A stretch of 64,000 bases of DNA from Alistipes sp. Lineage in GTDB: Bacteria > Bacteroidota > Bacteroidia > Bacteroidales > Rikenellaceae. The notes beneath the pieces were generated by a model that had not been told where the DNA came from, made no database searches, and saw nothing but the letters and a program-made list of their open reading frames with translations. Positions 1 through 64,000 of the stretch are shown here, in pieces. A program made the translations under genes and the position numbers. The DNA lies in assembly GCA_017937765.1 (NCBI GenBank), contig JAGBCY010000033.1, positions 58,014 through 122,013 of the forward strand, written 5' to 3'. The first letter of the stretch is position 1. Each line of letters opens with the position of its first letter.

Positions 1-55
1 TTCGGCATCGGTTTCCTAAGAGCGAGAGTGTAGTTCTACGCTCTGCATATGTTTA

Positions 56-90
56 AGTGTGGGGTGGGGGCTCGACCGTCGCCCCACACT
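56..90 (+). terminator. Possible hairpin terminator of an upstream gene
   Basis: A 9-bp perfect stem (56-64 with 82-90) closes a GC-rich loop. The T-run after it is weak, so termination is uncertain. A smaller hairpin (25-33 with 36-44) lies just before it. The gene these would belong to is outside the window. Confidence 0.35.
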
Positions 91-120
91 GCTTGTTAAT
101 GGTTTGTTAAATTGTTGATT

Positions 121-2223
121 ATGAATAGAATGAAATGGTTTGTGGCTCTTGTCGTGACCATCGTTGCAATGGCTTGTAATCCCGAACCCGAACCCGAACC
201 CACGCCCACGCCCGAGGGCCTCACGTTCGAGACGACGATTGTGGCCACGACGCGCACGACCGTAACCTTCGACGTGGTGCCGTCGGACGAGGAGGCTGCA
301 TATTTCTGCTACGTTATGGAGCGCGAGGAGGTCGATGATTTTACGAAGGATAGGTATCTCATTGCCACCATCTTACAGACACTCACCGAGGAGGCGTCGA
401 ACGTGGGCAAGACCTTCGAGGAGTATATGTCCACGGTCGTTGACCGCGGCACAGTGGACGACGGCTCGTTCTCGGGCCTTGCGATGGATAGCGAGTACTA
501 CCTCCTTGTCTTTGGTGTCGACGAGGCGCGCGGCTATGCTGCGAGCACCGAGCTTCAGAAAACCCCCTTCCGCACGGCAAACGCCACAGCGTCGGAGTGT
601 AGGTTCGAGGTGGTGACCACGGTCGAGGATAACAACGTCACCTTCGAGGTGTCGCCCACGGATAAGGAGACGCTATGGTACCTATGCACGCTACGCGCCG
701 AGGCCTACGACTTCTACACTAACGACCCCGAGGGCTACCAGATGACGGTGCAGGGCTTCTACGAGTACTACTTCTCCGAGGAGATCTCGAGCTATCAGCA
801 GGCAGGCTATACCACCGAGCAGATTATCGCTGCGCTGATACATAGCGGCGACCTTGTGCTCGAGGCTAAGGGCTTGAATGCTAATACCGAGCACGTCTAT
901 CTCATCGCGGGCTTGGAGCTTGACGAGGAGGGTATCACCATCGTCACTCCTGTTGCGGAGGGTCGCTATACTACGGGCGATGCTGCCAAGTCGGAGATGA
1001 CCTTCGACATCAAGGTGTGGGATATCGAGCAGATGACTGCCTCGGTGTCGATCACGCCCTCGAACAACGTCGACACCTATTGTGCGCTGATTCAGCCGTG
1101 GGATGGTGTGAGCACCGCGGATGAGGTTATGCACCAGATTGTCGACCAGTGGGGTGGCTGGATGGATATTATGGCCAACGACCGCGGCCCTGTGGAGCAC
1201 TCCGGAGCCAATAAGTTCAAGCTCCCGGCGGCCGATACGCTCTACTACGTCATCGCCTTTGGCTACAAGGGCGGCATCACCACGGAGGCTGCGATGGTGA
1301 CGTTCCGCACGCTGCCGGGCGGTAGTGTCGAGGATGTGAACTTCGAGATAACAACCTTGTCGGCAACATCTTACGGCTTTACGATGAATATTTCGTCGTC
1401 GGATCCCACGATCTACTACATCCCGGGCGTATGCCTTGCCGAGGAGTACGAAGAGGCGGAGTTTGTGGCTATGGAGGAGGAGACGTTCAACTACTTCTAT
1501 ACGGGCTCCAAGGACTTTAATCCGAGCATCACCGTCGCCGAGGTCCTCGACCAGTACTACTACAACGGCAACTGCACGGTGGAGGTCTCGGGCCTCATCC
1601 CCGATCGTGAGTTTATGGGCTACGTCTACGCCCTCGATACGGCCACGGGCAAGGTGTCTAAGTGCTTCACGTTCGATAACATAGCTCGCACCTTAGCCCT
1701 CGGCTCGGTGAGCCCCACGGTGGAGCTCGTTGGCTACTACTCGGGCGACGAGGAGGCGGGCTCGATCTTCGGCCAGCCCGCGGCAACGGCAGGTAAGGCC
1801 ATCACCGTGGTTAAGTATAACGACCTCGATGGTGCCCGCACGCTCTACACTACGATGATTGGTGGCGACTGTACAAACTCGGTTGCCTACTCCGATGCCG
1901 AGCTGTGGAACATCGCGGGAAGCTACTGGAATACCTGCAACATAGCGCAGCCCTACTCGTTCTATACTGCCGAGTGGAACGTCGAGCAGACAGCCCTCGC
2001 CTACGCCACCGATATGGAGGGACGAATGGGTGCCATCGGCCGCCTGTACACACTCCCCACGGCCGACACGAAGAGCCCTATCTCGGAGCTTAAGACGTTG
2101 GTTGATAGGCTGAACGAGGAGTCGAAGGCCTCGACCCTCGCCCTACCCTCGTCGCTCGTTGTCGACCCCGATGCTGTGCCCGCACCGAGTAAGCTCCGCG
2201 CCACGATTGTGCCCGTGGAGTAG
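121..2223 (+). CDS. Large surface lipoprotein with repeated beta-sandwich-like domains
   Basis: A signal peptide ends in a lipobox with Cys19, followed by a Pro-Glu repeat linker (PEPEPEPTPTP), so this is a lipoprotein probably displayed on the outer membrane. The 700-residue body contains about four related segments, each opening with a pattern like TFE-hydrophobic-TTVTFDV and containing LYY or YYLLVFG strands. They resemble fibronectin-type or Ig-like modules common in Bacteroidales surface proteins. No catalytic motif was recognised. The ATG at 121 is preferred over a TTG at 112 because it starts directly before the basic signal-peptide N-region. The lipoprotein at 35073-36392 shares the same domain style. 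A hairpin at 2255-2284 ends the unit. Function unknown. Confidence 0.85.
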   Translation: MNRMKWFVALVVTIVAMACNPEPEPEPTPTPEGLTFETTIVATTRTTVTFDVVPSDEEAAYFCYVMEREEVDDFTKDRYLIATILQTLTEEASNVGKTFEEYMSTVVDRGTVDDGSFSGLAMDSEYYLLVFGVDEARGYAASTELQKTPFRTANATASECRFEVVTTVEDNNVTFEVSPTDKETLWYLCTLRAEAYDFYTNDPEGYQMTVQGFYEYYFSEEISSYQQAGYTTEQIIAALIHSGDLVLEAKGLNANTEHVYLIAGLELDEEGITIVTPVAEGRYTTGDAAKSEMTFDIKVWDIEQMTASVSITPSNNVDTYCALIQPWDGVSTADEVMHQIVDQWGGWMDIMANDRGPVEHSGANKFKLPAADTLYYVIAFGYKGGITTEAAMVTFRTLPGGSVEDVNFEITTLSATSYGFTMNISSSDPTIYYIPGVCLAEEYEEAEFVAMEEETFNYFYTGSKDFNPSITVAEVLDQYYYNGNCTVEVSGLIPDREFMGYVYALDTATGKVSKCFTFDNIARTLALGSVSPTVELVGYYSGDEEAGSIFGQPAATAGKAITVVKYNDLDGARTLYTTMIGGDCTNSVAYSDAELWNIAGSYWNTCNIAQPYSFYTAEWNVEQTALAYATDMEGRMGAIGRLYTLPTADTKSPISELKTLVDRLNEESKASTLALPSSLVVDPDAVPAPSKLRATIVPVE

Positions 2224-2254
2224 CCGCTGGGGCGTGAAAATAGCTCAGCAATAG

Positions 2255-2284
2255 GAGGCTGGATGGTTTTTTCCATCCGGCCTC
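2255..2284 (+). terminator. Rho-independent-like terminator
   Basis: A 12-bp stem (2255-2266 with 2273-2284, one G-T wobble) with a six-T loop lies 30 bases after the lipoprotein stop codon. Confidence 0.7.
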
Positions 2285-2411
2285 ATATTGTTTTGGCGAG
2301 ATAAAATAATACAAAAACAATATTTCAGATTAAAAAAATATCTTTTTTCGGTTTTACATAACAATTTTTTCATATTTGCCTGAAAATATTTCATAGGTGT
2401 GGCGTCGCGAG

Positions 2412-2970
2412 ATGCCGTTGACATACAACGCCGACAAGACAAAACTCACCTGGAAGTACGAGACAGACCACAACCTTCATAAAATCCACTGGGACACCCA
2501 CCCCGACTTTAACAATCCGCCCAGCATCACGTAGACAGGATGCAACACCTCGCAGGCGGTAATCTATGTGGTGAAAGATAGTAAGTCGCTCGGCGAAAGC
2601 CCTCTGTATATCAACTACAAAGTCGACTACAAAGCGTTCCACAGGCTTGGCCGATGGTGATGGTGGCTGGAGCTTGCTCGAGGAGATGCTCAACGACAAC
2701 ATCTATTACAAAACCTTTGCGGGCGAAGCTAAGATTCGTGCCGTTAGGGAGGCGAGTCTGAACGTCGTTGCCGAGAGTGCGTGGCGCGATACGCTCAAGA
2801 GCCTTATAGCTAACTACTCTGGTCGCAAGACCGCGTCGAGCTATATCGTGGCATTGGGCTACAATGTGAGTGATCACCTGTCGGTGGGTCTATATATCCA
2901 CGACGGCGTGTGGGATACCTTCGAGGATGTAGATGCTAAGAAGGCTGAGCTTATGGCTGCTGAGAAGTAG
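2412..2970 (+). pseudogene. Broken gene of unknown family
   Basis: Protein-like sequence runs from an ATG at 2412 but meets an in-frame TAG at 2532-2534. It continues in the same frame to about 2635 and then carries on one base out of phase to a stop at 2970. The last part, about 107 residues from a TTG at 2647, is clean and has a coherent composition. One stop and one frameshift within 560 bases argue for a decaying gene rather than a real short one. There is no signal peptide at the start, so the true 5' end may also be lost. The family was not recognised. A strong hairpin at 2994-3018 follows, which fits a former transcription unit. Confidence 0.45.
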
Positions 2971-2993
2971 TCTTGGGATGAGTATAAAAGAGT

Positions 2994-3018
2994 AGGGCGT
3001 TGGTCACTCCAACGCCCT
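2994..3018 (+). terminator. Hairpin terminator
   Basis: A perfect 10-bp stem (2994-3003 with 3009-3018) with a 5-base loop is followed by AATTCTTT. It lies between the broken gene and the convergent DUF3467 gene and may serve both. Confidence 0.7.
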
Positions 3019-3063
3019 AATTCTTTGATGCTTAGTGATGAACAGTCTCAAAAGGCTGGGTCA

Positions 3064-3369
3064 CTACGCCTGGCCCTTGTGACCGAAGGGGTCGAGCATA
3101 GGCTGCTTGGCCTGCACGTTGATGGTGCCGAAGCTGCTCTCATAGCGTGTAATGTTCTCCTGCAGAGAGAGTAACAGACGCTTGGCGTGCTCGGGCGTGA
3201 GTACCACGCGGCTCTTCACGCGTGCCTTAGGAAGGCCTGGAAGCATAGTTGCAAAGTCGAGGATAAACTCCGATGATGAGTGGGCGATGATTGCCAAATT
3301 GCAGTAGTTGCCCTGAGCAACCTGCTCGTCAAGCTGTATCTCAATACCCTGTTTCTTGTTCTCGTTCAT
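3064..3369 (-). CDS. DUF3467 family protein
   Basis: A 101-residue protein matching the DUF3467 pattern as I know it: an acidic start (IEIQLDEQVAQGNYCNLA), the core HSSSEFILDFATMLPG, then RVVLTPEHAKRLL and a C-terminal helix. It is small, soluble and has no signal peptide. The family is widespread in Bacteroidota and has no established function. It stands alone on the minus strand with its own promoter (3403-3434). Confidence 0.85.
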   Translation of the reverse strand: MNENKKQGIEIQLDEQVAQGNYCNLAIIAHSSSEFILDFATMLPGLPKARVKSRVVLTPEHAKRLLLSLQENITRYESSFGTINVQAKQPMLDPFGHKGQA

Positions 3370-3402
3370 AGCGTTAAAATGTTTAATGTGATAAAAACCG
3401 AG

Positions 3403-3434
3403 TAAAGATAGTGATTATTTTGCGAACAACCAAA
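3403..3434 (-). promoter_or_regulatory. Bacteroidota-type promoter for the DUF3467 gene
   Basis: On the minus strand, TTTG (3434-3431) is separated by 20 bases from TATCTTTA (3410-3403). This matches the TTTG/TAnnTTTG promoter of Bacteroidota with one mismatch. The start codon lies 34 bases further on. Confidence 0.55.
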
Positions 3435-3481
3435 TTTATTGGCCGATGTCGGCCGATGCGACGAAATGGCAAGAAAATAGG

Positions 3482-3521
3482 GTGATATAATTTATTATAT
3501 CACAAAAAATTTGTAACTTTG
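3482..3521 (+). promoter_or_regulatory. Operator-like inverted repeat plus -7 box before the housekeeping run
   Basis: A perfect 9-bp inverted repeat with a 4-base spacer (3482-3490 and 3495-3503, arm GTGATATAA) sits where the -33 element would be. A good -7 box, TAACTTTG, follows at 3514-3521. The position suggests that a repressor or activator could control the operon starting at 3610. This is inference. Confidence 0.45.
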
Positions 3522-3609
3522 CCACAATATATGCACCTGTGCCAAAACGTCGCTGTTTGATGACGGTTGAAGAACCCGATCGGGCGTGGGTGATAAACGA
3601 TGAATTGCT

Positions 3610-4476
3610 ATGATTGTTGAGATATTACAGATACTTTTCGGCGGCCTGTGTGTGGGCTTGGCATCCTCGGTGACGGTGGGTCCCGTTGCGGTGCTCTGCA
3701 TCCAGCGCACGCTGAGCAAGGGACATCTCTCGGGGCTTATGTCTGGCTTGGGCATCGCCTGTGCCGACACCATTATGGCGATTCTCGCCTTCTCGGTATA
3801 TGCCCTTTTGAAGGAGTACATCGACGAGTACAACACCATCATCCAGCTCTGTGGCGGCATCTTTGTCGTCATCGTCGGCATCTTCATCTTCTTCAAAAAC
3901 CCCGTGCCGCAGATTCGCAAGAACCGCGCAGGACATAGTGCCTTGTGGCAGGATTTCGTCTCGATGTTCGGCTTCACGTTGGCTAACTTCGTGGTTGTCA
4001 TCCCCTATATCCTCGCCTTCTTCACGATGTTTAATATCGACCTTTCGGTCTCGGAGCCTACGGCGGAGCCTCAGGCAGAGGTCGTTGCGGTGGAGGCTGT
4101 GGCCGAGGAGGGCGCGGAGGAGGTAGTTGCCGAGAGCATCGACTATGGCGTTATCGACCACACGGCTGCGGCTGCGGCCTTCGAGGAGAGCATTGCCGAG
4201 GCAGAGGCTGCGGATGAGAGTGTCGAGGCTGATGCCGAGGTGGCGGTCGAGCAGAACGCCGAGGCTCAGCCGTTGATTGGCCGTATGACGCGTAACACGT
4301 TGGTTATTGGAGGTTTTATGCTCGGTGCGGTGCTCTGGTGGCTGGCCCTTACGTCGCTTATCAACATCTTCCGTCGTGGCTTCCGTCCGCGCCATATGCT
4401 CACGATCAACCACATCGCGGGCGTTGTCATCAGCGCGCTGGGTCTCTATACCCTTCTTTCGGTAATAATAAGTTAA
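3610..4476 (+). CDS. LysE/RhtB-family exporter with an acidic insert
   Basis: An inner-membrane protein of 288 residues with the LysE-family opening (VGLASSVTVGPVAVLCIQRT, residues 15-34) and about six predicted membrane segments (roughly 3-25, 42-66, 77-95, 118-140, 229-250, 265-287). Family members export amino acids or other small metabolites; the substrate here is unknown. Residues about 147-222 are an Ala/Glu/Val-rich, strongly acidic stretch between the fourth and fifth segments. It is absent from ordinary family members, which are about 200-230 residues long. It is in frame and flanked by intact membrane segments. The gene sits 6 bases before cmk, so the two are probably cotranscribed. 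Confidence 0.8.
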   Translation: MIVEILQILFGGLCVGLASSVTVGPVAVLCIQRTLSKGHLSGLMSGLGIACADTIMAILAFSVYALLKEYIDEYNTIIQLCGGIFVVIVGIFIFFKNPVPQIRKNRAGHSALWQDFVSMFGFTLANFVVVIPYILAFFTMFNIDLSVSEPTAEPQAEVVAVEAVAEEGAEEVVAESIDYGVIDHTAAAAAFEESIAEAEAADESVEADAEVAVEQNAEAQPLIGRMTRNTLVIGGFMLGAVLWWLALTSLINIFRRGFRPRHMLTINHIAGVVISALGLYTLLSVIIS

Positions 4477-4482
4477 CATACA

Positions 4483-5178
4483 ATGGATAACAAGCGAATA
4501 ATAATTGCTATCGACGGTCACTCGTCGTGTGGAAAGAGTACGTTTGCCAAGCTCATTGCGGCACGTCTCGGCTATATATTCATCGACACGGGCGCGATGT
4601 ATCGTGCCGTCACGCTCTATGCCCTCGAGCACGGAGCCATCACCTCGGGTATCGTCGACGACGAGGCCGTGGCAGTTATGCTCGGCGACATACACATCGA
4701 CTTCCGCTTCAACCCCGAGCGCGGTGCCAGCGACATATACGTCAATGGCGATCTTGTCGAGGGTAAGATTCGTACCATCGAGGTGAGCAACTGCGTGAGT
4801 GCCGTGAGCTCGATTGCTGCCGTGAGAGAGAAGCTCGTGGCTATGCAGCAGGAGATGGGCCGCAAGCGCGGCGTGGTGATGGATGGCCGCGATATCGGCA
4901 CGGTGGTATTCCCTGAGGCCGAGCTTAAGATCTATATGACGGCCGACCCGATGGTGCGTGCCGAGCGTCGCTATAAGGAGCTCACGGAGAAGGGCGATAG
5001 GGTGACCTTAGAGGAGATCTACGAGAATGTGGTGTCGCGCGACAAGGCTGATACGACGCGTAAGATATCGCCGTTGCGTAAGGCCGACGACGCCATCGTG
5101 TTGGATAACTCACATATGACGCTCGAGGAGCAGATGGAGTGGTTCAGCGAGCAGTATCGCCGTGTTATCAATGGGTAG
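4483..5178 (+). CDS. cmk: Cytidylate kinase
   Basis: Transfers phosphate from ATP to CMP or dCMP. The P-loop GHSSCGKST is at residues 12-20, and the CMP kinase signature FIDTGAMYRAVTLYALE follows. MDGRDIGTVVFPEAELKIYM, the typical family core, and a RRYKEL lid are also present. The 231-residue length is normal. The stop codon is one base before the preferred ispH start, so translation is probably coupled. cmk beside ispH is a common arrangement in Bacteroidota. Confidence 0.97.
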   Translation: MDNKRIIIAIDGHSSCGKSTFAKLIAARLGYIFIDTGAMYRAVTLYALEHGAITSGIVDDEAVAVMLGDIHIDFRFNPERGASDIYVNGDLVEGKIRTIEVSNCVSAVSSIAAVREKLVAMQQEMGRKRGVVMDGRDIGTVVFPEAELKIYMTADPMVRAERRYKELTEKGDRVTLEEIYENVVSRDKADTTRKISPLRKADDAIVLDNSHMTLEEQMEWFSEQYRRVING

Positions 5179-5179
5179 T

Positions 5180-6049
5180 ATGGAGGTTAGGATCGACGAT
5201 AACTCGGGCTTCTGCTTCGGCGTTGTCCGCGCCATTGGCGAGGCGGAGGAGGCACTGCGCGCCACGGGCGAGGTATGCTCGTTGGGCGATATCGTGCATA
5301 ACCGTGTTGAGGTGCAACGCCTCGAGGAGTTGGGCCTGCGTACCGTCACCCACGACGATATGCCCTCGCTCGCGGGACGTACGCTCCTTATCCGTGCTCA
5401 CGGCGAGCCTCCTGCAACGTATGCTCGCGCTAAGGAGTTGTGTATCAATGTTATTGACGCTACGTGTCCCGTTGTTGCGCGCCTGCAACGTAGACTCAGG
5501 GAGGCCTACGAGCATATGCAGCGCGTGGGTGGCAGCGTGGTGCTTTTAGGTAAGCGTGGCCACGCCGAGGTCATCGGACTCACGGGACAGGTAGACGACG
5601 ATGTGCGTGTGGTGGAGAGCGTTGCCGACCTCGAGGGTGTCGACTTCAGCCGCCCGATATATCTGTTGTCGCAGACGACCCAGAGCATCGAGCTCTTCAA
5701 TAGCCTCGCTGCGGAGATTCGTAGTCGCGTAGACGAGGGTGTTGAGGTTACGATCGACGACACGATCTGTCGCCGTGTGGCGGGCAGGGAGTCGTCGCTG
5801 GCAGAGTTTTCGAAGGGTGTCGATGTAGTGCTCTTTGTTGCGGGGCGTAAGTCGTCGAACGGCCGCGTGCTCTACGACGTGTGCCGCAGGGCCAATAGCC
5901 GCACCTACCATATCGAGGAGGCCTCGGAGATAGATTCTAAGTGGCTTGAGGGTGCTAAGAGCGTGGGCATCTGTGGTGCCACCTCCACGCCACGTTGGCT
6001 TATGGAGGAGGTTGCTGCGGCGTTAGAGGGCGAGCCGCTCAAACGCTAA
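5180..6049 (+). CDS. ispH: 4-hydroxy-3-methylbut-2-enyl diphosphate reductase
   Basis: The last enzyme of the non-mevalonate isoprenoid pathway, which makes IPP and DMAPP using a [4Fe-4S] cluster. The three cluster cysteines are visible: Cys12 (NSGFCFGV), Cys96 (VIDATCPVV) and Cys197 (DDTICRRV). Substrate-site histidines occur in DIVHN and RAHGEPP. The ATG at 5180 gives the usual short N-terminus (MEVRIDDNSGFC); an ATG at 5171 and a GTG at 5162 would overlap cmk. The length of 289 residues is normal. Confidence 0.97.
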   Translation: MEVRIDDNSGFCFGVVRAIGEAEEALRATGEVCSLGDIVHNRVEVQRLEELGLRTVTHDDMPSLAGRTLLIRAHGEPPATYARAKELCINVIDATCPVVARLQRRLREAYEHMQRVGGSVVLLGKRGHAEVIGLTGQVDDDVRVVESVADLEGVDFSRPIYLLSQTTQSIELFNSLAAEIRSRVDEGVEVTIDDTICRRVAGRESSLAEFSKGVDVVLFVAGRKSSNGRVLYDVCRRANSRTYHIEEASEIDSKWLEGAKSVGICGATSTPRWLMEEVAAALEGEPLKR

Positions 6050-6116
6050 TACCCCACCCCTAACCCTTACCCAATTAATAATTACTCATTACTCACTACT
6101 AATTACTCATTAAGGT

Positions 6117-6593
6117 ATGAAATACGTAGTTCGCTCGTTGAAATATTTGGTATTCTTGTGCGTTTTGTATGTGGGCCTCGTGTGGCTTATGTCTTTTGAT
6201 AGTGCGACGCCCGATGTGGGCCTTGTCGAGCTTATCCGTGCGCAGCTCAACTCGGAGCGAGGTGTGTGGCTTGTTGTTGCTTTTGTGGCGTTGGCGGCCT
6301 TCTATCCGCGCTTCGGCTTTATGCGTCGCAGGATTGCGGGGTGCGATGTGGCTAAGGATGAGATACGCATCGTGAACGCTATGCAGACCTATGGCTTCAA
6401 ACTTGTGGAGCGTAGGGGCGAGGAGTTGGCTTTCCGTAAGAGGGGCTTCGTGGGCCGCTTGTTCCTTATGTTCGAGGACGAGATCGTGGTACGTAGGGTC
6501 GAAGGTGGCGTGGAGCTTGCGGGCCTGCGTCGCTCGGTGGCACGCATCGCCTACCAGTTGGAGTGCTATATGCAGAATAGCCGTTTTGAGTAG
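6117..6593 (+). CDS. Small inner-membrane protein, unknown function
   Basis: A 158-residue protein with two predicted membrane segments (about residues 8-26 and 43-61) and a basic, probably cytoplasmic C-terminal domain. No family was recognised. It lies in the housekeeping run between ispH and the S41 protease. The 67-base gap before it is AT-rich and contains two copies of TAATTACTCATTA. The downstream gene starts 25 bases after its stop. Confidence 0.7.
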   Translation: MKYVVRSLKYLVFLCVLYVGLVWLMSFDSATPDVGLVELIRAQLNSERGVWLVVAFVALAAFYPRFGFMRRRIAGCDVAKDEIRIVNAMQTYGFKLVERRGEELAFRKRGFVGRLFLMFEDEIVVRRVEGGVELAGLRRSVARIAYQLECYMQNSRFE

Positions 6594-6618
6594 TGGAACA
6601 GTAAAACCTTAGGATAGA

Positions 6619-8301
6619 ATGGTAAAGATAATACGTTTAGTTGTCGCGATGGCTGTGGTTATGTCTTCCGCCGTGAGCCTTTCGGCGCAGGAGACGGGAA
6701 CCGGTGTTCGCGACTTCGACCTCGGCCGTGCCACGGAGATACTCGCCAATATGATGCGTGAGTTCTCGACGGAGTATGTCGACGCGGTAGATGCCGACGA
6801 GCTCCTCGATGCTGCGGCTCAGGGTATGATCGTAGCCACCGACCCCTATACGGAGTACCTATCGGAGGATGATATGGCCGATTTCGAGATGCTCACCACG
6901 GGCCGCTATGGTGGTGTGGGCTCGCTCATACGCAAGAAGGGCGACTACGTGATCTTTGCCCAGCCGTATAAGGGCTCGCCCTCGGACGAGGCGGGCATTA
7001 AGATTGGCGACCGTATCCTTGCCATTGATGGCGAGGATATGCGTGGCTCGACGACCGAGGATATAAGCGCGCGCCTTAAGGGTGAACCCGAGACCAGCGT
7101 GGAGGTTGTCGTCGAGCGCAACATCGACAATAGGCGCGATACGCTCACGCTCAACCGTCGCCGCATATCCATCCCGAGCGTCGGCTACTATGGCATCATC
7201 CGCGACGGTGTGGGTTATATCTCGCACCTCGACTTCATCGAGGGCAGCTATGGCGAGATGCGCCGCGCTGTGGAGGCACTGATGGCTACCGACTCGCTCC
7301 GTGGCATAGTGCTCGACTATCGCTCGAATGGCGGTGGTGTTATGCAGGAGGCCGTGGATATCGCCTCGCTCTTTGTGCCGCGTGGCGAGCGTGTGGTCTC
7401 GATTATGGGCCGCGACTCATCGTCGCTCACGCACTACGATACACACTACGCACCGCTGGCGGAGAATGTGCCCATCGTTGTGCTGGTGAGTGGCTCGTCG
7501 GCCTCGGCGTCGGAGATCTTGGCCGGAGCACTTCAGGATATGGACCGCGCTGTGGTTATGGGCGCACGTACCTATGGTAAGGGCCTCGTGCAGAGCACCA
7601 ACTACCTCGGCTACAACACCTACCTAAAGTACACCACGGCGAAGTATTATATCCCGTCGGGTCGCTGCATACAGTCGCGCAACTACGCCTCGATGCGTAC
7701 GGAGGGTAGCATCACGGAGGTGCCCGACTCGCTCATCTCGGAGTTCCGCACGCGCGCGGGTCGTAGGGTCTACGACGGTGGCGGTATCGTACCCGACGTG
7801 AAGGTCGAGCCGCAGTATGTCAGCCGCTTCGCCCTCACGCTCTACGCTATGGGCTATATGGAGGATTGGGCAGATGAGTATATGCGCGAGCACTATGCCG
7901 ACTCTATCGACGTGCGCAGCTTTAGCATCACCGACGAGGACTATGCCGACTTCTGCCGCTTCATCGAGGAGCGCGACGTGCCCTACGAGTCGGAGACGCG
8001 CCGTGCGCTCAAGGCATTAGAGAAGGCCGTGGAGAACGACCTCTATGACGAGAGCCTCGGTGCTACGATCGAGGAGCTCAGGTCGCTCATTCGCGACGAT
8101 AAGATGTCGAATATGGAGACCTACCGCTCGGAGATCGTCGATGCGCTGAATGCAGATATCGTGCTGCGCTTCGCCTATAACGAGGGAGTTGCGGAGCGCG
8201 CTGCGGCGAGGGACGAGAGCGTCGAGCGGGCTGTGGAACTGCTGCTCGATACGGAGGAGTACAACCGCATCCTCCGCGAGCAGGATCTCGAAATGCACTA
8301 A
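6619..8301 (+). CDS. S41-family C-terminal processing protease with PDZ domain
   Basis: A periplasmic, tail-specific serine protease with an N-terminal signal peptide (residues 1-23, ending LSAQ). A PDZ domain (about 90-175) is followed by the S41 core. The catalytic dyad is visible: Ser296 in SGSSASASEIL and Lys321 in GARTYGKGLVQ, with the usual spacing of 25. A C-terminal helical extension of about 150 residues follows. The 560-residue length matches Bacteroidota CtpA/Prc-type enzymes. It probably trims envelope proteins. The next gene is a histidine kinase 35 bases downstream, so a joint role in envelope stress is possible. Confidence 0.93.
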   Translation: MVKIIRLVVAMAVVMSSAVSLSAQETGTGVRDFDLGRATEILANMMREFSTEYVDAVDADELLDAAAQGMIVATDPYTEYLSEDDMADFEMLTTGRYGGVGSLIRKKGDYVIFAQPYKGSPSDEAGIKIGDRILAIDGEDMRGSTTEDISARLKGEPETSVEVVVERNIDNRRDTLTLNRRRISIPSVGYYGIIRDGVGYISHLDFIEGSYGEMRRAVEALMATDSLRGIVLDYRSNGGGVMQEAVDIASLFVPRGERVVSIMGRDSSSLTHYDTHYAPLAENVPIVVLVSGSSASASEILAGALQDMDRAVVMGARTYGKGLVQSTNYLGYNTYLKYTTAKYYIPSGRCIQSRNYASMRTEGSITEVPDSLISEFRTRAGRRVYDGGGIVPDVKVEPQYVSRFALTLYAMGYMEDWADEYMREHYADSIDVRSFSITDEDYADFCRFIEERDVPYESETRRALKALEKAVENDLYDESLGATIEELRSLIRDDKMSNMETYRSEIVDALNADIVLRFAYNEGVAERAAARDESVERAVELLLDTEEYNRILREQDLEMH

Positions 8302-8336
8302 TCTAAAGTCGTAAACCGCAAAGATATACTCCCGAA

Positions 8337-9581
8337 ATGAAGCTGCCGCGAATAAATATCCCGCGCCATCTGTTTACCACACGTCGTCGCACCATCGCCA
8401 TCGTCGTGGGGCTCGCCCTCGCTGCGCTCTCGGTGGTCTACACGTGGCACGTGTCGGTGGATATGAAGCACGAGGACGAGATGGCCATCGAGCAACTCAA
8501 GCGCGACGAGCGTAACGCCGTGGCGATGTGGGAGGATATCCTGCGTACGATAAACATCGGCGGCCAGGTGGTCTATAACCCCGAGCTGCTGAATAAGCTC
8601 GCGGAGCATACCAACGTGCCACTTGTCATCGCCGACGAGCGTCTCAACGTCTGGGTCACGAACCTCCCCGAGGAGGTGGTTGGCGATAGGGAGCGTCTGC
8701 GCGAGGAGATTATGCGTATGAGCGATATCAACAAGCCGATATCGGTGTCGTACGGTATGATGCGCAACGCCACGCTTACGATCTACTTCGGCACATCGGA
8801 CTACGAACACTTGGTGTCGAGTGCCCATAGCGAGGCCCTCGTGTTCTTCCCCTACGTGCAGCTTATTATCATCATCATCTTTGCAATCTTTGCATACATA
8901 GCCTTCTCGTCGACCAAGCAGAACGAGCAGAACCGCGTGTGGGTGGGTCTCGCCAAGGAGACGGCGCACCAGCTCGGCACGCCGACATCGTCGTTGCTCG
9001 GCTGGATCGAGTACCTTAAGAACCAGCCCGTTGACCAGATGGCTGTCGACGAGATGTCGAAGGACTTGGCACACCTGATGAAGATCGTCGACCGCTTCTC
9101 GAAGATTGGCTCCGAGACACAGCTGACGCCTATGAATATCAACGAGGTGGTGGGCGACACGGTGCTCTATTTCCGTCGTCGCATACCGCGCAACGTGACG
9201 CTCACGTATAACGGCTTGGCTATGGCTCCGATACGTGTCTCGATAAACGCGGCATTGTTCGAGTGGGTCATCGAGAATCTTATGAAGAACTCGCTCGACG
9301 CATTGCAGGGTCAGGGAGCTATCGAGGTTGTCGTTGGGGAGAGCGACAAGAGTGTCTATGTCGAGGTAAGCGACACGGGTAAGGGTATCCCCAAGAGCAA
9401 CTGGACCCGCATCTTCGAGCCGGGCTTTACGACCAAGACCCGAGGCTGGGGCTTGGGCCTCTCGCTGTCGCGCCGTATCATCGAGGAGTACCATCGCGGT
9501 AAGATCGCTGTCGTGCGCTCCGAGCCCGGCCGCGGCACAACCATTCGTGTAACGCTAAAACGTATGGACGGAGATGAGTAA
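8337..9581 (+). CDS. Membrane sensor histidine kinase
   Basis: An inner-membrane sensor kinase of 414 residues. A first membrane helix (about 19-40) and a second (about 172-194) enclose a periplasmic sensor of about 130 residues. The H-box carries His211 (ETAHQLGTPTSSLLGW), followed by the N-box (ENLMKNSLDAL), G1 (DTGKGIP), F and G2 boxes (FEPGFTTKTRGWGLGLSLS). No response regulator is next to it, so it is an orphan in this window. Its end overlaps the next gene by 8 bases, indicating coupling. Confidence 0.93.
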   Translation: MKLPRINIPRHLFTTRRRTIAIVVGLALAALSVVYTWHVSVDMKHEDEMAIEQLKRDERNAVAMWEDILRTINIGGQVVYNPELLNKLAEHTNVPLVIADERLNVWVTNLPEEVVGDRERLREEIMRMSDINKPISVSYGMMRNATLTIYFGTSDYEHLVSSAHSEALVFFPYVQLIIIIIFAIFAYIAFSSTKQNEQNRVWVGLAKETAHQLGTPTSSLLGWIEYLKNQPVDQMAVDEMSKDLAHLMKIVDRFSKIGSETQLTPMNINEVVGDTVLYFRRRIPRNVTLTYNGLAMAPIRVSINAALFEWVIENLMKNSLDALQGQGAIEVVVGESDKSVYVEVSDTGKGIPKSNWTRIFEPGFTTKTRGWGLGLSLSRRIIEEYHRGKIAVVRSEPGRGTTIRVTLKRMDGDE

Positions 9582-10434
9582 CACGCTGCTTCAATATACT
9601 GCCGAGGGCTATCGCGAGGTCGCACCCGAGAGGATTTTTGGCCGCGCCTCGGTGCGTGGCACGGGCGAGGTGGAGTGGAGCGAGGGCTACCGCGCTGTGA
9701 GCCCCGAGGAGATGTTCGGCTCGGATTCGGAGCTTGTCGTGGGCACGGCTGCCGAGCCTGCCGCGTTGTCGCTCGTGGCCGATCCGGTGTTCCAGTCGTT
9801 TGTGGTGCTCACGCTCGTGGTATATATATATATGTTACTTCGCTCGTGGAACTTTATGGGTTCGATATGGAGCGGAATCTTCTCGTCCTCGAGCGAGCGC
9901 ACGATGGCCGCTATGGGTGGCGAGCTGCCTCTGGAACGCTTCAAGCAGGTGGCCTCGGTTATTGGTGGTGTCGCCGTGGCACTCATCGCCGTGCGTCTGG
10001 CCGATGGCTTCGTCTCGCCCGCGTCGTTCGTCTACACGGGCGGTGTCGAGTCGCTCGCCACGCCTGCCGCGCTTGTTGGCGTCGTGGTCTACGTCGCGTG
10101 GTTCTACGCACTGCATAAAATCCTCGAGTGGGTTGCACGCTCCGACTCGCCGTCGCAGCTCTCGGCAATCGGATATATGGACTTCGTGCGTGCTGTTGTT
10201 CTGCTTCACCCCTTTGTCGTGGTGTGGCTCTTGGCCGATGAGCAGACCCTTTTTGGTGCTACGCTGCTGCTTAGCGTTGGCCTCGCGCTTCTGATTATCC
10301 TATATTTAAAAGATACTTTTTTGTTCTTTGTTGGAAAAAAAATTCCGATTTTGTATTGGATTTTGTACCTTTGCACCGCAATTTTGCTACCCTTGAGTTT
10401 TTTGGCTCGCTTGCTACCCGAGAAATTGGGGTAG
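9574..10434 (+). CDS. DUF4271 integral membrane protein
   Basis: A 286-residue inner-membrane protein. About 75 polar N-terminal residues contain two similar short segments (EGYREVAPERIFG and EGYRAVSPEEMFG), followed by about seven membrane helices. Bacteroidota genomes usually carry this family just before hemD, as here. No biochemical function is established; heme-related function is only guilt by association. The start overlaps the histidine kinase gene. Near the end of the gene an internal TACCTTTG box (10366-10373) may help drive hemD. Confidence 0.8.
   Translation: MSNTLLQYTAEGYREVAPERIFGRASVRGTGEVEWSEGYRAVSPEEMFGSDSELVVGTAAEPAALSLVADPVFQSFVVLTLVVYIYMLLRSWNFMGSIWSGIFSSSSERTMAAMGGELPLERFKQVASVIGGVAVALIAVRLADGFVSPASFVYTGGVESLATPAALVGVVVYVAWFYALHKILEWVARSDSPSQLSAIGYMDFVRAVVLLHPFVVVWLLADEQTLFGATLLLSVGLALLIILYLKDTFLFFVGKKIPILYWILYLCTAILLPLSFLARLLPEKLG
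10366..10373 (+). promoter_or_regulatory. Possible internal promoter box for hemD
   Basis: TACCTTTG followed by CACC is a good Bacteroidota -7 box, but no TTTG is found 19-21 bases upstream. It lies inside the DUF4271 gene. The AT-rich leader of 118 bases before hemD gives room for a separate start. Confidence 0.35.
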
Positions 10435-10552
10435 TTATTTTAGGCTATGACCTTGATTAATAGGTGATTGTGTGGGTGAAGTAGAGAGATTGGGAGAGCA
10501 AAGAGGAGAAGATAAATAGATAGTATATAAATATATAAAAATAGATTAGAAG

Positions 10553-11410
10553 TTGAAAGTAAATAAGATTTTGGTATCGCAGCCCCGCCCGGCTGTAATA
10601 GAGAAGTCCCCCTTCTATGAGTTTGCTGAGAACAACGGCCTTAGCATCGACTATAAGCCGCTGATTAAAGCTGTTGGCGTGACACTCAAGGAGTTCCGCG
10701 CACAGCGCACCGATATTCTCGACCACACGACGATGATCTTCTCGTCGCGCACGACCATCGACAGCTTCTTCCGCATATGTGAGGAGGCACGCATCACAGT
10801 GCCCGAGACGATGAAGTATATCTGTAATACTGAGGCAGTTGCCCTCTACTTGCAGAAGTATATCATCTACCGCAAGCGTAAGATATCGTTCGCCGATGGC
10901 ACGTTCAACTCGTTGCTCGAGCTCATTGTTAAGCACAAGGACGAGAAGTTTATGCTCGCCCTCACCGAGCCCTTCAAACCCGAGCTCCCCGAGACCCTCT
11001 CGAAGCTCAAGCTCAAGGTGTCGCCCGTGGTCTTTGCCCGCACTGTGTCGGCTGATATGTCGGAGCTTAAGCCCACCGATTATGATATCATCGCCCTCTA
11101 TTCGCCCAACGATGTGAAGGCTCTCGTCGAGAACTTCGAGCCTGAGCAGCTACCCGTCGTGGCTACGTTTGGCGAGGCTACGTTGCGTGCAGCCAAGGAG
11201 GCAGGCCTCAAGGTAAAGGCGTCGGCTCCGTCGCCTGAGGCTCCGTCGATGGTTAAGGCTTTGGATATCTATTGCCATAAGGTTGCTGAGGGTCTGGAGG
11301 TTGCCGATGCCGAGGTCAAGGAGGATTCTGCAAAGGAGGAGTTCATCCGCGCCCAGCAGACAAAGCTCCAGAAGAAGACCCGTACGCGTACCGTGAAGAA
11401 GAGCGTGTAA
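10553..11410 (+). CDS. hemD: Uroporphyrinogen-III synthase
   Basis: Closes the linear tetrapyrrole hydroxymethylbilane to uroporphyrinogen III in heme synthesis. The 285-residue protein has the Bacteroidota HemD layout: an N-terminal ILVSQPRPA, a middle segment FSSRTTIDSFF, and a second half domain with ALYSPNDVKALVENF and VATFGEATLRAAKEAGL. The reading frame has no suitable ATG near the start. The TTG at 10553 reproduces the typical N-terminus of the family (MKVNKILVSQP) and is therefore chosen. The C-terminus is a basic Lys/Arg-rich tail. rnpA begins 3 bases later. Confidence 0.88.
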   Translation: MKVNKILVSQPRPAVIEKSPFYEFAENNGLSIDYKPLIKAVGVTLKEFRAQRTDILDHTTMIFSSRTTIDSFFRICEEARITVPETMKYICNTEAVALYLQKYIIYRKRKISFADGTFNSLLELIVKHKDEKFMLALTEPFKPELPETLSKLKLKVSPVVFARTVSADMSELKPTDYDIIALYSPNDVKALVENFEPEQLPVVATFGEATLRAAKEAGLKVKASAPSPEAPSMVKALDIYCHKVAEGLEVADAEVKEDSAKEEFIRAQQTKLQKKTRTRTVKKSV

Positions 11411-11413
11411 GCT

Positions 11414-11797
11414 ATGGATGCCAAGCCCTGTGCACTTCCTAAGGCAGAGCGTCTCAGCTCGCTCGCGGCCGTACGTCGCCTCTTCGCGGATGGCGCATCG
11501 GGCTTCGTCTACCCATTCCGATATACAATGTTACAGGAGAAGAGTACCTCGCCGAGTGTCGAGGTGCTCTTCTCTGTGCCTAAACGTTTCCATAAGCGCG
11601 CGAATAAGCGTAACCTGCTGCGTCGCAGGACAAAGGAGGCTTATCGCCTGAATAAGATGCCGCTCTGGGCGACGGCAGCGGAGCGCGGCGTTGCGGTGGA
11701 CGTGGCACTTGTCTACTCCTCGAAGGAGGTGCTACCCTATAAAACTATCGACAATGCAGTTCGACGCATTTTGCAAGAGGTTGTGGAGCGTTGCTAA
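11414..11797 (+). CDS. rnpA: Ribonuclease P protein component
   Basis: The protein subunit of RNase P, which matures tRNA 5' ends. The family signature is clear: [20 protein letters not shown], containing the RNR motif, preceded by VEVLFSVPK. The 127-residue length is normal. It follows hemD directly, and its 3' end overlaps yidD by 44 bases in another frame. Confidence 0.95.
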
Positions 11798-12014
11798 GCG
11801 TGTCATTGCCCTTCCGCTCATCATCCTTGTGCGCTTCTATCAGCTCTGTATCTCGCCGCTGAAGCCACCCTCGTGCCGTTTCACACCCACCTGCTCGCAA
11901 TACGCCATCGAGGCACTGCGTAAGCACGGCCCGATCAAGGGTCTCTACCTCACCGTGCGACGTCTTTTGCGTTGTCACCCCTGGGGCGGTTCGGGCTACG
12001 ATCCCGTCCCCTAA
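11754..12014 (+). CDS. yidD: Membrane protein insertion efficiency factor YidD
   Basis: An 86-residue protein that assists YidC-dependent membrane insertion. The signature is complete: [10 protein letters not shown], then [16 protein letters not shown] with its conserved cysteines, and [13 protein letters not shown] at the C-terminus. The ATG at 11754 gives the normal N-terminus. A longer in-frame start at 11691 would add basic residues that are merely rnpA read out of frame. The rnpA-yidD overlap is typical of bacteria. Confidence 0.93.
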
Positions 12015-12070
12015 CAGAAAAGCGACAATCCTTGCTGGTGGTAAAAGATAACTATGAAATAGCAAATTAT

Positions 12071-12104
12071 ACGAATTAGGAGTGCTTCGGCACTCCTAAT
12101 TCGT
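12071..12104. terminator. Strong bidirectional hairpin terminator
   Basis: A perfect 15-bp stem (12071-12085 with 12090-12104) with a TTCG tetraloop is followed by ATATCTTTTT. It lies between convergent yidD and the GH123 gene. The core GGAGTGC/GCACTCC recurs in other terminators of this window. Confidence 0.85.
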
Positions 12105-12185
12105 ATATCTTTTTGGGCTTAGTTATAGTAGCTCGGGCACGACTTATCTTTTATCGCTTAGCGAGATATGTTGGGCGGTGCGCGG

Positions 12186-13985
12186 CTATTGGCGAGAGAG
12201 GCTGTCGAGGGCAGTGCGGGCATCGGTGAGGAGCTGCTGCCACGGCTCTCTGGGGTCGTTGATGTCGGCCGCAAGGATGCGTTGTAAGACGGCATCCACT
12301 GCACTCGTGTCGACGCCTAACCTGCGCAACGTACGAACCTTCTCCGCTACCTCGATGCCGTCGATGAGTCGCTCGAAACGTACAGACGAGCGGGCGTGGG
12401 GGTAGATGAGGTAGGTGTCGCCCGAGCTCCAGTTGCCGTAGCGTGAGTCGCGCTCGGGGTCGGCCGGCCACGAGTTATATGCCCAGCGCAGTATACCGTC
12501 GTAGTCGCACGCTAAACCATACCAGCCCAGTAGCTCTGCTTCGAACGGATTTGAGAAACTGAACGTGTTGGGAAACAGTGGATTACAGCATATATAGAAG
12601 GTTGTATTAAAACCCTGCTCGCGGCGCGCGAGGATATCATCACGGTCGGCAGGCTGCTCCTGTGCTACGCATACGTCGCGCATATTTATGTAGCGTTTAT
12701 AGGACTTGTGCATATCGGCGATGGCGAAGCCCATCTCGGGTGCGCACTCGGCAAGGAGCTCGACGGCGGCATCCATCTCCTCGGGTGCGCGCTCGTCCAT
12801 AGCGATGTTCGTTATCGCGAGCCAGCCGCGGTCGCTAAGGTGCTGCTTGAAGTCGAGGAGGAAGGGTCGCCACATCTGGGCAAAGAGGGGTGTGCCGGGC
12901 TGTGCCTTGACCGTAACGACCTCGCCTGTGGCCTCGTCGAGGTACTCGAGTTCGCAGTTCCACGGCACCATCGAGTAGCAGTTAATCATCTTATCTATGC
13001 CGAGTTCGAGCATCATCCCGACCCAGCGGTCGAAGATACGGTAGTCGTAGCTCCAGCTGCCGTCGCTGTGCAGTCGCCACTCGATCATCGGGGCGTAGCC
13101 GTCGTAGCACTGGTGGTTCCACGGGTCCTTGTTCAGCGTGGCGGTTATTACCTTCTGGCCGGCGTTTGCAAGGAGTGTCATATCGCGTCGCAACGCCTCG
13201 AAGTGCTCGTCGCTCCATAGCTCGAGACCCTCGGCGCGCGCAACAGCCGTGGGGTGCTGCCATAGGTCGAGATGGTAGCTCCATTTATCGGGTGATGCAA
13301 GTGTATATGGCTGAATCTCAAGTGTTAGTGGTAGCACGGCTTTATTCGCGCCATTACACGTCACGACCACCTCGGAGGTGTAGATGCCCTCCTCGGCCGT
13401 GGGCGGCACGGAGATGGTCAGCCACACTGGGCGTAGGCTTCGGGGGCTAAGGTCGATACGGTCGAGTGTGTCGAGCATATCGGCCGAGAGCATCGTCGCT
13501 CCATTCTTGCAGAAGGTGCTGTCGGCGAGGGTGTAGCGTACGAAGCGTGTCTCGGCAATCGAGGCGGGCAGCACGGCTGTCGATGAGCGGAAGTCACGCA
13601 CCTCGCACCTTATGCCATCGAGAGCCTCTGTGCTCCAGATGACGAGCTGTGCCGATGCTCGCTCTCCGCGCCACGCGACGACGGGTAGCGTGTCGGTGGC
13701 ATCGACGCGCGGTACACGACTGCGCGAGTAACGCAGGTCGGCCGTGCCCCACGCTACGTTGAGCCTATCGGTCACCTCGTTCCACGCCGCCTGCTCCTCG
13801 GCAGTGAGGGGCTCGGGGTCGACAGGCTCGGTGAAGGTTGTGGTTGTGGTTGCTTGCACTGTTGCGGGCGTTGTCGAGGTGTTTAGGGTCTCGGCGGATT
13901 CTGCCGCAGACTTCAACGATGCCGAGCAGCCTATAATCGTGAGGGCTGCGAGTGTGGCCGCTATTGCTTTTGTCGGACGTATCAT
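12186..13985 (-). CDS. GH123-like beta-N-acetylgalactosaminidase lipoprotein
   Basis: A lipoprotein (Cys20) of 599 residues with an N-terminal beta-rich domain and a C-terminal barrel of the DUF4091/GH123 type. GH123 enzymes remove terminal beta-GalNAc, for example from glycosphingolipids, by substrate-assisted catalysis using an Asp-Glu pair. The candidate pair is Asp397-Glu398 in IAMDERAPEEM. Other family-like blocks are WSYHLDLWQHP, WNHQCYDGYAPM and GILRWAYNSWPADPERDSR. The length is close to characterised Bacteroides GH123 enzymes. It is transcribed away from the GH95-GH109-kinase set but belongs to the same functional locus. The -7 box TATCTTTG at 14035-14028 fits its promoter. Confidence 0.8.
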   Translation of the reverse strand: MIRPTKAIAATLAALTIIGCSASLKSAAESAETLNTSTTPATVQATTTTTFTEPVDPEPLTAEEQAAWNEVTDRLNVAWGTADLRYSRSRVPRVDATDTLPVVAWRGERASAQLVIWSTEALDGIRCEVRDFRSSTAVLPASIAETRFVRYTLADSTFCKNGATMLSADMLDTLDRIDLSPRSLRPVWLTISVPPTAEEGIYTSEVVVTCNGANKAVLPLTLEIQPYTLASPDKWSYHLDLWQHPTAVARAEGLELWSDEHFEALRRDMTLLANAGQKVITATLNKDPWNHQCYDGYAPMIEWRLHSDGSWSYDYRIFDRWVGMMLELGIDKMINCYSMVPWNCELEYLDEATGEVVTVKAQPGTPLFAQMWRPFLLDFKQHLSDRGWLAITNIAMDERAPEEMDAAVELLAECAPEMGFAIADMHKSYKRYINMRDVCVAQEQPADRDDILARREQGFNTTFYICCNPLFPNTFSFSNPFEAELLGWYGLACDYDGILRWAYNSWPADPERDSRYGNWSSGDTYLIYPHARSSVRFERLIDGIEVAEKVRTLRRLGVDTSAVDAVLQRILAADINDPREPWQQLLTDARTALDSLSRQ

Positions 13986-14022
13986 AGTTACATTTATTTA
14001 ATAGGGTGTTGGTACATCATCC

Positions 14023-14293
14023 GATGGCAAAGATACGAAAAAGAATTGAACTTGCACCACTTGATGCCTTTGGTGTAGTAGACCTTCGATGTAATAGGAC
14101 CGTCGTTACGACGGCAAAGATACGAAAAAGAATTGAACTTGCACCACTTGGGGCTTTCTGTGTTGCGGTGCCTCGATGTGGTAGGTCCATCTTATGATGG
14201 TGAAGTGTGGAAGTACACCGTGAACTTGCACCACTTGGGGCTTTCTGTGTTGCGGTGCCTTGATGTAGTAGGTCCATCTTATGATGGCAAAAG
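14023..14293. repeat. 87-bp tandem repeat, three copies plus a stub
   Basis: Copies begin at 14023, 14110 and 14196, with a truncated fourth at 14283 (periods 87, 86, 87). Each holds a conserved GAACTTGCACCACTTG block and ends in a small palindrome (CCGTCGTTACGACGG at 14100-14114, CCATCTTATGATGG at 14187-14200 and 14274-14287). Copies 1 and 2 carry CAAAGATA, which on the minus strand is the promoter -7 box TATCTTTG. The array fills the divergent spacer between the GH123 and GH95 genes. It has no cas genes or uniform repeat/spacer structure, so it is not CRISPR. Confidence 0.85.
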
Positions 14294-14324
14294 TTGGCGG
14301 TATGCCGAAATTTGTTTAACTTTG
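14294..14324 (+). promoter_or_regulatory. Promoter for the GH95-GH109-kinase operon
   Basis: TTG (14294-14296), a 20-base spacer and TAACTTTG (14317-14324) fit the Bacteroidota promoter. The expected start lies about 85 bases before the GH95 ATG. Confidence 0.5.
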
Positions 14325-14416
14325 TGTGACGCCAGCAGGGGCGTAATTGTTTTTCGAGGCCGCCGACAGCCGACGGTTGATGCGATTGTTGGGGGTGTAA
14401 AACGAGATTACGACAT

Positions 14417-16768
14417 ATGAAAATGCCTAATTTAAAGGGAGTTATGCTACTCCTTATTATCGCTATATTTGCGCTGGGCGGGAGTGCTCGTGCTGATGTG
14501 CCCGAGTCGCCTAACGACGACCTCCGCCTATGGTACGACGAGGCGGCCACCATCTGGGAGGAGTACCTGCCCTTAGGAAATGGCCGCTTGGGAATGATGC
14601 CCTCGGGCGGCGTGGCTACCGATCATATCATCCTCAATGAGGGTACTATGTGGGCGGGACAGGTGCAGCACACCGACAACGACGAGGCTCGAGAGTGGCT
14701 CCCCAAGATACGCGAGGCACTGCTTCGGGGTGATAACCGCGCTGCCGAGATTATGATGTATAGGTACTTCACCTGCTCGGGTGGCGGCTCGGCATCGCCC
14801 GAGTATGGCAGCTACTCGATGTTTGCCGACCTGTATATCGAACACATTGGTGCTGAGGAACTTGTGGTTGAGGATTACCGTCGCGAGCTTAGCCTCGCCG
14901 ATGCCGTGGCCCGCACGTCGTATCGTTGCGATGGTGTGGGGTATGAGCGCGAGTACTTCTGCTCGATGGCCGATGGCGTGGCCGTGGTACACCTCAGTGC
15001 CGAGCGCGCCACGGACTATCGTTTGCGCCTCTCACATCCGATGGGTATGGATGTGGTGGCTGCGGGTCGCGAGCTCGCGATAAAGGGTATGCTGCCGAGC
15101 GGTAGCGAGCGCGAGGGCGTGAGGTTCTACGGCCGCGTGCGCGTGTTGGGTGATGGAGAGGTTGAGACGGATGGTAATAGTCTGATAATCAAGGGTGCAA
15201 AGGATGCTGTGGTGCTTATTGGCGCGGGGACAAGCTATGCCGACGAGGAGTATATCGCACACGTCGACGAGGCCGTGGACAGCGATAAGAGCTATCGTGA
15301 GCTGCGCGGCGACCACGTGGCCGACCACCGCGAACTCTTCGATAGGGTCACGATCAACCTCGGCGAGCAACCTACCGATATCCCTACGGATGAGCGTCTT
15401 GCGCGCTATGCGGCGGGTGCGGAGGATGCGCCTCTTGCAGCTCTCTATGCGCAGTATGGCCGCTATCTGCTCATCGCCTCGGCGCACGATGCTGTGCTGC
15501 CTCCGAACCTTCAGGGTATCTGGGCCAACACGATATGGTGTCCGTGGAATGGCGATATGCACCTGAATATCAACCAACAGATGAATCACTGGCCGCTGGA
15601 GGTGGGTAACCTCACGGAGCTTATCGACCCCCTCACACGCTATGCCAAGCGGTTGGCCGTGTCGGGCAAGCACACCGCCCGCCACTTCTACGATGCCGAT
15701 GGCTGGTGTGCCCATATCTTGGCCAATGCTTGGGGCTTCACGTCACCCTCGGAGGATCCTTCGTGGGGAGCAACGAATACTTGCGGCGCGTGGCTCGCAC
15801 TGCACCTCTGGGAGCACTACCTCTATACGCTCGACGAGGCCTACCTCGAGCGAGTATATCCCGTGATGCGTGGTGCTGCCGAGTTCCTGCGCTCGATACT
15901 TATCGAGCACCCCGCGGGCTACCTCGTGACAGGGCCTACAACCTCGCCCGAGAATGGCTTTTTCCTGAGCGAGGAGGATGCTGCACGCGGTATCGTCACG
16001 CACGTATGCCTCGGCTCGACGATGGATAACCAGATAGCGCGCGAGATATTCTCGGCCGTGGCCCGCGCCTCGGAGATTCTCGACCGAGATGCGGAGCTTC
16101 GCGACGAGTTCCGTGCGACGATTAACCGCCTTGTTCCCAACCGCATAGCTTCGGATGGCAGGCTTATGGAGTGGATGGAGGAGTACCTCGAGGCTGAGCC
16201 CCAGCACCGCCACGTGTCACACCTCTTCGGCCTCTACCCCGCGGCGCAGATCACGCGTCATACGCCCGAGCTTATGGCGGCAGCACGCCTTTCGCTCGAT
16301 GTTCGTGGCGATGCCGGCACGGGGTGGTCGCGAGCCTGGAAGATATGTTTCTGGGCACGCCTCGGCGATGGCGATAGGGCCTTGAAGCTCCTCGGCTCGT
16401 TGCTCGAGCCGGCGGTGGTGGATGGCGCACATCGCGGCGGTACCTATGCCAACCTCTTCTGCGCGCATCCACCATTCCAGATAGATGGTAACTTTGGCGG
16501 TGCGGCGGGCATTATGGAGATGCTCATTCAGAGCCACGATGGGGCTATCACGCTGCTGCCGGCTCTGCCATCGGCGTGGAGCGAGGGAGAGTTCCGCGGC
16601 CTTAAGGCGCGTGGCGATGTCGAGGTGTCGTGTCGCTGGAGCGATGGGCACGTTGTCGAGGCGTGGCTAAAGAGTGATCATAATCAGGTGGTTGTGGTGC
16701 GCACGGCGGATGGTAGCGAGCTGAAGGTCGAGTGTCCGTGCGGAGAGCGCGTGCGTGTGGAGTTTTAG
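14417..16768 (+). CDS. GH95 glycoside hydrolase, probable alpha-1,2-L-fucosidase
   Basis: A secreted enzyme with an N-terminal signal peptide (residues 1-24) and 783 residues, the usual GH95 size. Family blocks are present: LRLWYDEAATIWEEYLPLGN at the start, HLNINQQMNHWPLE with Asn384 and Asn386, and TTSPENGF with Glu512. These correspond to the activating asparagines and the acid Glu of characterised alpha-1,2-fucosidases. HVSHLFGLYP and QIDGNFGGAAGI follow. GH95 releases fucose from Fuc-alpha-1,2-Gal ends of mucins and milk sugars; a few members act on L-galactose. It leads an operon with a GH109 enzyme and a sugar kinase, which supports host-glycan use. Confidence 0.92.
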   Translation: MKMPNLKGVMLLLIIAIFALGGSARADVPESPNDDLRLWYDEAATIWEEYLPLGNGRLGMMPSGGVATDHIILNEGTMWAGQVQHTDNDEAREWLPKIREALLRGDNRAAEIMMYRYFTCSGGGSASPEYGSYSMFADLYIEHIGAEELVVEDYRRELSLADAVARTSYRCDGVGYEREYFCSMADGVAVVHLSAERATDYRLRLSHPMGMDVVAAGRELAIKGMLPSGSEREGVRFYGRVRVLGDGEVETDGNSLIIKGAKDAVVLIGAGTSYADEEYIAHVDEAVDSDKSYRELRGDHVADHRELFDRVTINLGEQPTDIPTDERLARYAAGAEDAPLAALYAQYGRYLLIASAHDAVLPPNLQGIWANTIWCPWNGDMHLNINQQMNHWPLEVGNLTELIDPLTRYAKRLAVSGKHTARHFYDADGWCAHILANAWGFTSPSEDPSWGATNTCGAWLALHLWEHYLYTLDEAYLERVYPVMRGAAEFLRSILIEHPAGYLVTGPTTSPENGFFLSEEDAARGIVTHVCLGSTMDNQIAREIFSAVARASEILDRDAELRDEFRATINRLVPNRIASDGRLMEWMEEYLEAEPQHRHVSHLFGLYPAAQITRHTPELMAAARLSLDVRGDAGTGWSRAWKICFWARLGDGDRALKLLGSLLEPAVVDGAHRGGTYANLFCAHPPFQIDGNFGGAAGIMEMLIQSHDGAITLLPALPSAWSEGEFRGLKARGDVEVSCRWSDGHVVEAWLKSDHNQVVVVRTADGSELKVECPCGERVRVEF

Positions 16769-16791
16769 GAAATTATTAAATAAATGGAGAT

Positions 16792-18243
16792 ATGAAACGA
16801 GTAATGAGTTTTTTTGGAGTCGTTGTCGCGGTGCTTCTTGCAGGGTGCGCTGCGGAGCAAGAGCCACGTTTCGAGGCGAGCGTAGGGTACACGATCGAGG
16901 ATGGCGTGATTGTGCTCGATGAGCCAGTGCGCGAGCCCGGGCAGCAGTCGATGATAGAGTTTCGCGCTACGCCGCTCGACACGGTGCGCGTGGGATTTGT
17001 GGGCCTCGGTATGCGTGGCCCGGGTGCTGTCGAGAGGTTTACCTACATCGACGGTGTGGCCATCAAGGCTCTATGTGATAAGTATGCCGAGCGTGCCGAG
17101 CGGTGCCAGGCTTACCTCACCAATGCAAATATGCCAGCGGCGGCGATATACTCGGGTGACGAGGGCTATAAGGCTCTGTGTGAGCGCGATGACATCGACC
17201 TTGTATATATCTGCACGCCGTGGCAGTTGCACGTCGACGTTGCGGAGTACGCTATGAACCACGGTAAGCACGTGGCCATCGAGGTGCCGAGTGCCAATAC
17301 CGTTGCGGAGTGCTGGCGTTTGGTCGACGCTGCCGAGCGTAACCGTGTGCACTGTACGATCCTTGAGAACTGCTGCTACGACCACTTCGAGCTCACGACG
17401 CTTAATATGGCGCAGTGCGGCCTCTTCGGTGAGATCATCCACGCCGAGGGTGCATATATCCACAACCTCGAGCCCTACTGGACGCACTATGCCGACAACT
17501 GGCGTCTGGAGTACAACCAAGCGCATAACGGCGATGTCTACGCCACGCACGGCATCGGCCCCTGCTGTCAGGCTCTCAACATCCATCGTGGCGATAGGCT
17601 CGACTATTTGGTGGCTATGTCGACAAAGTCGATTAACGGCGCGAAACTCACGCGGGAGCTTATGGGTGAAGAGGAGTGCCGTCAGGGCGACCAGATCAAC
17701 ACGCTCATCCGCACGGTCGAGGGACGCACCATAGATATGCAGCACAACGTGATGACGCCACGCCCGTATAGTCGTATGTATCAGCTTGTTGGAACTGAGG
17801 GTTTTGCGAATAAGTATCCCGTATCGGGCTATACGTTTAAGCTCGAGCAGATTCGCTCTGTGGCCAGCGACGAGGAGGCTGTGCCCGACATCGAGGACCT
17901 CGACCACCATACGTTCGCCCCCGAGGAGGTGGTGGCCGAGATGACCGCGAAGTATCGCCATCCCGTGCAGCTTCAGCCGGTTGAGGGCGTGCCATTGCAG
18001 GAGTACTCGCTCAGTATCGGTGGCCACGGCGGTATGGATTTTATGATGGACTACCGTCTTGTCTACTGTCTGCGCCACGGCCTGCCGCTCGATATGGATG
18101 TCTACGATGCTGCCGAGTGGAGCAGTATGGGTGAGCTCACGCGCCTATCTATCGAGAACGGCAGCAAGCCCGTCCGCGTGCCCGACTTCACGCGTGGTGA
18201 CTGGGATAGGGTTGATGGTCTTACGTTTTACTTCGAAGAATAA
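16792..18243 (+). CDS. GH109 NAD-dependent alpha-N-acetylgalactosaminidase lipoprotein
   Basis: A Gfo/Idh/MocA-fold protein of 483 residues with a lipoprotein signal (Cys19), so it is exported. The NAD-binding motif VGFVGLGMRGPG starts near residue 66. Downstream blocks ILENCCYDHFELTTLNM, GDVYATHGIGPCCQALNI and MQHNVMTPRPYSRMYQLVG are those of GH109, which cleaves alpha-GalNAc (blood-group A epitope, mucin O-linked core) by an NAD-assisted elimination mechanism. Export with a tightly bound NAD cofactor is normal for the family. The gene is 23 bases after GH95 and 9 bases before the kinase. Confidence 0.9.
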   Translation: MKRVMSFFGVVVAVLLAGCAAEQEPRFEASVGYTIEDGVIVLDEPVREPGQQSMIEFRATPLDTVRVGFVGLGMRGPGAVERFTYIDGVAIKALCDKYAERAERCQAYLTNANMPAAAIYSGDEGYKALCERDDIDLVYICTPWQLHVDVAEYAMNHGKHVAIEVPSANTVAECWRLVDAAERNRVHCTILENCCYDHFELTTLNMAQCGLFGEIIHAEGAYIHNLEPYWTHYADNWRLEYNQAHNGDVYATHGIGPCCQALNIHRGDRLDYLVAMSTKSINGAKLTRELMGEEECRQGDQINTLIRTVEGRTIDMQHNVMTPRPYSRMYQLVGTEGFANKYPVSGYTFKLEQIRSVASDEEAVPDIEDLDHHTFAPEEVVAEMTAKYRHPVQLQPVEGVPLQEYSLSIGGHGGMDFMMDYRLVYCLRHGLPLDMDVYDAAEWSSMGELTRLSIENGSKPVRVPDFTRGDWDRVDGLTFYFEE

Positions 18244-18252
18244 TCTATAACT

Positions 18253-19332
18253 ATGAATACCAATAACTTACTCAGCATCGCTCAGGCCTTTGCGTTCGAT
18301 GCTCCGGTGCTCGACATTGCACCGCTTGGCGAGGGTTTCATTAACGACACCTACGTCGTCCGTACCGAGAAGTCGCGCTACATACTCCAGCGCAAGAACC
18401 ACAACGTCTTTCCCGACGTGCCGGCTATGATGTCGAACATCGCGCGCGTCACGGCGCATCTCAAGGCTAAGGTCGTGGCGGCGGGTGGCGACCCCGAGCG
18501 CGAGGTGCTCACGGTGATTCCCACGTGCGAGGGTGCGCTCTACCACTGCGAGGGAGAGAACTTCTGGGCCGCATCGCTCTATATCGAGGGCTCGGTGACG
18601 CACGACGTTGCCGACACTCCGCGCCTTGCCTATATGGGTGGTCGCGGCATCGGGCGTTTTCAGGCTATGCTGGCCGACTTCGACGAGCCACTCAAGGAGG
18701 TGATTAAGGGTTTTCACAACATACGCTGGCGTTTCGAGCAGTGGGATAGATCGTTGGCCGAGGATTGTGCTGGACGCAAGGCGGAGGTGGCCACGGAGAT
18801 AGAGTGGATAGAGCGACGCCGCGCTCAGATGCTCGCGTTCTGGGAACTTGTCGAGCGTGGAATACTACCCACGCGTGTGACGCATAACGACACGAAGCTG
18901 AGCAATATACTCTTCGACGAGCGCGACGAGGTGCTGTGCGTCATCGACCTCGACACGGTGATGAGTAGCACGTCGCTCAACGACTTCGGCGACGCCATAC
19001 GCTCCTATGCAAATACGGGCGCGGAGGACGACAGGGATCTCAGCCGCGTGGGTATGAATATCGAGACCTTCCGCCACTACACGGAGGGTTACCTTTCGGA
19101 GCGCGGAGCGACGATGACACGTAGCGAGCGCGAGTGGTTGGCCTTCTCGGCACTCTATATCACCTACGAGCAGACGCTACGCTTCCTGATGGATTATATC
19201 GACGGCGACACCTATTATAAGACGGCCTACGCTGAGCATAACCTCGTGCGTGCTCGTGCGCAACATAAGCTCCTCGAGAGTATGGAGGCGCAGTACGACC
19301 AGATGCAGGCCATCGTCCGCGAGCTGTTGTAG
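18253..19332 (+). CDS. N-acetylhexosamine 1-kinase-like phosphotransferase
   Basis: A cytoplasmic aminoglycoside-phosphotransferase-fold kinase of 359 residues. It resembles NahK of the bifidobacterial galacto-N-biose pathway: LGEGFINDTYVV near the start, YILQRKNHNVFPDVPAMM, the catalytic loop VTHNDTKLSNILFD and the metal-binding VIDLDTVM. NahK phosphorylates GalNAc or GlcNAc at C1. Position directly after GH109 and near GH123, both GalNAc-releasing enzymes, supports GalNAc as substrate. The substrate is inferred, not seen. A long hairpin at 19436-19469 ends the unit. Confidence 0.8.
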   Translation: MNTNNLLSIAQAFAFDAPVLDIAPLGEGFINDTYVVRTEKSRYILQRKNHNVFPDVPAMMSNIARVTAHLKAKVVAAGGDPEREVLTVIPTCEGALYHCEGENFWAASLYIEGSVTHDVADTPRLAYMGGRGIGRFQAMLADFDEPLKEVIKGFHNIRWRFEQWDRSLAEDCAGRKAEVATEIEWIERRRAQMLAFWELVERGILPTRVTHNDTKLSNILFDERDEVLCVIDLDTVMSSTSLNDFGDAIRSYANTGAEDDRDLSRVGMNIETFRHYTEGYLSERGATMTRSEREWLAFSALYITYEQTLRFLMDYIDGDTYYKTAYAEHNLVRARAQHKLLESMEAQYDQMQAIVRELL

Positions 19333-19638
19333 TGCGTCCGCGGGGCAGGTGGTTATGGGGAGCATACGGCGTATATAATTAATATATCTTTGTATTATTG
19401 GGGATGGTTAATGTGGCTATGACCAGTAATATAGCAACACGTGCAAGTGGTTCACCACTTGCACGTGTTTGTAGCGACAGGGCCCAAGATTAAATCCTAT
19501 TTGGCTTTCAATGATATTGGTTAAAATTCTTGAGCAAAGAGATTTGCTCGTTTGATCCAGATTTACTCCTCGAGAAAATCATAATTACATATAGCAATCC
19601 TCATTTATGTATCGTGCTATATGATATCGAATCGAATG
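19333..19638. other. Convergent intergenic region
   Basis: 306 bases between the convergent kinase and RyR genes. The only clear structure is the hairpin at 19436-19469. Base composition changes here from GC-rich to AT-rich, marking the left edge of the island. No tRNA or obvious attachment-site repeat was seen. Confidence 0.6.
19436..19469. terminator. Long hairpin terminator
   Basis: A perfect 15-bp stem (19436-19450 with 19455-19469) with loop TTCA stands between convergent genes. It probably terminates both. Confidence 0.75.
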
Positions 19639-19923
19639 CTATTTTGTGATTTTAAAGCCCAACTTTAGGATTAATTTTAGCGTCTCCAAAGATGTATTAC
19701 GATCATACTCTTTTTCGTCTTCGCTCAACTGCTCATATGGAACCAGACAAGGGTGAAGTTTTAAATTGTCGTTACGTTCTTTTCCGTATGTCCAACCTTG
19801 ATTAATGCGGCTCTGTGCCCATACGTCGTGAACGTTTCTTGCCATCTCTTCCACTAACTCCTGCAATTCGTTGGGTAAAATAATATCTTTGGTGTCAATC
19901 GGATTGGGAATGTACTTAGTCAT
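19639..19923 (-). CDS. Free-standing RyR-domain protein
   Basis: A 94-residue protein that is almost only an RyR domain (residues 4-92). Its hallmarks are PNPIDTKDIILP, EMARNVHDVWAQSRINQGW, KLHPCLVPYEQLSEDEKEYD and TLKLILKLGFKI. RyR domains occur in ryanodine receptors; in bacteria they are predicted ligand sensors in defence-type systems. The ligand is unknown. It is the last gene of the minus-strand half of the island and has its own -7 box at 20095-20088, about 165 bases upstream. Two more RyR-like modules occur in the island. Confidence 0.88.
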   Translation of the reverse strand: MTKYIPNPIDTKDIILPNELQELVEEMARNVHDVWAQSRINQGWTYGKERNDNLKLHPCLVPYEQLSEDEKEYDRNTSLETLKLILKLGFKITK

Positions 19924-20087
19924 AATTGTTTAATAACTATTAGTCGAAAATATATATCGTTCTTCTGTAAAACTATTGGAACTATTCGTATATGTAATGA
20001 GTGATAACGTTGTGGCTTATCGGTAGAACAACTACTATTGAAATGATATGGAACTACGTTATCATTATGGCGGCTTTATTGTATGTG

Positions 20088-20095
20088 CAAATATA
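20088..20095 (-). promoter_or_regulatory. -7 box for the RyR gene
   Basis: TATATTTG on the minus strand (20095-20088) matches TAnnTTTG. No clear TTTG lies 20 bases upstream. It would leave a leader of about 155 bases. Confidence 0.35.
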
Positions 20096-20152
20096 AGCAT
20101 AGATTGTTTAAAGTGTATTATGAAGCAGTTTAATTATAATATTTTGTAACAA

Positions 20153-20560
20153 TTAATGAGAATAAGAGTGCTGATAGATGATACGCTCTGCAATTTCAAG
20201 AGCCTTATCGTCCAGCTTGCTTTGTTGTATCAAACCCCATACCTGAGTTAATATTACGGGCCAAGTTACGAATAAAGCTATTGCTGTTGGTATCGCTTGA
20301 AGTCCAAACAAACCAACTGACGCGTCAAATTGAGTGTCGCCATTATCGGGAGTCAATTTGATCTTCAGTGCAGTTTTCATTCCGAGGATTGCTTTGAAAA
20401 TACCTCCTTTGGTTATTGAGATCTCCTTACCGCTGTAACCAATATCTTGAACTGTTACATCGTAACCATCGTTGGTAAATTCTTGTGCCATTACAGAACT
20501 GATGTGGGGAATTAAAGATGGATCCCCATACAAACGCTTATTTGTGTTAAATGCTCCCAT
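20153..20560 (-). CDS. Small membrane-associated protein, unknown family
   Basis: A 135-residue protein. The first 80 residues are mixed alpha/beta with GKEISITKGGIFKAILGMKT, which suggests a lipid- or protein-binding domain. A hydrophobic segment follows (about residues 82-108, LFGLQAIPTAIALFVTWPV), and then a short polar helix. It has no signal peptide. It lies between the RyR gene and a DUF697-like membrane protein, so it may work with them. I do not recognise the family. Confidence 0.7.
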   Translation of the reverse strand: MGAFNTNKRLYGDPSLIPHISSVMAQEFTNDGYDVTVQDIGYSGKEISITKGGIFKAILGMKTALKIKLTPDNGDTQFDASVGLFGLQAIPTAIALFVTWPVILTQVWGLIQQSKLDDKALEIAERIIYQHSYSH

Positions 20561-20609
20561 AACGTATAATGTTTTTAGAATGTTATTTATAATCTTTATG
20601 CGATTGTGT

Positions 20610-20650
20610 ATACGTGGAATATCGTATATCTTATGTGATATTCCACGTAT
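20610..20650 (-). terminator. Hairpin after the DUF697-like gene
   Basis: A perfect 14-bp stem (20610-20623 with 20637-20650) lies 21 bases after the stop of the gene at 20671-21192. There is no T-run, so it may be an attenuator or RNA-stability element. Confidence 0.55.
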
Positions 20651-20670
20651 GCAACATCGTGAAACCTTTG

Positions 20671-21192
20671 TTACTTGCCCTTTGAGATGTCGTTCATCTT
20701 GTCCTTGTTCTGGGCCATCACGTCATTAACACAGGACTTAAGATCGTCGCCACTACCACTGCCGTTCCTTACCCAGCGAGCGATAGCGGTGAGGTATACC
20801 CAAGCGGCACAGATGGTTGCACCATACATAGTGGCTCCCATCATAACGCCACCAGTGATAGTGCCCAAAAACGGAATGTACTTCACGATAGCACCTGTTC
20901 CTGCAACTGCTAAGTTGCTTGCAAGGTTTGCGGCGACTGCAGAGCCGAGGCTCTTCATCATGTTTTCGCTGAAAGAGATACCCAACAGACGGTTGATGCG
21001 AACATACATTGTCCAGATGTTTCCCGTAAGTGCAGCAACATCAAGACCTCCGACTGGAATGAATGACGCAGCGACAGCTATACCAGAATGGGTCTGGATA
21101 CAATCTACAATCTCGTTGGGAAGAGTTGTTCTCATCTCCTTGTCAAATGCTCTCACGGCTAATACTGCGGCTGGATAAATAGCAGGACTCAT
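20671..21192 (-). CDS. DUF697-like membrane protein
   Basis: A 173-residue protein with two or three hydrophobic segments. It has the pattern of DUF697/YcjF-type domains often fused to or encoded beside GTPases: THSGIAVAASFIPVGGLDVA, then NIWTMYVRINRLLGI, and a Gly/Ala-rich membrane hairpin around residues 95-140. The C-terminus is a basic, charged tail. No GTPase domain is present here. Location in the same island as two dynamin-like proteins suggests a membrane-remodelling or membrane-sensing module, which is inference. Confidence 0.65.
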   Translation of the reverse strand: MSPAIYPAAVLAVRAFDKEMRTTLPNEIVDCIQTHSGIAVAASFIPVGGLDVAALTGNIWTMYVRINRLLGISFSENMMKSLGSAVAANLASNLAVAGTGAIVKYIPFLGTITGGVMMGATMYGATICAAWVYLTAIARWVRNGSGSGDDLKSCVNDVMAQNKDKMNDISKGK

Positions 21193-21299
21193 AATTGATA
21201 GTTTTTATGGTTAATATTACGTTTTGTCTTCTGTATATATATATCACTTTCGATGTGGAAAAATACCATTATCCAGAATAAATATTAAGCAATATGTGT

Positions 21300-21332
21300 A
21301 AAAAAATAGTAAAGTGTCACAAGACACTTTAC
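21300..21332 (-). terminator. Rho-independent terminator
   Basis: A perfect 10-bp stem (21309-21318 with 21323-21332) is followed on the minus strand by TATTTTTTTA. It ends the broken RyR gene unit. Confidence 0.8.
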
Positions 21333-21371
21333 CATTTTCGAGAATCATTGATGTAGATAGGAGATGTGCGG

Positions 21372-22021
21372 CTACTTTCTCATATCAAATCTGCGGTCAA
21401 AACTCAGATTAACAACAATCTCATCATAAACTATTGCCTTATTGTCTTGACCTGTTTCTAATTCATGACATGATACTAAGCACCTATGCTTACGTCGCCG
21501 GAGATCCTTGGTTCTTTTTTCTTCCTCTATATCCCCATATACAAATCCTAATAACTCCATTTTGGCATTCCAGCGCAAATGTTCGCATCGACGCAAATTC
21601 GTGAGTAGGGCACTGTTCTTAGTCAATCTAATATCTACGCTATTTCCTGGAGCATCTTCTGATAAACCTGCCAAGCAACGCTTAGTCTTAATATGCCTAT
21701 AATTAGAGATATCTTGCTCCTCGGAGTAGCGCAAATATATTAGTCCATCTTTATCATTGTTTGCGTCTCTTCGGTTATACCATTGTAGATACTTGTCTTG
21801 TTCTATCTTTGTTTGTGTTTTTTCTATTTCTTCTTTCTTTTTTTCGTATTCATAATAGAACTCCATCGCACCCTCTTCCGTAGCATCCATAGATATGGTT
21901 TTGTAGTGAAAAACTCTATTATTGCTACCGAACGGTATAATGTAGGATTATCTATTATGGTCCTTATATGGTCAGTAAAACTTAGCTCTGTCATAAAGTC
22001 TGGGATATTGGTTAGTTGCAA
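21372..22021 (-). pseudogene. Truncated, frameshifted RyR-domain gene
   Basis: The downstream 172-residue frame (start at 21890) ends in an RyR-like segment, LRRCEHLRWNAKMELLGFVY followed by HRCLVSCHELETG. In larger bacterial proteins this EHxRW pattern forms the first helix of an RyR domain. It is preceded by a charged coiled coil (YEKKKEEIEKTQTKIEQ). Upstream coding sequence continues in another frame (21824-22021, with TELSFTDHIRTIIDNP). The downstream frame stays open past its ATG to about 21934, so the two frames overlap as after a frameshift. No N-terminal domain precedes. This is probably the remnant of a larger sensor; a functional 172-residue protein cannot be excluded. Confidence 0.5.
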
Positions 22022-22088
22022 CTACCCACAAAGCTAGCTAAAATTTCTAATAAACAATATTATATATAAGATTTGGTGGAAGTTATAC

Positions 22089-22118
22089 AAAAGTGGCTCC
22101 CAGCTGGGAGCCACTTTT
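22089..22118 (-). terminator. Palindromic terminator
   Basis: A perfect 30-base palindrome (two 15-base arms, AAAAGTGGCTCCC core) lies 20 bases after the stop of the gene at 22138-22998. Confidence 0.75.
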
Positions 22119-22137
22119 AAGTTGCAGACTACAACCT

Positions 22138-22998
22138 TTATACAGCCTCTTTATAGCCGTTTGTGTCGATTAATACCCCCCATTGAGCATTAAGGTTCTC
22201 ACGTATCTCCGACAAAGACTTATTAACGTTCTCCAAAATAGTTCGGTTAAACATCTCCTTCTTGCTCGTCGACTTGAGAACCTTAGTCATCTCGTCAGTT
22301 AACTCTCGGCGGATATTACTTTCAACGGAGCTTAGTGCCCATTTGCCACCGACTATAGCAGAGAGAACCACACTAACAACTATTGCCGTAAGTCCAATAG
22401 GGGTGAAAAGAGAGGCTATGCCAAGAATCAATCCGGCACCGAACTCACACCCCATAGTTTTTAAGGTGGCGTCAATTCCTCCAGCACCGCCCATTATTGC
22501 GCCACCAATATCCCCGACAAGGAGCGATGTGCCTGAACTTAGAATTCGGTTTGTCTTGCTCGGTGTTGTTTTGTCTATGATATGACGCTGGTCAATGTTT
22601 AGCGAAACGCGCAAGCTCTCAAGCTCGCTGAGGTACGTGTGGGCTTTTGCATCTACCGATTCGGACAGTGTTATAATCTCGCTCTTAAGCAGAGGGATGA
22701 AGTGAGTGCGTACCCAGCTGTTTGTCTCGGTTTTTATCTTCGATGATACGTGTCCAACCAGTTCCGATGTGTAGGCCTGTGATTGGCTTTTAAGTCTAAA
22801 GATGCTATTAACAGCAGTCTGGCATTGGGAGTCATTGACCCAGCCTGGAACCTCGCGAATAAGGTCAGAATAAAAGGTGTCTGAGACCTCGAGGGCGTGT
22901 TTGCGAATCTCGGCCATACCCTCCTCGATATGTTGTTCAATGAGCTGCTTCTTCATTTGTGATTGAGCATCAAAGCTCGTGTTAATGACATTCTCCAT
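22138..22998 (-). CDS. Dynamin-like membrane protein lacking a GTPase domain (B)
   Basis: A 286-residue protein: a helical, charged N-terminal half with coiled-coil character (residues 1-145), a Gly-rich hydrophobic hairpin (about 150-222, containing GGAIMGGAGG and LTAIVVSVVLSAIVGG), and a helical C-terminal tail. This order resembles the stalk and membrane paddle of bacterial dynamin-like proteins or BDLPs, but no P-loop or other GTPase motif is present. Its start overlaps the upstream gene by 17 bases, so the two are translationally coupled and likely form a complex. The resemblance is judged by eye. Confidence 0.6.
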   Translation of the reverse strand: MENVINTSFDAQSQMKKQLIEQHIEEGMAEIRKHALEVSDTFYSDLIREVPGWVNDSQCQTAVNSIFRLKSQSQAYTSELVGHVSSKIKTETNSWVRTHFIPLLKSEIITLSESVDAKAHTYLSELESLRVSLNIDQRHIIDKTTPSKTNRILSSGTSLLVGDIGGAIMGGAGGIDATLKTMGCEFGAGLILGIASLFTPIGLTAIVVSVVLSAIVGGKWALSSVESNIRRELTDEMTKVLKSTSKKEMFNRTILENVNKSLSEIRENLNAQWGVLIDTNGYKEAV

Positions 22999-23644
22999 AC
23001 GATATCTTATTTAAGGCGTTAATAATTGCGGCATTGGGCTGTGTCATAGCCTCCATTACGTGCAACTTGAGTTGCAGTTTATAGTTATTCACGATGTCTG
23101 GCAGTATAGCCATAATCTTTTCCTTTGATCTTTTGGTGCGAGAGATGAATATCTCTTCTGCTCCGGTGCCAAACAGAATGCTCCCGACAAATACTCCTAC
23201 ACCAAAACTCGATAAGCAGAGTGCGGTAACGATCGTGCCTACACGTGTGTATAAACGCGTCTTGTGGATGTCCATAAGGTCGAGTTTGGATGTCTCGAAG
23301 TCCTCTGTCCTCAATGGATAATCGACAAAAGGTAATTCAAACTTGCTGATGCCAAAAGCGGCCAAACTACTCTTTAGCCAATATAAGTTTTGGGTATATC
23401 CGCTAGTAATAACCTTAGTGATATGGCGCAAATCTGTGGTTGCAAGAGATCCCATACGATATGGGATCTCTTTCTCGTAGAACGATTTTGGGTCGCTACA
23501 ACCATCGACATCGTGCTTTAATTGATGAAGGAAATCGGAAGCTCTCTCTTCTAAGTATCCGTCCAACTGCGCAAATAATTCGCGATTCTTCTTGGCGACA
23601 CTCAACTTTAGCAGTGTCCAATCCATTCGACTTGGTTTTATCAT
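22982..23644 (-). CDS. Dynamin-like membrane protein lacking a GTPase domain (A)
   Basis: A 220-residue protein with a long helical N-terminal region (residues 1-128), one hydrophobic hairpin (about 130-160, RVGTIVTALCLSSFGVGVFV) and a helical tail rich in Lys and Glu (RTKRSKEKIMAILP). The layout parallels the overlapping downstream protein and the paddle of dynamin-like proteins. No nucleotide-binding motif is present. It follows the C39-like peptidase gene by 53 bases and appears to be in the same operon. The family was not recognised with certainty. Confidence 0.6.
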   Translation of the reverse strand: MIKPSRMDWTLLKLSVAKKNRELFAQLDGYLEERASDFLHQLKHDVDGCSDPKSFYEKEIPYRMGSLATTDLRHITKVITSGYTQNLYWLKSSLAAFGISKFELPFVDYPLRTEDFETSKLDLMDIHKTRLYTRVGTIVTALCLSSFGVGVFVGSILFGTGAEEIFISRTKRSKEKIMAILPDIVNNYKLQLKLHVMEAMTQPNAAIINALNKISYGECH

Positions 23645-23697
23645 AGCACAATGTTATAAGGTTATACAAAAGGATCTACTGCATCTTATGGTATATA

Positions 23698-24303
23698 TTA
23701 TGTCAATAGATCATTGATAAAGGCGAACTCCTCGGGGGATACCTGCGTTGCCACCATGGTACACCCTGAATCATTCCAAGCATCCATGAAGTTGTCAAGG
23801 GGGAATTCCGTACGGAAATAGCCAGTCCCCGAATCCGTCAATGTGATAAGGTTGTCCTGTGGAGATACCCCGTCGACAATCACAGCGTGGTCGGGGATAC
23901 CACCGTAAACCATATCTTCGAATTGTTCGTTAGCTCCAGGCGACCATAGTTCTCCGGAGTCAATAGCTACAACAACACGATGGTCCTGCGCAAGTTCGCT
24001 AATAAGGTTGTCGACGCCGTTACCCTCGGTAACGTTTACTGGGACTCCGCGCCCTTCGATGTGCTTCCCCATACAGTCTAATGGTGTCCCTTGTCCCGGT
24101 TTATACCATCCTTGAGCTTGACCTTCGAACTGTAACTGCTCTTCAGTTACGTCAAAGCCGTACTCATTAAGGATTGAGGCCTCGGAGTGGAAGTTGCAAC
24201 CATCCGTTGTGTGCTGAACACTCTCTGGTACCAGGATATTCTCTGCTGGAATACCATAGCTGTGGTTCGCTTGCGCGAATCCAACTGAAAATGTCTTTTC
24301 CAT
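23698..24303 (-). CDS. C39-like papain-fold cysteine peptidase
   Basis: A 201-residue protein made mainly of a C39-like peptidase domain. The likely catalytic triad is Cys36 (TTDGCNFHSEASIL), His139 (IPDHAVIVDGV) and Asp157 (LTDSGTG). The intermediate blocks QGWYKPGQGTPLDCMGKHIE and VVVAIDSGELWSPGA are as in other stand-alone C39-like proteins. There is no signal peptide and no transporter, unlike bacteriocin C39 exporters, so it should act in the cytoplasm. The same fold with an equivalent triad occurs in the protein at 25908-26999, on the other side of the divergent promoter region. The substrate is unknown. Confidence 0.8.
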   Translation of the reverse strand: MEKTFSVGFAQANHSYGIPAENILVPESVQHTTDGCNFHSEASILNEYGFDVTEEQLQFEGQAQGWYKPGQGTPLDCMGKHIEGRGVPVNVTEGNGVDNLISELAQDHRVVVAIDSGELWSPGANEQFEDMVYGGIPDHAVIVDGVSPQDNLITLTDSGTGYFRTEFPLDNFMDAWNDSGCTMVATQVSPEEFAFINDLLT

Positions 24304-24328
24304 AGCCGTTAAGTTTTATAGGTTTGAC

Positions 24329-24336
24329 CAAATGTA
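24329..24336 (-). promoter_or_regulatory. -7 box for the peptidase/dynamin-like operon
   Basis: TACATTTG on the minus strand (24336-24329) matches TAnnTTTG and lies 26 bases before the start codon at 24303. The -33 element is poor. Confidence 0.4.
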
Positions 24337-24446
24337 GTTGCCCAATGTGGGCGTCTATTATAAATGATCCGTTATAATCACTGAAAATACCTTTTAGTGA
24401 TAATATTTTTTCAAGAAAAATTTGCAAATATTATATACGGCTATGG

Positions 24447-24559
24447 TAGATTTGCGCCGCTTGATGCCTCATTATGAACAGAGCACTATTAATAATTAAT
24501 TATATGGCACAAATTCTTAGTCCTAATGGCGGACATATTGGATTTAATAATTATCTTTG
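24447..24559 (+). promoter_or_regulatory. Two -7 boxes before the sigma-like gene
   Basis: TAGATTTG (24447-24454) has TTTG 22 bases upstream at 24421-24424. TATCTTTG (24552-24559) is a perfect -7 box 28 bases before the ATG at 24588 but lacks a clear -33. If the neighbouring sigma-like protein recognises its own promoter, the missing -33 could be where a different element sits. That is speculation. Confidence 0.4.
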
Positions 24560-24587
24560 CATAGAGAACTAATAAACACTATTCCAT

Positions 24588-25874
24588 ATGACACAAGACA
24601 TTTTCTTAACACTACTAAAACAATTATGCGATCCTTCGACGAGGAATGAGGTTTTTGACAAATTCCTTACGAAGAATCGCTCGATATTCGATCAGGCCAT
24701 CGGCATTATGTACTCTGATCCGAAGTACTCTGAGGTAGATGTAAAGGGCATCTATTATGCTAACTTCTCAAAATTTGTCGTTCACAAATTAGAGAAGGCA
24801 GAGGTTGGTACTACGTTTGAGGAGTGGGTTAGCCGATTAGCAAAAGATAGAGCTAATGAGATTCGCTCGAGCGTGAATAAGGAGCTGATTAAGGTGTTAT
24901 TCCCAAGAGCTGGAAAGGAGAATTGGGATACTACGTGTCGCCTTATACTTGAGGAGTATTCGCATATGTTTAGGAATGTGGCCTACAAGTATTACGACAA
25001 TGCTAAATATAATCGTGATAGAGCCAATATCCCGTTTATTTTGCAAAACTTGTTTTATGAGAAACGAGCGAAAAATCCCCGTGCAATAGTAAGAAAGGAT
25101 GGCAACGGAGAGACTGAAATTCAGGAGAATTTTGATGGCTATATGTATAGAATGATAGCTCATTTTGCAGGTAGGATTCGCCCTGAAGTTGATGCAGAAC
25201 TGGGATGCGATCATTACGATCAGACGGTTCCTGATAAGTCGGAGGATGACGAGATTGATGATATCTATAACATTGGCAATGACGACACGGAGACACCTTC
25301 GCGTTCTGATGTCAAAATCAGGACTCAAGATGATGCCGATATAACGAATGATGAGACCCTCTTGACCGATGATGAGGATTTTGGCGCATCGGTTGAGTTG
25401 ATTGAGAACCTGCTGAAGAAAATGCCCAATCAGGAGCAGGCGGAGTTGATTCGCAAGAGGATATTGTGGAGGCATACATATGAGGAGATGGCATCTGAAG
25501 AGCGCTGTGGTATCGATTATATGCGTACGCGGTTTAATAAGGCTATGGACGCATTTATTAAGGTGTCACTACCTGAGGTTAGAAACAGATGTAAGACTAT
25601 GTTCAAAAAATATGGCCAGTCTCTGACAAATGAGTACCATAAGAGCATCTTAGGTGCCTTCTTTTCAAGCAACCAGAGTATGTCGGAGATTGCAACTTCC
25701 TTTGGCCGTGGCGATAAAGAGTTCTCGGCGGAGTTGGTTCAGGCATATAAGCTTCTAAAGAAGTGCGATAAGAAGAACGAGCAAAAGCATAGAGGTAAGC
25801 GTAAGAACGACGATGAGAAGTACGTCACTGTGGTGTTAGGATGGAAAGACTCTAACGAGGATAGTGAAGAATAA
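24588..25874 (+). CDS. Sigma-factor-like protein with apparently doubled domains
   Basis: A 428-residue protein. Residues 268-330 look like a sigma-70 region 4 helix-turn-helix (LIENLLKKMPNQEQAELIRK, then RHTYEEMASEERCGIDYMRT). Residues about 30-97 resemble region 2 (IYYANF, FEEWVSRLAKDRANEIR), and a similar pattern appears at about 120-200 (FILQNLFYEKR, FDGYMYRMIAHFAGRIR). A second helix-turn-helix-like part lies at 350-392 (SMSEIATSFGRGDKEFSAEL). An acidic linker (210-265) separates the halves. ECF sigma factors are about 200 residues, so this is twice the usual length. The next gene starts 33 bases later and looks anti-sigma-like at its N-terminus. No signal peptide. Confidence 0.65.
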   Translation: MTQDIFLTLLKQLCDPSTRNEVFDKFLTKNRSIFDQAIGIMYSDPKYSEVDVKGIYYANFSKFVVHKLEKAEVGTTFEEWVSRLAKDRANEIRSSVNKELIKVLFPRAGKENWDTTCRLILEEYSHMFRNVAYKYYDNAKYNRDRANIPFILQNLFYEKRAKNPRAIVRKDGNGETEIQENFDGYMYRMIAHFAGRIRPEVDAELGCDHYDQTVPDKSEDDEIDDIYNIGNDDTETPSRSDVKIRTQDDADITNDETLLTDDEDFGASVELIENLLKKMPNQEQAELIRKRILWRHTYEEMASEERCGIDYMRTRFNKAMDAFIKVSLPEVRNRCKTMFKKYGQSLTNEYHKSILGAFFSSNQSMSEIATSFGRGDKEFSAELVQAYKLLKKCDKKNEQKHRGKRKNDDEKYVTVVLGWKDSNEDSEE

Positions 25875-25907
25875 AACATTATTTTTTAATTTAAATATTA
25901 GAAATCT

Positions 25908-26999
25908 ATGATACGTAATCATATATCGAGAGAGCGATTGGACCTTTTCCTTGATGGTAAGGCATCTGCAGTAGAGACATTGGAGATATTGGAAGCGATG
26001 GTTTTCGACCCATCAATCCAGGAGTATATTATTTCATCGCGACGTATGAATCATACGATAGAGTTGAAACGTGACTACGGTGGCTTTATCCCTATCACCC
26101 AATTAGCGGCTGACGATGGCAATAACTTATGTGATATTCAGTGCGAAAGATATCTGCTCGCAAAATATGGTAGGGAGATAACTGAAGAAATGCTAACGAC
26201 CAAGGCTCAGAATAACTATTGGCTGAGAGAAATGGGTACGCCATTGTATAATGTAGGAAAACTTTTAGAGGATAGTAAACTCGTTGTCATTAGAAAGTAT
26301 GATAGCGATATCGACCAATTAAAAAGAGTATTGGAGGGTCTCAATGATGAGCTTGTGCACGATGCTATCGCTATCGTAAACAATAGCATTCTTGTAAATG
26401 GTGAGCCTGAAGATTATTTCGCAGATGAGAACCCGAATCACGCGGTTGTGGTTCTAAGTATCGACAAAGAGAAGGGCGTGGTCGAATTATATAATCCCTC
26501 TACGGGTAATGAAAAAGATGTTTATAGTATAGAGCTCTTTACTCGTGCGTGGGCAGAGTCAAAGAATTATCTTGTGTTGGTTAGAGAAAGAAAGGAAGAG
26601 TATGAATATAGTCCCAATCCTATTGATGTAAGCAATGTGAGCCTATCGCCTGACCTCGAAGAGTTGATCGATACAATTGCAGAAAATGCACATAATGTTT
26701 GGGCAGAAGAGAAAATTAGGAAAGAGCCCGATATTAGGTATGCACCGAAGGATGAAAATGGCAATGAAGTTCCGGGACATAATCACTATTTATTGCCATA
26801 TGCAGAATTGCCACAGGAGGATAGACAGCCAGATATAGATATGGCAACAACGACAATCAAATTGTTGAAGCGTATTGGTTATCGCATTATAAACGTTAAT
26901 AACCTCCATAGGTGTTCAGAGTGTGGCGAGCCTATTGAAATGCACAATCTTTATTGTTCGCATTGCGGTAAGAAGCTTACCTGGGAGGACTTTAAGTGA
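25908..26999 (+). CDS. Anti-sigma-like / C39-like peptidase / RyR / zinc-ribbon fusion
   Basis: A 363-residue, apparently cytoplasmic multidomain protein. Residues 1-50 form a short helical segment (ISRERLDLFLDGKASAVETL) like the N-terminus of anti-sigma factors. Residues 60-225 are a C39-like peptidase with Cys75 (NNLCDIQCERYLL), His178 (NPNHAVVVLSI) and Asn196 (ELYNPSTG). Residues 236-330 are a divergent RyR domain (SPNPIDVSNVSLSP, IAENAHNVWAEEKI, NHYLLPYAELP). The tail is a CxxC-x10-CxxC zinc ribbon (Cys336, 339, 350, 353). It lies directly after the sigma-like gene. I infer that ligand binding to RyR triggers proteolysis that frees or inactivates the sigma-like partner. Confidence 0.8.
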   Translation: MIRNHISRERLDLFLDGKASAVETLEILEAMVFDPSIQEYIISSRRMNHTIELKRDYGGFIPITQLAADDGNNLCDIQCERYLLAKYGREITEEMLTTKAQNNYWLREMGTPLYNVGKLLEDSKLVVIRKYDSDIDQLKRVLEGLNDELVHDAIAIVNNSILVNGEPEDYFADENPNHAVVVLSIDKEKGVVELYNPSTGNEKDVYSIELFTRAWAESKNYLVLVRERKEEYEYSPNPIDVSNVSLSPDLEELIDTIAENAHNVWAEEKIRKEPDIRYAPKDENGNEVPGHNHYLLPYAELPQEDRQPDIDMATTTIKLLKRIGYRIINVNNLHRCSECGEPIEMHNLYCSHCGKKLTWEDFK

Positions 27000-27080
27000 G
27001 ATTGATAGTTTGTGTTGATAACGAATTGTCGGGGATAATATAATTGTCATTGACATAAATTAATCGCAGAATAGGTATTA

Positions 27081-27133
27081 ATGTCCCTAAATGTAGCTCT
27101 ACTATAATGAGAGTAGGTTACATTTAGGGGCAT
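27081..27133 (+). terminator. Hairpin terminator after the fusion gene
   Basis: A long imperfect hairpin: arms ATGTCCCTAAATGTA (27081-27095) and its near complement (27119-27133), with an inner TCTACT/AGAGTA pairing. Nothing else was recognised in the 309-base gap 27000-27308, apart from AT-rich leader sequence before the next gene. Confidence 0.6.
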
Positions 27134-27308
27134 CTTGTGTTCTGCCTTTCCCATAACAGCAAGATGGTCTTATACCTTTATGGGTACATAATTTTGTGTG
27201 TAGAGCTATAGTGTGATACGCTTGATCGCCGGCGTGCTATGTAGATGTGAGCTAGAAATTCTTACAGGTTAAAAAATATTCATAAAAAGTGTAGAATAGC
27301 CGCGATTT

Positions 27309-29123
27309 ATGGCTCTATGTAATAAACGGAAAACTGATAAACATATGAATACAAAGTTACATATCGGACAGATGGTTGGAAGCTATCGTGTAGAGAAGTT
27401 CATAAAGGCCTCTTCGGATAATCGCAGTGAAAGTTATTTTGTAGTTGATGACAATGGCAAAAAGGCACTGATGAAATTGTATAGCAATGACGCAAAAAGC
27501 TGTGCTGCGGAGTATGGCGAAAGGGTGATATTTGCGGGTAACCTCTCTCTTCTTCCAGTGGTAGATAATGGCGAGATTGATGTCGATGGCGTTCCGTATC
27601 ACTATATTGTTCGTGAGTTTGTTGACGGCGAGCGTCTTTCGGATCTCATTAATTGTGGTAAGCGTTACTCTTGGGAGCAAGCTGCTCTTATTATACTTCA
27701 GGTAATGAGTGCGTTGAAACAGCTGCACTCACAGGAACGGGCCGTCATCCACAATGATGTCACTACTCGTAATATTATAATCAAAGAGGACGGGGATAGA
27801 ACTCTGGTTTACGTTATAGGTATGGGTCATTTGTCACGTAGGTGTAATGGTAAGGCAACTTTTTGTACGACAGATTTGAATAATTGGTATCGAGCCCCCG
27901 AGACCTTCAAGGGTATCTATGATGAGCAGTCGGATATATTTTCGGTGGGAGCCGTGCTTTACACGATGATCGAGGGTGTTGAACCGTGGAGTATTACATC
28001 TGAGACTCACGATGTCAATGTAGACAAAAATCTCTTGAAGAGTATTCGTTCGGTGGGTAATGAGATCATTGACCGTATGCACATTACTGAGGCACAGAAG
28101 GCTATCTTAGGCAAGATGATCGCGCTTGATTATGATAAGCGTTACCGTAGCGTCGAAAAGGCTATGAACGATATTGTGAGGGGACGTGTCACAGAGAGTA
28201 TCGATATGACCTTTTCTTGCAGAGAGTTGTCTGGTGACCATAGAAATGAACCTAAGGTTGAGGAGCAATTCGCTGAGGAGAGGATCAAGCCTTGTCGAGG
28301 TGGTGGCTTTGCAGATGTGGCTGGGATGGCAGATGTGAAGCGTATGCTTTATAAGGATGTTATGTTTGTGATGCAGAATAAAGATAAGGTGGATAAGTAT
28401 CGCCTTAAATCTCCCAATGGGGTACTCTTCTATGGACCTCCAGGTTGTGGTAAGACATTCATAGCAGAGAAATTTGCAGAGGAGTCACAGCTAAATTTTA
28501 TGATGGTTAAGGCATCAGACCTGGGAAGTATTTACATTCATGGTACGCAGGGTAAGATAGCTCAATTATTTGCCGAAGCGGCTAAAAAGGCTCCTACGGT
28601 TATATGCTTTGATGAGTTGGACGGTATGGTGCCTAACCGTGCAAACACTAATAACGAGAGTGTGTCGGGTGAAGTCAATGAATTTTTGTGTCAACTTAAC
28701 AATTGTTCAGAGCGAGGAATTTTTGTTATAGGAACATCTAACCGACCCGAGAAGATTGATCCGGCTATTTTGCGCACAGGTCGTCTTGATAAAATGGTTT
28801 ATATTCCTATGCCGGACTTGGAGGCTCGTAAGGAGATGTTCAAGATACAACTCGATGGGCGTTATTGTGATGAGAGTATTAACATTGATGAGTTAGCAAA
28901 ACGTAGTGAAGGTTATGTGGCGAGCGACATTAGCTATATAGTTAATGAGTGTGCCTTAGAGGCTGCTATGTCGGATGTGCCTATTGATCAATCCTTGATT
29001 CTTGGTGAGATTCACAAGGCACGCAGATCTGTCACTTCTGATGATATTGCAGGTTATGAGCGCGTGTGTAAGAAGTTTGAACAGCAGACATCTAATCAGA
29101 CGCGTCGAGTAATAGGTTTTTAA
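27309..29123 (+). CDS. Degenerate Ser/Thr kinase fused to a classical AAA+ ATPase
   Basis: A 604-residue protein. Residues 25-295 have a protein-kinase fold: Lys56 (KALMKLY), catalytic-loop-like VIHNDVTTRNI (HND at 148-150, Asn155), RAPE at 195-198 and SDIFSVGAVLY. The glycine-rich loop is lost, and DFG is replaced by Gly171-Met-Gly, so kinase activity is doubtful. Residues 333-600 are an FtsH/Cdc48-type AAA+ domain: Walker A GPPGCGKT (376-383), Walker B ICFDELDG (Asp435, Glu436), sensor GTSN (Asn478) and arginine fingers Arg489 and Arg492. No zinc protease domain follows. It may remodel the sigma/protease partners. An alternative ATG at 27345 is equally plausible. Confidence 0.85.
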   Translation: MALCNKRKTDKHMNTKLHIGQMVGSYRVEKFIKASSDNRSESYFVVDDNGKKALMKLYSNDAKSCAAEYGERVIFAGNLSLLPVVDNGEIDVDGVPYHYIVREFVDGERLSDLINCGKRYSWEQAALIILQVMSALKQLHSQERAVIHNDVTTRNIIIKEDGDRTLVYVIGMGHLSRRCNGKATFCTTDLNNWYRAPETFKGIYDEQSDIFSVGAVLYTMIEGVEPWSITSETHDVNVDKNLLKSIRSVGNEIIDRMHITEAQKAILGKMIALDYDKRYRSVEKAMNDIVRGRVTESIDMTFSCRELSGDHRNEPKVEEQFAEERIKPCRGGGFADVAGMADVKRMLYKDVMFVMQNKDKVDKYRLKSPNGVLFYGPPGCGKTFIAEKFAEESQLNFMMVKASDLGSIYIHGTQGKIAQLFAEAAKKAPTVICFDELDGMVPNRANTNNESVSGEVNEFLCQLNNCSERGIFVIGTSNRPEKIDPAILRTGRLDKMVYIPMPDLEARKEMFKIQLDGRYCDESINIDELAKRSEGYVASDISYIVNECALEAAMSDVPIDQSLILGEIHKARRSVTSDDIAGYERVCKKFEQQTSNQTRRVIGF

Positions 29124-29150
29124 TACAAATATTTTTAATATGCCGATAAT

Positions 29151-29528
29151 ATGAGAATGATTGAAAAGGTGATGGCTGAGTTGCAGAAACAAGGTTTTGT
29201 GCCTCAGCGCGAGGATGATTGTGTTGTATTCAAGTATCAGATGCTTGGTTACCTCTATTTGGATGACGAGGACGAAGATTATTTTAGTCTGTATGCTCCA
29301 TATATCTTTGAGGTGGGGGAAGATAATCTCGGGGATGTTTATGCGGCTATAAATGCCGTTAACAAAGATATGAAGGTTGTCAAGCTGATGATAAGTGATG
29401 ACCATGTATGGGCTTGTTTTGAAGAGATGCTACCCCATGGGGCCGATTTGGGGGAGATATTGCCTTATGCGATTGCCTCGTTATTCCGCTCTCGTCAGCA
29501 ATTTTATGAGAAACTCAAGGAGGTTTAG
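29151..29528 (+). CDS. Small acidic protein, possibly YbjN/chaperone-like
   Basis: A 125-residue acidic protein: a helix, a strand pair (DDCVVFKYQMLGYLYL), a long helix (GDVYAAINAVNKDMKVVKLM) and a C-terminal helix. The order resembles YbjN or type III chaperone-like folds, but this is judged only by pattern. It starts 27 bases after the kinase-AAA+ gene, the last gene of the plus-strand half of the island, and could be its adaptor or substrate. No signal peptide or membrane segment. Confidence 0.6.
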   Translation: MRMIEKVMAELQKQGFVPQREDDCVVFKYQMLGYLYLDDEDEDYFSLYAPYIFEVGEDNLGDVYAAINAVNKDMKVVKLMISDDHVWACFEEMLPHGADLGEILPYAIASLFRSRQQFYEKLKEV

Positions 29529-29557
29529 TGATGATTGTTCTATGATTACCAAATGAA

Positions 29558-29587
29558 ATATAGGAGTACTGGATGGTACTCCTATAT
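29558..29587. terminator. Bidirectional hairpin terminator
   Basis: A perfect 12-bp stem (29558-29569 with 29576-29587) with core GGAGTAC/GTACTCC lies between the convergent island and surface-lipoprotein units. It marks the right edge of the AT-rich island. Confidence 0.75.
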
Positions 29588-29676
29588 TTGTTGTGTGCAA
29601 AAATCACAAAAAACTCCTGTGCCGCTTGGCACATTGTAACCGCTAAGCACTTTGTCAAGAACGGCGCAATCACGTC

Positions 29677-31002
29677 CTACTCCTTCACGCATCGGAGTAG
29701 GCAACCACCGGCACGGCTACCTTGACTGTTGATCGTGCAATTGTCCGAGTAGAAATAGAGATACGAAGCACTGCCGACGTCGGTTGTCGAGGTCCAGTAG
29801 TAGCCGTTGAGCGTTCTATCATAGCCCCTGCCGTCCGAGATGTTCAGTCGCCCGCCCGCGGGAAGGAACAGACTATTGCCCTCGGAGCCGTTTATGTCGG
29901 TAAACGTGCAACCATAAAGGCCGTCCGACGTCTCCCAACCATATTGTGTAAACTCCACTAACGACCTGAACTCGAACGCCGTAGGTACACGCCAGCCATC
30001 GGGGCACGGATCATAGGTGCAGTTCTTAATCGGGTTTTCGTCGGTGCCGAGATTCCAAAATGCGTTATCGCCCTCCTTGATCCAATCATAGCTATAACGA
30101 CTATCTCCCGACGAGCAGTAGAACGTATCCTTCGCTTCCGAGCCATTCTCTCCCTGCCACATCTCCGCGATATTGGGCTCGGGTTCGCTTGCCGCCTCAT
30201 CGCCCACGTACCCTAATCCCGCTGCGCGCCCCCACTGATACATCTTGCCGTAGGGGTAATGCTCCGCGTGATATCCGCAATTTACGGCCGCCCAAGAGAG
30301 GCCGCGAATGACAACTCCCGGGCCGTGGTTAATGCCATATTCATCGACGTAATCTTTTTCGTTCACCTCTGGGGCTCCATTCTGCGTTATCGTGATCTGT
30401 CGGCTGATTTCGTATGTATCGTTCCACACCGTGATGCTCGACTCGCGGGTACTCTCCTTGTCGTTCGTCGCTACGTTTACAACCATATCGAAGTTGCCGA
30501 TAAGGCCCGTCGATGGGCTTATAGCTATCCAGCCCGATTCGGCGCGGGCATACCATCCACAATTACTCGTTATTCGGATCTGCTTCTCGGCCTCGCGATA
30601 GCCGAAGAGCAGCTCCTCCTCCGAGATGTCGATATAGGGGTCGAAGCCATCCTGTGTGACGGTGAAGCTGATCCTCTTTGTATCGCAATAGAAGTCTACG
30701 CTGCCGGTTCGTGGCTCGCGACTCACGTTCTCATTAACCCTGAAGTGTAGGACTTTGGACTCGTTGTAGAGGCTATCCTTAGGCGTTATTGTTATCCACT
30801 CCACGTCGTTATGCACGCGCCACGTGTGGTTCGCCACGACCTTCACGGCAAACTCGTTTATGGTTGCGTTCACCGCCTTCTCCGAGGGTTCGATCACTAT
30901 GTCATACTCCGGCTCGGGGGCAACGTCCACATCGACGCTGTCGCACGCGACAAGAGCCGCCGTGATGCTCAACATAAGCCCACAAAAGATACTCCTTATC
31001 AT
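29677..31002 (-). CDS. BACON and FISUMP-domain surface lipoprotein
   Basis: A lipoprotein of 441 residues (Cys20, followed by acidic residues as in surface-export signals of Bacteroidota). Two BACON-like beta domains come first (about residues 35-125, 126-215, with WRVHNDVEWITITPKD and GWYARAESGWIAISPSTG). A FISUMP-type domain follows (about 225-441, with WAAVNCGYHAEHYPYGKMYQ, WRVPTAFEFRSLVEF and GYYWTSTTD, ending GGCLLRCVKE). Such proteins often cap fimbriae or bind glycans. The ATG at 31002 is chosen because it gives a proper signal peptide; the open frame extends upstream without one. It is the last gene of the lipoprotein operon. Confidence 0.85.
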   Translation of the reverse strand: MIRSIFCGLMLSITAALVACDSVDVDVAPEPEYDIVIEPSEKAVNATINEFAVKVVANHTWRVHNDVEWITITPKDSLYNESKVLHFRVNENVSREPRTGSVDFYCDTKRISFTVTQDGFDPYIDISEEELLFGYREAEKQIRITSNCGWYARAESGWIAISPSTGLIGNFDMVVNVATNDKESTRESSITVWNDTYEISRQITITQNGAPEVNEKDYVDEYGINHGPGVVIRGLSWAAVNCGYHAEHYPYGKMYQWGRAAGLGYVGDEAASEPEPNIAEMWQGENGSEAKDTFYCSSGDSRYSYDWIKEGDNAFWNLGTDENPIKNCTYDPCPDGWRVPTAFEFRSLVEFTQYGWETSDGLYGCTFTDINGSEGNSLFLPAGGRLNISDGRGYDRTLNGYYWTSTTDVGSASYLYFYSDNCTINSQGSRAGGCLLRCVKE

Positions 31003-31099
31003 ATTCGCTACGTGGTTACACACACTTCTAAATCCAACACTATGGAGGCCGCGTAGCCCCCATAGTGTCAACATTATACGGCATCCGAGAGGTGCGAGA

Positions 31100-31231
31100 T
31101 TATATCTCGCCGCCCTCCTCCATCTCGCCATTGTCGCCGCCTCCGAACCAGTCGTCGCTTGCGAAGAATCCATCCTCGTACTCCACCTCGACAACCTCGA
31201 TCGACGGTCTGCAATATTTCGTCTTAGTCAT
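31100..31231 (-). CDS. 43-residue peptide with EVVEVE-GFFAS motif
   Basis: A short open frame with a conserved opening: MTKTKYCRPSIEVVEVE, then EDGFFAS, followed by an acidic Gly-rich tail. A second peptide (39255-39401) shares the same plan, EVLELEVERGFSAS with a Gly/Asp tail, beside another lipoprotein gene set. The start lies 2 bases after the stop of the upstream fimbrillin-like gene. Similar small genes are common in Bacteroidales fimbrial loci. Function unknown; a structural or a modified-peptide role is possible. Confidence 0.7.
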   Translation of the reverse strand: MTKTKYCRPSIEVVEVEYEDGFFASDDWFGGGDNGEMEEGGEI

Positions 31232-31233
31232 AA

Positions 31234-32613
31234 TTAACCTACAATTACATCCACTCGTTCATTATCCATCGAGCCCTCATCCTCGGTGTCGATCTCGACG
31301 TTGGAGTTATTCTGGCTCGACTCGGTTCTGAAGTTATTAAAATAGTCACGCCACTTCTCGGCCGCCTGATAGTCGTCGACAGCCTCGTCGGCAACCACGA
31401 AGATCAGATCGCCCGCCTGACCAACGAAGACATCGTCGCCCAGCGTCGGTGGAACCATAGGCTTTAGGATCACCTTCACGAGCGTCGTGCACCCGTAGAA
31501 CATCTCGCTCGGTATGGCCTCGATCTGCTGCGGTATGGTTATGGCTTCCAGCCTGTTGCAGTTCTTAAACGAGGGTAACGTCGTGAGCCCGTAGAAGTAC
31601 TCAAGCTCGTTGAAACGCATCACCTCCGACGGTATGGGATACTGCGTCTGATCGGGGAACGATGTCACGCCAGCCACCTCCACCATCGCGAGCCTGCCGT
31701 CGCCGTTGGCATCGAAATGCGTCAGGCAGTACTCCCTCATAGCGTCATCCGCGATAGCGAGGTCGTCGACTAAGAATCCCGCCACGTTGGTGTTGTAGGC
31801 ATAGCCGTTGTTCAACTTTGCCGACGTGAAGGGGGCGGTGAAGCTCGTTACCGAGGTCTCGAGGATCACCTGTCGCTGCATCGCTGCCGATGCGGGTATG
31901 GCTGCATATACCGTCTTTACGCCTGCCGCCGAGGCAGCACTGCCGGGCGATAGGACGATGTTGCCGGTGTGGGGCGTGACGGTGAAGCCCATTCCATCGC
32001 TGCGGTTACCCAGATCGAAGGCGTTAGTCACGTTTGTTAGCGTCACGCGGCTTATCGTCGACGACGATGGGACATCCGAGAGGCCTATCATCACGTAGCT
32101 CATCACAAACGAGAACGACAGCGAGCAGTGGGTAAACGTGGGGCTGTCGGCCACCACGGTCGAGTAGACACATAGTGGCACGGCACCCGTTGTGCCGCGT
32201 TGCGCCGACATATCTATGCTCACGCCCTCGAACTCCACCTCCGCGGTGTTTGTCTCGGCCGGATATAGGTAGCTGATAACGTCGCCCTTGTTCACCGTGC
32301 CACTCACCTCGCCCGAGAAGGTCGTTGTTGTTCCGTTGCCGTCGGCCGTGAGCTGGCCTCCGAGGATCTTTCCCGTGGTGTGGTTTATCACCGATAGCTT
32401 GTCGCCTGCGGCCCACTTTATTCGCACGGTGTACTGCGTCGATGCTCGGGTCGCGCCATCGACATCATCCGTGGGGTTGTCGACGACGGTGAGTTCGGGC
32501 AGCTGAGCCTCGAGCGATATATCAAAGCTCCCGCTTGCCAATGTCGGGTCGGAGGAGTCTTTCTCGCACGACAGTAGCACCAAGAGGAGTGATATGTAGA
32601 GCAGTCGTCTCAT
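31234..32613 (-). CDS. Fimbrillin-like lipoprotein with EF-hand and LRR tail
   Basis: A lipoprotein of 459 residues (Cys16, then EKD). The N-terminal 285 residues have fimbrillin-like features: WAAGDKLSVIN, YLYPAETNTAEVEFEGV, SLSFSFVMSYVMIGL and repeated Ser/Thr-rich strands. An EF-hand/dockerin-like loop (FDANGDGRLAMVEV) follows. The C-terminus has BspA-type leucine-rich repeats (ITIPQQIEAIPSEMFYGCTT, VILKPMVPPTLGDDVF). Fimbrillins are exported as lipoproteins and assembled into type V pili after proteolytic cleavage. It starts 3 bases after the upstream paralogue set, in one operon. Confidence 0.8.
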   Translation of the reverse strand: MRRLLYISLLLVLLSCEKDSSDPTLASGSFDISLEAQLPELTVVDNPTDDVDGATRASTQYTVRIKWAAGDKLSVINHTTGKILGGQLTADGNGTTTTFSGEVSGTVNKGDVISYLYPAETNTAEVEFEGVSIDMSAQRGTTGAVPLCVYSTVVADSPTFTHCSLSFSFVMSYVMIGLSDVPSSSTISRVTLTNVTNAFDLGNRSDGMGFTVTPHTGNIVLSPGSAASAAGVKTVYAAIPASAAMQRQVILETSVTSFTAPFTSAKLNNGYAYNTNVAGFLVDDLAIADDAMREYCLTHFDANGDGRLAMVEVAGVTSFPDQTQYPIPSEVMRFNELEYFYGLTTLPSFKNCNRLEAITIPQQIEAIPSEMFYGCTTLVKVILKPMVPPTLGDDVFVGQAGDLIFVVADEAVDDYQAAEKWRDYFNNFRTESSQNNSNVEIDTEDEGSMDNERVDVIVG

Positions 32614-32616
32614 AGG

Positions 32617-33627
32617 CTATGACAAAGGAATCGTTGTGCCGGTTTCGCCCATCGAGTCCTCGCTCTCGGTGTCGAGCGAGATGCCCGCGCCCTTGTCGTC
32701 GCTTGTCAGCGCGATGCGGATGTTGTTCAGGCAGTTACGCTTCACCTGTATGGTCTTTGTGCCGAGGTCCTGCGTTACGCCGATGCCGCGCTTCCAGACT
32801 ACCGCCACGGTCAGATTCTCGGTGTAGTTATCGGCATACAGCCACGCGCTGTACGTGTCGTAGAAGGCGATAAACTGCTCCTCGCTCTCGTACGACGCGG
32901 TGTTTGTTGTGCTGTTGATAAAGGTGCGGTCGTTGTTATATACCTTCACGGTCACCTCGCCATCGGTCACGCCCGATAGCTCATACTTCAGTCTGAAGCC
33001 CACGCGCTTAAGCTCGATGTCCATTGTTGCCACCTCGCCATTGGGTGTGTACTTGTTTACCTCGCCGTAGAACCAATCGGTGCAGGTGGGGTATTTTGTA
33101 TTCAGTAACTCTCCCTCGCGAATATTTCCAAACCCGAAGTATGTTTTTTCCCAAGTTTTCGATGTCGCATCTACAGAGTTATAGTAATAAAGGATACCAT
33201 TGGAATTATAGTAAAATTCATTGGTTGGAATATAGCCACCGGTGTTAGTTTCGAATGGACCTACTTGTGGTGAATAAGTACTAAGTCCATTATTGGTTAA
33301 CGAGAAATGGTTGCTCAGATATGTCTTGGCATCCCTGATCATACAGACGCGAACATCATACGACGAACCGGTCTTTAGGTTAAGCTGCATCTTCGACACA
33401 TCGTCAAAAATACCCGCTGCAAACGCGCTACCATCCTTATAGACCTGTACGGCGTAGAGGTCGTTGAACGACGCCGAGCTACGCGAAAGCTCCTCCTCCG
33501 TTACACTGATCTCGCCAACGGTGTTGATGGTCACCAGACAATCGCGCACCTCAACGGTTGGCAGCTCCTCCTTCTGGCACGCAACAACGAGTGCCAATAG
33601 CGATATGATTACAAATATCCTCTTCAT
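32617..33627 (-). CDS. Fimbria-associated lipoprotein (paralogue 2)
   Basis: A 336-residue lipoprotein (Cys17, QKEE). Together with the upstream gene at 33633-34649 it forms a paralogous pair. Both have a segment YAVQVYKDGSAFAAGIFDDV or its equivalent, a following MQLNLKTGSSYDVRVCMIRD-like strand pair ending in DAK, and a late IELKRVGFRLKY strand. These resemble fimbrillin/FimB-type subunits of Bacteroidales pili, but the exact family is uncertain. The C-terminal tail is acidic (DTESEDS), as in the downstream gene (DTEDEGS). Probably an accessory or anchor subunit. Confidence 0.7.
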   Translation of the reverse strand: MKRIFVIISLLALVVACQKEELPTVEVRDCLVTINTVGEISVTEEELSRSSASFNDLYAVQVYKDGSAFAAGIFDDVSKMQLNLKTGSSYDVRVCMIRDAKTYLSNHFSLTNNGLSTYSPQVGPFETNTGGYIPTNEFYYNSNGILYYYNSVDATSKTWEKTYFGFGNIREGELLNTKYPTCTDWFYGEVNKYTPNGEVATMDIELKRVGFRLKYELSGVTDGEVTVKVYNNDRTFINSTTNTASYESEEQFIAFYDTYSAWLYADNYTENLTVAVVWKRGIGVTQDLGTKTIQVKRNCLNNIRIALTSDDKGAGISLDTESEDSMGETGTTIPLS

Positions 33628-33632
33628 AACAA

Positions 33633-34649
33633 TTAATTTTCAGGTTTCACAACAATATCAATAAGGCCATCGGTATTCAGACCCAAGTCGATGATATTCT
33701 CCTCGTTAAGCTCCTCCTCGACAATCGAAAGTGATGCGCCGGCGAGGTCGGGGCTAAGCTCAATGTTAACCGTGGTCATCACGTTACGCTTGAACTGAAC
33801 CTGCATACTCTTCGATAGGTCCCAAAGCACGCCGCGATCGCTATCGTACGCAAGAGATACTGTGGCAACCAGCGGCAGATCGTTGGAGTACACGCCCGCA
33901 ACATCGGGGAAGGTGTAGATGCGCTCGGTGCCTGCGTGGTCCCCTTCATATGTTGCCGAGTAAAAATCGCCCGCTGTCAATTGTAGGCTTCCCTGCTGAA
34001 CGCCCGAGACAACGAACTTAGCACCAAATACCACGCGCTTAAGGTAGATGTCGATGGTGCCGTTAGGAACAGGCACATAACCCCTAGTGATGCCGTAGAA
34101 ACGGTTTACCTGAGGGTAGGTCGTGTAGTTCGACGTTGAGGGCGATGTTATCGAGGCTAAGTGTGTATCGCTCTTGCCCAAGCCCGTGAAGTAGGTCGAT
34201 GTGCCGATAATAAAGGCGTTGCCCACGAGCGTAGAGTTCGACGCATTGGTCTGGAACGGGTAGGCGTAGCCCGAGTAGGTGTTGTTGAATGCCTGACCGT
34301 AGTAGATGGTATTCTTGGCATCCTTGATCAGGGAGCAGTAGATGTCGTACTTATGGTTCGACAACAGCGTGATGGTCATATCCGCCACATTGTCAAAGAG
34401 TCCATAGGCGTAGATGTCGTTCACCGAGCCGTCGCCCTCCATGTCGTAGTAGACATTCAAGGCATAGGCATCGTCGGTCGAGGCGGCACGCGTCAAGGGG
34501 TCCTGCGTAACGTCGACACTGAAGTCACCAGCAAGATTTAGCGACACGGTCATCGGCTCGTGCTCGACGACGTCGATGTCGGCCTTCTGGCAGCTGCTCA
34601 CTCCGAGCACCAGAAGCACAAGAGGCAATAGGGTATTAAATCTTATCAT
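33633..34649 (-). CDS. Fimbria-associated lipoprotein (paralogue 1)
   Basis: The first gene of the operon, encoding a 338-residue lipoprotein (Cys20, LGVSSCQKAD). It is paralogous to the next gene: YALNVYYDMEGDGSVNDIYA, YGLFDNVADMTITLLSNHKY, SLIKDAKN and IDIYLKRVVFGAKFV align with the equivalents there. The ATG at 34649 is preferred to an upstream in-frame start at 34697 because it begins the signal peptide. A -7 box (34715-34708) lies 59 bases upstream. Likely a surface or pilus component; no catalytic motif. Confidence 0.75.
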   Translation of the reverse strand: MIRFNTLLPLVLLVLGVSSCQKADIDVVEHEPMTVSLNLAGDFSVDVTQDPLTRAASTDDAYALNVYYDMEGDGSVNDIYAYGLFDNVADMTITLLSNHKYDIYCSLIKDAKNTIYYGQAFNNTYSGYAYPFQTNASNSTLVGNAFIIGTSTYFTGLGKSDTHLASITSPSTSNYTTYPQVNRFYGITRGYVPVPNGTIDIYLKRVVFGAKFVVSGVQQGSLQLTAGDFYSATYEGDHAGTERIYTFPDVAGVYSNDLPLVATVSLAYDSDRGVLWDLSKSMQVQFKRNVMTTVNIELSPDLAGASLSIVEEELNEENIIDLGLNTDGLIDIVVKPEN

Positions 34650-34707
34650 AGAAAATGTGTTTAATGTTTCGGTAACCAATGGCGGCCTTTCGAGCAAAAA
34701 AGCATAG

Positions 34708-34715
34708 CAAAGATA
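34708..34715 (-). promoter_or_regulatory. -7 box of the fimbrial lipoprotein operon
   Basis: TATCTTTG followed by C on the minus strand matches the Bacteroidota -7 consensus. The -33 position has no TTTG. The remaining spacer to 34838 has no recognised feature. Confidence 0.45.
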
Positions 34716-34837
34716 TATAATTATTCGTTTGGTTGTACCCCGCGCGCGATAATTTTATCTTATGCCTCGGGATGGTTTTATGATAGAATTCTATCCCGTC
34801 AGTCGGCTCGCGCCGAGGATATACCCCGCGGCTCGAG

Positions 34838-34872
34838 ACAAAAAAGAGAGGAGTGTCGTGGCACTCCTCTCT
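34838..34872 (-). terminator. Rho-independent terminator
   Basis: A perfect 11-bp stem (34845-34855 with 34862-34872, core GGAGTG/CACTCC) is followed on the minus strand by a run of six T. It ends the operon that finishes with the gene at 35073-36392. Confidence 0.85.
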
Positions 34873-34949
34873 CTTGCGTAGAGCATAAATATCTGAATAT
34901 CTTGAATATTAATGGCGCGGTGTCGGCCTGCTAAACCCACATCCTTAAA

Positions 34950-35075
34950 CGAGGCTCCTGCGCCATCAAGCCCCTCCCGAACAACGAGGCACCTGCGCCA
35001 TCACCCCCTTCCTAACGACGAGGCTCCTGCATCACCCCCTCCCGAACAACGAGGCTCCTGCATCACCCCCCCCTA
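34950..35075. repeat. 31-35-bp GC-rich tandem repeat abutting a gene end
   Basis: Four copies of a unit starting CGAGGCTCCTGC begin at 34950, 34985, 35019 and 35050. They contain C-rich stretches and CCGAACAA or CCTAACGA. A degenerate fifth (ACAACATCGAGGC) lies inside the last codons of the lipoprotein gene that stops at 35073. The array lies between stop codon and terminator and is not open in a conserved frame. Confidence 0.75.
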
Positions 35076-36392
35076 CAACATCGAGGCGATGAACGAGGGT
35101 ATGGCATCCTCCGGGGTCAAGGCATAGAACTTGCCGTCGATGTCGGCCATAAAGAACATCTGTGTGAACTTCGGATAGCTCGGCACATTGACGCCATAGC
35201 GCACAATGGCACGCTTGCCGTCGTCGAGGATGCCCGCAATGGCGATATAGTAGTCGCCATCCTTATTGTCGTAGAAGTAGCCATCCTCGTCGCCCGCGAA
35301 GAGGTAGATATCCGCCGTGCCGTAGTCCGCGCCCAAGTCGTAGTCCTCGGCAACGAGCTGCGAGTAGAAGAACATAGCGTCGAGCTCGGCGTCGTACTCC
35401 ACCTCGATGGCGAGGTCGTCGAAGCCCTCCCAGCCAGTCATATAGAACGACGTGTTGGCATAGCACTTCGTGATCTCCACGTCGCTGACTACGCCATTCT
35501 GGCCCTCGATGCTCCACTTGCCTAACCAAGCCTTGTAGGCGGGTGATGCCATCTGCTCCTCGACTTCGAATTCGTCGCTCACGGCAAACAGACCGCTCAC
35601 CTCGCCCGAGGGCGTAAAGCCCACAGCCAAAGCGCGATAGAGCCCCGGCTCGAGATCGAAGGGGTCGGCACCGTTGCCCGTGTAGAGCATATCGGCAAAC
35701 TTGAACGACGTGCCATTCTCGCGGTTGTACTCCTTTAGGTACTCCTTGAGGTCGATGGCCATAGCATCGGCCAAGTCGCGCATCTGGTAGGGGTCGTAGT
35801 GCTCGGCGTAGACGAGCGTGATGGCATAGCTGTTGTTGTCGGTGCTGATGACGCGCACGACGTGTTTGAAGATCTCGCCGTCGATCTTGTCCTTGCCGAC
35901 GTACATCACCCTCCACGCCTCGTTCTCGCGCATACCGTTGTACTCGTCGGTCTCGCCACCCGAGGCCTTGAGCGTCTTAAACTCCACGGCCACAATATCA
36001 CCGTATGTCTTGCCCTCGGCAGTGCAGCCCACGGCGACATACTTGTACGACGTGTCGGGCTTGAGATCCTCGAGGATGGTGACATACTGGCGCGTTTGGT
36101 GTAGCTCCGAGGGGTCGATGCCCGCGGCGATATGCTCCGTGACAAGCTGCTGGAGTGACGCCGAGGAGATGTTCTCAGTAACAAAGCCGAGCCACGTCTT
36201 TGCCGTGTCATCCTCGTGTGTAACCTTAATTTTTGCTGTTATCGTGGTAATGTCGCTGACTTCGACATTCAGCCTAAGCTCTTGAGCCGAGGGCTTCTTG
36301 TCGTTGTTGTCATCGCCGCCACAACCTACGACAATGGCTATGGCCGCAATTGCAACCATAGCCCTCGTAATATAGGTTTTTATAGGGTTCAT
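35073..36392 (-). CDS. Surface lipoprotein with Ig-like domain
   Basis: A lipoprotein of 439 residues (Cys24, then GGDDNNDKK). The N-terminal segment (about 35-140) follows the same plan as the lipoprotein at 121-2223: SDITTITAKIKVTHEDD, WLGFVTENIS, LKPDTSYKYVAVGCT. The C-terminal half contains a separate domain with WLGKWSIEGQNGV and repeated Asp-rich strands (FAGDEDGYFYDNKDGDYYIA), possibly metal-binding or carbohydrate-binding. The family was not recognised. It is the last gene of the operon starting at 45366, and its stop codon adjoins a tandem repeat. Confidence 0.75.
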   Translation of the reverse strand: MNPIKTYITRAMVAIAAIAIVVGCGGDDNNDKKPSAQELRLNVEVSDITTITAKIKVTHEDDTAKTWLGFVTENISSASLQQLVTEHIAAGIDPSELHQTRQYVTILEDLKPDTSYKYVAVGCTAEGKTYGDIVAVEFKTLKASGGETDEYNGMRENEAWRVMYVGKDKIDGEIFKHVVRVISTDNNSYAITLVYAEHYDPYQMRDLADAMAIDLKEYLKEYNRENGTSFKFADMLYTGNGADPFDLEPGLYRALAVGFTPSGEVSGLFAVSDEFEVEEQMASPAYKAWLGKWSIEGQNGVVSDVEITKCYANTSFYMTGWEGFDDLAIEVEYDAELDAMFFYSQLVAEDYDLGADYGTADIYLFAGDEDGYFYDNKDGDYYIAIAGILDDGKRAIVRYGVNVPSYPKFTQMFFMADIDGKFYALTPEDAIPSFIASML

Positions 36393-36424
36393 AACTTATT
36401 ATTCAAAAATTAGTTAGCGGCTAA

Positions 36425-39241
36425 CTATTTCTGCTTTTTGTAGATAGCAATATTATTAGCATCCAATGTAGTGCCCTCAGCATCGAGCTTGAAGGCCGAA
36501 AAGTTGGTGCCCGTCTTACTGTTAAACTTGATGATTCGTGGGTAAGAACTCTGAACTGTTGCGACACCCGTAGCTGCATCAATGGTTATAGCATACGATG
36601 TCGTGTTGTTAGCACCACTACTTGCTGCACGACCCTTAAGTCCCGATGACGGAGCGTTGAGATAGTAGTCTGTGCCCTTGTGCGTAAATTGGAACGCGAA
36701 CTCTCCGTCGTTCAAACCAGCCTTGATAGTAAGAAGCATTACGCCCTTCTCCTCAGCATCGTAGATGACGTTGCCAGACTTTTCGATATCAACGGCAGGG
36801 ATGGTTGAGACACCTGTGGCTGAAGCAGAGCTTGCAAGGCAGCCGAGTGCCTTATCGCTACCAACTGCAACAATAATCACCTCGTCGTCTACGGTGAGTG
36901 TCGAAGCATCTGTAACAAGCTCGTATCCGAGTTTATTCGCAGGATTAATGCCCTGCTGAGCGATAATTGTAGCAGAGGTCAAACCATAGGTGAATGTTAC
37001 AGCGGCCTCACGGACATACGATGTAGTATTCTCCGATGTGAAATTGATGGTTGCGGTATTATCAGCAAATGAGAACTCTGCGTAGTCGTTCTCGGCCATA
37101 GTAGCCTCAACAGCCTCGGGAACAGCGATGTTGCCATTGTTGTATGTCGAAACTTTAATCTCAACGCTACCACCAGTGTAGTCAGCGGCAAGACCCAACT
37201 CTGTTGTAAGGCCATAGTGACCCTTATAGGTAGAGTAGTGTGAGCTATTACCTCCCTTACCTGATCCAACAGGCACGGTCGTTACGGTCATCACATCGCC
37301 AACCTTAACGTCAATATCTGTATTGCCCGACACCTTTTTGCCGCCATCGGTGTAGAGGTATGTTATGGTTGCAATGTTGTTGTTGCCGTCGGTGAGCTTG
37401 AATGTACCACTGTTCGACGTTGTCATCTCTGTAATTCTACCAGTAAGCTTGTAGCTAGAGTTCTCATCCTTAGCCAACTTAATGAACTCAGCGATAGTAA
37501 TCTCCTGGGGTGCCCCCTTTTGTGTAATGTTAAACGACCACGTGAGCGACTCCTTGCCCTCCATCGTTGCGGTGATGGTAACAGTTGTCTCGCGCTTAGC
37601 TCCCGTGTTGGGCTCGGCAGTGTAGGTGAGGTAGTTGTTCTCAGCATCGTAAGCCACGCTCAACCACTCGGCCTCAGCCTCAGCTGCAATTGTCCACGCG
37701 CCAACGTAGTTGAAGGTCACCTGCTCTGTGCTGATAGCCGTAGGCTCCGTAGCACCCTCCTCAGCGATTACAACCGTCTCATCAGCCTCGGGGACAGTGA
37801 TGTTGGCATTAATAACAGGGATAGTACCAACAGCTCCCTCGAGCTTGTAGATACAAACCTGATTGTTGCCTGTAGGCTCAGATGTTGTGCAGTCAAATCT
37901 TCGAGAGCCGGCCGAAGTACTATGATAATATCTCCACCACTTATACGTCTTCTCAATCTCCGAAGCACAGAGCGTTGCAGCACCATCTTTGATGGTTACA
38001 TCGAAGAGTGTGTTAACATCGCAGAAAGCCTGAAGCTTAGGCGAATAATTCGAGCCAGTAGCATATACAAAACCTGCGCTGGTATCACCCTCATAATCAA
38101 CACCATTATAGAAATCAAATGCCACACGATTAGCATCTCGCTGCATAAGGGTATAGCACTGCATTCTATTATCTACCGATGTCTCTGCAGTAGCAATTGG
38201 GTGGTATAGATAATCACCAAACTTGACAACCTCCGTTTGAGAAGCAATAGGATAGTTAGTGCCCTGCTTACCGATTACGTAGTTATGGTTCTTCGCCGCG
38301 ATAGTCACGATATCGCCCTCCTTCAACGTTGAGGCATCCTTAACGAGAGTCCACTTCTCGCTGGCAGCAACGCCCATCATATTCACACCAAAGCGGTTAA
38401 CCATACCGGCCTCAAACGTGAGCGACTTATCCTCGGGGATAGTGCCCTGCTTCAGGTAGATCTTCTTGTTGGTGATGACGGTAATCGTGTAGCTATCGCC
38501 AGTTTCCAAAGTGGTAGGAAGCACCGTGAAGTAGACGTCGCTTGTCGATGTGGTGGCAACGCTTACGCTGCTAACACCCTCATTTACAGCGAACTCGTGG
38601 GGTGCGTTGGGGTCGGTAGTGATGCTGCCCGCAAGGCTCTTGCCCTCGGCCGTGAACACCACCTTCTCAACCTCGTCGCCAAGCTCCACGCCGAAGTTCT
38701 TGAGCGTCATCTTAACAACGGCAGCCACACGCGTGAACTGCACCATCTGTGCGGTCGTGGGCTGAGCATCCGTAACCACAACCTTCGACACCATAAGGTC
38801 GGCGTTGGGGTCGTACGACGTCTCGGCCATAGTCTGGCTTGCGGGCAGTGCGAGAGTAGCTGAACTAATACTCTCGGCCGCTACATAACCACTTGCGGGA
38901 TAAACGGTTACATACTGATACGATGCCTTGTCATCGTTAGCAGGGAAGGCTGCGCTAATATGGGCCTTGCCATCCACGTTCTCGTACGTGACGTTCGATG
39001 CTACGGCAAGAGCATCGGTTGCTTCGAGCACGGCGAATGTCTCGTTCGCGCTCCAGCTAAACACAGGCTTGTCGCCCGTTGTGTCGACAGCGGTACGTGT
39101 CGCCTCGGCCTCGGCAACGAAGGTTACGACCACCTCATTCTGAATGGGATTTCTGTTGGGCTCGTCAAACTCATTCTGGCAGGCCGAAAGTCCAATTGCT
39201 GCTCCAGCAACGACCATCAAAAGTTGAAAAAACTTCTTCAT
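36425..39241 (-). CDS. Large multidomain lipoprotein: fimbrillin-like, BACON and OB-fold modules
   Basis: A lipoprotein of 938 residues (Cys21, QNEFDEP). The N-terminal third (about 30-310) has a fimbrillin-like pattern (TRTAVDTTGDKPVFSWSANE, AALPASQTMAETSYDPNADL-like strands, FEAGMVNRFGVNM). The middle contains a BACON domain (WLSVAYDAENNYLTYTAEPN, WSFNITQKGAPQ) and an OB-fold-like segment (YKLTGRITEMTTSNSGTFKL). A second BACON-like part and a C-terminal beta domain follow. The ATG at 39241 gives a proper signal peptide; the frame is open further upstream. The peptide gene ends 13 bases upstream. Likely surface adhesion or glycan binding. Confidence 0.8.
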   Translation of the reverse strand: MKKFFQLLMVVAGAAIGLSACQNEFDEPNRNPIQNEVVVTFVAEAEATRTAVDTTGDKPVFSWSANETFAVLEATDALAVASNVTYENVDGKAHISAAFPANDDKASYQYVTVYPASGYVAAESISSATLALPASQTMAETSYDPNADLMVSKVVVTDAQPTTAQMVQFTRVAAVVKMTLKNFGVELGDEVEKVVFTAEGKSLAGSITTDPNAPHEFAVNEGVSSVSVATTSTSDVYFTVLPTTLETGDSYTITVITNKKIYLKQGTIPEDKSLTFEAGMVNRFGVNMMGVAASEKWTLVKDASTLKEGDIVTIAAKNHNYVIGKQGTNYPIASQTEVVKFGDYLYHPIATAETSVDNRMQCYTLMQRDANRVAFDFYNGVDYEGDTSAGFVYATGSNYSPKLQAFCDVNTLFDVTIKDGAATLCASEIEKTYKWWRYYHSTSAGSRRFDCTTSEPTGNNQVCIYKLEGAVGTIPVINANITVPEADETVVIAEEGATEPTAISTEQVTFNYVGAWTIAAEAEAEWLSVAYDAENNYLTYTAEPNTGAKRETTVTITATMEGKESLTWSFNITQKGAPQEITIAEFIKLAKDENSSYKLTGRITEMTTSNSGTFKLTDGNNNIATITYLYTDGGKKVSGNTDIDVKVGDVMTVTTVPVGSGKGGNSSHYSTYKGHYGLTTELGLAADYTGGSVEIKVSTYNNGNIAVPEAVEATMAENDYAEFSFADNTATINFTSENTTSYVREAAVTFTYGLTSATIIAQQGINPANKLGYELVTDASTLTVDDEVIIVAVGSDKALGCLASSASATGVSTIPAVDIEKSGNVIYDAEEKGVMLLTIKAGLNDGEFAFQFTHKGTDYYLNAPSSGLKGRAASSGANNTTSYAITIDAATGVATVQSSYPRIIKFNSKTGTNFSAFKLDAEGTTLDANNIAIYKKQK

Positions 39242-39254
39242 AGCTTCATCAATT

Positions 39255-39401
39255 TTAGAGGTCACCATCGTAATCGTTATAGCCAGAATCCTGACCTGCA
39301 TCGCCTGCGTCGCCATAGCTCGCGCTAAAGCCACGCTCTACCTCGAGCTCCAAAACCTCTGCGCTTGGAGCCTGATAATTAGTTGTTTGTACTCTCTTCA
39401 T
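39255..39401 (-). CDS. 48-residue peptide with EVLELEVE-GFSAS motif
   Basis: A short open frame beginning MKRVQTTNYQAPSAEVLELE, then VERGFSAS and a tail of Gly, Asp, Tyr and Gln. It shares the opening Pro-Ser-x-Glu-Val-x-Glu-x-Glu and Gly-Phe-x-Ala-Ser with the peptide at 31100-31231, while the tails differ. It lies between two lipoprotein genes with short spacers. Product and fate unknown. Confidence 0.7.
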   Translation of the reverse strand: MKRVQTTNYQAPSAEVLELEVERGFSASYGDAGDAGQDSGYNDYDGDL

Positions 39402-39428
39402 AACTTTGTTTTATTTATTTAATTTAGA

Positions 39429-41057
39429 TTATTTCTGCTCTCTCACGCAGCGTACCGAGGCTCCGTAGGCACGTGCGCCGTAGGAATACCACGATCCCGC
39501 AACCGTCTCATCCAGCAGCGGATAGATGCCGTAGTAGATGTCGTTGAACGCCACGAAAAGGGTTGCGGCTTTACCAAAGCCCGATGCCCCATTGCCGAAG
39601 CTCTCGGCCGTCCAGTAGAGCATCTTCTCCGATGTCTCGCCAATGAGGCCCGAGACATCGTAGTTGCCCGTCGCAGGGAAGAAGTCGCCATTGCCTCCCG
39701 TCCAACGCCAGCCGTAGGCCTCCTTGGTCCACTGGTGGCTGAGGTAGGTGCAGGCGTACTCCGCTGGTATATCGCCAAATGCCCCGCGCGGAGGTACGCA
39801 GTAGCCCGCAGGACAGGGGTCGAATATGGTCTTATACTCGGTGCCCGGCTCGGCATCGCCCCATAGCTGCGAATCCGACTGCATCATCACGCCCGACGTG
39901 TTCATCAGGTCCTGCTGCATATACCAGTCGAAGAGGTACTCGCCGATGGGTATATCCGTACGGCAGGCGAGCAACGTCGTGGGGTGCTCGAGGGCATACT
40001 CTATGTTGCCCGGGGCGTTGAGTGCGACGGGTGCGGGGTAGCCCACATATTGCCACTCGTAGCGGCCATTGCCTGTCTGCAAATTATTGATGTTCACCGC
40101 CACGCGATTTACCTCGATCTCGGCCTGGATAGCGGCGTACTCCTCCTCTGTCTCGGTGAGGTTGTAGTCCTCGTCGTAGCTATGCGTCGGCATCTCGACA
40201 TAGGCTGCGGGCGAGGGTAGGAACGGCTCCTTACGGCCCCACTGGTAGAGCATTCCGCGGTTAGCGATGTCGTCCATATCGGTGGTGAGTGCGCCGAGGT
40301 TGCGATCCATCCACTCCAGACCGTTTGCCTCCGAGTGGCCTATCTCGGCGTCGGTGACCCACAGATGCCAGCTCCAGAGCAGTTTGCCGCCACCATTGTA
40401 GATGGCAACGAGGGCATTACCCTCGGTCGCGCCCGTGCGGAGGTAGATGCACTTATCGTCGGCAGAGTAAATGGGCGTCGAGTCGATGATGTGCACGCTT
40501 CGTGTCTTGTCACCATCGAACGTCGCCTCCCACACAACATCGGCATAGGCAGCCCCCGTGATTGCGGCGTCGTAGGTCGCCATATAGCGCGAGCGACCAT
40601 CCCTCGCTCCGTTGCCCTTGATATCGGCGCGGAACTTCACGATGCGCTGCGTGGGGCAGATATAGCAGTTGGCTGTGGCTTCGGCCGAGAGGTCGAGACT
40701 CTCGTCGCCCAGCTGCGTGAGCTTGAAGCGAGCCTTCGAGGTGTCGGGGTCGCTACCCGCAACGATGTCGATGATGGCCATACGGCTCTCGTGTGTGTCG
40801 TTTGCATCGACGTAGAGCTTCAGCGAGTTGGCCTCGATGCTGAGGTCTACCCACTCGACGTTACACTCCGCGCTCCACGACTCACGGTTCGACGACACGA
40901 ATATCTCCTTAACACCACCCGTGCGCTCCACAACGGCACTCCTCGACGATAGCTCGACATTGGCATAGTCGGGTTCGGGGTATATGATCTTGGCTGGCTC
41001 CGACGTACAGCCAAGCGCAGTGATAATCAGCGTAATATATATAAAAATTCTCTTCAT
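39429..41057 (-). CDS. BACON and FISUMP-domain surface lipoprotein
   Basis: A lipoprotein of 542 residues (Cys17, TSEPAK). A BACON-like domain (about 35-125, with WSAECNVEWVDLSIEAN) is followed by a beta domain and a FISUMP domain starting near GLEWMDRNLGALTTDMDDIA and MLYQWGRKEPF. It ends YGASVRCVREQ, like the FISUMP protein at 29677-31002 (LLRCVKE). The ATG at 41057 starts the signal peptide and is chosen over an upstream frame extension. It lies between the LRR lipoprotein and the 48-residue peptide, in one operon. Probably a surface tip or adhesin protein. Confidence 0.85.
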   Translation of the reverse strand: MKRIFIYITLIITALGCTSEPAKIIYPEPDYANVELSSRSAVVERTGGVKEIFVSSNRESWSAECNVEWVDLSIEANSLKLYVDANDTHESRMAIIDIVAGSDPDTSKARFKLTQLGDESLDLSAEATANCYICPTQRIVKFRADIKGNGARDGRSRYMATYDAAITGAAYADVVWEATFDGDKTRSVHIIDSTPIYSADDKCIYLRTGATEGNALVAIYNGGGKLLWSWHLWVTDAEIGHSEANGLEWMDRNLGALTTDMDDIANRGMLYQWGRKEPFLPSPAAYVEMPTHSYDEDYNLTETEEEYAAIQAEIEVNRVAVNINNLQTGNGRYEWQYVGYPAPVALNAPGNIEYALEHPTTLLACRTDIPIGEYLFDWYMQQDLMNTSGVMMQSDSQLWGDAEPGTEYKTIFDPCPAGYCVPPRGAFGDIPAEYACTYLSHQWTKEAYGWRWTGGNGDFFPATGNYDVSGLIGETSEKMLYWTAESFGNGASGFGKAATLFVAFNDIYYGIYPLLDETVAGSWYSYGARAYGASVRCVREQK

Positions 41058-41068
41058 AACGATTCTGT

Positions 41069-44000
41069 TTATTTCCACGACGAAGGCATATCTTGGTAAT
41101 CGGTGAGGCCGCTGCATCCGCCAAAGCACGCCTCGTGTGCCGATGATGAGGTGGGTGCGATGGGGAAGTCGTCACCCCTCGTGCGCTCGTAGAGGTGGAC
41201 CTTCGTCTGGGTGCCATCCTCCGACGTGATGATGGTATAGGGCGACTCGCCCGTAAGTGACGTGCAGCCGTCGAAGCAGCCGTCGATGTAGTTTATGCGG
41301 CGCACCGTGTCGAACAACCCTGCGGGTATTGTCTCGAGCGACGTGCAGAGCGCGAAGCACTCCGCAAAGGTGATGCTCGACGTCTTGGTGCCTATGGCCG
41401 AGAATAGCTCGGCGGGGATGGACTTAAGCGACGAGCACTCGGCAAAGGTTGTCTCGAACGAGGTGATGGCTGGCGACGAGGCGAAGAGGTCGGCAGGGAT
41501 CTCCTCGAGCGACGTACAGCCGTGGAACATACCCTTCACCGTGGTGACATCGGCACACGTAGCCAGCAGCCCCTCGGGGATTGTTTTAAGCGAGGTGCAG
41601 TCGGCAAAGGTCTCGGAGAACTGCTTTGCCTTTGTGTTCGAGGCGAAGAGTCCTGCGGGGATCTCCTCGAGCGACGAGCAGGCGGCAAACGTGGCCGTGA
41701 ACTTGAGCTTCGCCGTGCCGAATGGTGCAAACAGATCCTCGGGGATGTTCCTTAGCTCGGGGCAGTTGCAGAAGGCATAGGCGATAGAGCTCACGCCCGA
41801 TGTATCGGGGAATATCGAGCCCTCGATGGTATGTAGCTTGGGACAGTTTTCGAAGAGGCTCTCGAAGCCCGACGATACGTTCGTGCTCTTGGCAAAGAGC
41901 CCTGCGGGGATGGTCTCGATGCCCGATGAGTCGAAGAGGTTGCGGTAGCCCGGCGAGGTGACCTTCGTAAAGCGGTCGAAGAGACCTGCGGGCACGGTCT
42001 TGAGGTTGGTGCACTCCGAGAACATATAGGTGAAGTCGGCAGACGAGTAGTCGCGTGCATCGTTGAATAGACCAACGGGCACCGACTCCAACGCCGTGTT
42101 GTGGAACATATATGTAAACTCGTAGGCCAGGGTCATATTGCGAAGCAGACCCTCGGGTATCGAGCGCAGAGCGGTACAGTCTGCAAAGCAGTAGCGGAAC
42201 GACTTGGCGGCTGTGAGGCCGTCGAACACGCCCTCCTCGATGGTGCTCAGGTTCTTGCAATCCTGGAATACGGCACCGATGGTCTTTGCCGAGGTGAGGC
42301 CCTCGAAGATGCCGGCCTTCAGGGTGCTGACGCCAGTGCGGTAGAAGATATACTCGAGGTTGGTGACTGCGGCGTTGTTGCGGAACACGCCCGTGGGGAT
42401 CTCGTCAATAGACGAGCAGCCGGCAAACATATACTTGATATCGGTGGCGGCCGTGGCGTTAGCCATCAGATCGTAGGGGATGCTCTCGAGACATACACAC
42501 GCCGAGAAGGCACCCGTAAACTTCGTGGCCACGCTTGCCTCGGAGAAGATATCCGCGGGGATAGACTCGATGGCCGTGGCTCCGAAGATGTAGTCCATCT
42601 GCGTGAGGTTGGGGCAGTTGGCAAAGAGACCCTCGGGGATGCTCTTAAGGCGTCCTGCGCGTACCTGCTCGCTGACAGCCTCGAAGTTGGTGAGCGTCGA
42701 GTTGGTATTTACGATGCCCGTACCCGTTGCGTAGAAGGCGTATGAGAGGTCCTCGGCCGCGGTGCAGTTCTTAAACAGGTCGGCAGGTATCGCGCTTATG
42801 GATGCCGAGTGCGAGAAGCAATCCTCGAAACGCTTGGCGAGCGTGGCGTGGCGGAATAGGCCCGCAGGGATCTCCTCGAGCGACTCGCAACACGAGAATG
42901 CACCGACAAACGATTTTACGTTGGCAAACGAGCCGGCCACATCGTTGGGTATAGACTCGAGGCGCGAGCAACCGAGACACATATCCGTGGCCGAGCTATA
43001 ACCGAGCACGCCCCACGAGATGATGTTGCGTAGGTCGGTGGTTATGGCGTCATCCGAGCCAAACTCGAGCGACTTGGCCTCGCCCGTGATGGTGATGGTG
43101 TAGAGGCCGGGGGTTGCGTAGGTGTGGCTGCCGCGCACCTCGACAAACTCCTCGATAGCCGAGCCATCGCCCCAGTCGACCTTGATGGCTCCGCCACCAC
43201 TTGGCGAGAGCACCGGTGCTGCCGTGATGCGCTGGTTGGGCTCCGTGGTCTCGATCTCGTAGATCAGCTCCTCGGTGTCGGGGCCGATCTGGAGCACGTT
43301 GATGCTCACCTCGGCGTGGTTATTCTCGTCGCCCACGATGATGCTGAACGAGCCGTGACGCTCGTTGCCTCCGAGGTTCGAATCGACGCTCACAGTAACG
43401 CGACCCTCGCCCTTCTCGACGCTAAACCACGCGTCCGAAAGGTTGTCGATGCTCCACTCAAGTTCGGGGTTCGAATCGACGACGATGCGCTTCAGACCGC
43501 CATCATCGTCCGTGGCGACGTTGCGTGTGCTAACGACAATAAATGCCGAGCCATCCTGCGTGACGTCGAGTGTCTCGAAGTCGGCACCCTCGGCCTCCGA
43601 GGCACGAACAACGATGCGTGTCGTGCGCTGTGTGTTGGTCTTATTATCGTCGGCCGTGAGGCGCAGACCCTCGCTCGTAGGCTCGATAAGCAGCCAGCTA
43701 CACGTAGCCTCGAAGGTCCAATCCTCGGTCGTCGACTCTACGCCGATGGTATGCTGAAGGTTGGTGTGGGCCTCGAAGTTATGCTCCGCAGTAAGAAGCG
43801 TAACCTCGGGCTCGCCAGCTCCATTCTGTTGCACGGCGATGCGACACTCCGCACCGCGATAGCCATCGCTTGCGACAATGGTGATCACCGCCTCGCGACG
43901 CTCCGCCGAGCTATTGGCGTCGGCCGCGACGTAGATAAAATAGTCGTCACGCGACGTCTCGAGCCACGAGCCCTCCACGTCGTACTCCCACTCGAGGGCG

Positions 44001-44212
44001 TTGGTGACGACGTCGAGCACAAGCTCGCCACCGCGGCTCTTAAAACCGATGGTAGGCTTCTGGTCGATCGTGGCAAAGAGCCCGCTCTCGGAGCTCACGT
44101 CGAGCATCACGCGACCCTCCGACACGGGAGGGGTGTTGTCCACAACCGTCTCACTACACGACGCAAACGCGGCCACGGCCACAAGGTAGAGTATATATCT
44201 CAGATGTCTCAT
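41069..44212 (-). CDS. BspA-type leucine-rich repeat lipoprotein with BACON and PKD-like domains
   Basis: A giant lipoprotein of 1,047 residues (Cys19, SETVVD). Three BACON-like domains (about residues 35-320; WEYDVEGSWLETSRDD, WTFEATCSWLLIEPTSEG, WSIDNLSDAWFSVEKGEG) are followed by a PKD-like domain (about 325-395, GGGAIKVDWGDGSAIEEF). More than 600 residues of BspA-type leucine-rich repeats come next, of the form LESIPADLFxxxxxxTxFxxxFxxC. BspA-like proteins mediate adhesion to host matrix or other bacteria. Its ATG overlaps the upstream stop codon in ATGA, so translation is coupled. Confidence 0.9.
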   Translation of the reverse strand: MRHLRYILYLVAVAAFASCSETVVDNTPPVSEGRVMLDVSSESGLFATIDQKPTIGFKSRGGELVLDVVTNALEWEYDVEGSWLETSRDDYFIYVAADANSSAERREAVITIVASDGYRGAECRIAVQQNGAGEPEVTLLTAEHNFEAHTNLQHTIGVESTTEDWTFEATCSWLLIEPTSEGLRLTADDNKTNTQRTTRIVVRASEAEGADFETLDVTQDGSAFIVVSTRNVATDDDGGLKRIVVDSNPELEWSIDNLSDAWFSVEKGEGRVTVSVDSNLGGNERHGSFSIIVGDENNHAEVSINVLQIGPDTEELIYEIETTEPNQRITAAPVLSPSGGGAIKVDWGDGSAIEEFVEVRGSHTYATPGLYTITITGEAKSLEFGSDDAITTDLRNIISWGVLGYSSATDMCLGCSRLESIPNDVAGSFANVKSFVGAFSCCESLEEIPAGLFRHATLAKRFEDCFSHSASISAIPADLFKNCTAAEDLSYAFYATGTGIVNTNSTLTNFEAVSEQVRAGRLKSIPEGLFANCPNLTQMDYIFGATAIESIPADIFSEASVATKFTGAFSACVCLESIPYDLMANATAATDIKYMFAGCSSIDEIPTGVFRNNAAVTNLEYIFYRTGVSTLKAGIFEGLTSAKTIGAVFQDCKNLSTIEEGVFDGLTAAKSFRYCFADCTALRSIPEGLLRNMTLAYEFTYMFHNTALESVPVGLFNDARDYSSADFTYMFSECTNLKTVPAGLFDRFTKVTSPGYRNLFDSSGIETIPAGLFAKSTNVSSGFESLFENCPKLHTIEGSIFPDTSGVSSIAYAFCNCPELRNIPEDLFAPFGTAKLKFTATFAACSSLEEIPAGLFASNTKAKQFSETFADCTSLKTIPEGLLATCADVTTVKGMFHGCTSLEEIPADLFASSPAITSFETTFAECSSLKSIPAELFSAIGTKTSSITFAECFALCTSLETIPAGLFDTVRRINYIDGCFDGCTSLTGESPYTIITSEDGTQTKVHLYERTRGDDFPIAPTSSSAHEACFGGCSGLTDYQDMPSSWK

Positions 44213-45366
44213 AACACTTCACTCTTTTTAAATTGCACATCACCCATAGGGAACATCGTGGGGCGATAGTTCGAGCCCACGGCCACCTTATCGCCATTGT
44301 CGTTGTAGGTCCAGAGGCCAAAGCCCACGTAGTTGAACCCGTCGACCGTAGGCAGGTCGGGCGTAAGGAGGGTGACATCCTCGTTCGGGAGGACATCGAC
44401 CTCCAGCGAGGCATAAGAGAACTGCGTCGTGCTGACGAGCGTCACGTAGAAGAAGACGTCGTACGACAGCACGGTCCAGCCAAAGGGTATCACAAAGCCA
44501 CTGCTCGCTGCGTCGTAGCGCACCTCGAGCTCGGTGTCGGGGTAGAGGAAGTTGCGCATCTTGAGCGTCTTACCATATTCCGCAGCCTCGAGGTCGAAGA
44601 TGAGGTAGTAGTCCGAGGGGTTGGGGGCGTAGTCGAGGCTGTTGAGCGAGCCATTGGGCGAGTAGAACCACTTTGACGCGGTGATCTCCCACTTGCCCAC
44701 AAGACGGTAGTAGGCGTTGTTGGCGTGGGTATCCTGCACCACGGCGATGGTCGCCGCCTTGTCGCCCGCCGTGATTGTAACCACTGCACTGCGCTGCTGC
44801 TCGCCATCGTTTGCCTCAACGGCTATCGTGGCACGCTCGGCCTCGGGCTCACGGCTAAGCGCGATCCACGCCGCCGAGGTGGTGATGTCCCACTCCACGT
44901 TGGCACTAACACCAAAGGTGTAGCTCGAAGCCACGGAGTCGAACATATATGTCTCGGGCGCATCAACACGCAACACTGCCTCCTCGGCCGCCTCCTGCGT
45001 GACGCTGACCCTTATGGGCTCGAATGCCATCTTCGCACTCACCACGTTGAACGCTCCGGTGCGCAGCGTAGGCTCGCTGTTGGGCTCGATACGCACGACG
45101 ATAGCGTTGCCCTCGGTACTACACTCAAACCACTCCTCGGTACCCGTGCGCTCCACGCTCCACATATCATCCGCGGAGAGGAAGGGAGTTACCTCCACCC
45201 TACGCTCGCCGCCATACGCGTCGATGCCAACGCCGTTTGCAGATAGCTGTACGCCATAGATGACTACGGGTTCGGGCTCTTCGCATCCCGCGACCGTAAG
45301 GACGCATACGAGAATTATGCCCCATATACGCCGTAATAGATTAGTCCTCTTCACTTTATCACTCAT
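44209..45366 (-). CDS. BACON-domain lipoprotein
   Basis: The first gene of the second lipoprotein operon, encoding 385 residues with a lipobox at Cys28 (LTVAGCEEPEP). Residues about 40-130 and 135-215 are BACON-like domains (WSVERTGTEEWFECSTEGN; WDITTSAAWIALSREPEAE). The C-terminal part (about 220-385) is a beta-rich domain with VGKWEITASKWFYSPNG and YVGFGLWTYNDNGDKV, which may bind a ligand. The ATG at 45366 gives a basic N-region before the signal helix. Its stop overlaps the LRR gene start by four bases. Confidence 0.8.
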   Translation of the reverse strand: MSDKVKRTNLLRRIWGIILVCVLTVAGCEEPEPVVIYGVQLSANGVGIDAYGGERRVEVTPFLSADDMWSVERTGTEEWFECSTEGNAIVVRIEPNSEPTLRTGAFNVVSAKMAFEPIRVSVTQEAAEEAVLRVDAPETYMFDSVASSYTFGVSANVEWDITTSAAWIALSREPEAERATIAVEANDGEQQRSAVVTITAGDKAATIAVVQDTHANNAYYRLVGKWEITASKWFYSPNGSLNSLDYAPNPSDYYLIFDLEAAEYGKTLKMRNFLYPDTELEVRYDAASSGFVIPFGWTVLSYDVFFYVTLVSTTQFSYASLEVDVLPNEDVTLLTPDLPTVDGFNYVGFGLWTYNDNGDKVAVGSNYRPTMFPMGDVQFKKSEVL

Positions 45367-45527
45367 CACTTTGTAATTAGGCGAGAGCCTCATTATGGTT
45401 GAATGCCCTATAACGATTAGGAGACATCATAATGATAGTCCCTCGCGAGTTCTACGTTTTTTGTTGGTTTTTTTTCGATTGCCATTTGGGCCGCGGAGTC
45501 GCCTGCCACAGCCATAGCTTTACAAGG

Positions 45528-45558
45528 TTAAATAATATTATTTAAACTGCCAAATATA
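45528..45558 (-). promoter_or_regulatory. -7 box and overlapping palindrome of the second lipoprotein operon
   Basis: TATATTTG on the minus strand (45558-45551) is a good -7 box. Directly downstream, an 18-base perfect palindrome, TTAAATAATATTATTTAA (45528-45545), covers the expected start site. The leader to the first ATG is about 180 bases. No other feature was recognised in 45367-45527. Confidence 0.45.
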
Positions 45559-45620
45559 ACCCAGTTATTTCGATGGGAGTTAGCAACATATCTCGTAAAA
45601 TTGATGGGCTGGATAACGAA

Positions 45621-45643
45621 TAAGGAGTGCCGCAGCACTCCCT
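45621..45643 (-). terminator. Hairpin terminator after the GH97 gene
   Basis: Stem GGAGTGC (45624-45630) with GCACTCC (45635-45641) and loop CGCA lies about 100 bases after the GH97 stop. The core sequence recurs in other terminators here. Confidence 0.65.
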
Positions 45644-45746
45644 ATTGCAGTTAATTATTGATGGTGATTTGCCCGCAGACGGAGCGTAGAATGGCGTCGT
45701 AAGTCCTCAGAGGCAGACATTTAGTTGCGGCCTTAGCATCAGTGGC

Positions 45747-47810
45747 TTAGTCGCGCACCTTGAGCTGCAAGGCGAAGCCACCACCCTCGGCCATTCGGAG
45801 CGAGAGTGTATCGGCCGCGGTTACGCTCTGCTTCTCGATAACGTAGTCTGTGGGATATGTGTTCCAGCCCGCCTTGTCGCCATCGCGGTAGAGCGTTGCC
45901 TCGTACTCGCGGTCGGCCGCGAGGAAGTCGAGCGATACCTCTACCGTACGCTCCTCACCGTCGGTGATGCCGCCCACGTACCAATCCTCGGAGTGTTTAT
46001 CCTTGCGTGCCGTAACAACATAGTCGCCAATCTCGGCATCCAAGCAGCGGGTTGTGGCCCAGTCAACAGGCACGTCGACGATAAACTGCAAAGCATCGGG
46101 TCGCTCGCGGTAGTTATCCGGGAGATCGGCAACCATCTGTATCGGGCTATAAAAAACGACATACTGCGCAAGCTGATGCGCCAGCGTGGAGTTCACGAAG
46201 AAGGCATAATTATAGTCGGCATTCACACGACCATCCTCCGTAGCGGCTGCCTTGTTTACGGTGTTGTGGTAGCGCAAGTCGAAGATGCCCGGCGTAAAGT
46301 CCATAGGACCAGCGACATTACGCGTAAACGGAAGCGTGGGGTTGTGGTCTGTCGAGTTGCCCTGGTTCCACGCCTGCCACTCCTGACCGCGCATACCCTC
46401 GGCACTCATAAGGTTGGGGTAGGTGCGCGAGATACCTGTCGAGTGGATAGGCTCGTGGATGTCGATGCAGAGCTTATGCTCGGCACCCTCAACCACGGTG
46501 CGATTATAGTGGTCGACCATCCAGCGGTCGTAGTGCTGATGGTCCGCGATAACGCCCACGTAACCCGTCTTAACGCTGTTTACGCCGTGCTGGGCGTAGT
46601 ATTCGTAGGCATCGGTCATCTGTTCGTCGTAGTTCGTGACGTTGGCATAGGTCTCGTGGTGGCCGATAATTTCTACGCCACGCTCCTCGGCGTAGCGGCA
46701 CAGCTCCTCCATATCGAAATCGGGGTAGGGCTTTGTGTAGTCGAAACGCTCACCGCGGCCCCAGCCCACGTTCCAGCCCTCGACCAGCACGCCACCAAAG
46801 CCATTTTCGGCGGCAAAGTCGATATATCGCTTAACATTCTCGGTCGTAGCGCAGTGCGGATACTGGCCATCGCGGTCCCAGATCGAGACCTTGAGGTGCA
46901 TCTCCCACCATACGCCCACATACTTCATCGGCTTGATCCACGACGTATCCTCCAAACGGCAAGGCTCGTTGAGGTTAGGGATAAGGTTGCTTTCGACAAG
47001 AACGCCCGCACGGTCGCCCACGATGACGGTGCGCCACGGTGTCGAGAAGGGGAGTTCTACCTCGCTCTTAACCTCTTCATTACCTGCGAGCAACGAGGTG
47101 AAGCAGCGAGTGTCGTTATCCCACGCCAAGGCCATTCCGGGATAGTGCCAGAGGGCCGCTTCGTGGATGGCGAGGTGGTTGCCCGTAGCCTCGCTCTTCA
47201 TCGCGATAGGGGTCGACACGCCACACTCTACGAGGTTCGTAATGCGCCCAGCCGACTGCTGCATAGTCTCGGGTGTAATTTGGCTAAGGGGCGTATGCTC
47301 GTAGTCGAACTCGGCATCGTCGTGGCTGCCTGCAATCCAGTGCGCCGAGTAGTCGCCACCCATCTTAAACTCCGTGCGCTCCGAGGTGATGGCCGCCGAG
47401 CCCTCACCCTCGAGCACGTAGCGCAGGCCGAGGCCATCGTCGAAGAGACGCATCTCGATCTTAAGCTCCTCGCCATCAGTATTTATTAGCGTGGCGGTGA
47501 GTGCGTTGTAGTGGTTGCGGATATCGGCATACTGACCCCAGACGGGCTGCCACGTCTCGTCGAACGACGAGGTCTCAATGCCCACCAACTCCAAGCCTTC
47601 GGTGAAATCTGCCTCGGTGGTAGTGAGTCCGAGACGTGATAGCGGGATAAGCTCCTCGCCATCGAACGTGAGCGAGTATGCCGGCTCACCGGCGTCGGTT
47701 AGTTCGAAGTGTAGTTTTGTACGACCATCGGGCGATGCTATCTCGTCCGTCGTAGCACAGCATCCCACCGCGAGCAGCAGCGATGCAAACAAGCAAAACA
47801 CTTTATCCAT
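45747..47810 (-). CDS. GH97 glycoside hydrolase, inverting alpha-glucosidase type
   Basis: A lipoprotein or secreted enzyme of 687 residues (lipobox LAVGC at residue 17). Family GH97 is clear: SPDGRTKLHFEL, GLGLRYVLEGEG, the barrel segment WWEMHLKVSIWDRDGQYPHC, GGVLVEGWNVGWGRG and SRTYPNLMSAEGMRGQEWQA. At the position where retaining alpha-galactosidases have a nucleophile Asp, this enzyme reads VKTGYVGVI, as in the inverting SusB type, with Glu in IDIHEPIHSTG as candidate catalytic base. Alpha-glucoside substrates are therefore likelier than alpha-galactosides. It follows the DeoR regulator by 12 bases and is probably cotranscribed. Confidence 0.9.
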   Translation of the reverse strand: MDKVFCLFASLLLAVGCCATTDEIASPDGRTKLHFELTDAGEPAYSLTFDGEELIPLSRLGLTTTEADFTEGLELVGIETSSFDETWQPVWGQYADIRNHYNALTATLINTDGEELKIEMRLFDDGLGLRYVLEGEGSAAITSERTEFKMGGDYSAHWIAGSHDDAEFDYEHTPLSQITPETMQQSAGRITNLVECGVSTPIAMKSEATGNHLAIHEAALWHYPGMALAWDNDTRCFTSLLAGNEEVKSEVELPFSTPWRTVIVGDRAGVLVESNLIPNLNEPCRLEDTSWIKPMKYVGVWWEMHLKVSIWDRDGQYPHCATTENVKRYIDFAAENGFGGVLVEGWNVGWGRGERFDYTKPYPDFDMEELCRYAEERGVEIIGHHETYANVTNYDEQMTDAYEYYAQHGVNSVKTGYVGVIADHQHYDRWMVDHYNRTVVEGAEHKLCIDIHEPIHSTGISRTYPNLMSAEGMRGQEWQAWNQGNSTDHNPTLPFTRNVAGPMDFTPGIFDLRYHNTVNKAAATEDGRVNADYNYAFFVNSTLAHQLAQYVVFYSPIQMVADLPDNYRERPDALQFIVDVPVDWATTRCLDAEIGDYVVTARKDKHSEDWYVGGITDGEERTVEVSLDFLAADREYEATLYRDGDKAGWNTYPTDYVIEKQSVTAADTLSLRMAEGGGFALQLKVRD

Positions 47811-47822
47811 ATGCGATATTAT

Positions 47823-48587
47823 TTATTGTGCGATTAGGAGCTCGATGCCTAACTCCTCGATGTGGCGGCGGATAGAGTCCGTGATGCCAGCGTCGGTGAT
47901 GATAACGTCGACATCTTCAATATTCGAAATCTTGCTGAAACCCCTGCGGTGGAACTTCGACGAGTCGGCCAGAACGATGGTCTTTTGTGCCGTGTGCATC
48001 ATCACGCGGTTGAGCTCGGCCTCGCGGATGTCGGTCGTCGTGATGCCAAACTCAAAGTCGATGCCGTCAACGCCGAGGAACAGCTTGCTACAACAGAACG
48101 TCGGGAGCAGACCCTCGGCATATTTGCCAACGACCGAGAGCGAGCTGTGGCGAAGGATGCCGCCAAGCTGTATGATATCTATGGCCTCGTCGCTCGATAA
48201 TATCTCCGACACCTGAAGCGAGGCGGAGATGACGGTGAGCTTATGTATAGGCTTGATGTTATGCGCTAAGGCGTGGACCGTTGTTCCCGAGGCGATGATT
48301 ATCGAGTCATCCTTATCGATCAGCGACGCTGCCACACGGCCGATGGCCATCTTCTCCTCGGCGGCAAGTTTCGATTTCTCGTTTACCGAGCGGTTACTCG
48401 TGTACGGGTTGATGAGGATGGCCTTGCCGTGGCTGCGATAAAGTTTGTTTGCCTTCTCCAGCTCGGCGAGGTCCTTACGCACGGTTACGGTCGATACGTT
48501 GAGCAGGTTGCTCAGCTCCGCTACCGATATAGATTCATATTTTAGTGACATCTCGAGTATCCTCTCGTGTCGTTCTTCTTTAGTCAT
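47823..48587 (-). CDS. DeoR/GlpR-family transcriptional regulator
   Basis: A 254-residue repressor-type protein. The N-terminal winged helix (residues 1-57) contains RHERILEMSLKYESISVAEL and VSTVTVRKDLAELEKANKLY. The C-terminal sugar-phosphate-binding domain contains IIIASGTTVHALA, VISASLQVSEIL, IQLGGILRHSSLSVVG, FLGVDGIDFEFGITT and VLADSSKFHRRGF. It is divergent from the glpABCT genes, so it most likely senses glycerol-3-phosphate and represses them. It also heads the transcript with GH97, which may be controlled by autoregulation. Confidence 0.88.
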   Translation of the reverse strand: MTKEERHERILEMSLKYESISVAELSNLLNVSTVTVRKDLAELEKANKLYRSHGKAILINPYTSNRSVNEKSKLAAEEKMAIGRVAASLIDKDDSIIIASGTTVHALAHNIKPIHKLTVISASLQVSEILSSDEAIDIIQLGGILRHSSLSVVGKYAEGLLPTFCCSKLFLGVDGIDFEFGITTTDIREAELNRVMMHTAQKTIVLADSSKFHRRGFSKISNIEDVDVIITDAGITDSIRRHIEELGIELLIAQ

Positions 48588-48626
48588 AGTTGTTGTGATT
48601 GAGGTGAAAATCCTGTTTTACGCCCA

Positions 48627-48713
48627 CAAATATACAAAAAAGTATTAAACTTCCATCGCTTGAGGCTGTTTGATGTCGCAGTACCGTCGTTCGACGGCAA
48701 GGATGCAAAATTA
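48627..48713 (-). promoter_or_regulatory. Two -7 boxes for the regulator, within a relic of the 87-bp repeat
   Basis: On the minus strand, TATATTTG (48634-48627) and TAATTTTG (48713-48706) both match TAnnTTTG. The region 48648-48713 contains AAACTTCCATCGCTTG and CCGTCGTTCGACGGCAA (48683-48699), a degenerate match to the tandem unit at 14023-14293 in the same relative orientation to a minus-strand gene. Confidence 0.4.
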
Positions 48714-48851
48714 TGTGATCGCCCAAAAAAATATGAAAAAAAACAGAAAAAACTTATTATGGCATAAATTGTTGATATCGTACACTTTTCGTGCCGACGC
48801 CCACGCAAAAACTCGATAATTTGTTTTTTAGACCAAAAAAGTATAAAAAAA

Positions 48852-48883
48852 TTTGGTGGTTTTCGAAATGATTACTAATTTTG
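48852..48883 (+). promoter_or_regulatory. Promoter of the glp operon
   Basis: TTTG (48852-48855), 20 bases, TAATTTTG (48876-48883): an exact match to the Bacteroidota consensus. The predicted start near 48890 leaves about 110 bases before the glpA GTG. Confidence 0.7.
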
Positions 48884-49000
48884 CATTACTTAGTTATTAA
48901 ACGAAACAGAAAAGGTTGCGATTTGTTCTTGTAAAATTGACATATAAACCCGATTTTTTTCTGTTGATTGTTTCATTTGGTAACAGTAAAAAGTAGTATT

Positions 49001-50653
49001 GTGGATAGGATCGAAAACAAACACTACGACGTGATCGTTATTGGCGGAGGAGCCACGGGTGCGGGTACGGCGCGCGATTGCGCTATGCGCGGTCTTAAGA
49101 CAATTTTGGTCGAGCGATTAGACTTTACGGCCGGAGCCACTGGCCGAAATCACGGTCTGCTGCACAGCGGTGCTCGTTATGCTGTTACCGATCAGGAGTC
49201 GGCATCGGAGTGCATCCGCGAAAATATGATATTACGCCGCATCGCCAGCCACTGTGTGGAGGAGACGAGCGGCCTTTTTATTACCCTCCCGGAGGATGAT
49301 TTGGAGTATCAAAAGTTGTTCGTTGAGGCGTGTGGTAGGGCTGGCATTGATGCGGCGATTATTGATCCTAAGGAGGCTCGTCTGTTGGAGCCTACGGTAA
49401 ATCCCGATTTGATTGGTGCGGTGCGTGTTCCCGATGGTGCGGTGGATCCGTTCCGTCTGACGACGGCAAACATCACGGATGCGCGTCTGCACGGTGCGGA
49501 TATATTGACATACCACGAGGTTGTGGGCTTCGTGCGCACGGGCGATAGTATCGAAGGTGTACACCTGCGCCACGCTCGTACGGGCGAGCAGATGACCGTG
49601 TATGGCTCGTTGGTAATCAACGCTGCGGGCATCTGGGGCTATCGCATTGCCGAGCTCGCGGGCGTAAGAATCAATATGTTCCCGTCGAAGGGCTCGCTCA
49701 TCATCTTCGGCCATCGCGTAAATAATATGGTAATAAACCGCTGTCGTAAGCCGGCGGATGCCGATATTTTGGTGCCGGGCGATACCATTTCGCTCATCGG
49801 TACCACATCTACACGCATACCCTTCGACGAGGTGGACCATATGGAGGTGACGCCCGAGGAGGTAGATATATTGATGCGTGAGGGCGAGAAGCTCGCGCCG
49901 ATCCTCGGTCAGGTTCGTATCCTGCGCGCCTATTCCGGCGTGCGTCCGCTCGTGGCTTCGGATGACGATCCTTCGGGGCGAAGCATCAGCCGCGGCATCG
50001 TGTGCTTGGACCACGAGGTGCGCGACGGCTTGAAGGGCTTTATCACCATCACGGGTGGTAAGCTAATGACCTATCGTCTGATGGCCGAGTGGGCTACGGA
50101 CCTCGCTTGTCGTAAGTTGGGCGTTACGGTTGGCTGCCGCACGGCAGAGTTGCCGCTCCCCGGCTCGGACCAGCCGAAGGATAGCGAGGGCCGTAAGCGT
50201 AAGGCTCACATCATCGAGCTCTCGACCGAGCAGAAGGCTGCCGAGGGTCGCCACGGTACGATGAGCCGTTATATCCCGTCGCAGAATGCTCAGGACGACG
50301 CGCTCGTGTGCGAGTGCGAGCAGGTATCCGTGGGCGAGGTAAACTACGCCATTGAGAACTTATACGTGCAGAACCTCATCAACCTGCGCCGTCGCACGCG
50401 TATCGGTATGGGCACCTGTCAGGGTGAGCTTTGTGCCTGCCGTGCAGCGGGACTCTTGGATAAGGCAAACCGCTGTTCGGAGCGCACGTTGCAGGATTTG
50501 AGGGGATTCCTCAATGAGCGATGGAAGGGTATGTATCCTATCGCTTGGGGCGAAACCCTCGCCGAGATTCAGTTCACGTCGTGGTTGTACAACGGAGTCT
50601 GCGGCTTGGATCAGGTAAAGGAGAGTGAAGGTAAACCGGTAATAAATCAGTAA
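49001..50653 (+). CDS. glpA: Anaerobic glycerol-3-phosphate dehydrogenase subunit A
   Basis: Oxidises sn-glycerol-3-phosphate to dihydroxyacetone phosphate, passing electrons through GlpB/GlpC to menaquinone. The FAD motif VIVIGGGATGAGTARDCA and block ATGRNHGLLHSGARYAVTD are typical GlpA. The C-terminal domain binds a [2Fe-2S] cluster (CECEQVSVGEV, GMGTCQGELCACR). No ATG lies near the start. The GTG at 49001 gives an N-terminus close to known GlpA; TTG codons at 48968 and 48977 would add about ten residues. Length is 550 residues. glpB begins two bases after its stop. Confidence 0.95.
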   Translation: MDRIENKHYDVIVIGGGATGAGTARDCAMRGLKTILVERLDFTAGATGRNHGLLHSGARYAVTDQESASECIRENMILRRIASHCVEETSGLFITLPEDDLEYQKLFVEACGRAGIDAAIIDPKEARLLEPTVNPDLIGAVRVPDGAVDPFRLTTANITDARLHGADILTYHEVVGFVRTGDSIEGVHLRHARTGEQMTVYGSLVINAAGIWGYRIAELAGVRINMFPSKGSLIIFGHRVNNMVINRCRKPADADILVPGDTISLIGTTSTRIPFDEVDHMEVTPEEVDILMREGEKLAPILGQVRILRAYSGVRPLVASDDDPSGRSISRGIVCLDHEVRDGLKGFITITGGKLMTYRLMAEWATDLACRKLGVTVGCRTAELPLPGSDQPKDSEGRKRKAHIIELSTEQKAAEGRHGTMSRYIPSQNAQDDALVCECEQVSVGEVNYAIENLYVQNLINLRRRTRIGMGTCQGELCACRAAGLLDKANRCSERTLQDLRGFLNERWKGMYPIAWGETLAEIQFTSWLYNGVCGLDQVKESEGKPVINQ

Positions 50654-50654
50654 G

Positions 50655-51881
50655 ATGCGTTACGATACAGTCATAATAGGAGGAGGATTGAGCGGTCTTA
50701 TGAGCGGCATTGCTTTGGCGCGTGCCGGTCAGCAGGTGGCTATAATCTCAGCAGGACAGAGTGCGTTGCACTTCTCGTCGGGCTCGTTTGAACTCTATGG
50801 CGGAGCGGAGCATCCGTTGGAGGGTATCGCTACTCTCCCCGCGGAGCACCCCTACCAGAAATTGGGCGTTGAGCGTGTGGCTCACTATGCCGAGCAGACA
50901 CAGGAGCTTCTCCGTGAGGCTGGCATCCAGACCACGGGCTCGACGGCGCGTAACCACTACCGATTTACACCCATAGGTATGGTCAAGCCCGCGTGGCTGT
51001 CGCTTGCCGACTATACGCCGCTCGAGAGTGCCGATGCGCTACCGTGGCGCAGGGTGCTTGTGGCCAACCTCGAGGGCTATCTCGACTTCTTCCCATCGTT
51101 CGTCTCGGCGGGTCTTGCGCGTCTCGGCGTGGAGAGTAGCGTCGCGACCATATCGCTCCCGCAGCTGGAGCATCTGCGTAAGAGCACAACAGAGATGCGT
51201 GCGACAAACATCGCCCGCATTCTTGAGGGTGATGTCCTGCGTGCACTGGCCGAGGCGTTGAACGAACGTGTGGGTGATGCCGAGGCCATCTTGATGCCTG
51301 CGGTTGTGGGCCTTAAGAGTGATAAAGCTATGTTCGAGCTGCGCGAGCAGGTGAGCGTTCCCATCTGCTTCTTGCCCACGATGCCCGCGTCGGTGCCGGG
51401 TGTGCGTACGCAGCTCACGTTGTCGAGCTACTTCCAGCAGTTGGGAGGTGCCTATCTCATCGGCGATAATGTTGTTCGCGGCAACTTCGAGGATGGACGC
51501 CTTGTGAGCGTGAGGAGTAACAACCACGAGGATGTGGAGTTTAGGGCCGATAACTTTATTATCGCCACGGGTAGCTTCTTTAGCCACGGCCTTGTTGCCG
51601 AGACTAACCGCATCGTGGAGCCGATCTTCGGTCTCGATGTCGAGGCCGACGAGCAACGCACGCAGTGGTACGCTAAGGATCTGTATGCCCGCCAGCCCTA
51701 TATGTCGTACGGTCTTCGTAGCGACGATAGGTTCCGCCCGATGATTGAGGGTCGTCCGATTGAGAATCTCTATGCCGTTGGTTCGATCTTGGCTGGCCAG
51801 CGTGCCATCGAGGAGGGCACGGGTGGTGGTGTGGCTACCACGACGGCTCTCTATGTTGCCGACTTGATTCTAAACCGTTAA
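50655..51881 (+). CDS. glpB: Anaerobic glycerol-3-phosphate dehydrogenase subunit B
   Basis: A flavoprotein of 408 residues that completes the soluble GlpAB dehydrogenase. It has a dinucleotide fold at the N-terminus (TVIIGGGLSGLMSGIALARA), FSSGSFELYG and the closing block YAVGSILAGQRAIEEGTGGG. It lies between glpA and glpC with gaps of one and 11 bases, so it is part of the same operon. Confidence 0.94.
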   Translation: MRYDTVIIGGGLSGLMSGIALARAGQQVAIISAGQSALHFSSGSFELYGGAEHPLEGIATLPAEHPYQKLGVERVAHYAEQTQELLREAGIQTTGSTARNHYRFTPIGMVKPAWLSLADYTPLESADALPWRRVLVANLEGYLDFFPSFVSAGLARLGVESSVATISLPQLEHLRKSTTEMRATNIARILEGDVLRALAEALNERVGDAEAILMPAVVGLKSDKAMFELREQVSVPICFLPTMPASVPGVRTQLTLSSYFQQLGGAYLIGDNVVRGNFEDGRLVSVRSNNHEDVEFRADNFIIATGSFFSHGLVAETNRIVEPIFGLDVEADEQRTQWYAKDLYARQPYMSYGLRSDDRFRPMIEGRPIENLYAVGSILAGQRAIEEGTGGGVATTTALYVADLILNR

Positions 51882-51892
51882 TTCCCAGCGCG

Positions 51893-53140
51893 ATGAACAA
51901 GCATAACAATATAAGTCCCAATGGCTTCGAGCAGTGTATCAAGTGTACGATATGTACCGTTTACTGCCCGATGACGGCCGTGAATCCCGACTACCCGGGC
52001 CCCAAGCAGGCAGGTCCCGATGGCGAGCGTTATCGTCTGAAGAAGCCGTTGTTCTACGACGAGGCCCTGAAGTATTGCCTCAACTGCAAGCGTTGCGAGG
52101 TGGCGTGCCCCTCGAACGTGCGCATCGGCGATATCATCCAGGCTGCTCGTATAAAGTATAGCAAACACTCGCCAAAGTTGCGCGACGTGATCCTTGCCAA
52201 TACCGATTTTATGGGTACGGTGGCAACCACGATGGCACCCATTGTAAACGCCACGTTGAGGCTCAAGCCCGTCAAGCACGTGATGGATGCAGTCCTTGCA
52301 ATCGACCACCATCGCACCTTCCCGTCGTATGCGTCGCAGAGGTTCGAGACGTGGTATCGTAAGGAGGCGGCGGCAAAGCAGGCCGAGTACCCCAAGCAGG
52401 TGTCATACTTCCACGGCTGCTATGCCAACTACAACAACCCGCAGTTGGGTAAGGACTTAGTTAAGGTGCTTAATGCGTTGGGTTATGGTGTGCAGCTATT
52501 GGAGAAGGAGCGTTGCTGCGGCGTTGCGAAGATATCGAATGGCTTGGTCGAGGCGGCACGTCGCGATGCTAAGCGCAACCTCTCTGCGATACGCCAGGCC
52601 GTGGCCGAGGGTCGCGAGGTGGTGGCAACGTCGTCGACCTGTACGTTTACCATCCGCGATGAGTATCCCCACCTTCTCGGCCTTGAGAACGACGACGTTC
52701 GCAGCCAGATATCCTTGGCTACGCGATTTATCTATCGCCTGATCGAGGAGCGAAAGGCGAAGCTCGTCTTCCGTAAGGATTTCCGTCTGCGCGTTGCCTA
52801 CCACACGGCGTGCCATATCGAGCGTATGGGCTGGTCGATATACTCGACCTCGCTGCTACGTATGATCCCAGGCATCGAGTGGCTGCCGCTGGAGTCGCAG
52901 TGCTGCGGTATCGCCGGTACCTACGGCTTCAAGCGCGAGAACTATAACTTCTCGCAGGCCATCGGCGAAAAGCTGTTCCAGCGTATCAAGGAGCTTAACC
53001 CCGACGTGGTGTCGACCGACTGCGAGACGTGTAAGTGGCAGATCGAGATGTCGACATCGGTGCCGGTGGAGAATCCTATCTCGATACTCGCCCGCGCGTT
53101 AGACGAGGAGGCCACGCGCGAGGCAAACGGAGTGAAGTAA
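51893..53140 (+). CDS. glpC: Anaerobic glycerol-3-phosphate dehydrogenase subunit C
   Basis: The membrane-anchoring iron-sulfur subunit that transfers electrons from GlpAB to the quinone pool. It has two [4Fe-4S] motifs, CIKCTICTVYCP (Cys15, 18, 21, 25) and CLNCKRCEVACP, followed by two CCG domains (ERCCGVAK and SQCCGIAGTYGFK, with CETCKWQ near the end). The 415-residue length is normal. In anaerobes this links glycerol-3-phosphate oxidation to fumarate respiration. Confidence 0.95.
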   Translation: MNKHNNISPNGFEQCIKCTICTVYCPMTAVNPDYPGPKQAGPDGERYRLKKPLFYDEALKYCLNCKRCEVACPSNVRIGDIIQAARIKYSKHSPKLRDVILANTDFMGTVATTMAPIVNATLRLKPVKHVMDAVLAIDHHRTFPSYASQRFETWYRKEAAAKQAEYPKQVSYFHGCYANYNNPQLGKDLVKVLNALGYGVQLLEKERCCGVAKISNGLVEAARRDAKRNLSAIRQAVAEGREVVATSSTCTFTIRDEYPHLLGLENDDVRSQISLATRFIYRLIEERKAKLVFRKDFRLRVAYHTACHIERMGWSIYSTSLLRMIPGIEWLPLESQCCGIAGTYGFKRENYNFSQAIGEKLFQRIKELNPDVVSTDCETCKWQIEMSTSVPVENPISILARALDEEATREANGVK

Positions 53141-53182
53141 CATTTTAACTAATTAATAATTATTAACCTAAAATTTAGTCGT

Positions 53183-54574
53183 ATGTGGAAATTTTTAGCT
53201 CCCCCAGCCCACAAGCCCGAGCGTTCGGGTCCCGAGGCTGATGCCGACTACAAGAAGTTGCGTTGGCAGGTCTTCTTGGGTATCTTTATCGGATATGCAG
53301 GATTCTACATTGTTCGTAAGAACTTCTCGATGGCCATCCCGGAGTTGGCACAATTCGGTTTCGAGAAGAGCGAATTGAGTATCGTGCTGTCGATGAATGC
53401 CGTTGCTTATGCCCTCTCGAAGTTCTTGATGGGTAGTGTGTCGGATCGTAGCAACGCCCGCGTCTTTTTGCCTTTGGGCCTCGTGCTGGCGTCGATCACG
53501 ATGATCTTTATGATGGTTCCCGTGCTGGTCTTTGGCCCCGAGCAGAAGAACCTCGCCATTATCGTTATGGCTATCCTGAACTTCCTTGTGGGATGGTTTA
53601 ACGGTATGGGATGGCCTCCGTGCGGACGTGTTATGACACACTGGTTCTCGGTGAAAGAGCGCGGTACGATGATGTCTATCTGGAACTGCGCACATAACGT
53701 CGGTGGTGCTTTGGTAGGTCCTATGGCAGCTTATGGTGCTGTTTGGTTTGGTTCGTGGTTCTTTGCTAACGAGCCCGAGTACTACTTCCTTATCGGTACC
53801 TATCTCTTCCCCGCTTGTGCCGCTATCTTCGTGGCTATCTTGGCCTTCTTGTTGATTCGCGACACGCCTCAGTCGTGCGCATTGCCCTCGGTTGAGAAGT
53901 GGCGTAATGACTATCCGAAAAACTATTCGGAGCAGCACGAGCAGGTTCTCTCTACGCGCGACATCTTCTTTAAGTATGTGCTTAACAACAAGCTGTTGTG
54001 GTATATCGCTGTGGCTAATGCCTTCGTATATATGGTTCGCTACGGATGCTTGGATTGGGCTCCTACGTTCCTTAAGGAGGCTCAGGGCTTCGATATCAAG
54101 CAGGCAGGTTGGGCATACTTCGCATACGAGTTTGCAGCTATCCCCGGTACGCTTGTTTGCGGCTGGTTGAGCGATAAGGTCTTTAACGGCCGTCGTGCGC
54201 TGCCTACGATCATCTTTATGGCCCTCGTAGCGGTGTTCATCCTCCTCTACTGGCAGTTCTCGGATAACTTCACGATCGTCACCTTGTCGCTTATCGCCAT
54301 CGGTTTCTTCATCTATGGTCCCGTTATGTTGATCGGCGTTCAGGCTCTCGACCTCGCACCAAAGAATGCAGCAGGCACAGCAGCTGGTCTTACCGGCTTC
54401 TTCGGCTACTTCTTCGGTACGGCTATCCTTGCAAACATCGTCATCGGTTATGTTGCCGAGCACGCTGGCTGGGATTGGACCTTTATCTTGTTGATCGCAG
54501 CTTGCTTGCTGTCAATCGTCTTGATGGGCCTCACCTACAAGAACGAGCAGTACTTGGCTGAGCAGAAGAATTAA
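53183..54574 (+). CDS. glpT: Glycerol-3-phosphate:phosphate antiporter
   Basis: A major-facilitator transporter of 463 residues with about 12 membrane helices. GlpT-like blocks include FLGIFIGYAGFYIVRKNFSM near helix 1, MGSVSDRSNARVFLPLGL, FNGMGWPPCGRVMTHWFS and IWNCAHNVGGALVGP. It imports glycerol-3-phosphate in exchange for phosphate. It sits in the operon immediately after glpC and before a glycerophosphodiesterase, so substrate supply and use are linked. Confidence 0.94.
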   Translation: MWKFLAPPAHKPERSGPEADADYKKLRWQVFLGIFIGYAGFYIVRKNFSMAIPELAQFGFEKSELSIVLSMNAVAYALSKFLMGSVSDRSNARVFLPLGLVLASITMIFMMVPVLVFGPEQKNLAIIVMAILNFLVGWFNGMGWPPCGRVMTHWFSVKERGTMMSIWNCAHNVGGALVGPMAAYGAVWFGSWFFANEPEYYFLIGTYLFPACAAIFVAILAFLLIRDTPQSCALPSVEKWRNDYPKNYSEQHEQVLSTRDIFFKYVLNNKLLWYIAVANAFVYMVRYGCLDWAPTFLKEAQGFDIKQAGWAYFAYEFAAIPGTLVCGWLSDKVFNGRRALPTIIFMALVAVFILLYWQFSDNFTIVTLSLIAIGFFIYGPVMLIGVQALDLAPKNAAGTAAGLTGFFGYFFGTAILANIVIGYVAEHAGWDWTFILLIAACLLSIVLMGLTYKNEQYLAEQKN

Positions 54575-54616
54575 TATCATTCAAATAAATCATTTCTTAA
54601 CCTAAACAATTAAACT

Positions 54617-55993
54617 ATGCACAAAAATCTATTTCGATTAGGCTTTGCATTTGCGGTTTTGGCCGGTACACTCGTGGCGTGCGAAAACCAGGATGTAACG
54701 GATGTGAACAATGACGCAGCGCGCATTGAGACCAACACGATCTCGCCCGAAATGGCAAAGGTTCGTGACTATGTGCCCCCTATGGCAGTAGCCGCTCACC
54801 GTGGCTCTACGTTCTGGGCTCCCGAGGAGACCGAGGCCGCTTGGCGTTGGGCTCGTGAGATTGGTGCCGACTACCTTGAGTCTGACCTTCAGTGCTCGAA
54901 GGATGGTGTTATCTTGGCTAACCACGATGACAACCTCTGCCGTACTACCAACATCGAGAACGTATTTGGCGAGGATGTTCCCCGCACACGTCCCCAGTGG
55001 TATATGGAGAATGCCGGTATGACCGAGGCTGAGGCTATGGCTCAGTATGCTAAGGACCGTGCAGCGTTCCAGCCCTACTACACCAACCAGTATATGTACG
55101 AGGAGCTCTTGATGCTCGACGCTGGTACTTGGTTCAACGAGTCGAGCTTGGAGATGGCTCGCGAGGGCTTCACTCGTAACAAGCAGTATGTATCGACTCT
55201 CGAGGACCAGATCCGCTATGCCGAGGGTAAGATGCTTAAGCGTGACGCTAATGGCGAGCGCGTATTCACTAAGGAGGGTACGTACGATCCCGCAAATCCT
55301 CACACATCGCTCAAGTATAAGTTTGAGTATGTTGACGATCCCGAGTGGAGAGGTAACGTTCCCGGTATCTACATCGAGTTCAAGGAGTCGTGGTTGAACC
55401 CCAGCAACTTCGAGGAGATGGTCTACAACGAGTTGGATCGCCTCGGCTGGAACATCATCACCAAGCCTTGCGATGGCGAGCCCTGGTATAAGGATGGTAA
55501 GGTTAACGTTGGTAACACCAACGGTAAGGTAATCCTCCAGACCTTCTCGTTCGAGAGCTTGCGCCGTACGGCTGAGAAGTTCGAGGGTAAGGTTCCTATG
55601 TGCTTCCTCTTGTGGCACGACAACATCACGCCCGCGCAGTATGCTGGTTACATCAACCAGGGTCTCGAGTTCAAGGCTCACATCATCGGCCCCTGCATCG
55701 CTGGTGCTCCTAACAACTACTTCGAGATGAATGCTCCCTGGATGGCCGATATGATCCGTCGCTCGGGTATGCTCAACCACCCCTATTCGTTCGATACGCT
55801 CGATCAGATGAATACCTACTTCGGTGTTTATCACTATGGTGCTGGTCAGTTCGCAGCTCCCTATATGGATGGTGCCTTCACTAACCGTTCGGAGATGACT
55901 ATCCAGTTCTTGATCGACAATGGCGCACGTGCTGAGGGTGCTCCCACTACCGTAGAGGATCCTATCGCTGTATTGGAGCGTCTGGGTTACTAA
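54617..55993 (+). CDS. Glycerophosphodiester phosphodiesterase lipoprotein (GlpQ-like)
   Basis: A lipoprotein of 458 residues (Cys22, ENQDVTD). It cleaves glycerophosphodiesters to glycerol-3-phosphate and an alcohol. The GDPD catalytic features are present: His61 in VAAHRGS, Glu in APEETEAAWRWA, Glu88-x-Asp90 in DYLESDLQCSKDG and His103 in LANHDD. A long insert (about residues 110-215) separates the motif region from the rest, as in large Bacteroidetes members. It supplies GlpT in the periplasm or at the surface. Confidence 0.92.
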   Translation: MHKNLFRLGFAFAVLAGTLVACENQDVTDVNNDAARIETNTISPEMAKVRDYVPPMAVAAHRGSTFWAPEETEAAWRWAREIGADYLESDLQCSKDGVILANHDDNLCRTTNIENVFGEDVPRTRPQWYMENAGMTEAEAMAQYAKDRAAFQPYYTNQYMYEELLMLDAGTWFNESSLEMAREGFTRNKQYVSTLEDQIRYAEGKMLKRDANGERVFTKEGTYDPANPHTSLKYKFEYVDDPEWRGNVPGIYIEFKESWLNPSNFEEMVYNELDRLGWNIITKPCDGEPWYKDGKVNVGNTNGKVILQTFSFESLRRTAEKFEGKVPMCFLLWHDNITPAQYAGYINQGLEFKAHIIGPCIAGAPNNYFEMNAPWMADMIRRSGMLNHPYSFDTLDQMNTYFGVYHYGAGQFAAPYMDGAFTNRSEMTIQFLIDNGARAEGAPTTVEDPIAVLERLGY

Positions 55994-56030
55994 TCAAACT
56001 TCATTCAAACATTAAAAGACTTACAAGAAT

Positions 56031-57380
56031 ATGAAAAAATACTTCTTACTGCCTTTGATGGCTCTGTTCGCCCTAAACGCAGTGGCACAGGATTTTGACA
56101 CTGAACCGGTGGTAAAGTTCGATAACGAGAGCGAGAATCTGAAGTTTACAATCGGTGCTCGCATGATGGCAGATGTTGCCTACTACCACAGCGACTTCAC
56201 ACCGCTTAAGTCGGGTGCTGCGTTGACCGACGCACGTATCCGTACATCTATGACCTACCAGAACTGGTACTTCTTCGCCGACTTCGACTTCTCGAAGGGT
56301 AAGTTCAAGCAGAAGAATATCTTCTTGCAGTATGCGTGGGACCAGAATAAGGATCAGAGCAACTGGAAGTGGCACGCTATCAAGGCCGGCTACTACAACG
56401 ATCCCGCCTCTATGTCGCGCAACACCAGCATCGGTAGCTATCACTTCATCTCACGTCCCGGTATGGTTAACGCCTTGCAGAACGGCCGTCAGCTCGGTGT
56501 GAGCTACAAGTATGTAGACAAGAACGTATTCCTCCACCAGGGTATCTACGCCGAGAACCTCTACAACGATCAGATCGCTGGCTTCCAGGGTGCTACCATC
56601 AGCGGCCGCTGGTTGTACTTGCCCATCAACACCGAGACTAACACGTTGCACATCGGTGTGGGTGCTCGCTATGCTAAGCTTAAGACTGGTACCGTTAACA
56701 GCAACGTTGTGCAGACAAACCTCAACCTCTCAACTTCGTTGGAAACCTACGTTGATCCCGATGCACAGTTCGTAAACGCTAACGTACCTTGGGCTTCTGA
56801 CGTGTTCAACGTAAACGTTGAGGCTTTGTACCGTGGCAAGAAGTTCTTCGTTCGTGGTGAGTACACCTACAAGGCTATCGGCAAGGACCGCGACGACGAG
56901 ACCCTCTTCAAGAATCAGTTGGGTACGCTTTGGTCTTGGGGCTCACTCGAGTCTTGGCAGGCAGGTAATCCTTTGAAGACTTCTCACTTCCAGGGTGCAT
57001 ACGTTGAGGCAGGCTTCCTCGTATTCGGTCAGCCCTATACCTACAATCGCAAGGAGGCGTTGTTGGGTGGCCTTGGTGGCAAGTCGCTCGAGATCGTTGC
57101 TCGTTATAGCTGGACCGATCTTAACGATGTTGTTGACGGTGCATACTACTTCGTAGCTCAGGATAAGTATATCGATAACGGTATCTTGGCCGACTACCCC
57201 GTAGCATCTACCAGCATTGGTGGTGGTGAGTTGCACTCGGTAACCCTCGGTGTTAACTACGCAATCAACCGCTTCGTTCAGGTTATGGTTAACTATTCAT
57301 ACCACAACCTCAACCGCGACAAGTACGCTTACGACAAGAACTTCCACGGCGTTCAGGGCCGCTTGGTATTCTCGTTCTAA
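56031..57380 (+). CDS. Outer-membrane porin of the phosphate-selective porin type
   Basis: A 449-residue protein with a signal peptide (cleavage after NAVAQ) and repeated amphipathic strands ending in an aromatic C-terminus (GRLVFSF), typical of outer-membrane beta-barrels. ARMMADVAYYHSD, NWYFFADFDFSKGKFKQKNI and FHGVQGRLVFSF resemble OprP/OprO-type porins. As the last gene of the glp operon it probably admits glycerophosphodiesters or glycerol-3-phosphate across the outer membrane. The substrate is inferred. Confidence 0.88.
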   Translation: MKKYFLLPLMALFALNAVAQDFDTEPVVKFDNESENLKFTIGARMMADVAYYHSDFTPLKSGAALTDARIRTSMTYQNWYFFADFDFSKGKFKQKNIFLQYAWDQNKDQSNWKWHAIKAGYYNDPASMSRNTSIGSYHFISRPGMVNALQNGRQLGVSYKYVDKNVFLHQGIYAENLYNDQIAGFQGATISGRWLYLPINTETNTLHIGVGARYAKLKTGTVNSNVVQTNLNLSTSLETYVDPDAQFVNANVPWASDVFNVNVEALYRGKKFFVRGEYTYKAIGKDRDDETLFKNQLGTLWSWGSLESWQAGNPLKTSHFQGAYVEAGFLVFGQPYTYNRKEALLGGLGGKSLEIVARYSWTDLNDVVDGAYYFVAQDKYIDNGILADYPVASTSIGGGELHSVTLGVNYAINRFVQVMVNYSYHNLNRDKYAYDKNFHGVQGRLVFSF

Positions 57381-57414
57381 TCGCATCAAGGTTAATCGCG
57401 TTTACAACGTTTTG

Positions 57415-57446
57415 TCGACCCCGCCACTGCGGGGTCGATTTTTTTG
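57415..57446 (+). terminator. Rho-independent terminator of the glp operon
   Basis: A perfect 10-bp GC-rich stem (57415-57424 with 57429-57438), loop CACT, followed by TTTTTTTG. Confidence 0.93.
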
Positions 57447-57516
57447 TGCCGATATGATTGAGCTTGTATGTTTTGGGCTTGTAGAAAAATTCGCGACGAG
57501 ATAAAGCCGCGAGGCC

Positions 57517-58866
57517 TTATTCCTTTATGTAGGCGTCGAGATTAATATCGCGGTGCTCGTCCATCCTATCGCGGAAATCATCCCAGCAACTATCCGATGG
57601 GATGTGTACGGGAATTACTGCGTATGTTCCACCGCAGCCATTTAATCGCCAGCTGTTGCCCATCTCTTTAATGGCTGAGGGGTAGATTAGTGCTCCTAAT
57701 TTAGCCCCCTTAATCCCGTTGTCGCGCTGACTGTCAAGTGTGTGCATATACGCAATAAGCTGGAATTGGTCTTCGCGCTGTCCCATTCCGCCATCTATGT
57801 TCTTGTACTTCGCATCGAGGACAATGCCCCCATTCTCCAAACTATAAAAATCGGGGAAACGCTGATGTGCGCCGCTGCCATCTTCTAAAAACTTGATGCC
57901 GTTACCCTCGCCCTTCACGCCGTGCGTAAAGCCCCTCTCGCACAAGATCGTTGCGAGGTACTCCTCCCATAGCCACGCCCCATCGAAGAGTATGCCATAG
58001 ACCCTATTATCCGAGGATGAGTAGCTCATCTTCTTATGGCGTAGGATCGCAAGACAGAGCCTCTGTAACATCGTGTATTGTGTATAAAACGGATGCTTCG
58101 CGGGGCGCAGATTCTGATTTATTATGCGCTGACGGTCATTGGCATTATATGTTGGCGTGATGTCGTAGATCGTGCGTACGGCATCCTGCATATCTCTATC
58201 CGAGCGCAATATATTTCCCGCCATTGGGCTTGTGCGTATATACTCAATCGTGTGGCGTATGAGTTGGGTCACGGGGTTATCTAAACAGTACTCGGTCGTG
58301 CGATACGCTATCTTCCCGTTAAAGGGGGTGTTGTAGCGTAGATGGCGAGCTACATCTATTGCGCCCCTGATATTTGCATCATTATACTCTCGCTTGCGAT
58401 ACTGCTTGAACACTCCCTGACGCATAGCCTGCTTGAGGTGGTGAGGGAAGAGGTAGAGCAAGAAGTCGAGAGCCTCGTTGTCGCCACCACTGTGTGGCAT
58501 ATTGAGGATGTTGAAGTGAAACACCCGCTGCAACATATAGTGCAGGAAGTAGTCTTGATCGTTGTCGCAATGGAAGCGCGAACGAATGGAGAGCTCGGCA
58601 CGGGTTGCGTCATCTTGTACACCGATAAATCCCATCAGATTGCCAGTGGATATGGTGTCGTCGATAATGGAGCAAATAGTAGACTTGCTGAACTGCTCGC
58701 GCTTATCGCCTAAACAGTGAGGAAAAATAAGCAGGTTTGGATGTTTTTTGCATAACTCCCCAACCGAGCGATGGGATATGCTATTGCGTAGCAACTCCCA
58801 CTGCTCGGCAGAGTATCGGACTTTTTGCAACTCCTCGCGCCGTCGCGACCTATTATCTACTATCAT
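57517..58866 (-). CDS. McrC-like nuclease subunit of a McrBC restriction system
   Basis: A 449-residue protein in the position of McrC, 11 bases after the McrB-like gene. The C-terminal part has a PD-(D/E)xK nuclease motif: RFPDFYSLENGGIVLDAKYK (Asp, then Asp-x-Lys). Upstream blocks IRGAIDVARHLRYNTPFNGK, TEYCLDNPVTQLIRHTIEYI and FDGAWLWEEYLATIL are McrC-like. Such complexes cut methylated or modified DNA when driven by the McrB motor. The N-terminal 90 residues are less clear. Confidence 0.85.
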   Translation of the reverse strand: MIVDNRSRRREELQKVRYSAEQWELLRNSISHRSVGELCKKHPNLLIFPHCLGDKREQFSKSTICSIIDDTISTGNLMGFIGVQDDATRAELSIRSRFHCDNDQDYFLHYMLQRVFHFNILNMPHSGGDNEALDFLLYLFPHHLKQAMRQGVFKQYRKREYNDANIRGAIDVARHLRYNTPFNGKIAYRTTEYCLDNPVTQLIRHTIEYIRTSPMAGNILRSDRDMQDAVRTIYDITPTYNANDRQRIINQNLRPAKHPFYTQYTMLQRLCLAILRHKKMSYSSSDNRVYGILFDGAWLWEEYLATILCERGFTHGVKGEGNGIKFLEDGSGAHQRFPDFYSLENGGIVLDAKYKNIDGGMGQREDQFQLIAYMHTLDSQRDNGIKGAKLGALIYPSAIKEMGNSWRLNGCGGTYAVIPVHIPSDSCWDDFRDRMDEHRDINLDAYIKE

Positions 58867-58877
58867 CAGACGCGTTA

Positions 58878-60218
58878 TTAGATTACGTTGTTCGTCTCGT
58901 GGGCTGTATTATTGTCAGCGGGCTTATTGTAGGCCTCCTTGAGACGCTCGATCTTAACATCAATGTCCTCCTCACCTCGCAGGTACTCGCGCAAAAGACC
59001 CTCTAAACGATATCTCCACAGCTCATCTGCACTCTCCTTGCCATCCTTCAATTTCAGGAAGTATGATGCACCTATTTGGAACGACGTCGAGAGCTTCATA
59101 TCCTCAACAATGGATCTATTCAGATTCTCCATACGCCTCTTTATATCCTCGGGAATCTCCATATTTCGGGCACTCATCTCCGCGGTAACCTCAATAAATT
59201 GGAAACGGCGGCGCATAGCAAAATCCATCGACTCGACGCTGCGGTCGATATCGTTCATCGTGCCGATGATATAGACATTCTCGGGGATATAGAAGCCGTC
59301 GCGGAACGGGTCTGCTTGGTCGGGTTTGAAATCATTATCCCCATCCTTTGGTATAAGGTTTTGGTATTGAGTGTCAATCTTGCCCTCTACGCCACGATAT
59401 CCGGGATCAATAGCATAGAACAGCTCACCAAAAATCTTCGACAAGTCGCCACGATTGATCTCGTCGATAAGGAAGAGAAAAGGTTGCTTATCAGAGCTTG
59501 TACTTGATTGGCTATTAGCGTTATGAGCAATTTCCAAAAGTTTATTTATAACCCATTTGTACTGAGTTTTGTCCACGCCTTTAGTAGGTTTCGATTTATA
59601 CTTAGCCGTATATTCCTGGACCAAAGAATCTATCTGCGTATCAGATACCGTTTCATTTTCGTTCTGAATATAGTATCTAAAGCAATACTCGAGATATTCT
59701 TTTATTGTATATTTAGGTTGACCGTTTTGTGTAGACAACTTAATTCGGTTATCTTTGGTTATCTCGATATCAAGGTAACCACAACGTGGAGTCTCGTATT
59801 GTTTAATATCCCCATTACTAATTAGTGTCAATAAAGTGCTATATACGTCATCAAAAGACACATTTGTTTGTCGTTGTTTTGAAATAAGCGGTGCTTTAAT
59901 AGCACTCTTGCAAAACTGCTTAAACGCACCATCTTTGCGCTTGAAAACAATATTACCTTTACCATCGTCCTCTGGTCGCAAGCCCTCAACAAAATCGGTA
60001 TAGTCATACGACGGGTGAAACTGCACCATCTTGAAACGTCCGTTTTTTTCAAGCTCCTTAATGTCGGATACCCCACACAGCGACGTTGCAATCTCCTTCG
60101 CCAAATAAGTCTTTCCTGTACCCGGGGCACCGTGCAGAATAATGTTGTGGCTCGCCAGCAGCATCTCCTTTATCTCATCTCGTGTCAGCAGCATCTCCTT
60201 TATCTCATCTCGTGTCAT
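58878..60218 (-). CDS. McrB-like AAA+ GTPase of a McrBC restriction system
   Basis: A 446-residue AAA+ motor. Walker A GAPGTGKT is at residues 30-37, the McrB block MVQFHPSYDYTDFVEGLRP follows, Walker B is LFLIDEINRGDLSKIFGEL, and the McrB-specific TMNDIDRSVESMDFAMRRRF is present. Unlike E. coli McrB there is no N-terminal DNA-binding domain; the motor begins almost at residue 22. About 120 residues inserted between Walker A and B may supply target recognition. The first 21 residues contain an exact ten-residue tandem duplication (TRDEIKEMLL twice). Confidence 0.9.
   Translation of the reverse strand: MTRDEIKEMLLTRDEIKEMLLASHNIILHGAPGTGKTYLAKEIATSLCGVSDIKELEKNGRFKMVQFHPSYDYTDFVEGLRPEDDGKGNIVFKRKDGAFKQFCKSAIKAPLISKQRQTNVSFDDVYSTLLTLISNGDIKQYETPRCGYLDIEITKDNRIKLSTQNGQPKYTIKEYLEYCFRYYIQNENETVSDTQIDSLVQEYTAKYKSKPTKGVDKTQYKWVINKLLEIAHNANSQSSTSSDKQPFLFLIDEINRGDLSKIFGELFYAIDPGYRGVEGKIDTQYQNLIPKDGDNDFKPDQADPFRDGFYIPENVYIIGTMNDIDRSVESMDFAMRRRFQFIEVTAEMSARNMEIPEDIKRRMENLNRSIVEDMKLSTSFQIGASYFLKLKDGKESADELWRYRLEGLLREYLRGEEDIDVKIERLKEAYNKPADNNTAHETNNVI
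60156..60215. repeat. Exact 30-bp tandem duplication at the McrB start
   Basis: Two identical 30-base copies (60156-60185 and 60186-60215) directly follow the McrB ATG. They stay in frame and duplicate ten residues. No base differs, so the event is recent or maintained by slippage. Confidence 0.95.
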
Positions 60219-60251
60219 AGGTTATATAGTTTTATTATTTCGTTTCTCCTA

Positions 60252-60282
60252 CAAAATTAATCAATTAATTTCTGTTGTGCAA
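60252..60282 (-). promoter_or_regulatory. Promoter of the mcrBC-like operon
   Basis: On the minus strand, TTG (60282-60280), 20 bases, TAATTTTG (60259-60252). The spacing and both boxes fit the Bacteroidota consensus. The ATG is 34 bases further on. Confidence 0.55.
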
Positions 60283-60286
60283 TGTA

Positions 60287-60321
60287 TAATATGGCAATTT
60301 ATACCGCAAAATGCCATATTA
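60287..60321. promoter_or_regulatory. Inverted repeat before the mcrBC promoter, at the WYL gene stop
   Basis: Arms TAATATGGCA (60287-60296) and TGCCATATTA (60312-60321) are perfect 10-bp complements 15 bases apart. They include the stop codon of the WYL regulator and end 5 bases upstream of the mcrB -33 box. This could be a regulator operator or a terminator/attenuator of the WYL gene. Confidence 0.55.
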
Positions 60322-61071
60322 CTCCTCTGGCTCCGCATAGCTCTCGGGTACGTACGAGCCCCAACGACTGCGACGGATGCGACTATTGTGCAGGTCGTGA
60401 CACCCTAAATATTGAGCGTTGTTATTAGGTTGGGCTTCTCCAAAGCGTGGCGCACGCATAAACTCCCGCAGCCACTCGTTATCCGGAGCCTCAAACTCCT
60501 CGCCCGCCTCGCTCTCGCGCACAGCAACAATATCTGCAAAGGCGTAGGCGCATATCGCACCCGTAGAAATCTCGCGCCCTACGACAAACCACCCGCTCTC
60601 GAACTGCTTGATATAGTATGGCTCGATCTTAAGATACGTCGATCTTTTGACTTTTCGGCGGCGATAGTGTATCTCGACAACTCGGTCCAGCCCCATAGCC
60701 TCAATCAGCGGCGTGAAGTAACGAAACGCGAGATAGCCATCGAGCCAGATGCGATTGGCCAACGCGGGGTTAGAAAAGAGCGCGTTGCTAATTTGCAGAT
60801 GTGCGAGCATCGACTCCTCCAAGTTACTCATATCAATATCGCTCGACTCAACGATACGATATTGGAAACCACTCGTGCTCCGAATCTCTATGCCGAATAT
60901 CTCGCGAATCTTAGCTAAGTGGTTGTTAAAGGTGCGCCTCGGCAGCCGCTCGTGTGTCTCGTTAAGTGCCGAGCGTTGCCATTTGTCGCTAATCTCATTA
61001 TACGTTAAGCCTCCATATCGACTTATTGTGGTAAGCAACCACACATACCGCTTAAACAGGTTTTCGGCCAT
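60319..61071 (-). CDS. WYL-domain transcriptional regulator
   Basis: A 250-residue regulator with a winged-helix N-terminus (about residues 8-65, TISRYGGLTYNEISDKWQRS, RRTFNNHLAKIREIFGIEI) and a WYL domain (about 120-205, VVEIHYRRRK, LKIEPYYIKQFESGWFVVG). WYL regulators such as BrxR and CapW control phage-defence genes, probably by sensing nucleic acid. It lies directly upstream of the mcrBC-like genes on the same strand, with an inverted repeat in the spacer, so it probably controls them. The usual WCX-type C-terminal part is short and divergent. A -7 box lies at 61104-61097. Confidence 0.85.
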   Translation of the reverse strand: MAENLFKRYVWLLTTISRYGGLTYNEISDKWQRSALNETHERLPRRTFNNHLAKIREIFGIEIRSTSGFQYRIVESSDIDMSNLEESMLAHLQISNALFSNPALANRIWLDGYLAFRYFTPLIEAMGLDRVVEIHYRRRKVKRSTYLKIEPYYIKQFESGWFVVGREISTGAICAYAFADIVAVRESEAGEEFEAPDNEWLREFMRAPRFGEAQPNNNAQYLGCHDLHNSRIRRSRWGSYVPESYAEPEE

Positions 61072-61096
61072 AGCTCATAAATTTTTATTGATAGTG

Positions 61097-61104
61097 CAAA
61101 GATA
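61097..61104 (-). promoter_or_regulatory. -7 box of the WYL regulator gene
   Basis: TATCTTTG followed by C on the minus strand, 26 bases before the start codon. The spacer to the divergent gene also contains GCCATTATTTGGC (61119-61131), a short inverted repeat sharing GCCAT with the repeat at 60287-60321. Confidence 0.45.
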
Positions 61105-61183
61105 CAAATAAATCTGTGCCATTATTTGGCGCAAGTTTGATTTTTCTTTGCAGCAGATTAAAGAGAGTATCAATCTAAACAGT

Positions 61184-61486
61184 ATGAAGCAACGATACAC
61201 CATCGGACGCTACGTGAGCGTCGCAGGCTATGACGAGAATGGCGACATAATTAAGACTATTGCCGAGGCGGAGATGCCACTAAAAGTGGTGGTCGGCACG
61301 GAATTGCGGGCGCGCCCCTGTGAAAGAGGTGCCGAGTGGATAGATTTCGGAGTGGTACGCGAGGTGCGTAACTACAAGAAGCGAAGCCATATCGAGGTTT
61401 TGACCGACCGGGGTTGGTACGTACTCGAAGTCGACGTAGGGCTCGAAAGCGTGATGACCGATTTTATGAATCTTTCTGAAATTTAA
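61184..61486 (+). CDS. Small protein, unknown function
   Basis: A 100-residue soluble protein from the ATG at 61184; an in-frame TTG at 61148 would lengthen it without a better start. The sequence is beta-rich (YTIGRYVSVAGYDENGDII, KVVVGTELRARP, RSHIEVLTDRGWYVLEV). There is no signal peptide or known motif. It is divergent from the WYL regulator and 12 bases before the next unknown gene, with which it is probably cotranscribed. Possible link to the restriction locus by position only. Confidence 0.6.
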   Translation: MKQRYTIGRYVSVAGYDENGDIIKTIAEAEMPLKVVVGTELRARPCERGAEWIDFGVVREVRNYKKRSHIEVLTDRGWYVLEVDVGLESVMTDFMNLSEI

Positions 61487-61498
61487 TTCTATATAACT

Positions 61499-62119
61499 AT
61501 GGAACACTACATTGAACTAATTGACGGGACACGCATCGAGGCGTTCCCTAAGGCTGTACAGCCCGAAACCATCAAAGAGGACAACCTCGCGCTCGATACC
61601 ACGGGAGAGTATCTGCAAGTAGGTCGCAAGAAGCGAGGTCGAAACAATAAGTCGGTGCGAGATGAAGTGGCGCAACGGCAAGCGGAGTTGTTTTGTCGTA
61701 ATCTACATCGCCTGATTGCCGCAAGCGACAGAATTCTCGCCGACAGCCGAATGTTCCTCGCCCCCGTACCTATCCAAAATGGATTGGCCTATTTCGGTAC
61801 ATCGGGCTTTCACAACCCAACGCTCGGAGTATATATCGAGTGGTGGAGACGCTACAAATGTTCTTGGGTTGTGGATGAACCTGAAGAGACTGACGAGTCT
61901 GCTGAGCCGCTGCCGTTGGTCTATATCGCCGGTAGCCCACTTAGTGGCAGTAATAAGTGCGCCTACGTTGGGGCCGATGGCGAGAGCTGTGGCGTGTCGG
62001 TCACGAAGTTTGCGCCCGTATGGAAGTCGTTTGTGAATGTAAATACCCGCTACACCGAGGCAAAACAACGCTACGAGGCATACACCATTGAGGAGGTGGT
62101 AGAGAGGCTGTTCGGGTAG
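61499..62119 (+). CDS. Protein of unknown function
   Basis: A 206-residue soluble protein. The N-terminal 60 residues are charged, with a basic patch (YLQVGRKKRGRNNKSVRDEV), followed by a helix (QAELFCRNLHRLIAASDRIL) and a beta-rich C-terminal half with aromatic residues (VYIEWWRRYKCSWVV, PLVYIAGSPLSGSNKCAYVG). The basic patch could bind nucleic acid. No family was recognised. It follows the 100-residue gene by 12 bases and ends before a strong bidirectional terminator. Confidence 0.65.
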   Translation: MEHYIELIDGTRIEAFPKAVQPETIKEDNLALDTTGEYLQVGRKKRGRNNKSVRDEVAQRQAELFCRNLHRLIAASDRILADSRMFLAPVPIQNGLAYFGTSGFHNPTLGVYIEWWRRYKCSWVVDEPEETDESAEPLPLVYIAGSPLSGSNKCAYVGADGESCGVSVTKFAPVWKSFVNVNTRYTEAKQRYEAYTIEEVVERLFG

Positions 62120-62210
62120 GGGTTGTTGCCTCTATCTCGGGGCGATGAACGTCGGCCTAAGGAGATATATGGCAGGCGTAATTTCGCAGCGAACTATCTC
62201 GACGTGAATA

Positions 62211-62245
62211 AAAATATAGGAGTGCCAACCGCACTCCTATATTTT
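62211..62245. terminator. Strong bidirectional hairpin terminator
   Basis: A perfect 15-bp stem (62211-62225 with 62231-62245, core GGAGTGC/GCACTCC), A-rich on one side and T-rich on the other, between convergent genes. Confidence 0.88.
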
Positions 62246-62280
62246 AACAGTACTCATAGAAGATCAAACTCATTGGAGGG

Positions 62281-63507
62281 CTAATCCTGCTCCTCGTCTG
62301 TGCAAATCTCGTCACTGCGGCTCTTCATATTAATCACCGGCTTCACGAAATAGAGCACATCAACGGTGTCGGTAATGGCCCTTAGAATCTCCATAGGGTC
62401 CTTATACGCCATAGGGCTCTCGTCAATGGTATCGGTCTGCACCGATGTAGAGTAGATATGCTGCATACTCTGCTTATACTCTTCCATATCGATAAGCTCC
62501 TTTGCTGCCGATCGAGACATCAAACGTCCCGCTCCGTGGGGCGCAGAGTAGTTCCAATCGGGGTTTGACTTTCCTATGCAGATAATCAGTCCATCGCGCA
62601 TATTGAACGGAATGACCAACTTCTGTCCCTCGATGGCTGCAACCGCACCCTTGCGCATCATACGAGCCTTGAAGTCGATGTAGTTATGTGTGGTGACGAT
62701 CTGCTCCTCCACCTTCACACCTCCACAGATTCCAGTGAATACCTCGGCAATCAAACGGTGGATGATGATGTGGTTGAACTCCGCATAGGCCTGAGCAATA
62801 ACCATATCGGTAATGTAGCCCTTCATCTGCTCACCGGCAAGATATCCTACCGAGGGGTGATTTAGCGTAGGGTTATGGGCCACCGTGTGCCAATACTTCC
62901 ACACCTTCTGTCCAAAATTACGACTTCCGCAGTGAACCGTAATAGCGTAGTTCTCATCTGGTGTACGGCCAATCTCGACGAAGTGATTGCCACTACCAAC
63001 CGTTCCTGCCTGGCAGAAAAAGGTTCGGGCATCCATCTCAACTCGCTTGAGCAATTTCTCGACACCTCGCTCCGAGACATCAATGTTCTCGACATATTCG
63101 CTCCAAGCCAATCGGGCCTCCTGCAAACGCTTCTTCAGGTGTGCATAGAGCTCTTGCTCCTTGAACACGGCGTGCTGCTGTTGTGTCATTCCAAACTTCA
63201 CGCGCTCGCGAATCTGTCGCTCCAGCTCCATAAAGTGCTCCTCGTTGACCGGTGTTGAGGTAATCGTGGTGCTTACCGTACAACCTATATCACCACCAAT
63301 ATGGTCGGGGTTTACACAATCTCTAAACGGAGCCGTAAAACCTACCACAATATCCTTTCCGGCGTGTACGTCGGGCATAATTCTAATCTTGCTGCCCTCG
63401 AACATCTTGTGGTTTACAAAGCTATATATAATGCCTCTTGCATCCTGTTCCAGTGTATCTGAATAGACGATACAATCCTTACAATATCGTCCTACTATCT
63501 GTTCCAT
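62281..63507 (-). CDS. rtcB: RtcB-family RNA ligase
   Basis: A 408-residue GTP- and Mn-dependent RNA ligase that joins 2',3'-cyclic phosphate or 3'-phosphate ends to 5'-hydroxyl ends. Family motifs are in order: IRIMPDVHAGKD, HIGGDIGCTVS, QAGTVGSGNHFVEIG, ITVHCGSRNFGQ, VTTHNYIDFK, RKGAVAAIEGQ and SAPHGAGRLMSR, where His is the expected guanylate-accepting residue. The length matches bacterial RtcB (about 408). In bacteria it repairs RNA after toxin or stress cleavage. No RtcA or RtcR is visible here. Confidence 0.95.
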   Translation of the reverse strand: MEQIVGRYCKDCIVYSDTLEQDARGIIYSFVNHKMFEGSKIRIMPDVHAGKDIVVGFTAPFRDCVNPDHIGGDIGCTVSTTITSTPVNEEHFMELERQIRERVKFGMTQQQHAVFKEQELYAHLKKRLQEARLAWSEYVENIDVSERGVEKLLKRVEMDARTFFCQAGTVGSGNHFVEIGRTPDENYAITVHCGSRNFGQKVWKYWHTVAHNPTLNHPSVGYLAGEQMKGYITDMVIAQAYAEFNHIIIHRLIAEVFTGICGGVKVEEQIVTTHNYIDFKARMMRKGAVAAIEGQKLVIPFNMRDGLIICIGKSNPDWNYSAPHGAGRLMSRSAAKELIDMEEYKQSMQHIYSTSVQTDTIDESPMAYKDPMEILRAITDTVDVLYFVKPVINMKSRSDEICTDEEQD

Positions 63508-64000
63508 AATAACACGAAAATTAAGTGTTTTAAACTATAAAAAATCATCACCTCTTCCCAAGCAGTGCCAACCCCTTGGGCCGCACTGTAATTACATTCT
63601 ATTACATAGCATTTAGTTTTGATTTGTTAGTGTTTGCTGTATAGAGTACGTGAAGTTGTAAAATATATCACCGTGCTGCAAGAAATTGTGATTTTTTTAC
63701 AGTGTTTACGGTGTGTGGCGATTTGGGGAAGTCTCAGCGAGCACGCTACCTATCCCCTAATAATTCGCAGAGGCTGATGAGTTGCTTGTACTGAGAACTA
63801 AAATAATATAGGAGTCTTTGGGGGACTCCTTATATTTTTTAGTTCTTTCGTGATTCCGTTGGGATGGTCGGTTTCTGCGCCAGACGCGCACAGAGGGCAC
63901 TTTTTCAAACTCACTCTGCACTCACTGATGCGGTTTTCTACACTAAAATTTCAAGGCTCAAACATGCACGATATTGCAGCTATTTTTACGATGCAACCTA
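63508..64000. other. Intergenic region at the window end
   Basis: About 490 bases without a supported gene. It contains a short inverted repeat CAGTGC/GCACTG near 63563-63588, a TAGTTTTG box at 63614-63621 and the terminator at 63805-63838. A gene may begin or end beyond the window edge. Confidence 0.5.
63805..63838. terminator. Hairpin terminator
   Basis: Stem around GGAGTC (63811-63816) and GACTCC (63824-63829), extended by AT pairs on both sides and followed by TTTTTT. The gene it serves is not in the window or lies past the right end. Confidence 0.7.

Follow-up and report, generated by a model that had tools for sequence, protein, structure and literature searches.

The core of the island described here is a pair of genes, p08 and p09, which encode a sigma-like factor and a fusion of anti-sigma-like helices, a C39 peptidase fold, a RyR domain and a zinc ribbon. 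This core may act as a signal-gated sigma switch in which an ADPR-type nucleotide would act through a protease and an anti-sigma part on the sigma factor, a reading that is put forward tentatively and at slightly less than an even chance. The island lies in a 64,000-nt stretch (the window) of contig JAGBCY010000033.1 from the gut bacterium Alistipes sp. (assembly GCA_017937765.1, 85.7% complete). The pair is compact, at two genes, and is found repeatedly across Bacteroidales genomes. Because its relatives often stand beside TIR enzymes, a class that produces immune nucleotide signals, the pair may be an infection-triggered gene switch of a new kind. No sigma/C39/RyR system was described among the literature matches listed, and an earlier prediction may exist.

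The sigma-like factor and the fusion protein

The first gene of the pair, p08 (24588..25874, plus strand), encodes a long version of a sigma-70-family-like factor, in which an insertion follows the region-2-like part and two HTH units resembling region 4 lie in tandem (residues 267–330 and 336–396). The assignment, already made in the first-pass annotation, rests on homology to a sigma-like family and on a predicted model that shows the region-4 fold, as p08 has no sigma match in Pfam. A single-sequence search over the order returned only p08 itself (1/295), so the view of the sigma/fusion family was drawn from p09. At 56 of 58 loci the frame immediately upstream of the fusion is sigma-like, some of the profile rows coming from these same loci, and at 48 of the 53 where a fusion gene was called the two overlap (median −20 bp).

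The second gene, p09 (25908..26999, plus strand), was annotated using Pfam, AF2 and Foldseek. Its product is composed of a helical N-terminus (residues ~1–57), a C39 fold (~62–230), a RyR domain (234–327) and a zinc ribbon (336–357), and it looks soluble by eye. The RyR domain is identified by PF02026 (2.9e-20, 72.7 bits against a curated cut-off of 27.4). The C39 domain has a Pfam E-value of 0.22 and its fold is clear in the predicted structure (AF2 pLDDT 89.4), for which Foldseek returned the Bacteroides thetaiotaomicron RyR entry 3nrt and the C39 peptidase domains of PCAT1 and ComA. The N-terminus is probably anti-sigma-like, judging by its position after the sigma gene, its helices and weak zf-HC2 matches (2 of 51 rows, best 0.0042; 0.01 for L042). 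The closeness of the C39 fold to the peptidase domains of ABC exporters would also suit a peptide-processing or secretion module with C39 as the leader peptidase, as in bacteriocin export, but this is highly improbable given that the domain is coupled to a sigma-like frame at 56/58 loci and that no ABC transporter is among the Pfam matches listed for ten island proteins (p01–p10).

The fold and a Cys-His-Asp/Asn triad, which together were taken to define a C39 peptidase, are both present in p09. The triad consists of Cys75, His178 and Asn196, with the Cys and His found in all 51 aligned rows and D or N at position 196 in 51/51; a conserved Ala-Ala is located just before the catalytic Cys of the fusion. 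The canonical C39 oxyanion Gln lies six residues before the Cys and is found in 0/51 p09-type rows, and inactive C39-like domains are known in ABC exporters. Both points would fit a non-proteolytic anti-sigma factor in which nucleotide bound to RyR reshapes p09 and releases the sigma factor, with C39 as a scaffold or peptide binder. This alternative is unlikely, however, as Cys75 and His178 are invariant across distant rows, as a catalytic pair would be, and Cys, His and Asp are likewise retained by the stand-alone C39-fold protein p07 (Cys36, His139 and Asp157) and its relatives (6/6 aligned). A proteolytic role for the C39 domain of p09 is preferred. The p07 gene (23698..24303, minus strand) matches Pfam C39_2 below the cut-off (3.6e-4), and its product is without anti-sigma and RyR parts, has Gln at the −6 oxyanion position (read from alignment A13) and is 76% identical to the product of a gene in the same position in the closest relative, L051. 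The two C39-like proteins noted at first pass are p07 and p09.

RyR domains

The RyR fold of the phage protein RyDEP binds and cleaves 2'/3'cADPR, homologues with high sequence conservation bound ligand without cleaving it, and the RyR repeat domains of animals have adenine ligands (2026 preprint, PMC13232231). Ligand positions were compared in alignments A8/A9, comprising six fused, six stand-alone bacterial and six p04-type domains. Among 43 fused RyR domains, 42 carry the RyDEP-site His and Trp. The RyR domain of p09 keeps the H, W and D of this site with Asn in the H100 column, and the fused RyR of L044, the second copy of the pair in this genome, has Thr at that position. The p01 gene (19639..19923, minus strand) encodes a stand-alone RyR domain (PF02026 1.8e-38, 131.1 bits against the 27.4 cut-off) carrying all four ligand/catalytic positions (H75, W78, H100 and D117), which are kept in 6/6 stand-alone proteins aligned (p01 of the window and five of the ten complete ones).

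The p04 gene (21372..21890, minus strand) is a 5'-truncated remnant that consists of the C-terminal RyR-like part of a longer protein. It is 44.8% identical to residues 534–731 of a 732-aa protein of L051, and the N-terminal ~530 aa are missing. In 7/7 aligned rows the RyDEP ligand positions hold His, Trp, His and Asp. The three RyR modules first claimed for the island are p01 and p09 by PF02026 and p04, which has no Pfam match, by alignment only.

Other genes of the island

The p06 gene (22982..23644, minus strand) encodes a protein with a hydrophobic stretch, recognised by eye, that is 59% identical to p06 of L051, where it also sits between p07 and p05. The product of p05 (22138..22998, minus strand) is a dynamin-like membrane half without a GTPase domain, aligned by hhalign (97.2%) to residues 365–583 of a 670-aa dynamin located near a sigma-C39 pair; it matches LeoBC in PADLOC (2.3e-8) and is 51% identical to the product of an L051 gene of 279 aa. 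Two GTPase-less dynamin-like proteins had been proposed, of which p05 stands; p06 was rejected, with no credible family match in Pfam (best E 0.23) or in further profile searches. The DUF697-like protein of the earlier reading is p03 (20671..21192, minus strand; 25.1 bits, under the 27.7 cut-off), with homologues at 4/58 related loci. The p02 gene (20153..20560, minus strand) belongs to an uncharacterised family with homologues at 17/58 loci, whose members elsewhere often end in a C-terminal zinc ribbon that p02 is without (alignment A10). Both p02 and p03 recur as neighbours of the pair without being an obligatory part of its surroundings.

The p10 gene (27309..29123, plus strand) encodes the protein kinase-AAA+ fusion reported at first pass (Pfam Pkinase 1.1e-24, AAA 2.5e-33), followed by its 125-aa partner p11 (29151..29528, plus strand). 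Among 12 genomes matched at 1e-45, the nearest relative of p10 is 65% identical, and no sigma-C39 pair is found among the called genes around it. A homologue of p11 (7e-54) adjoins the p10 relative in L176. The p10–p11 pair is a separate module. The first-pass suggestion that the ten genes form one system was rejected because p10–p11 occurs elsewhere without the core among called genes; the optional p02 and p03 and the truncated p04 also speak against it.

Island boundaries and promoter regions

The island (19639–29528) has a GC content of 0.414 compared to 0.543 in the remaining window, which bears out its description as AT-rich. Low GC does not characterise the system as such: the fusion pair is below its surroundings in GC at only 12 of 30 comparable loci (>15 kb) and the second copy has 0.527 against 0.510 around it. 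The two divergent halves around a spacer (24304..24587, between p07 and p08) were likewise found as described, with eleven plausible ORFs rather than ten. The spacer contains TATCTTTG (24552–24559, plus strand) preceding p08 and TACATTTG (24329–24336, minus strand) preceding p07, which we take to be Bacteroidetes-type −7 promoter boxes. These boxes are of the housekeeping type. No common alternative promoter motif was clear above a crude shuffle 5' of the operons.

For the convergent terminators, one side has a hairpin with a T run (29618–29633, minus strand), which is weak terminator evidence because the scan found nine such sites against 7.0 expected; the other side has a perfect 16-bp hairpin (19436–19469) with no clear T run. 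As first noted, no integrase is present among the Pfam matches listed for p01–p10 (for p10 the best 25 of 29). An empty site could not be defined: the left-flank gene is present in 23 of 41 family genomes, its own included, and at 1e-10 the other 22 flank genes matched none of the 20-kb stretches fetched from six of the 22 others.

Distribution of the gene pair

A scan of ~85,000 species genomes for the fusion identified 58 loci, nearly all in Bacteroidales. The pair recurs in varied gene surroundings and across bacterial families, the tree of the fusion mixes host families, and presence is patchy (0/5 other same-genus genomes). In L051, an 11-kb contig, the order p04-p05-p06-p07 / p08-p09 is kept, and its nucleotide similarity to 18–31 kb of the window covers island genes only. 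A common defence-type island, in which unrelated modules have come together by chance, would account for p10–p11 and for the optional p02 and p03, but it is a poor candidate for the remainder, given this conserved content and order and the sigma-fusion pair at 56/58 loci. The recurrent pair and the L051 order agree with the sense-cleave-transcribe circuit proposed at first pass, and the co-occurrence check that it called for found the p08–p09 block in varied gene surroundings; neither extends to all ten genes together. A search of viral contigs for the fusion gave 58 pattern-matched stretches, of which none was confirmed, and the plasmid search gave none. The phage search with the fusion gave a single match, to the RyR domain.

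TIR genes at related loci

There are 44 TIR_2 proteins at 27 of the 58 loci compared to ~0.3 expected, with whole genomes as the background (154 matches in 149). The same Glu is present in 44/44. TIR genes occur at 26/45 loci with RyR in the fusion and 1/12 without it (p = 0.003), though these are not 12 independent cases because the RyR-less fusions fall in about three lineages. The host genome gave no TIR_2 match at E <= 0.001, where a gene may have been missed because the assembly is 85.7% complete, and none is found on the 11-kb L051 contig. A SIR2-TIR gene is present at the L063 locus. A family recurring at eight loci has one scanned member, which is a PrsW protease; in Bacillus this enzyme cuts an anti-sigma factor.

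Instead of serving phage defence, the pair could be a sigma switch for stress or the envelope, with a RyR domain that senses ADPR, ATP or another metabolic nucleotide. The adenine ligands of animal RyR repeat domains, the ffh-like gene identified by eye in the vicinity of L044 and the lack of a TIR match in the host genome would agree with this. It is nonetheless improbable in view of the strong TIR enrichment at related loci, the SIR2-TIR gene, and the patchy presence and host-family mixing, which resemble defence genes.

Proposed mechanism

In the signal-gated sigma switch, the helical N-terminus of p09 would hold p08. The RyR domain would bind an ADP-ribose-type nucleotide made in infection or stress, and binding would activate the papain-fold C39 domain, which would remove or alter the N-terminal part of p09, probably near the conserved Ala-Ala. 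Freed p08 would then transcribe effectors, namely the dynamin-like, DUF697, channel-like and M48 proteins and, at many related loci, the TIR genes. The stand-alone RyR p01 may bind or destroy the signal and so reset the switch. A more specific form, in which a TIR enzyme makes the cyclic-ADPR-type signal read by the RyR/C39/anti-sigma polypeptide, a cut at Ala-Ala frees the sigma factor for membrane-acting effectors and the stand-alone RyR erases the signal, is possible but rather unlikely. If the switch is real, bacterial RyR gains a host-side role in sensing ADP-ribose-type immune signals, and transcription control is added to the outputs of TIR signalling.

Comparison with known systems

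ECF sigma/anti-sigma pairs such as SigW-RsiW share with the island a sigma gene with a presumed regulator immediately after it, as well as the region-4 fold, which in p08 is predicted. They differ in the long form of p08, with its pair of region-4-like units and its lack of a Pfam sigma match, and in that the island regulator bears protease and sensor domains and has a soluble appearance. In Craspase, of type III-E CRISPR, a protease acts on a sigma-inhibiting partner, which resembles the proposed switch, but the trigger is CRISPR RNA recognition and the protease is caspase-like. In Thoeris, TIR proteins make cADPR signals that activate an effector, and the pairing of a TIR protein with a ThsA-type effector defines the system; the TIR_2 genes at related loci are the likeness, whereas no TIR was found in the host genome at the threshold above and the output here would be transcription. 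RyDEP shares H75, W78 and D117 with the island RyR domains, and H100 also with p01. RyDEP itself serves phages against host defence, as an enzyme or a sponge, whereas p09 is bacterial and its RyR is fused to a regulatory protein. If the TIR-RyR-C39-sigma switch holds, phage RyDEP would be a viral counter to it as well as to Thoeris.

The Calp system of type III CRISPR comprises the SAVED-Lon protease CalpL, the anti-sigma factor CalpT and the sigma factor CalpS, and in it a nucleotide second messenger switches on a sensor-fused protease, which acts on the anti-sigma factor so that the sigma factor is freed (PMC12751052). The island version of this sequence is a proposal. The island has RyR instead of SAVED and a C39 papain fold instead of Lon, with neither SAVED nor a Lon protease among the matches listed for its proteins (p01 from Pfam, p11 from PADLOC; for p10, the best 25), and the sensor, protease and probable anti-sigma part form one chain in p09. 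The pair may still work like Calp despite these unrelated parts, and if so, the same nucleotide-to-protease-to-sigma logic arose from unrelated components.

Island organization

The island at 19639–29528 has a GC content of 0.414, compared with 0.543 in the rest of the window, which bears out the AT-rich composition described in the first-pass annotation. The two divergent halves proposed there were also recovered, though eleven plausible genes were counted rather than ten. The left half, on the minus strand, encodes a C39-fold protein (p07), a protein with no assigned family (p06), a dynamin-like membrane half (p05), an RyR-like remnant (p04), a DUF697-like protein (p03), an uncharacterised protein (p02) and an RyR protein (p01). 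The right half, on the plus strand, encodes a sigma-like protein (p08), a fusion of anti-sigma-like helices with C39, RyR and zinc ribbon domains (p09), a kinase-AAA+ protein (p10) and its small partner (p11). Pfam scans covered all island proteins but p11, and NCBIfam and PADLOC scans all but p01. No tRNA genes were found in the 64-kb window. Immediately 5' of p08 and of p07 there are -7 boxes of the Bacteroidetes type; the pattern TANNTTTG, that of the Bacteroidetes -7 promoter box, has 44 matches in the window against 23.6 expected from shuffling. An imperfect 28-nt inverted repeat (82%) is located at 20601–20659, within the gap between p02 and p03.

Distribution of the sigma-C39 pair

The p09 protein is 37% identical in alignment to another protein that its genome encodes, on contig C2 directly 3' of a 181-aa sigma-like gene. 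This second sigma and C39-RyR pair of the source genome (G000; L044:3381–5064) has an ordinary GC content (0.527) with an ffh-like gene, identified by eye, nearby, and its fusion falls in a different clade of the tree from p09. The source assembly comprises 1.92 Mb in 33 contigs. Among 295 genomes of the order, 27 (own genome included) matched the p09 and contig C2 rows. Outside the own genome, G208, G237 and G028 gave whole-length matches, G106, G148 and G119 matched the N-terminal and C39 part, and G020, G030 and G218 matched the C39 part; most remaining matches are confined to the RyR or zinc-ribbon end. A scan of genome contigs with the N-terminal and C39 part gave 153 pattern matches and yielded 58 loci, nearly all labelled as Bacteroidales-type genomes, with one labelled Roseburia. 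Going by their lengths, five of the 58 contigs are those of G208, G237, G028, G106 and G310. The relatives are mostly MAG contigs with loci often cut by contig ends, and genes were called by a simple longest-ORF script, with some missed or mis-stranded.

A sigma-like frame lies directly 5' of the fusion at 56 of the 58 loci (exceptions L080 and L107), a count that is partly circular because the profiles contain rows from these loci. The first sigma profile, composed of seven rows of which four came from contigs also among the 58 loci, already gave a sigma-like frame at 48. The pair on the contig labelled Roseburia (L057, JAMPEL010000037.1) has a Prevotellaceae MAG as its closest tree row, and this contig is possibly mis-binned. 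At two other loci, a 406–416-aa gene 3' of the sigma-C39-RyR pair shows radical-SAM-type cysteine motifs by eye (L053:11466–12686, L054:11586–12836).

Neighbouring genes, gain and loss

The suggestion that the island genes co-occur as a block held in part. In the closest relative (L051, a 10.9-kb Paludibacteraceae MAG contig), p04-p05-p06-p07 are divergent from p08-p09. The p04 gene is full length there, a p01-type RyR gene lies 3' of the set, and nucleotide similarity to the window at 18–31 kb consists of three blocks, all within island genes. Homologues of p02, p03 and p10-p11 were not found in these 10.9 kb, cut by contig ends.

Across the 58 loci, recurrent neighbours include a family with an M48 member (20 loci), a large channel-like family (20 loci; the one member scanned has a Slo-type RCK match), the p02 family (17), an 85-aa family (15), stand-alone RyR proteins (11), p04-type proteins (9) and the p03 family (4). 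A census of p02 in 291 genomes gave 22 matches, six of them strong, with the window among these six. The strong matches in G106 and G208 adjoin a sigma-C39 pair and that in G207 adjoins a p04-type and an RyR gene; in the stretches examined around those in G142 and G135, no sigma-C39 pair was found among the genes called. The remaining 16 are weak and cover just the C-terminal end of the p02 profile. A similar zinc ribbon often ends the M48 peptidase, the p02 family protein and the p09 fusion (L035:11044–12755, L038:10402–12071 and other loci), as if this common ending were a shared docking tag.

The fusion was absent from all five other same-genus genomes searched and was full length in one of 55 other family genomes (G310), with three more giving an RyR match only. 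Host families are mixed in the p09 tree, where one Alistipes MAG, for instance, neighbours a Muribaculaceae MAG. Taken together, these patterns point to acquisition and loss by transfer.

The nearest p10 relative is 65% identical and lies beside a p11 homologue, with no sigma-C39 pair found among the called genes around it. Because this relative keeps the p11 homologue without the pair, p10-p11 is a module separate from the core pair. In several Bacteroidales (L178, L179, L180, L182, L183), p10 relatives are encoded directly 3' of, or at most two genes after, a protein of ~826–855 aa that adjoins a 306–316-aa gene; this neighbourhood is possibly another uncharacterised system.

RyR domains

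According to a May 2026 preprint, phage RyR-domain proteins bind 2'/3'cADPR and one cleaves them, the residues named there for cleavage or binding being H75, W78, H100 and D117 (PMC13232231). In an alignment of the phage protein with six stand-alone and six fused bacterial domains (13 rows, a subset of the domains found), H75 and W78 are invariant (13/13) and D117 is kept in every row except L044 (Asn). H100 is present in all six stand-alone proteins, p01 included. In the fused domains this column varies: p09 and its L051 relative have Asn, L044 has Thr, and L053, L071 and L087 have His. An alignment of p09-type fusions retains the His and Trp in 42 of the 43 rows having an RyR domain. The C-terminal domain of p04-type proteins is not recognised by Pfam and carries His, Trp, His and Asp in 7/7 rows, one of which is p01; the p04 of the window is truncated to the equivalent of residues 534–731 of the 732-aa L051 protein.

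TIR genes at related loci

A profile search from eight local seeds identified 44 TIR-like proteins spread over 27 of the 58 loci. Each of the 44 is a Pfam TIR_2 match at 0.001 and has a Glu at one common column, the catalytic position in TIR NADases. A p09 gene was called at 53 loci, which encode 39 of the TIR proteins, 37 of them on the same strand as the p09 gene; at 15 of these 53 loci the putative operon contains a TIR gene. In the background, 154 TIR_2 matches occur in 59 of 149 order genomes. At an estimated mean genome of ~3.5 Mb, the 58 loci (0.95 Mb in total) should contain roughly 0.3 matches against 44 observed, an enrichment that overstates specificity because defence-type genes cluster and the baseline of whole order genomes is not matched to defence islands.

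TIR genes are present at 26 of 45 loci with an RyR-bearing fusion versus 1 of 12 without RyR (p = 0.003), with L059 (truncated RyR) placed among the RyR-less and L104 (cut at a contig end) excluded; before this adjustment the counts were 27/46 and 0/11. The RyR-less fusions fall in about three lineages of the tree, which qualifies the association. No TIR genes were found in the source genome (85.7% complete assembly), which counts against the link.

Proposed mechanism and comparison with Calp

The gene pair, its domains, residues and neighbours are established. From these features, the N-terminus of p09 is predicted to be an anti-sigma segment, the RyR domain may read an ADPR-type signal, and C39 would then cut p09 and release the sigma factor. 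The output of such a switch would be defence. The comparison system for this nucleotide/protease/sigma logic is Calp of CRISPR type III, and the proposed p08-p09 logic is the same but built from unrelated parts (PMC12751052). The pair would therefore work like Calp and is not a Calp member.
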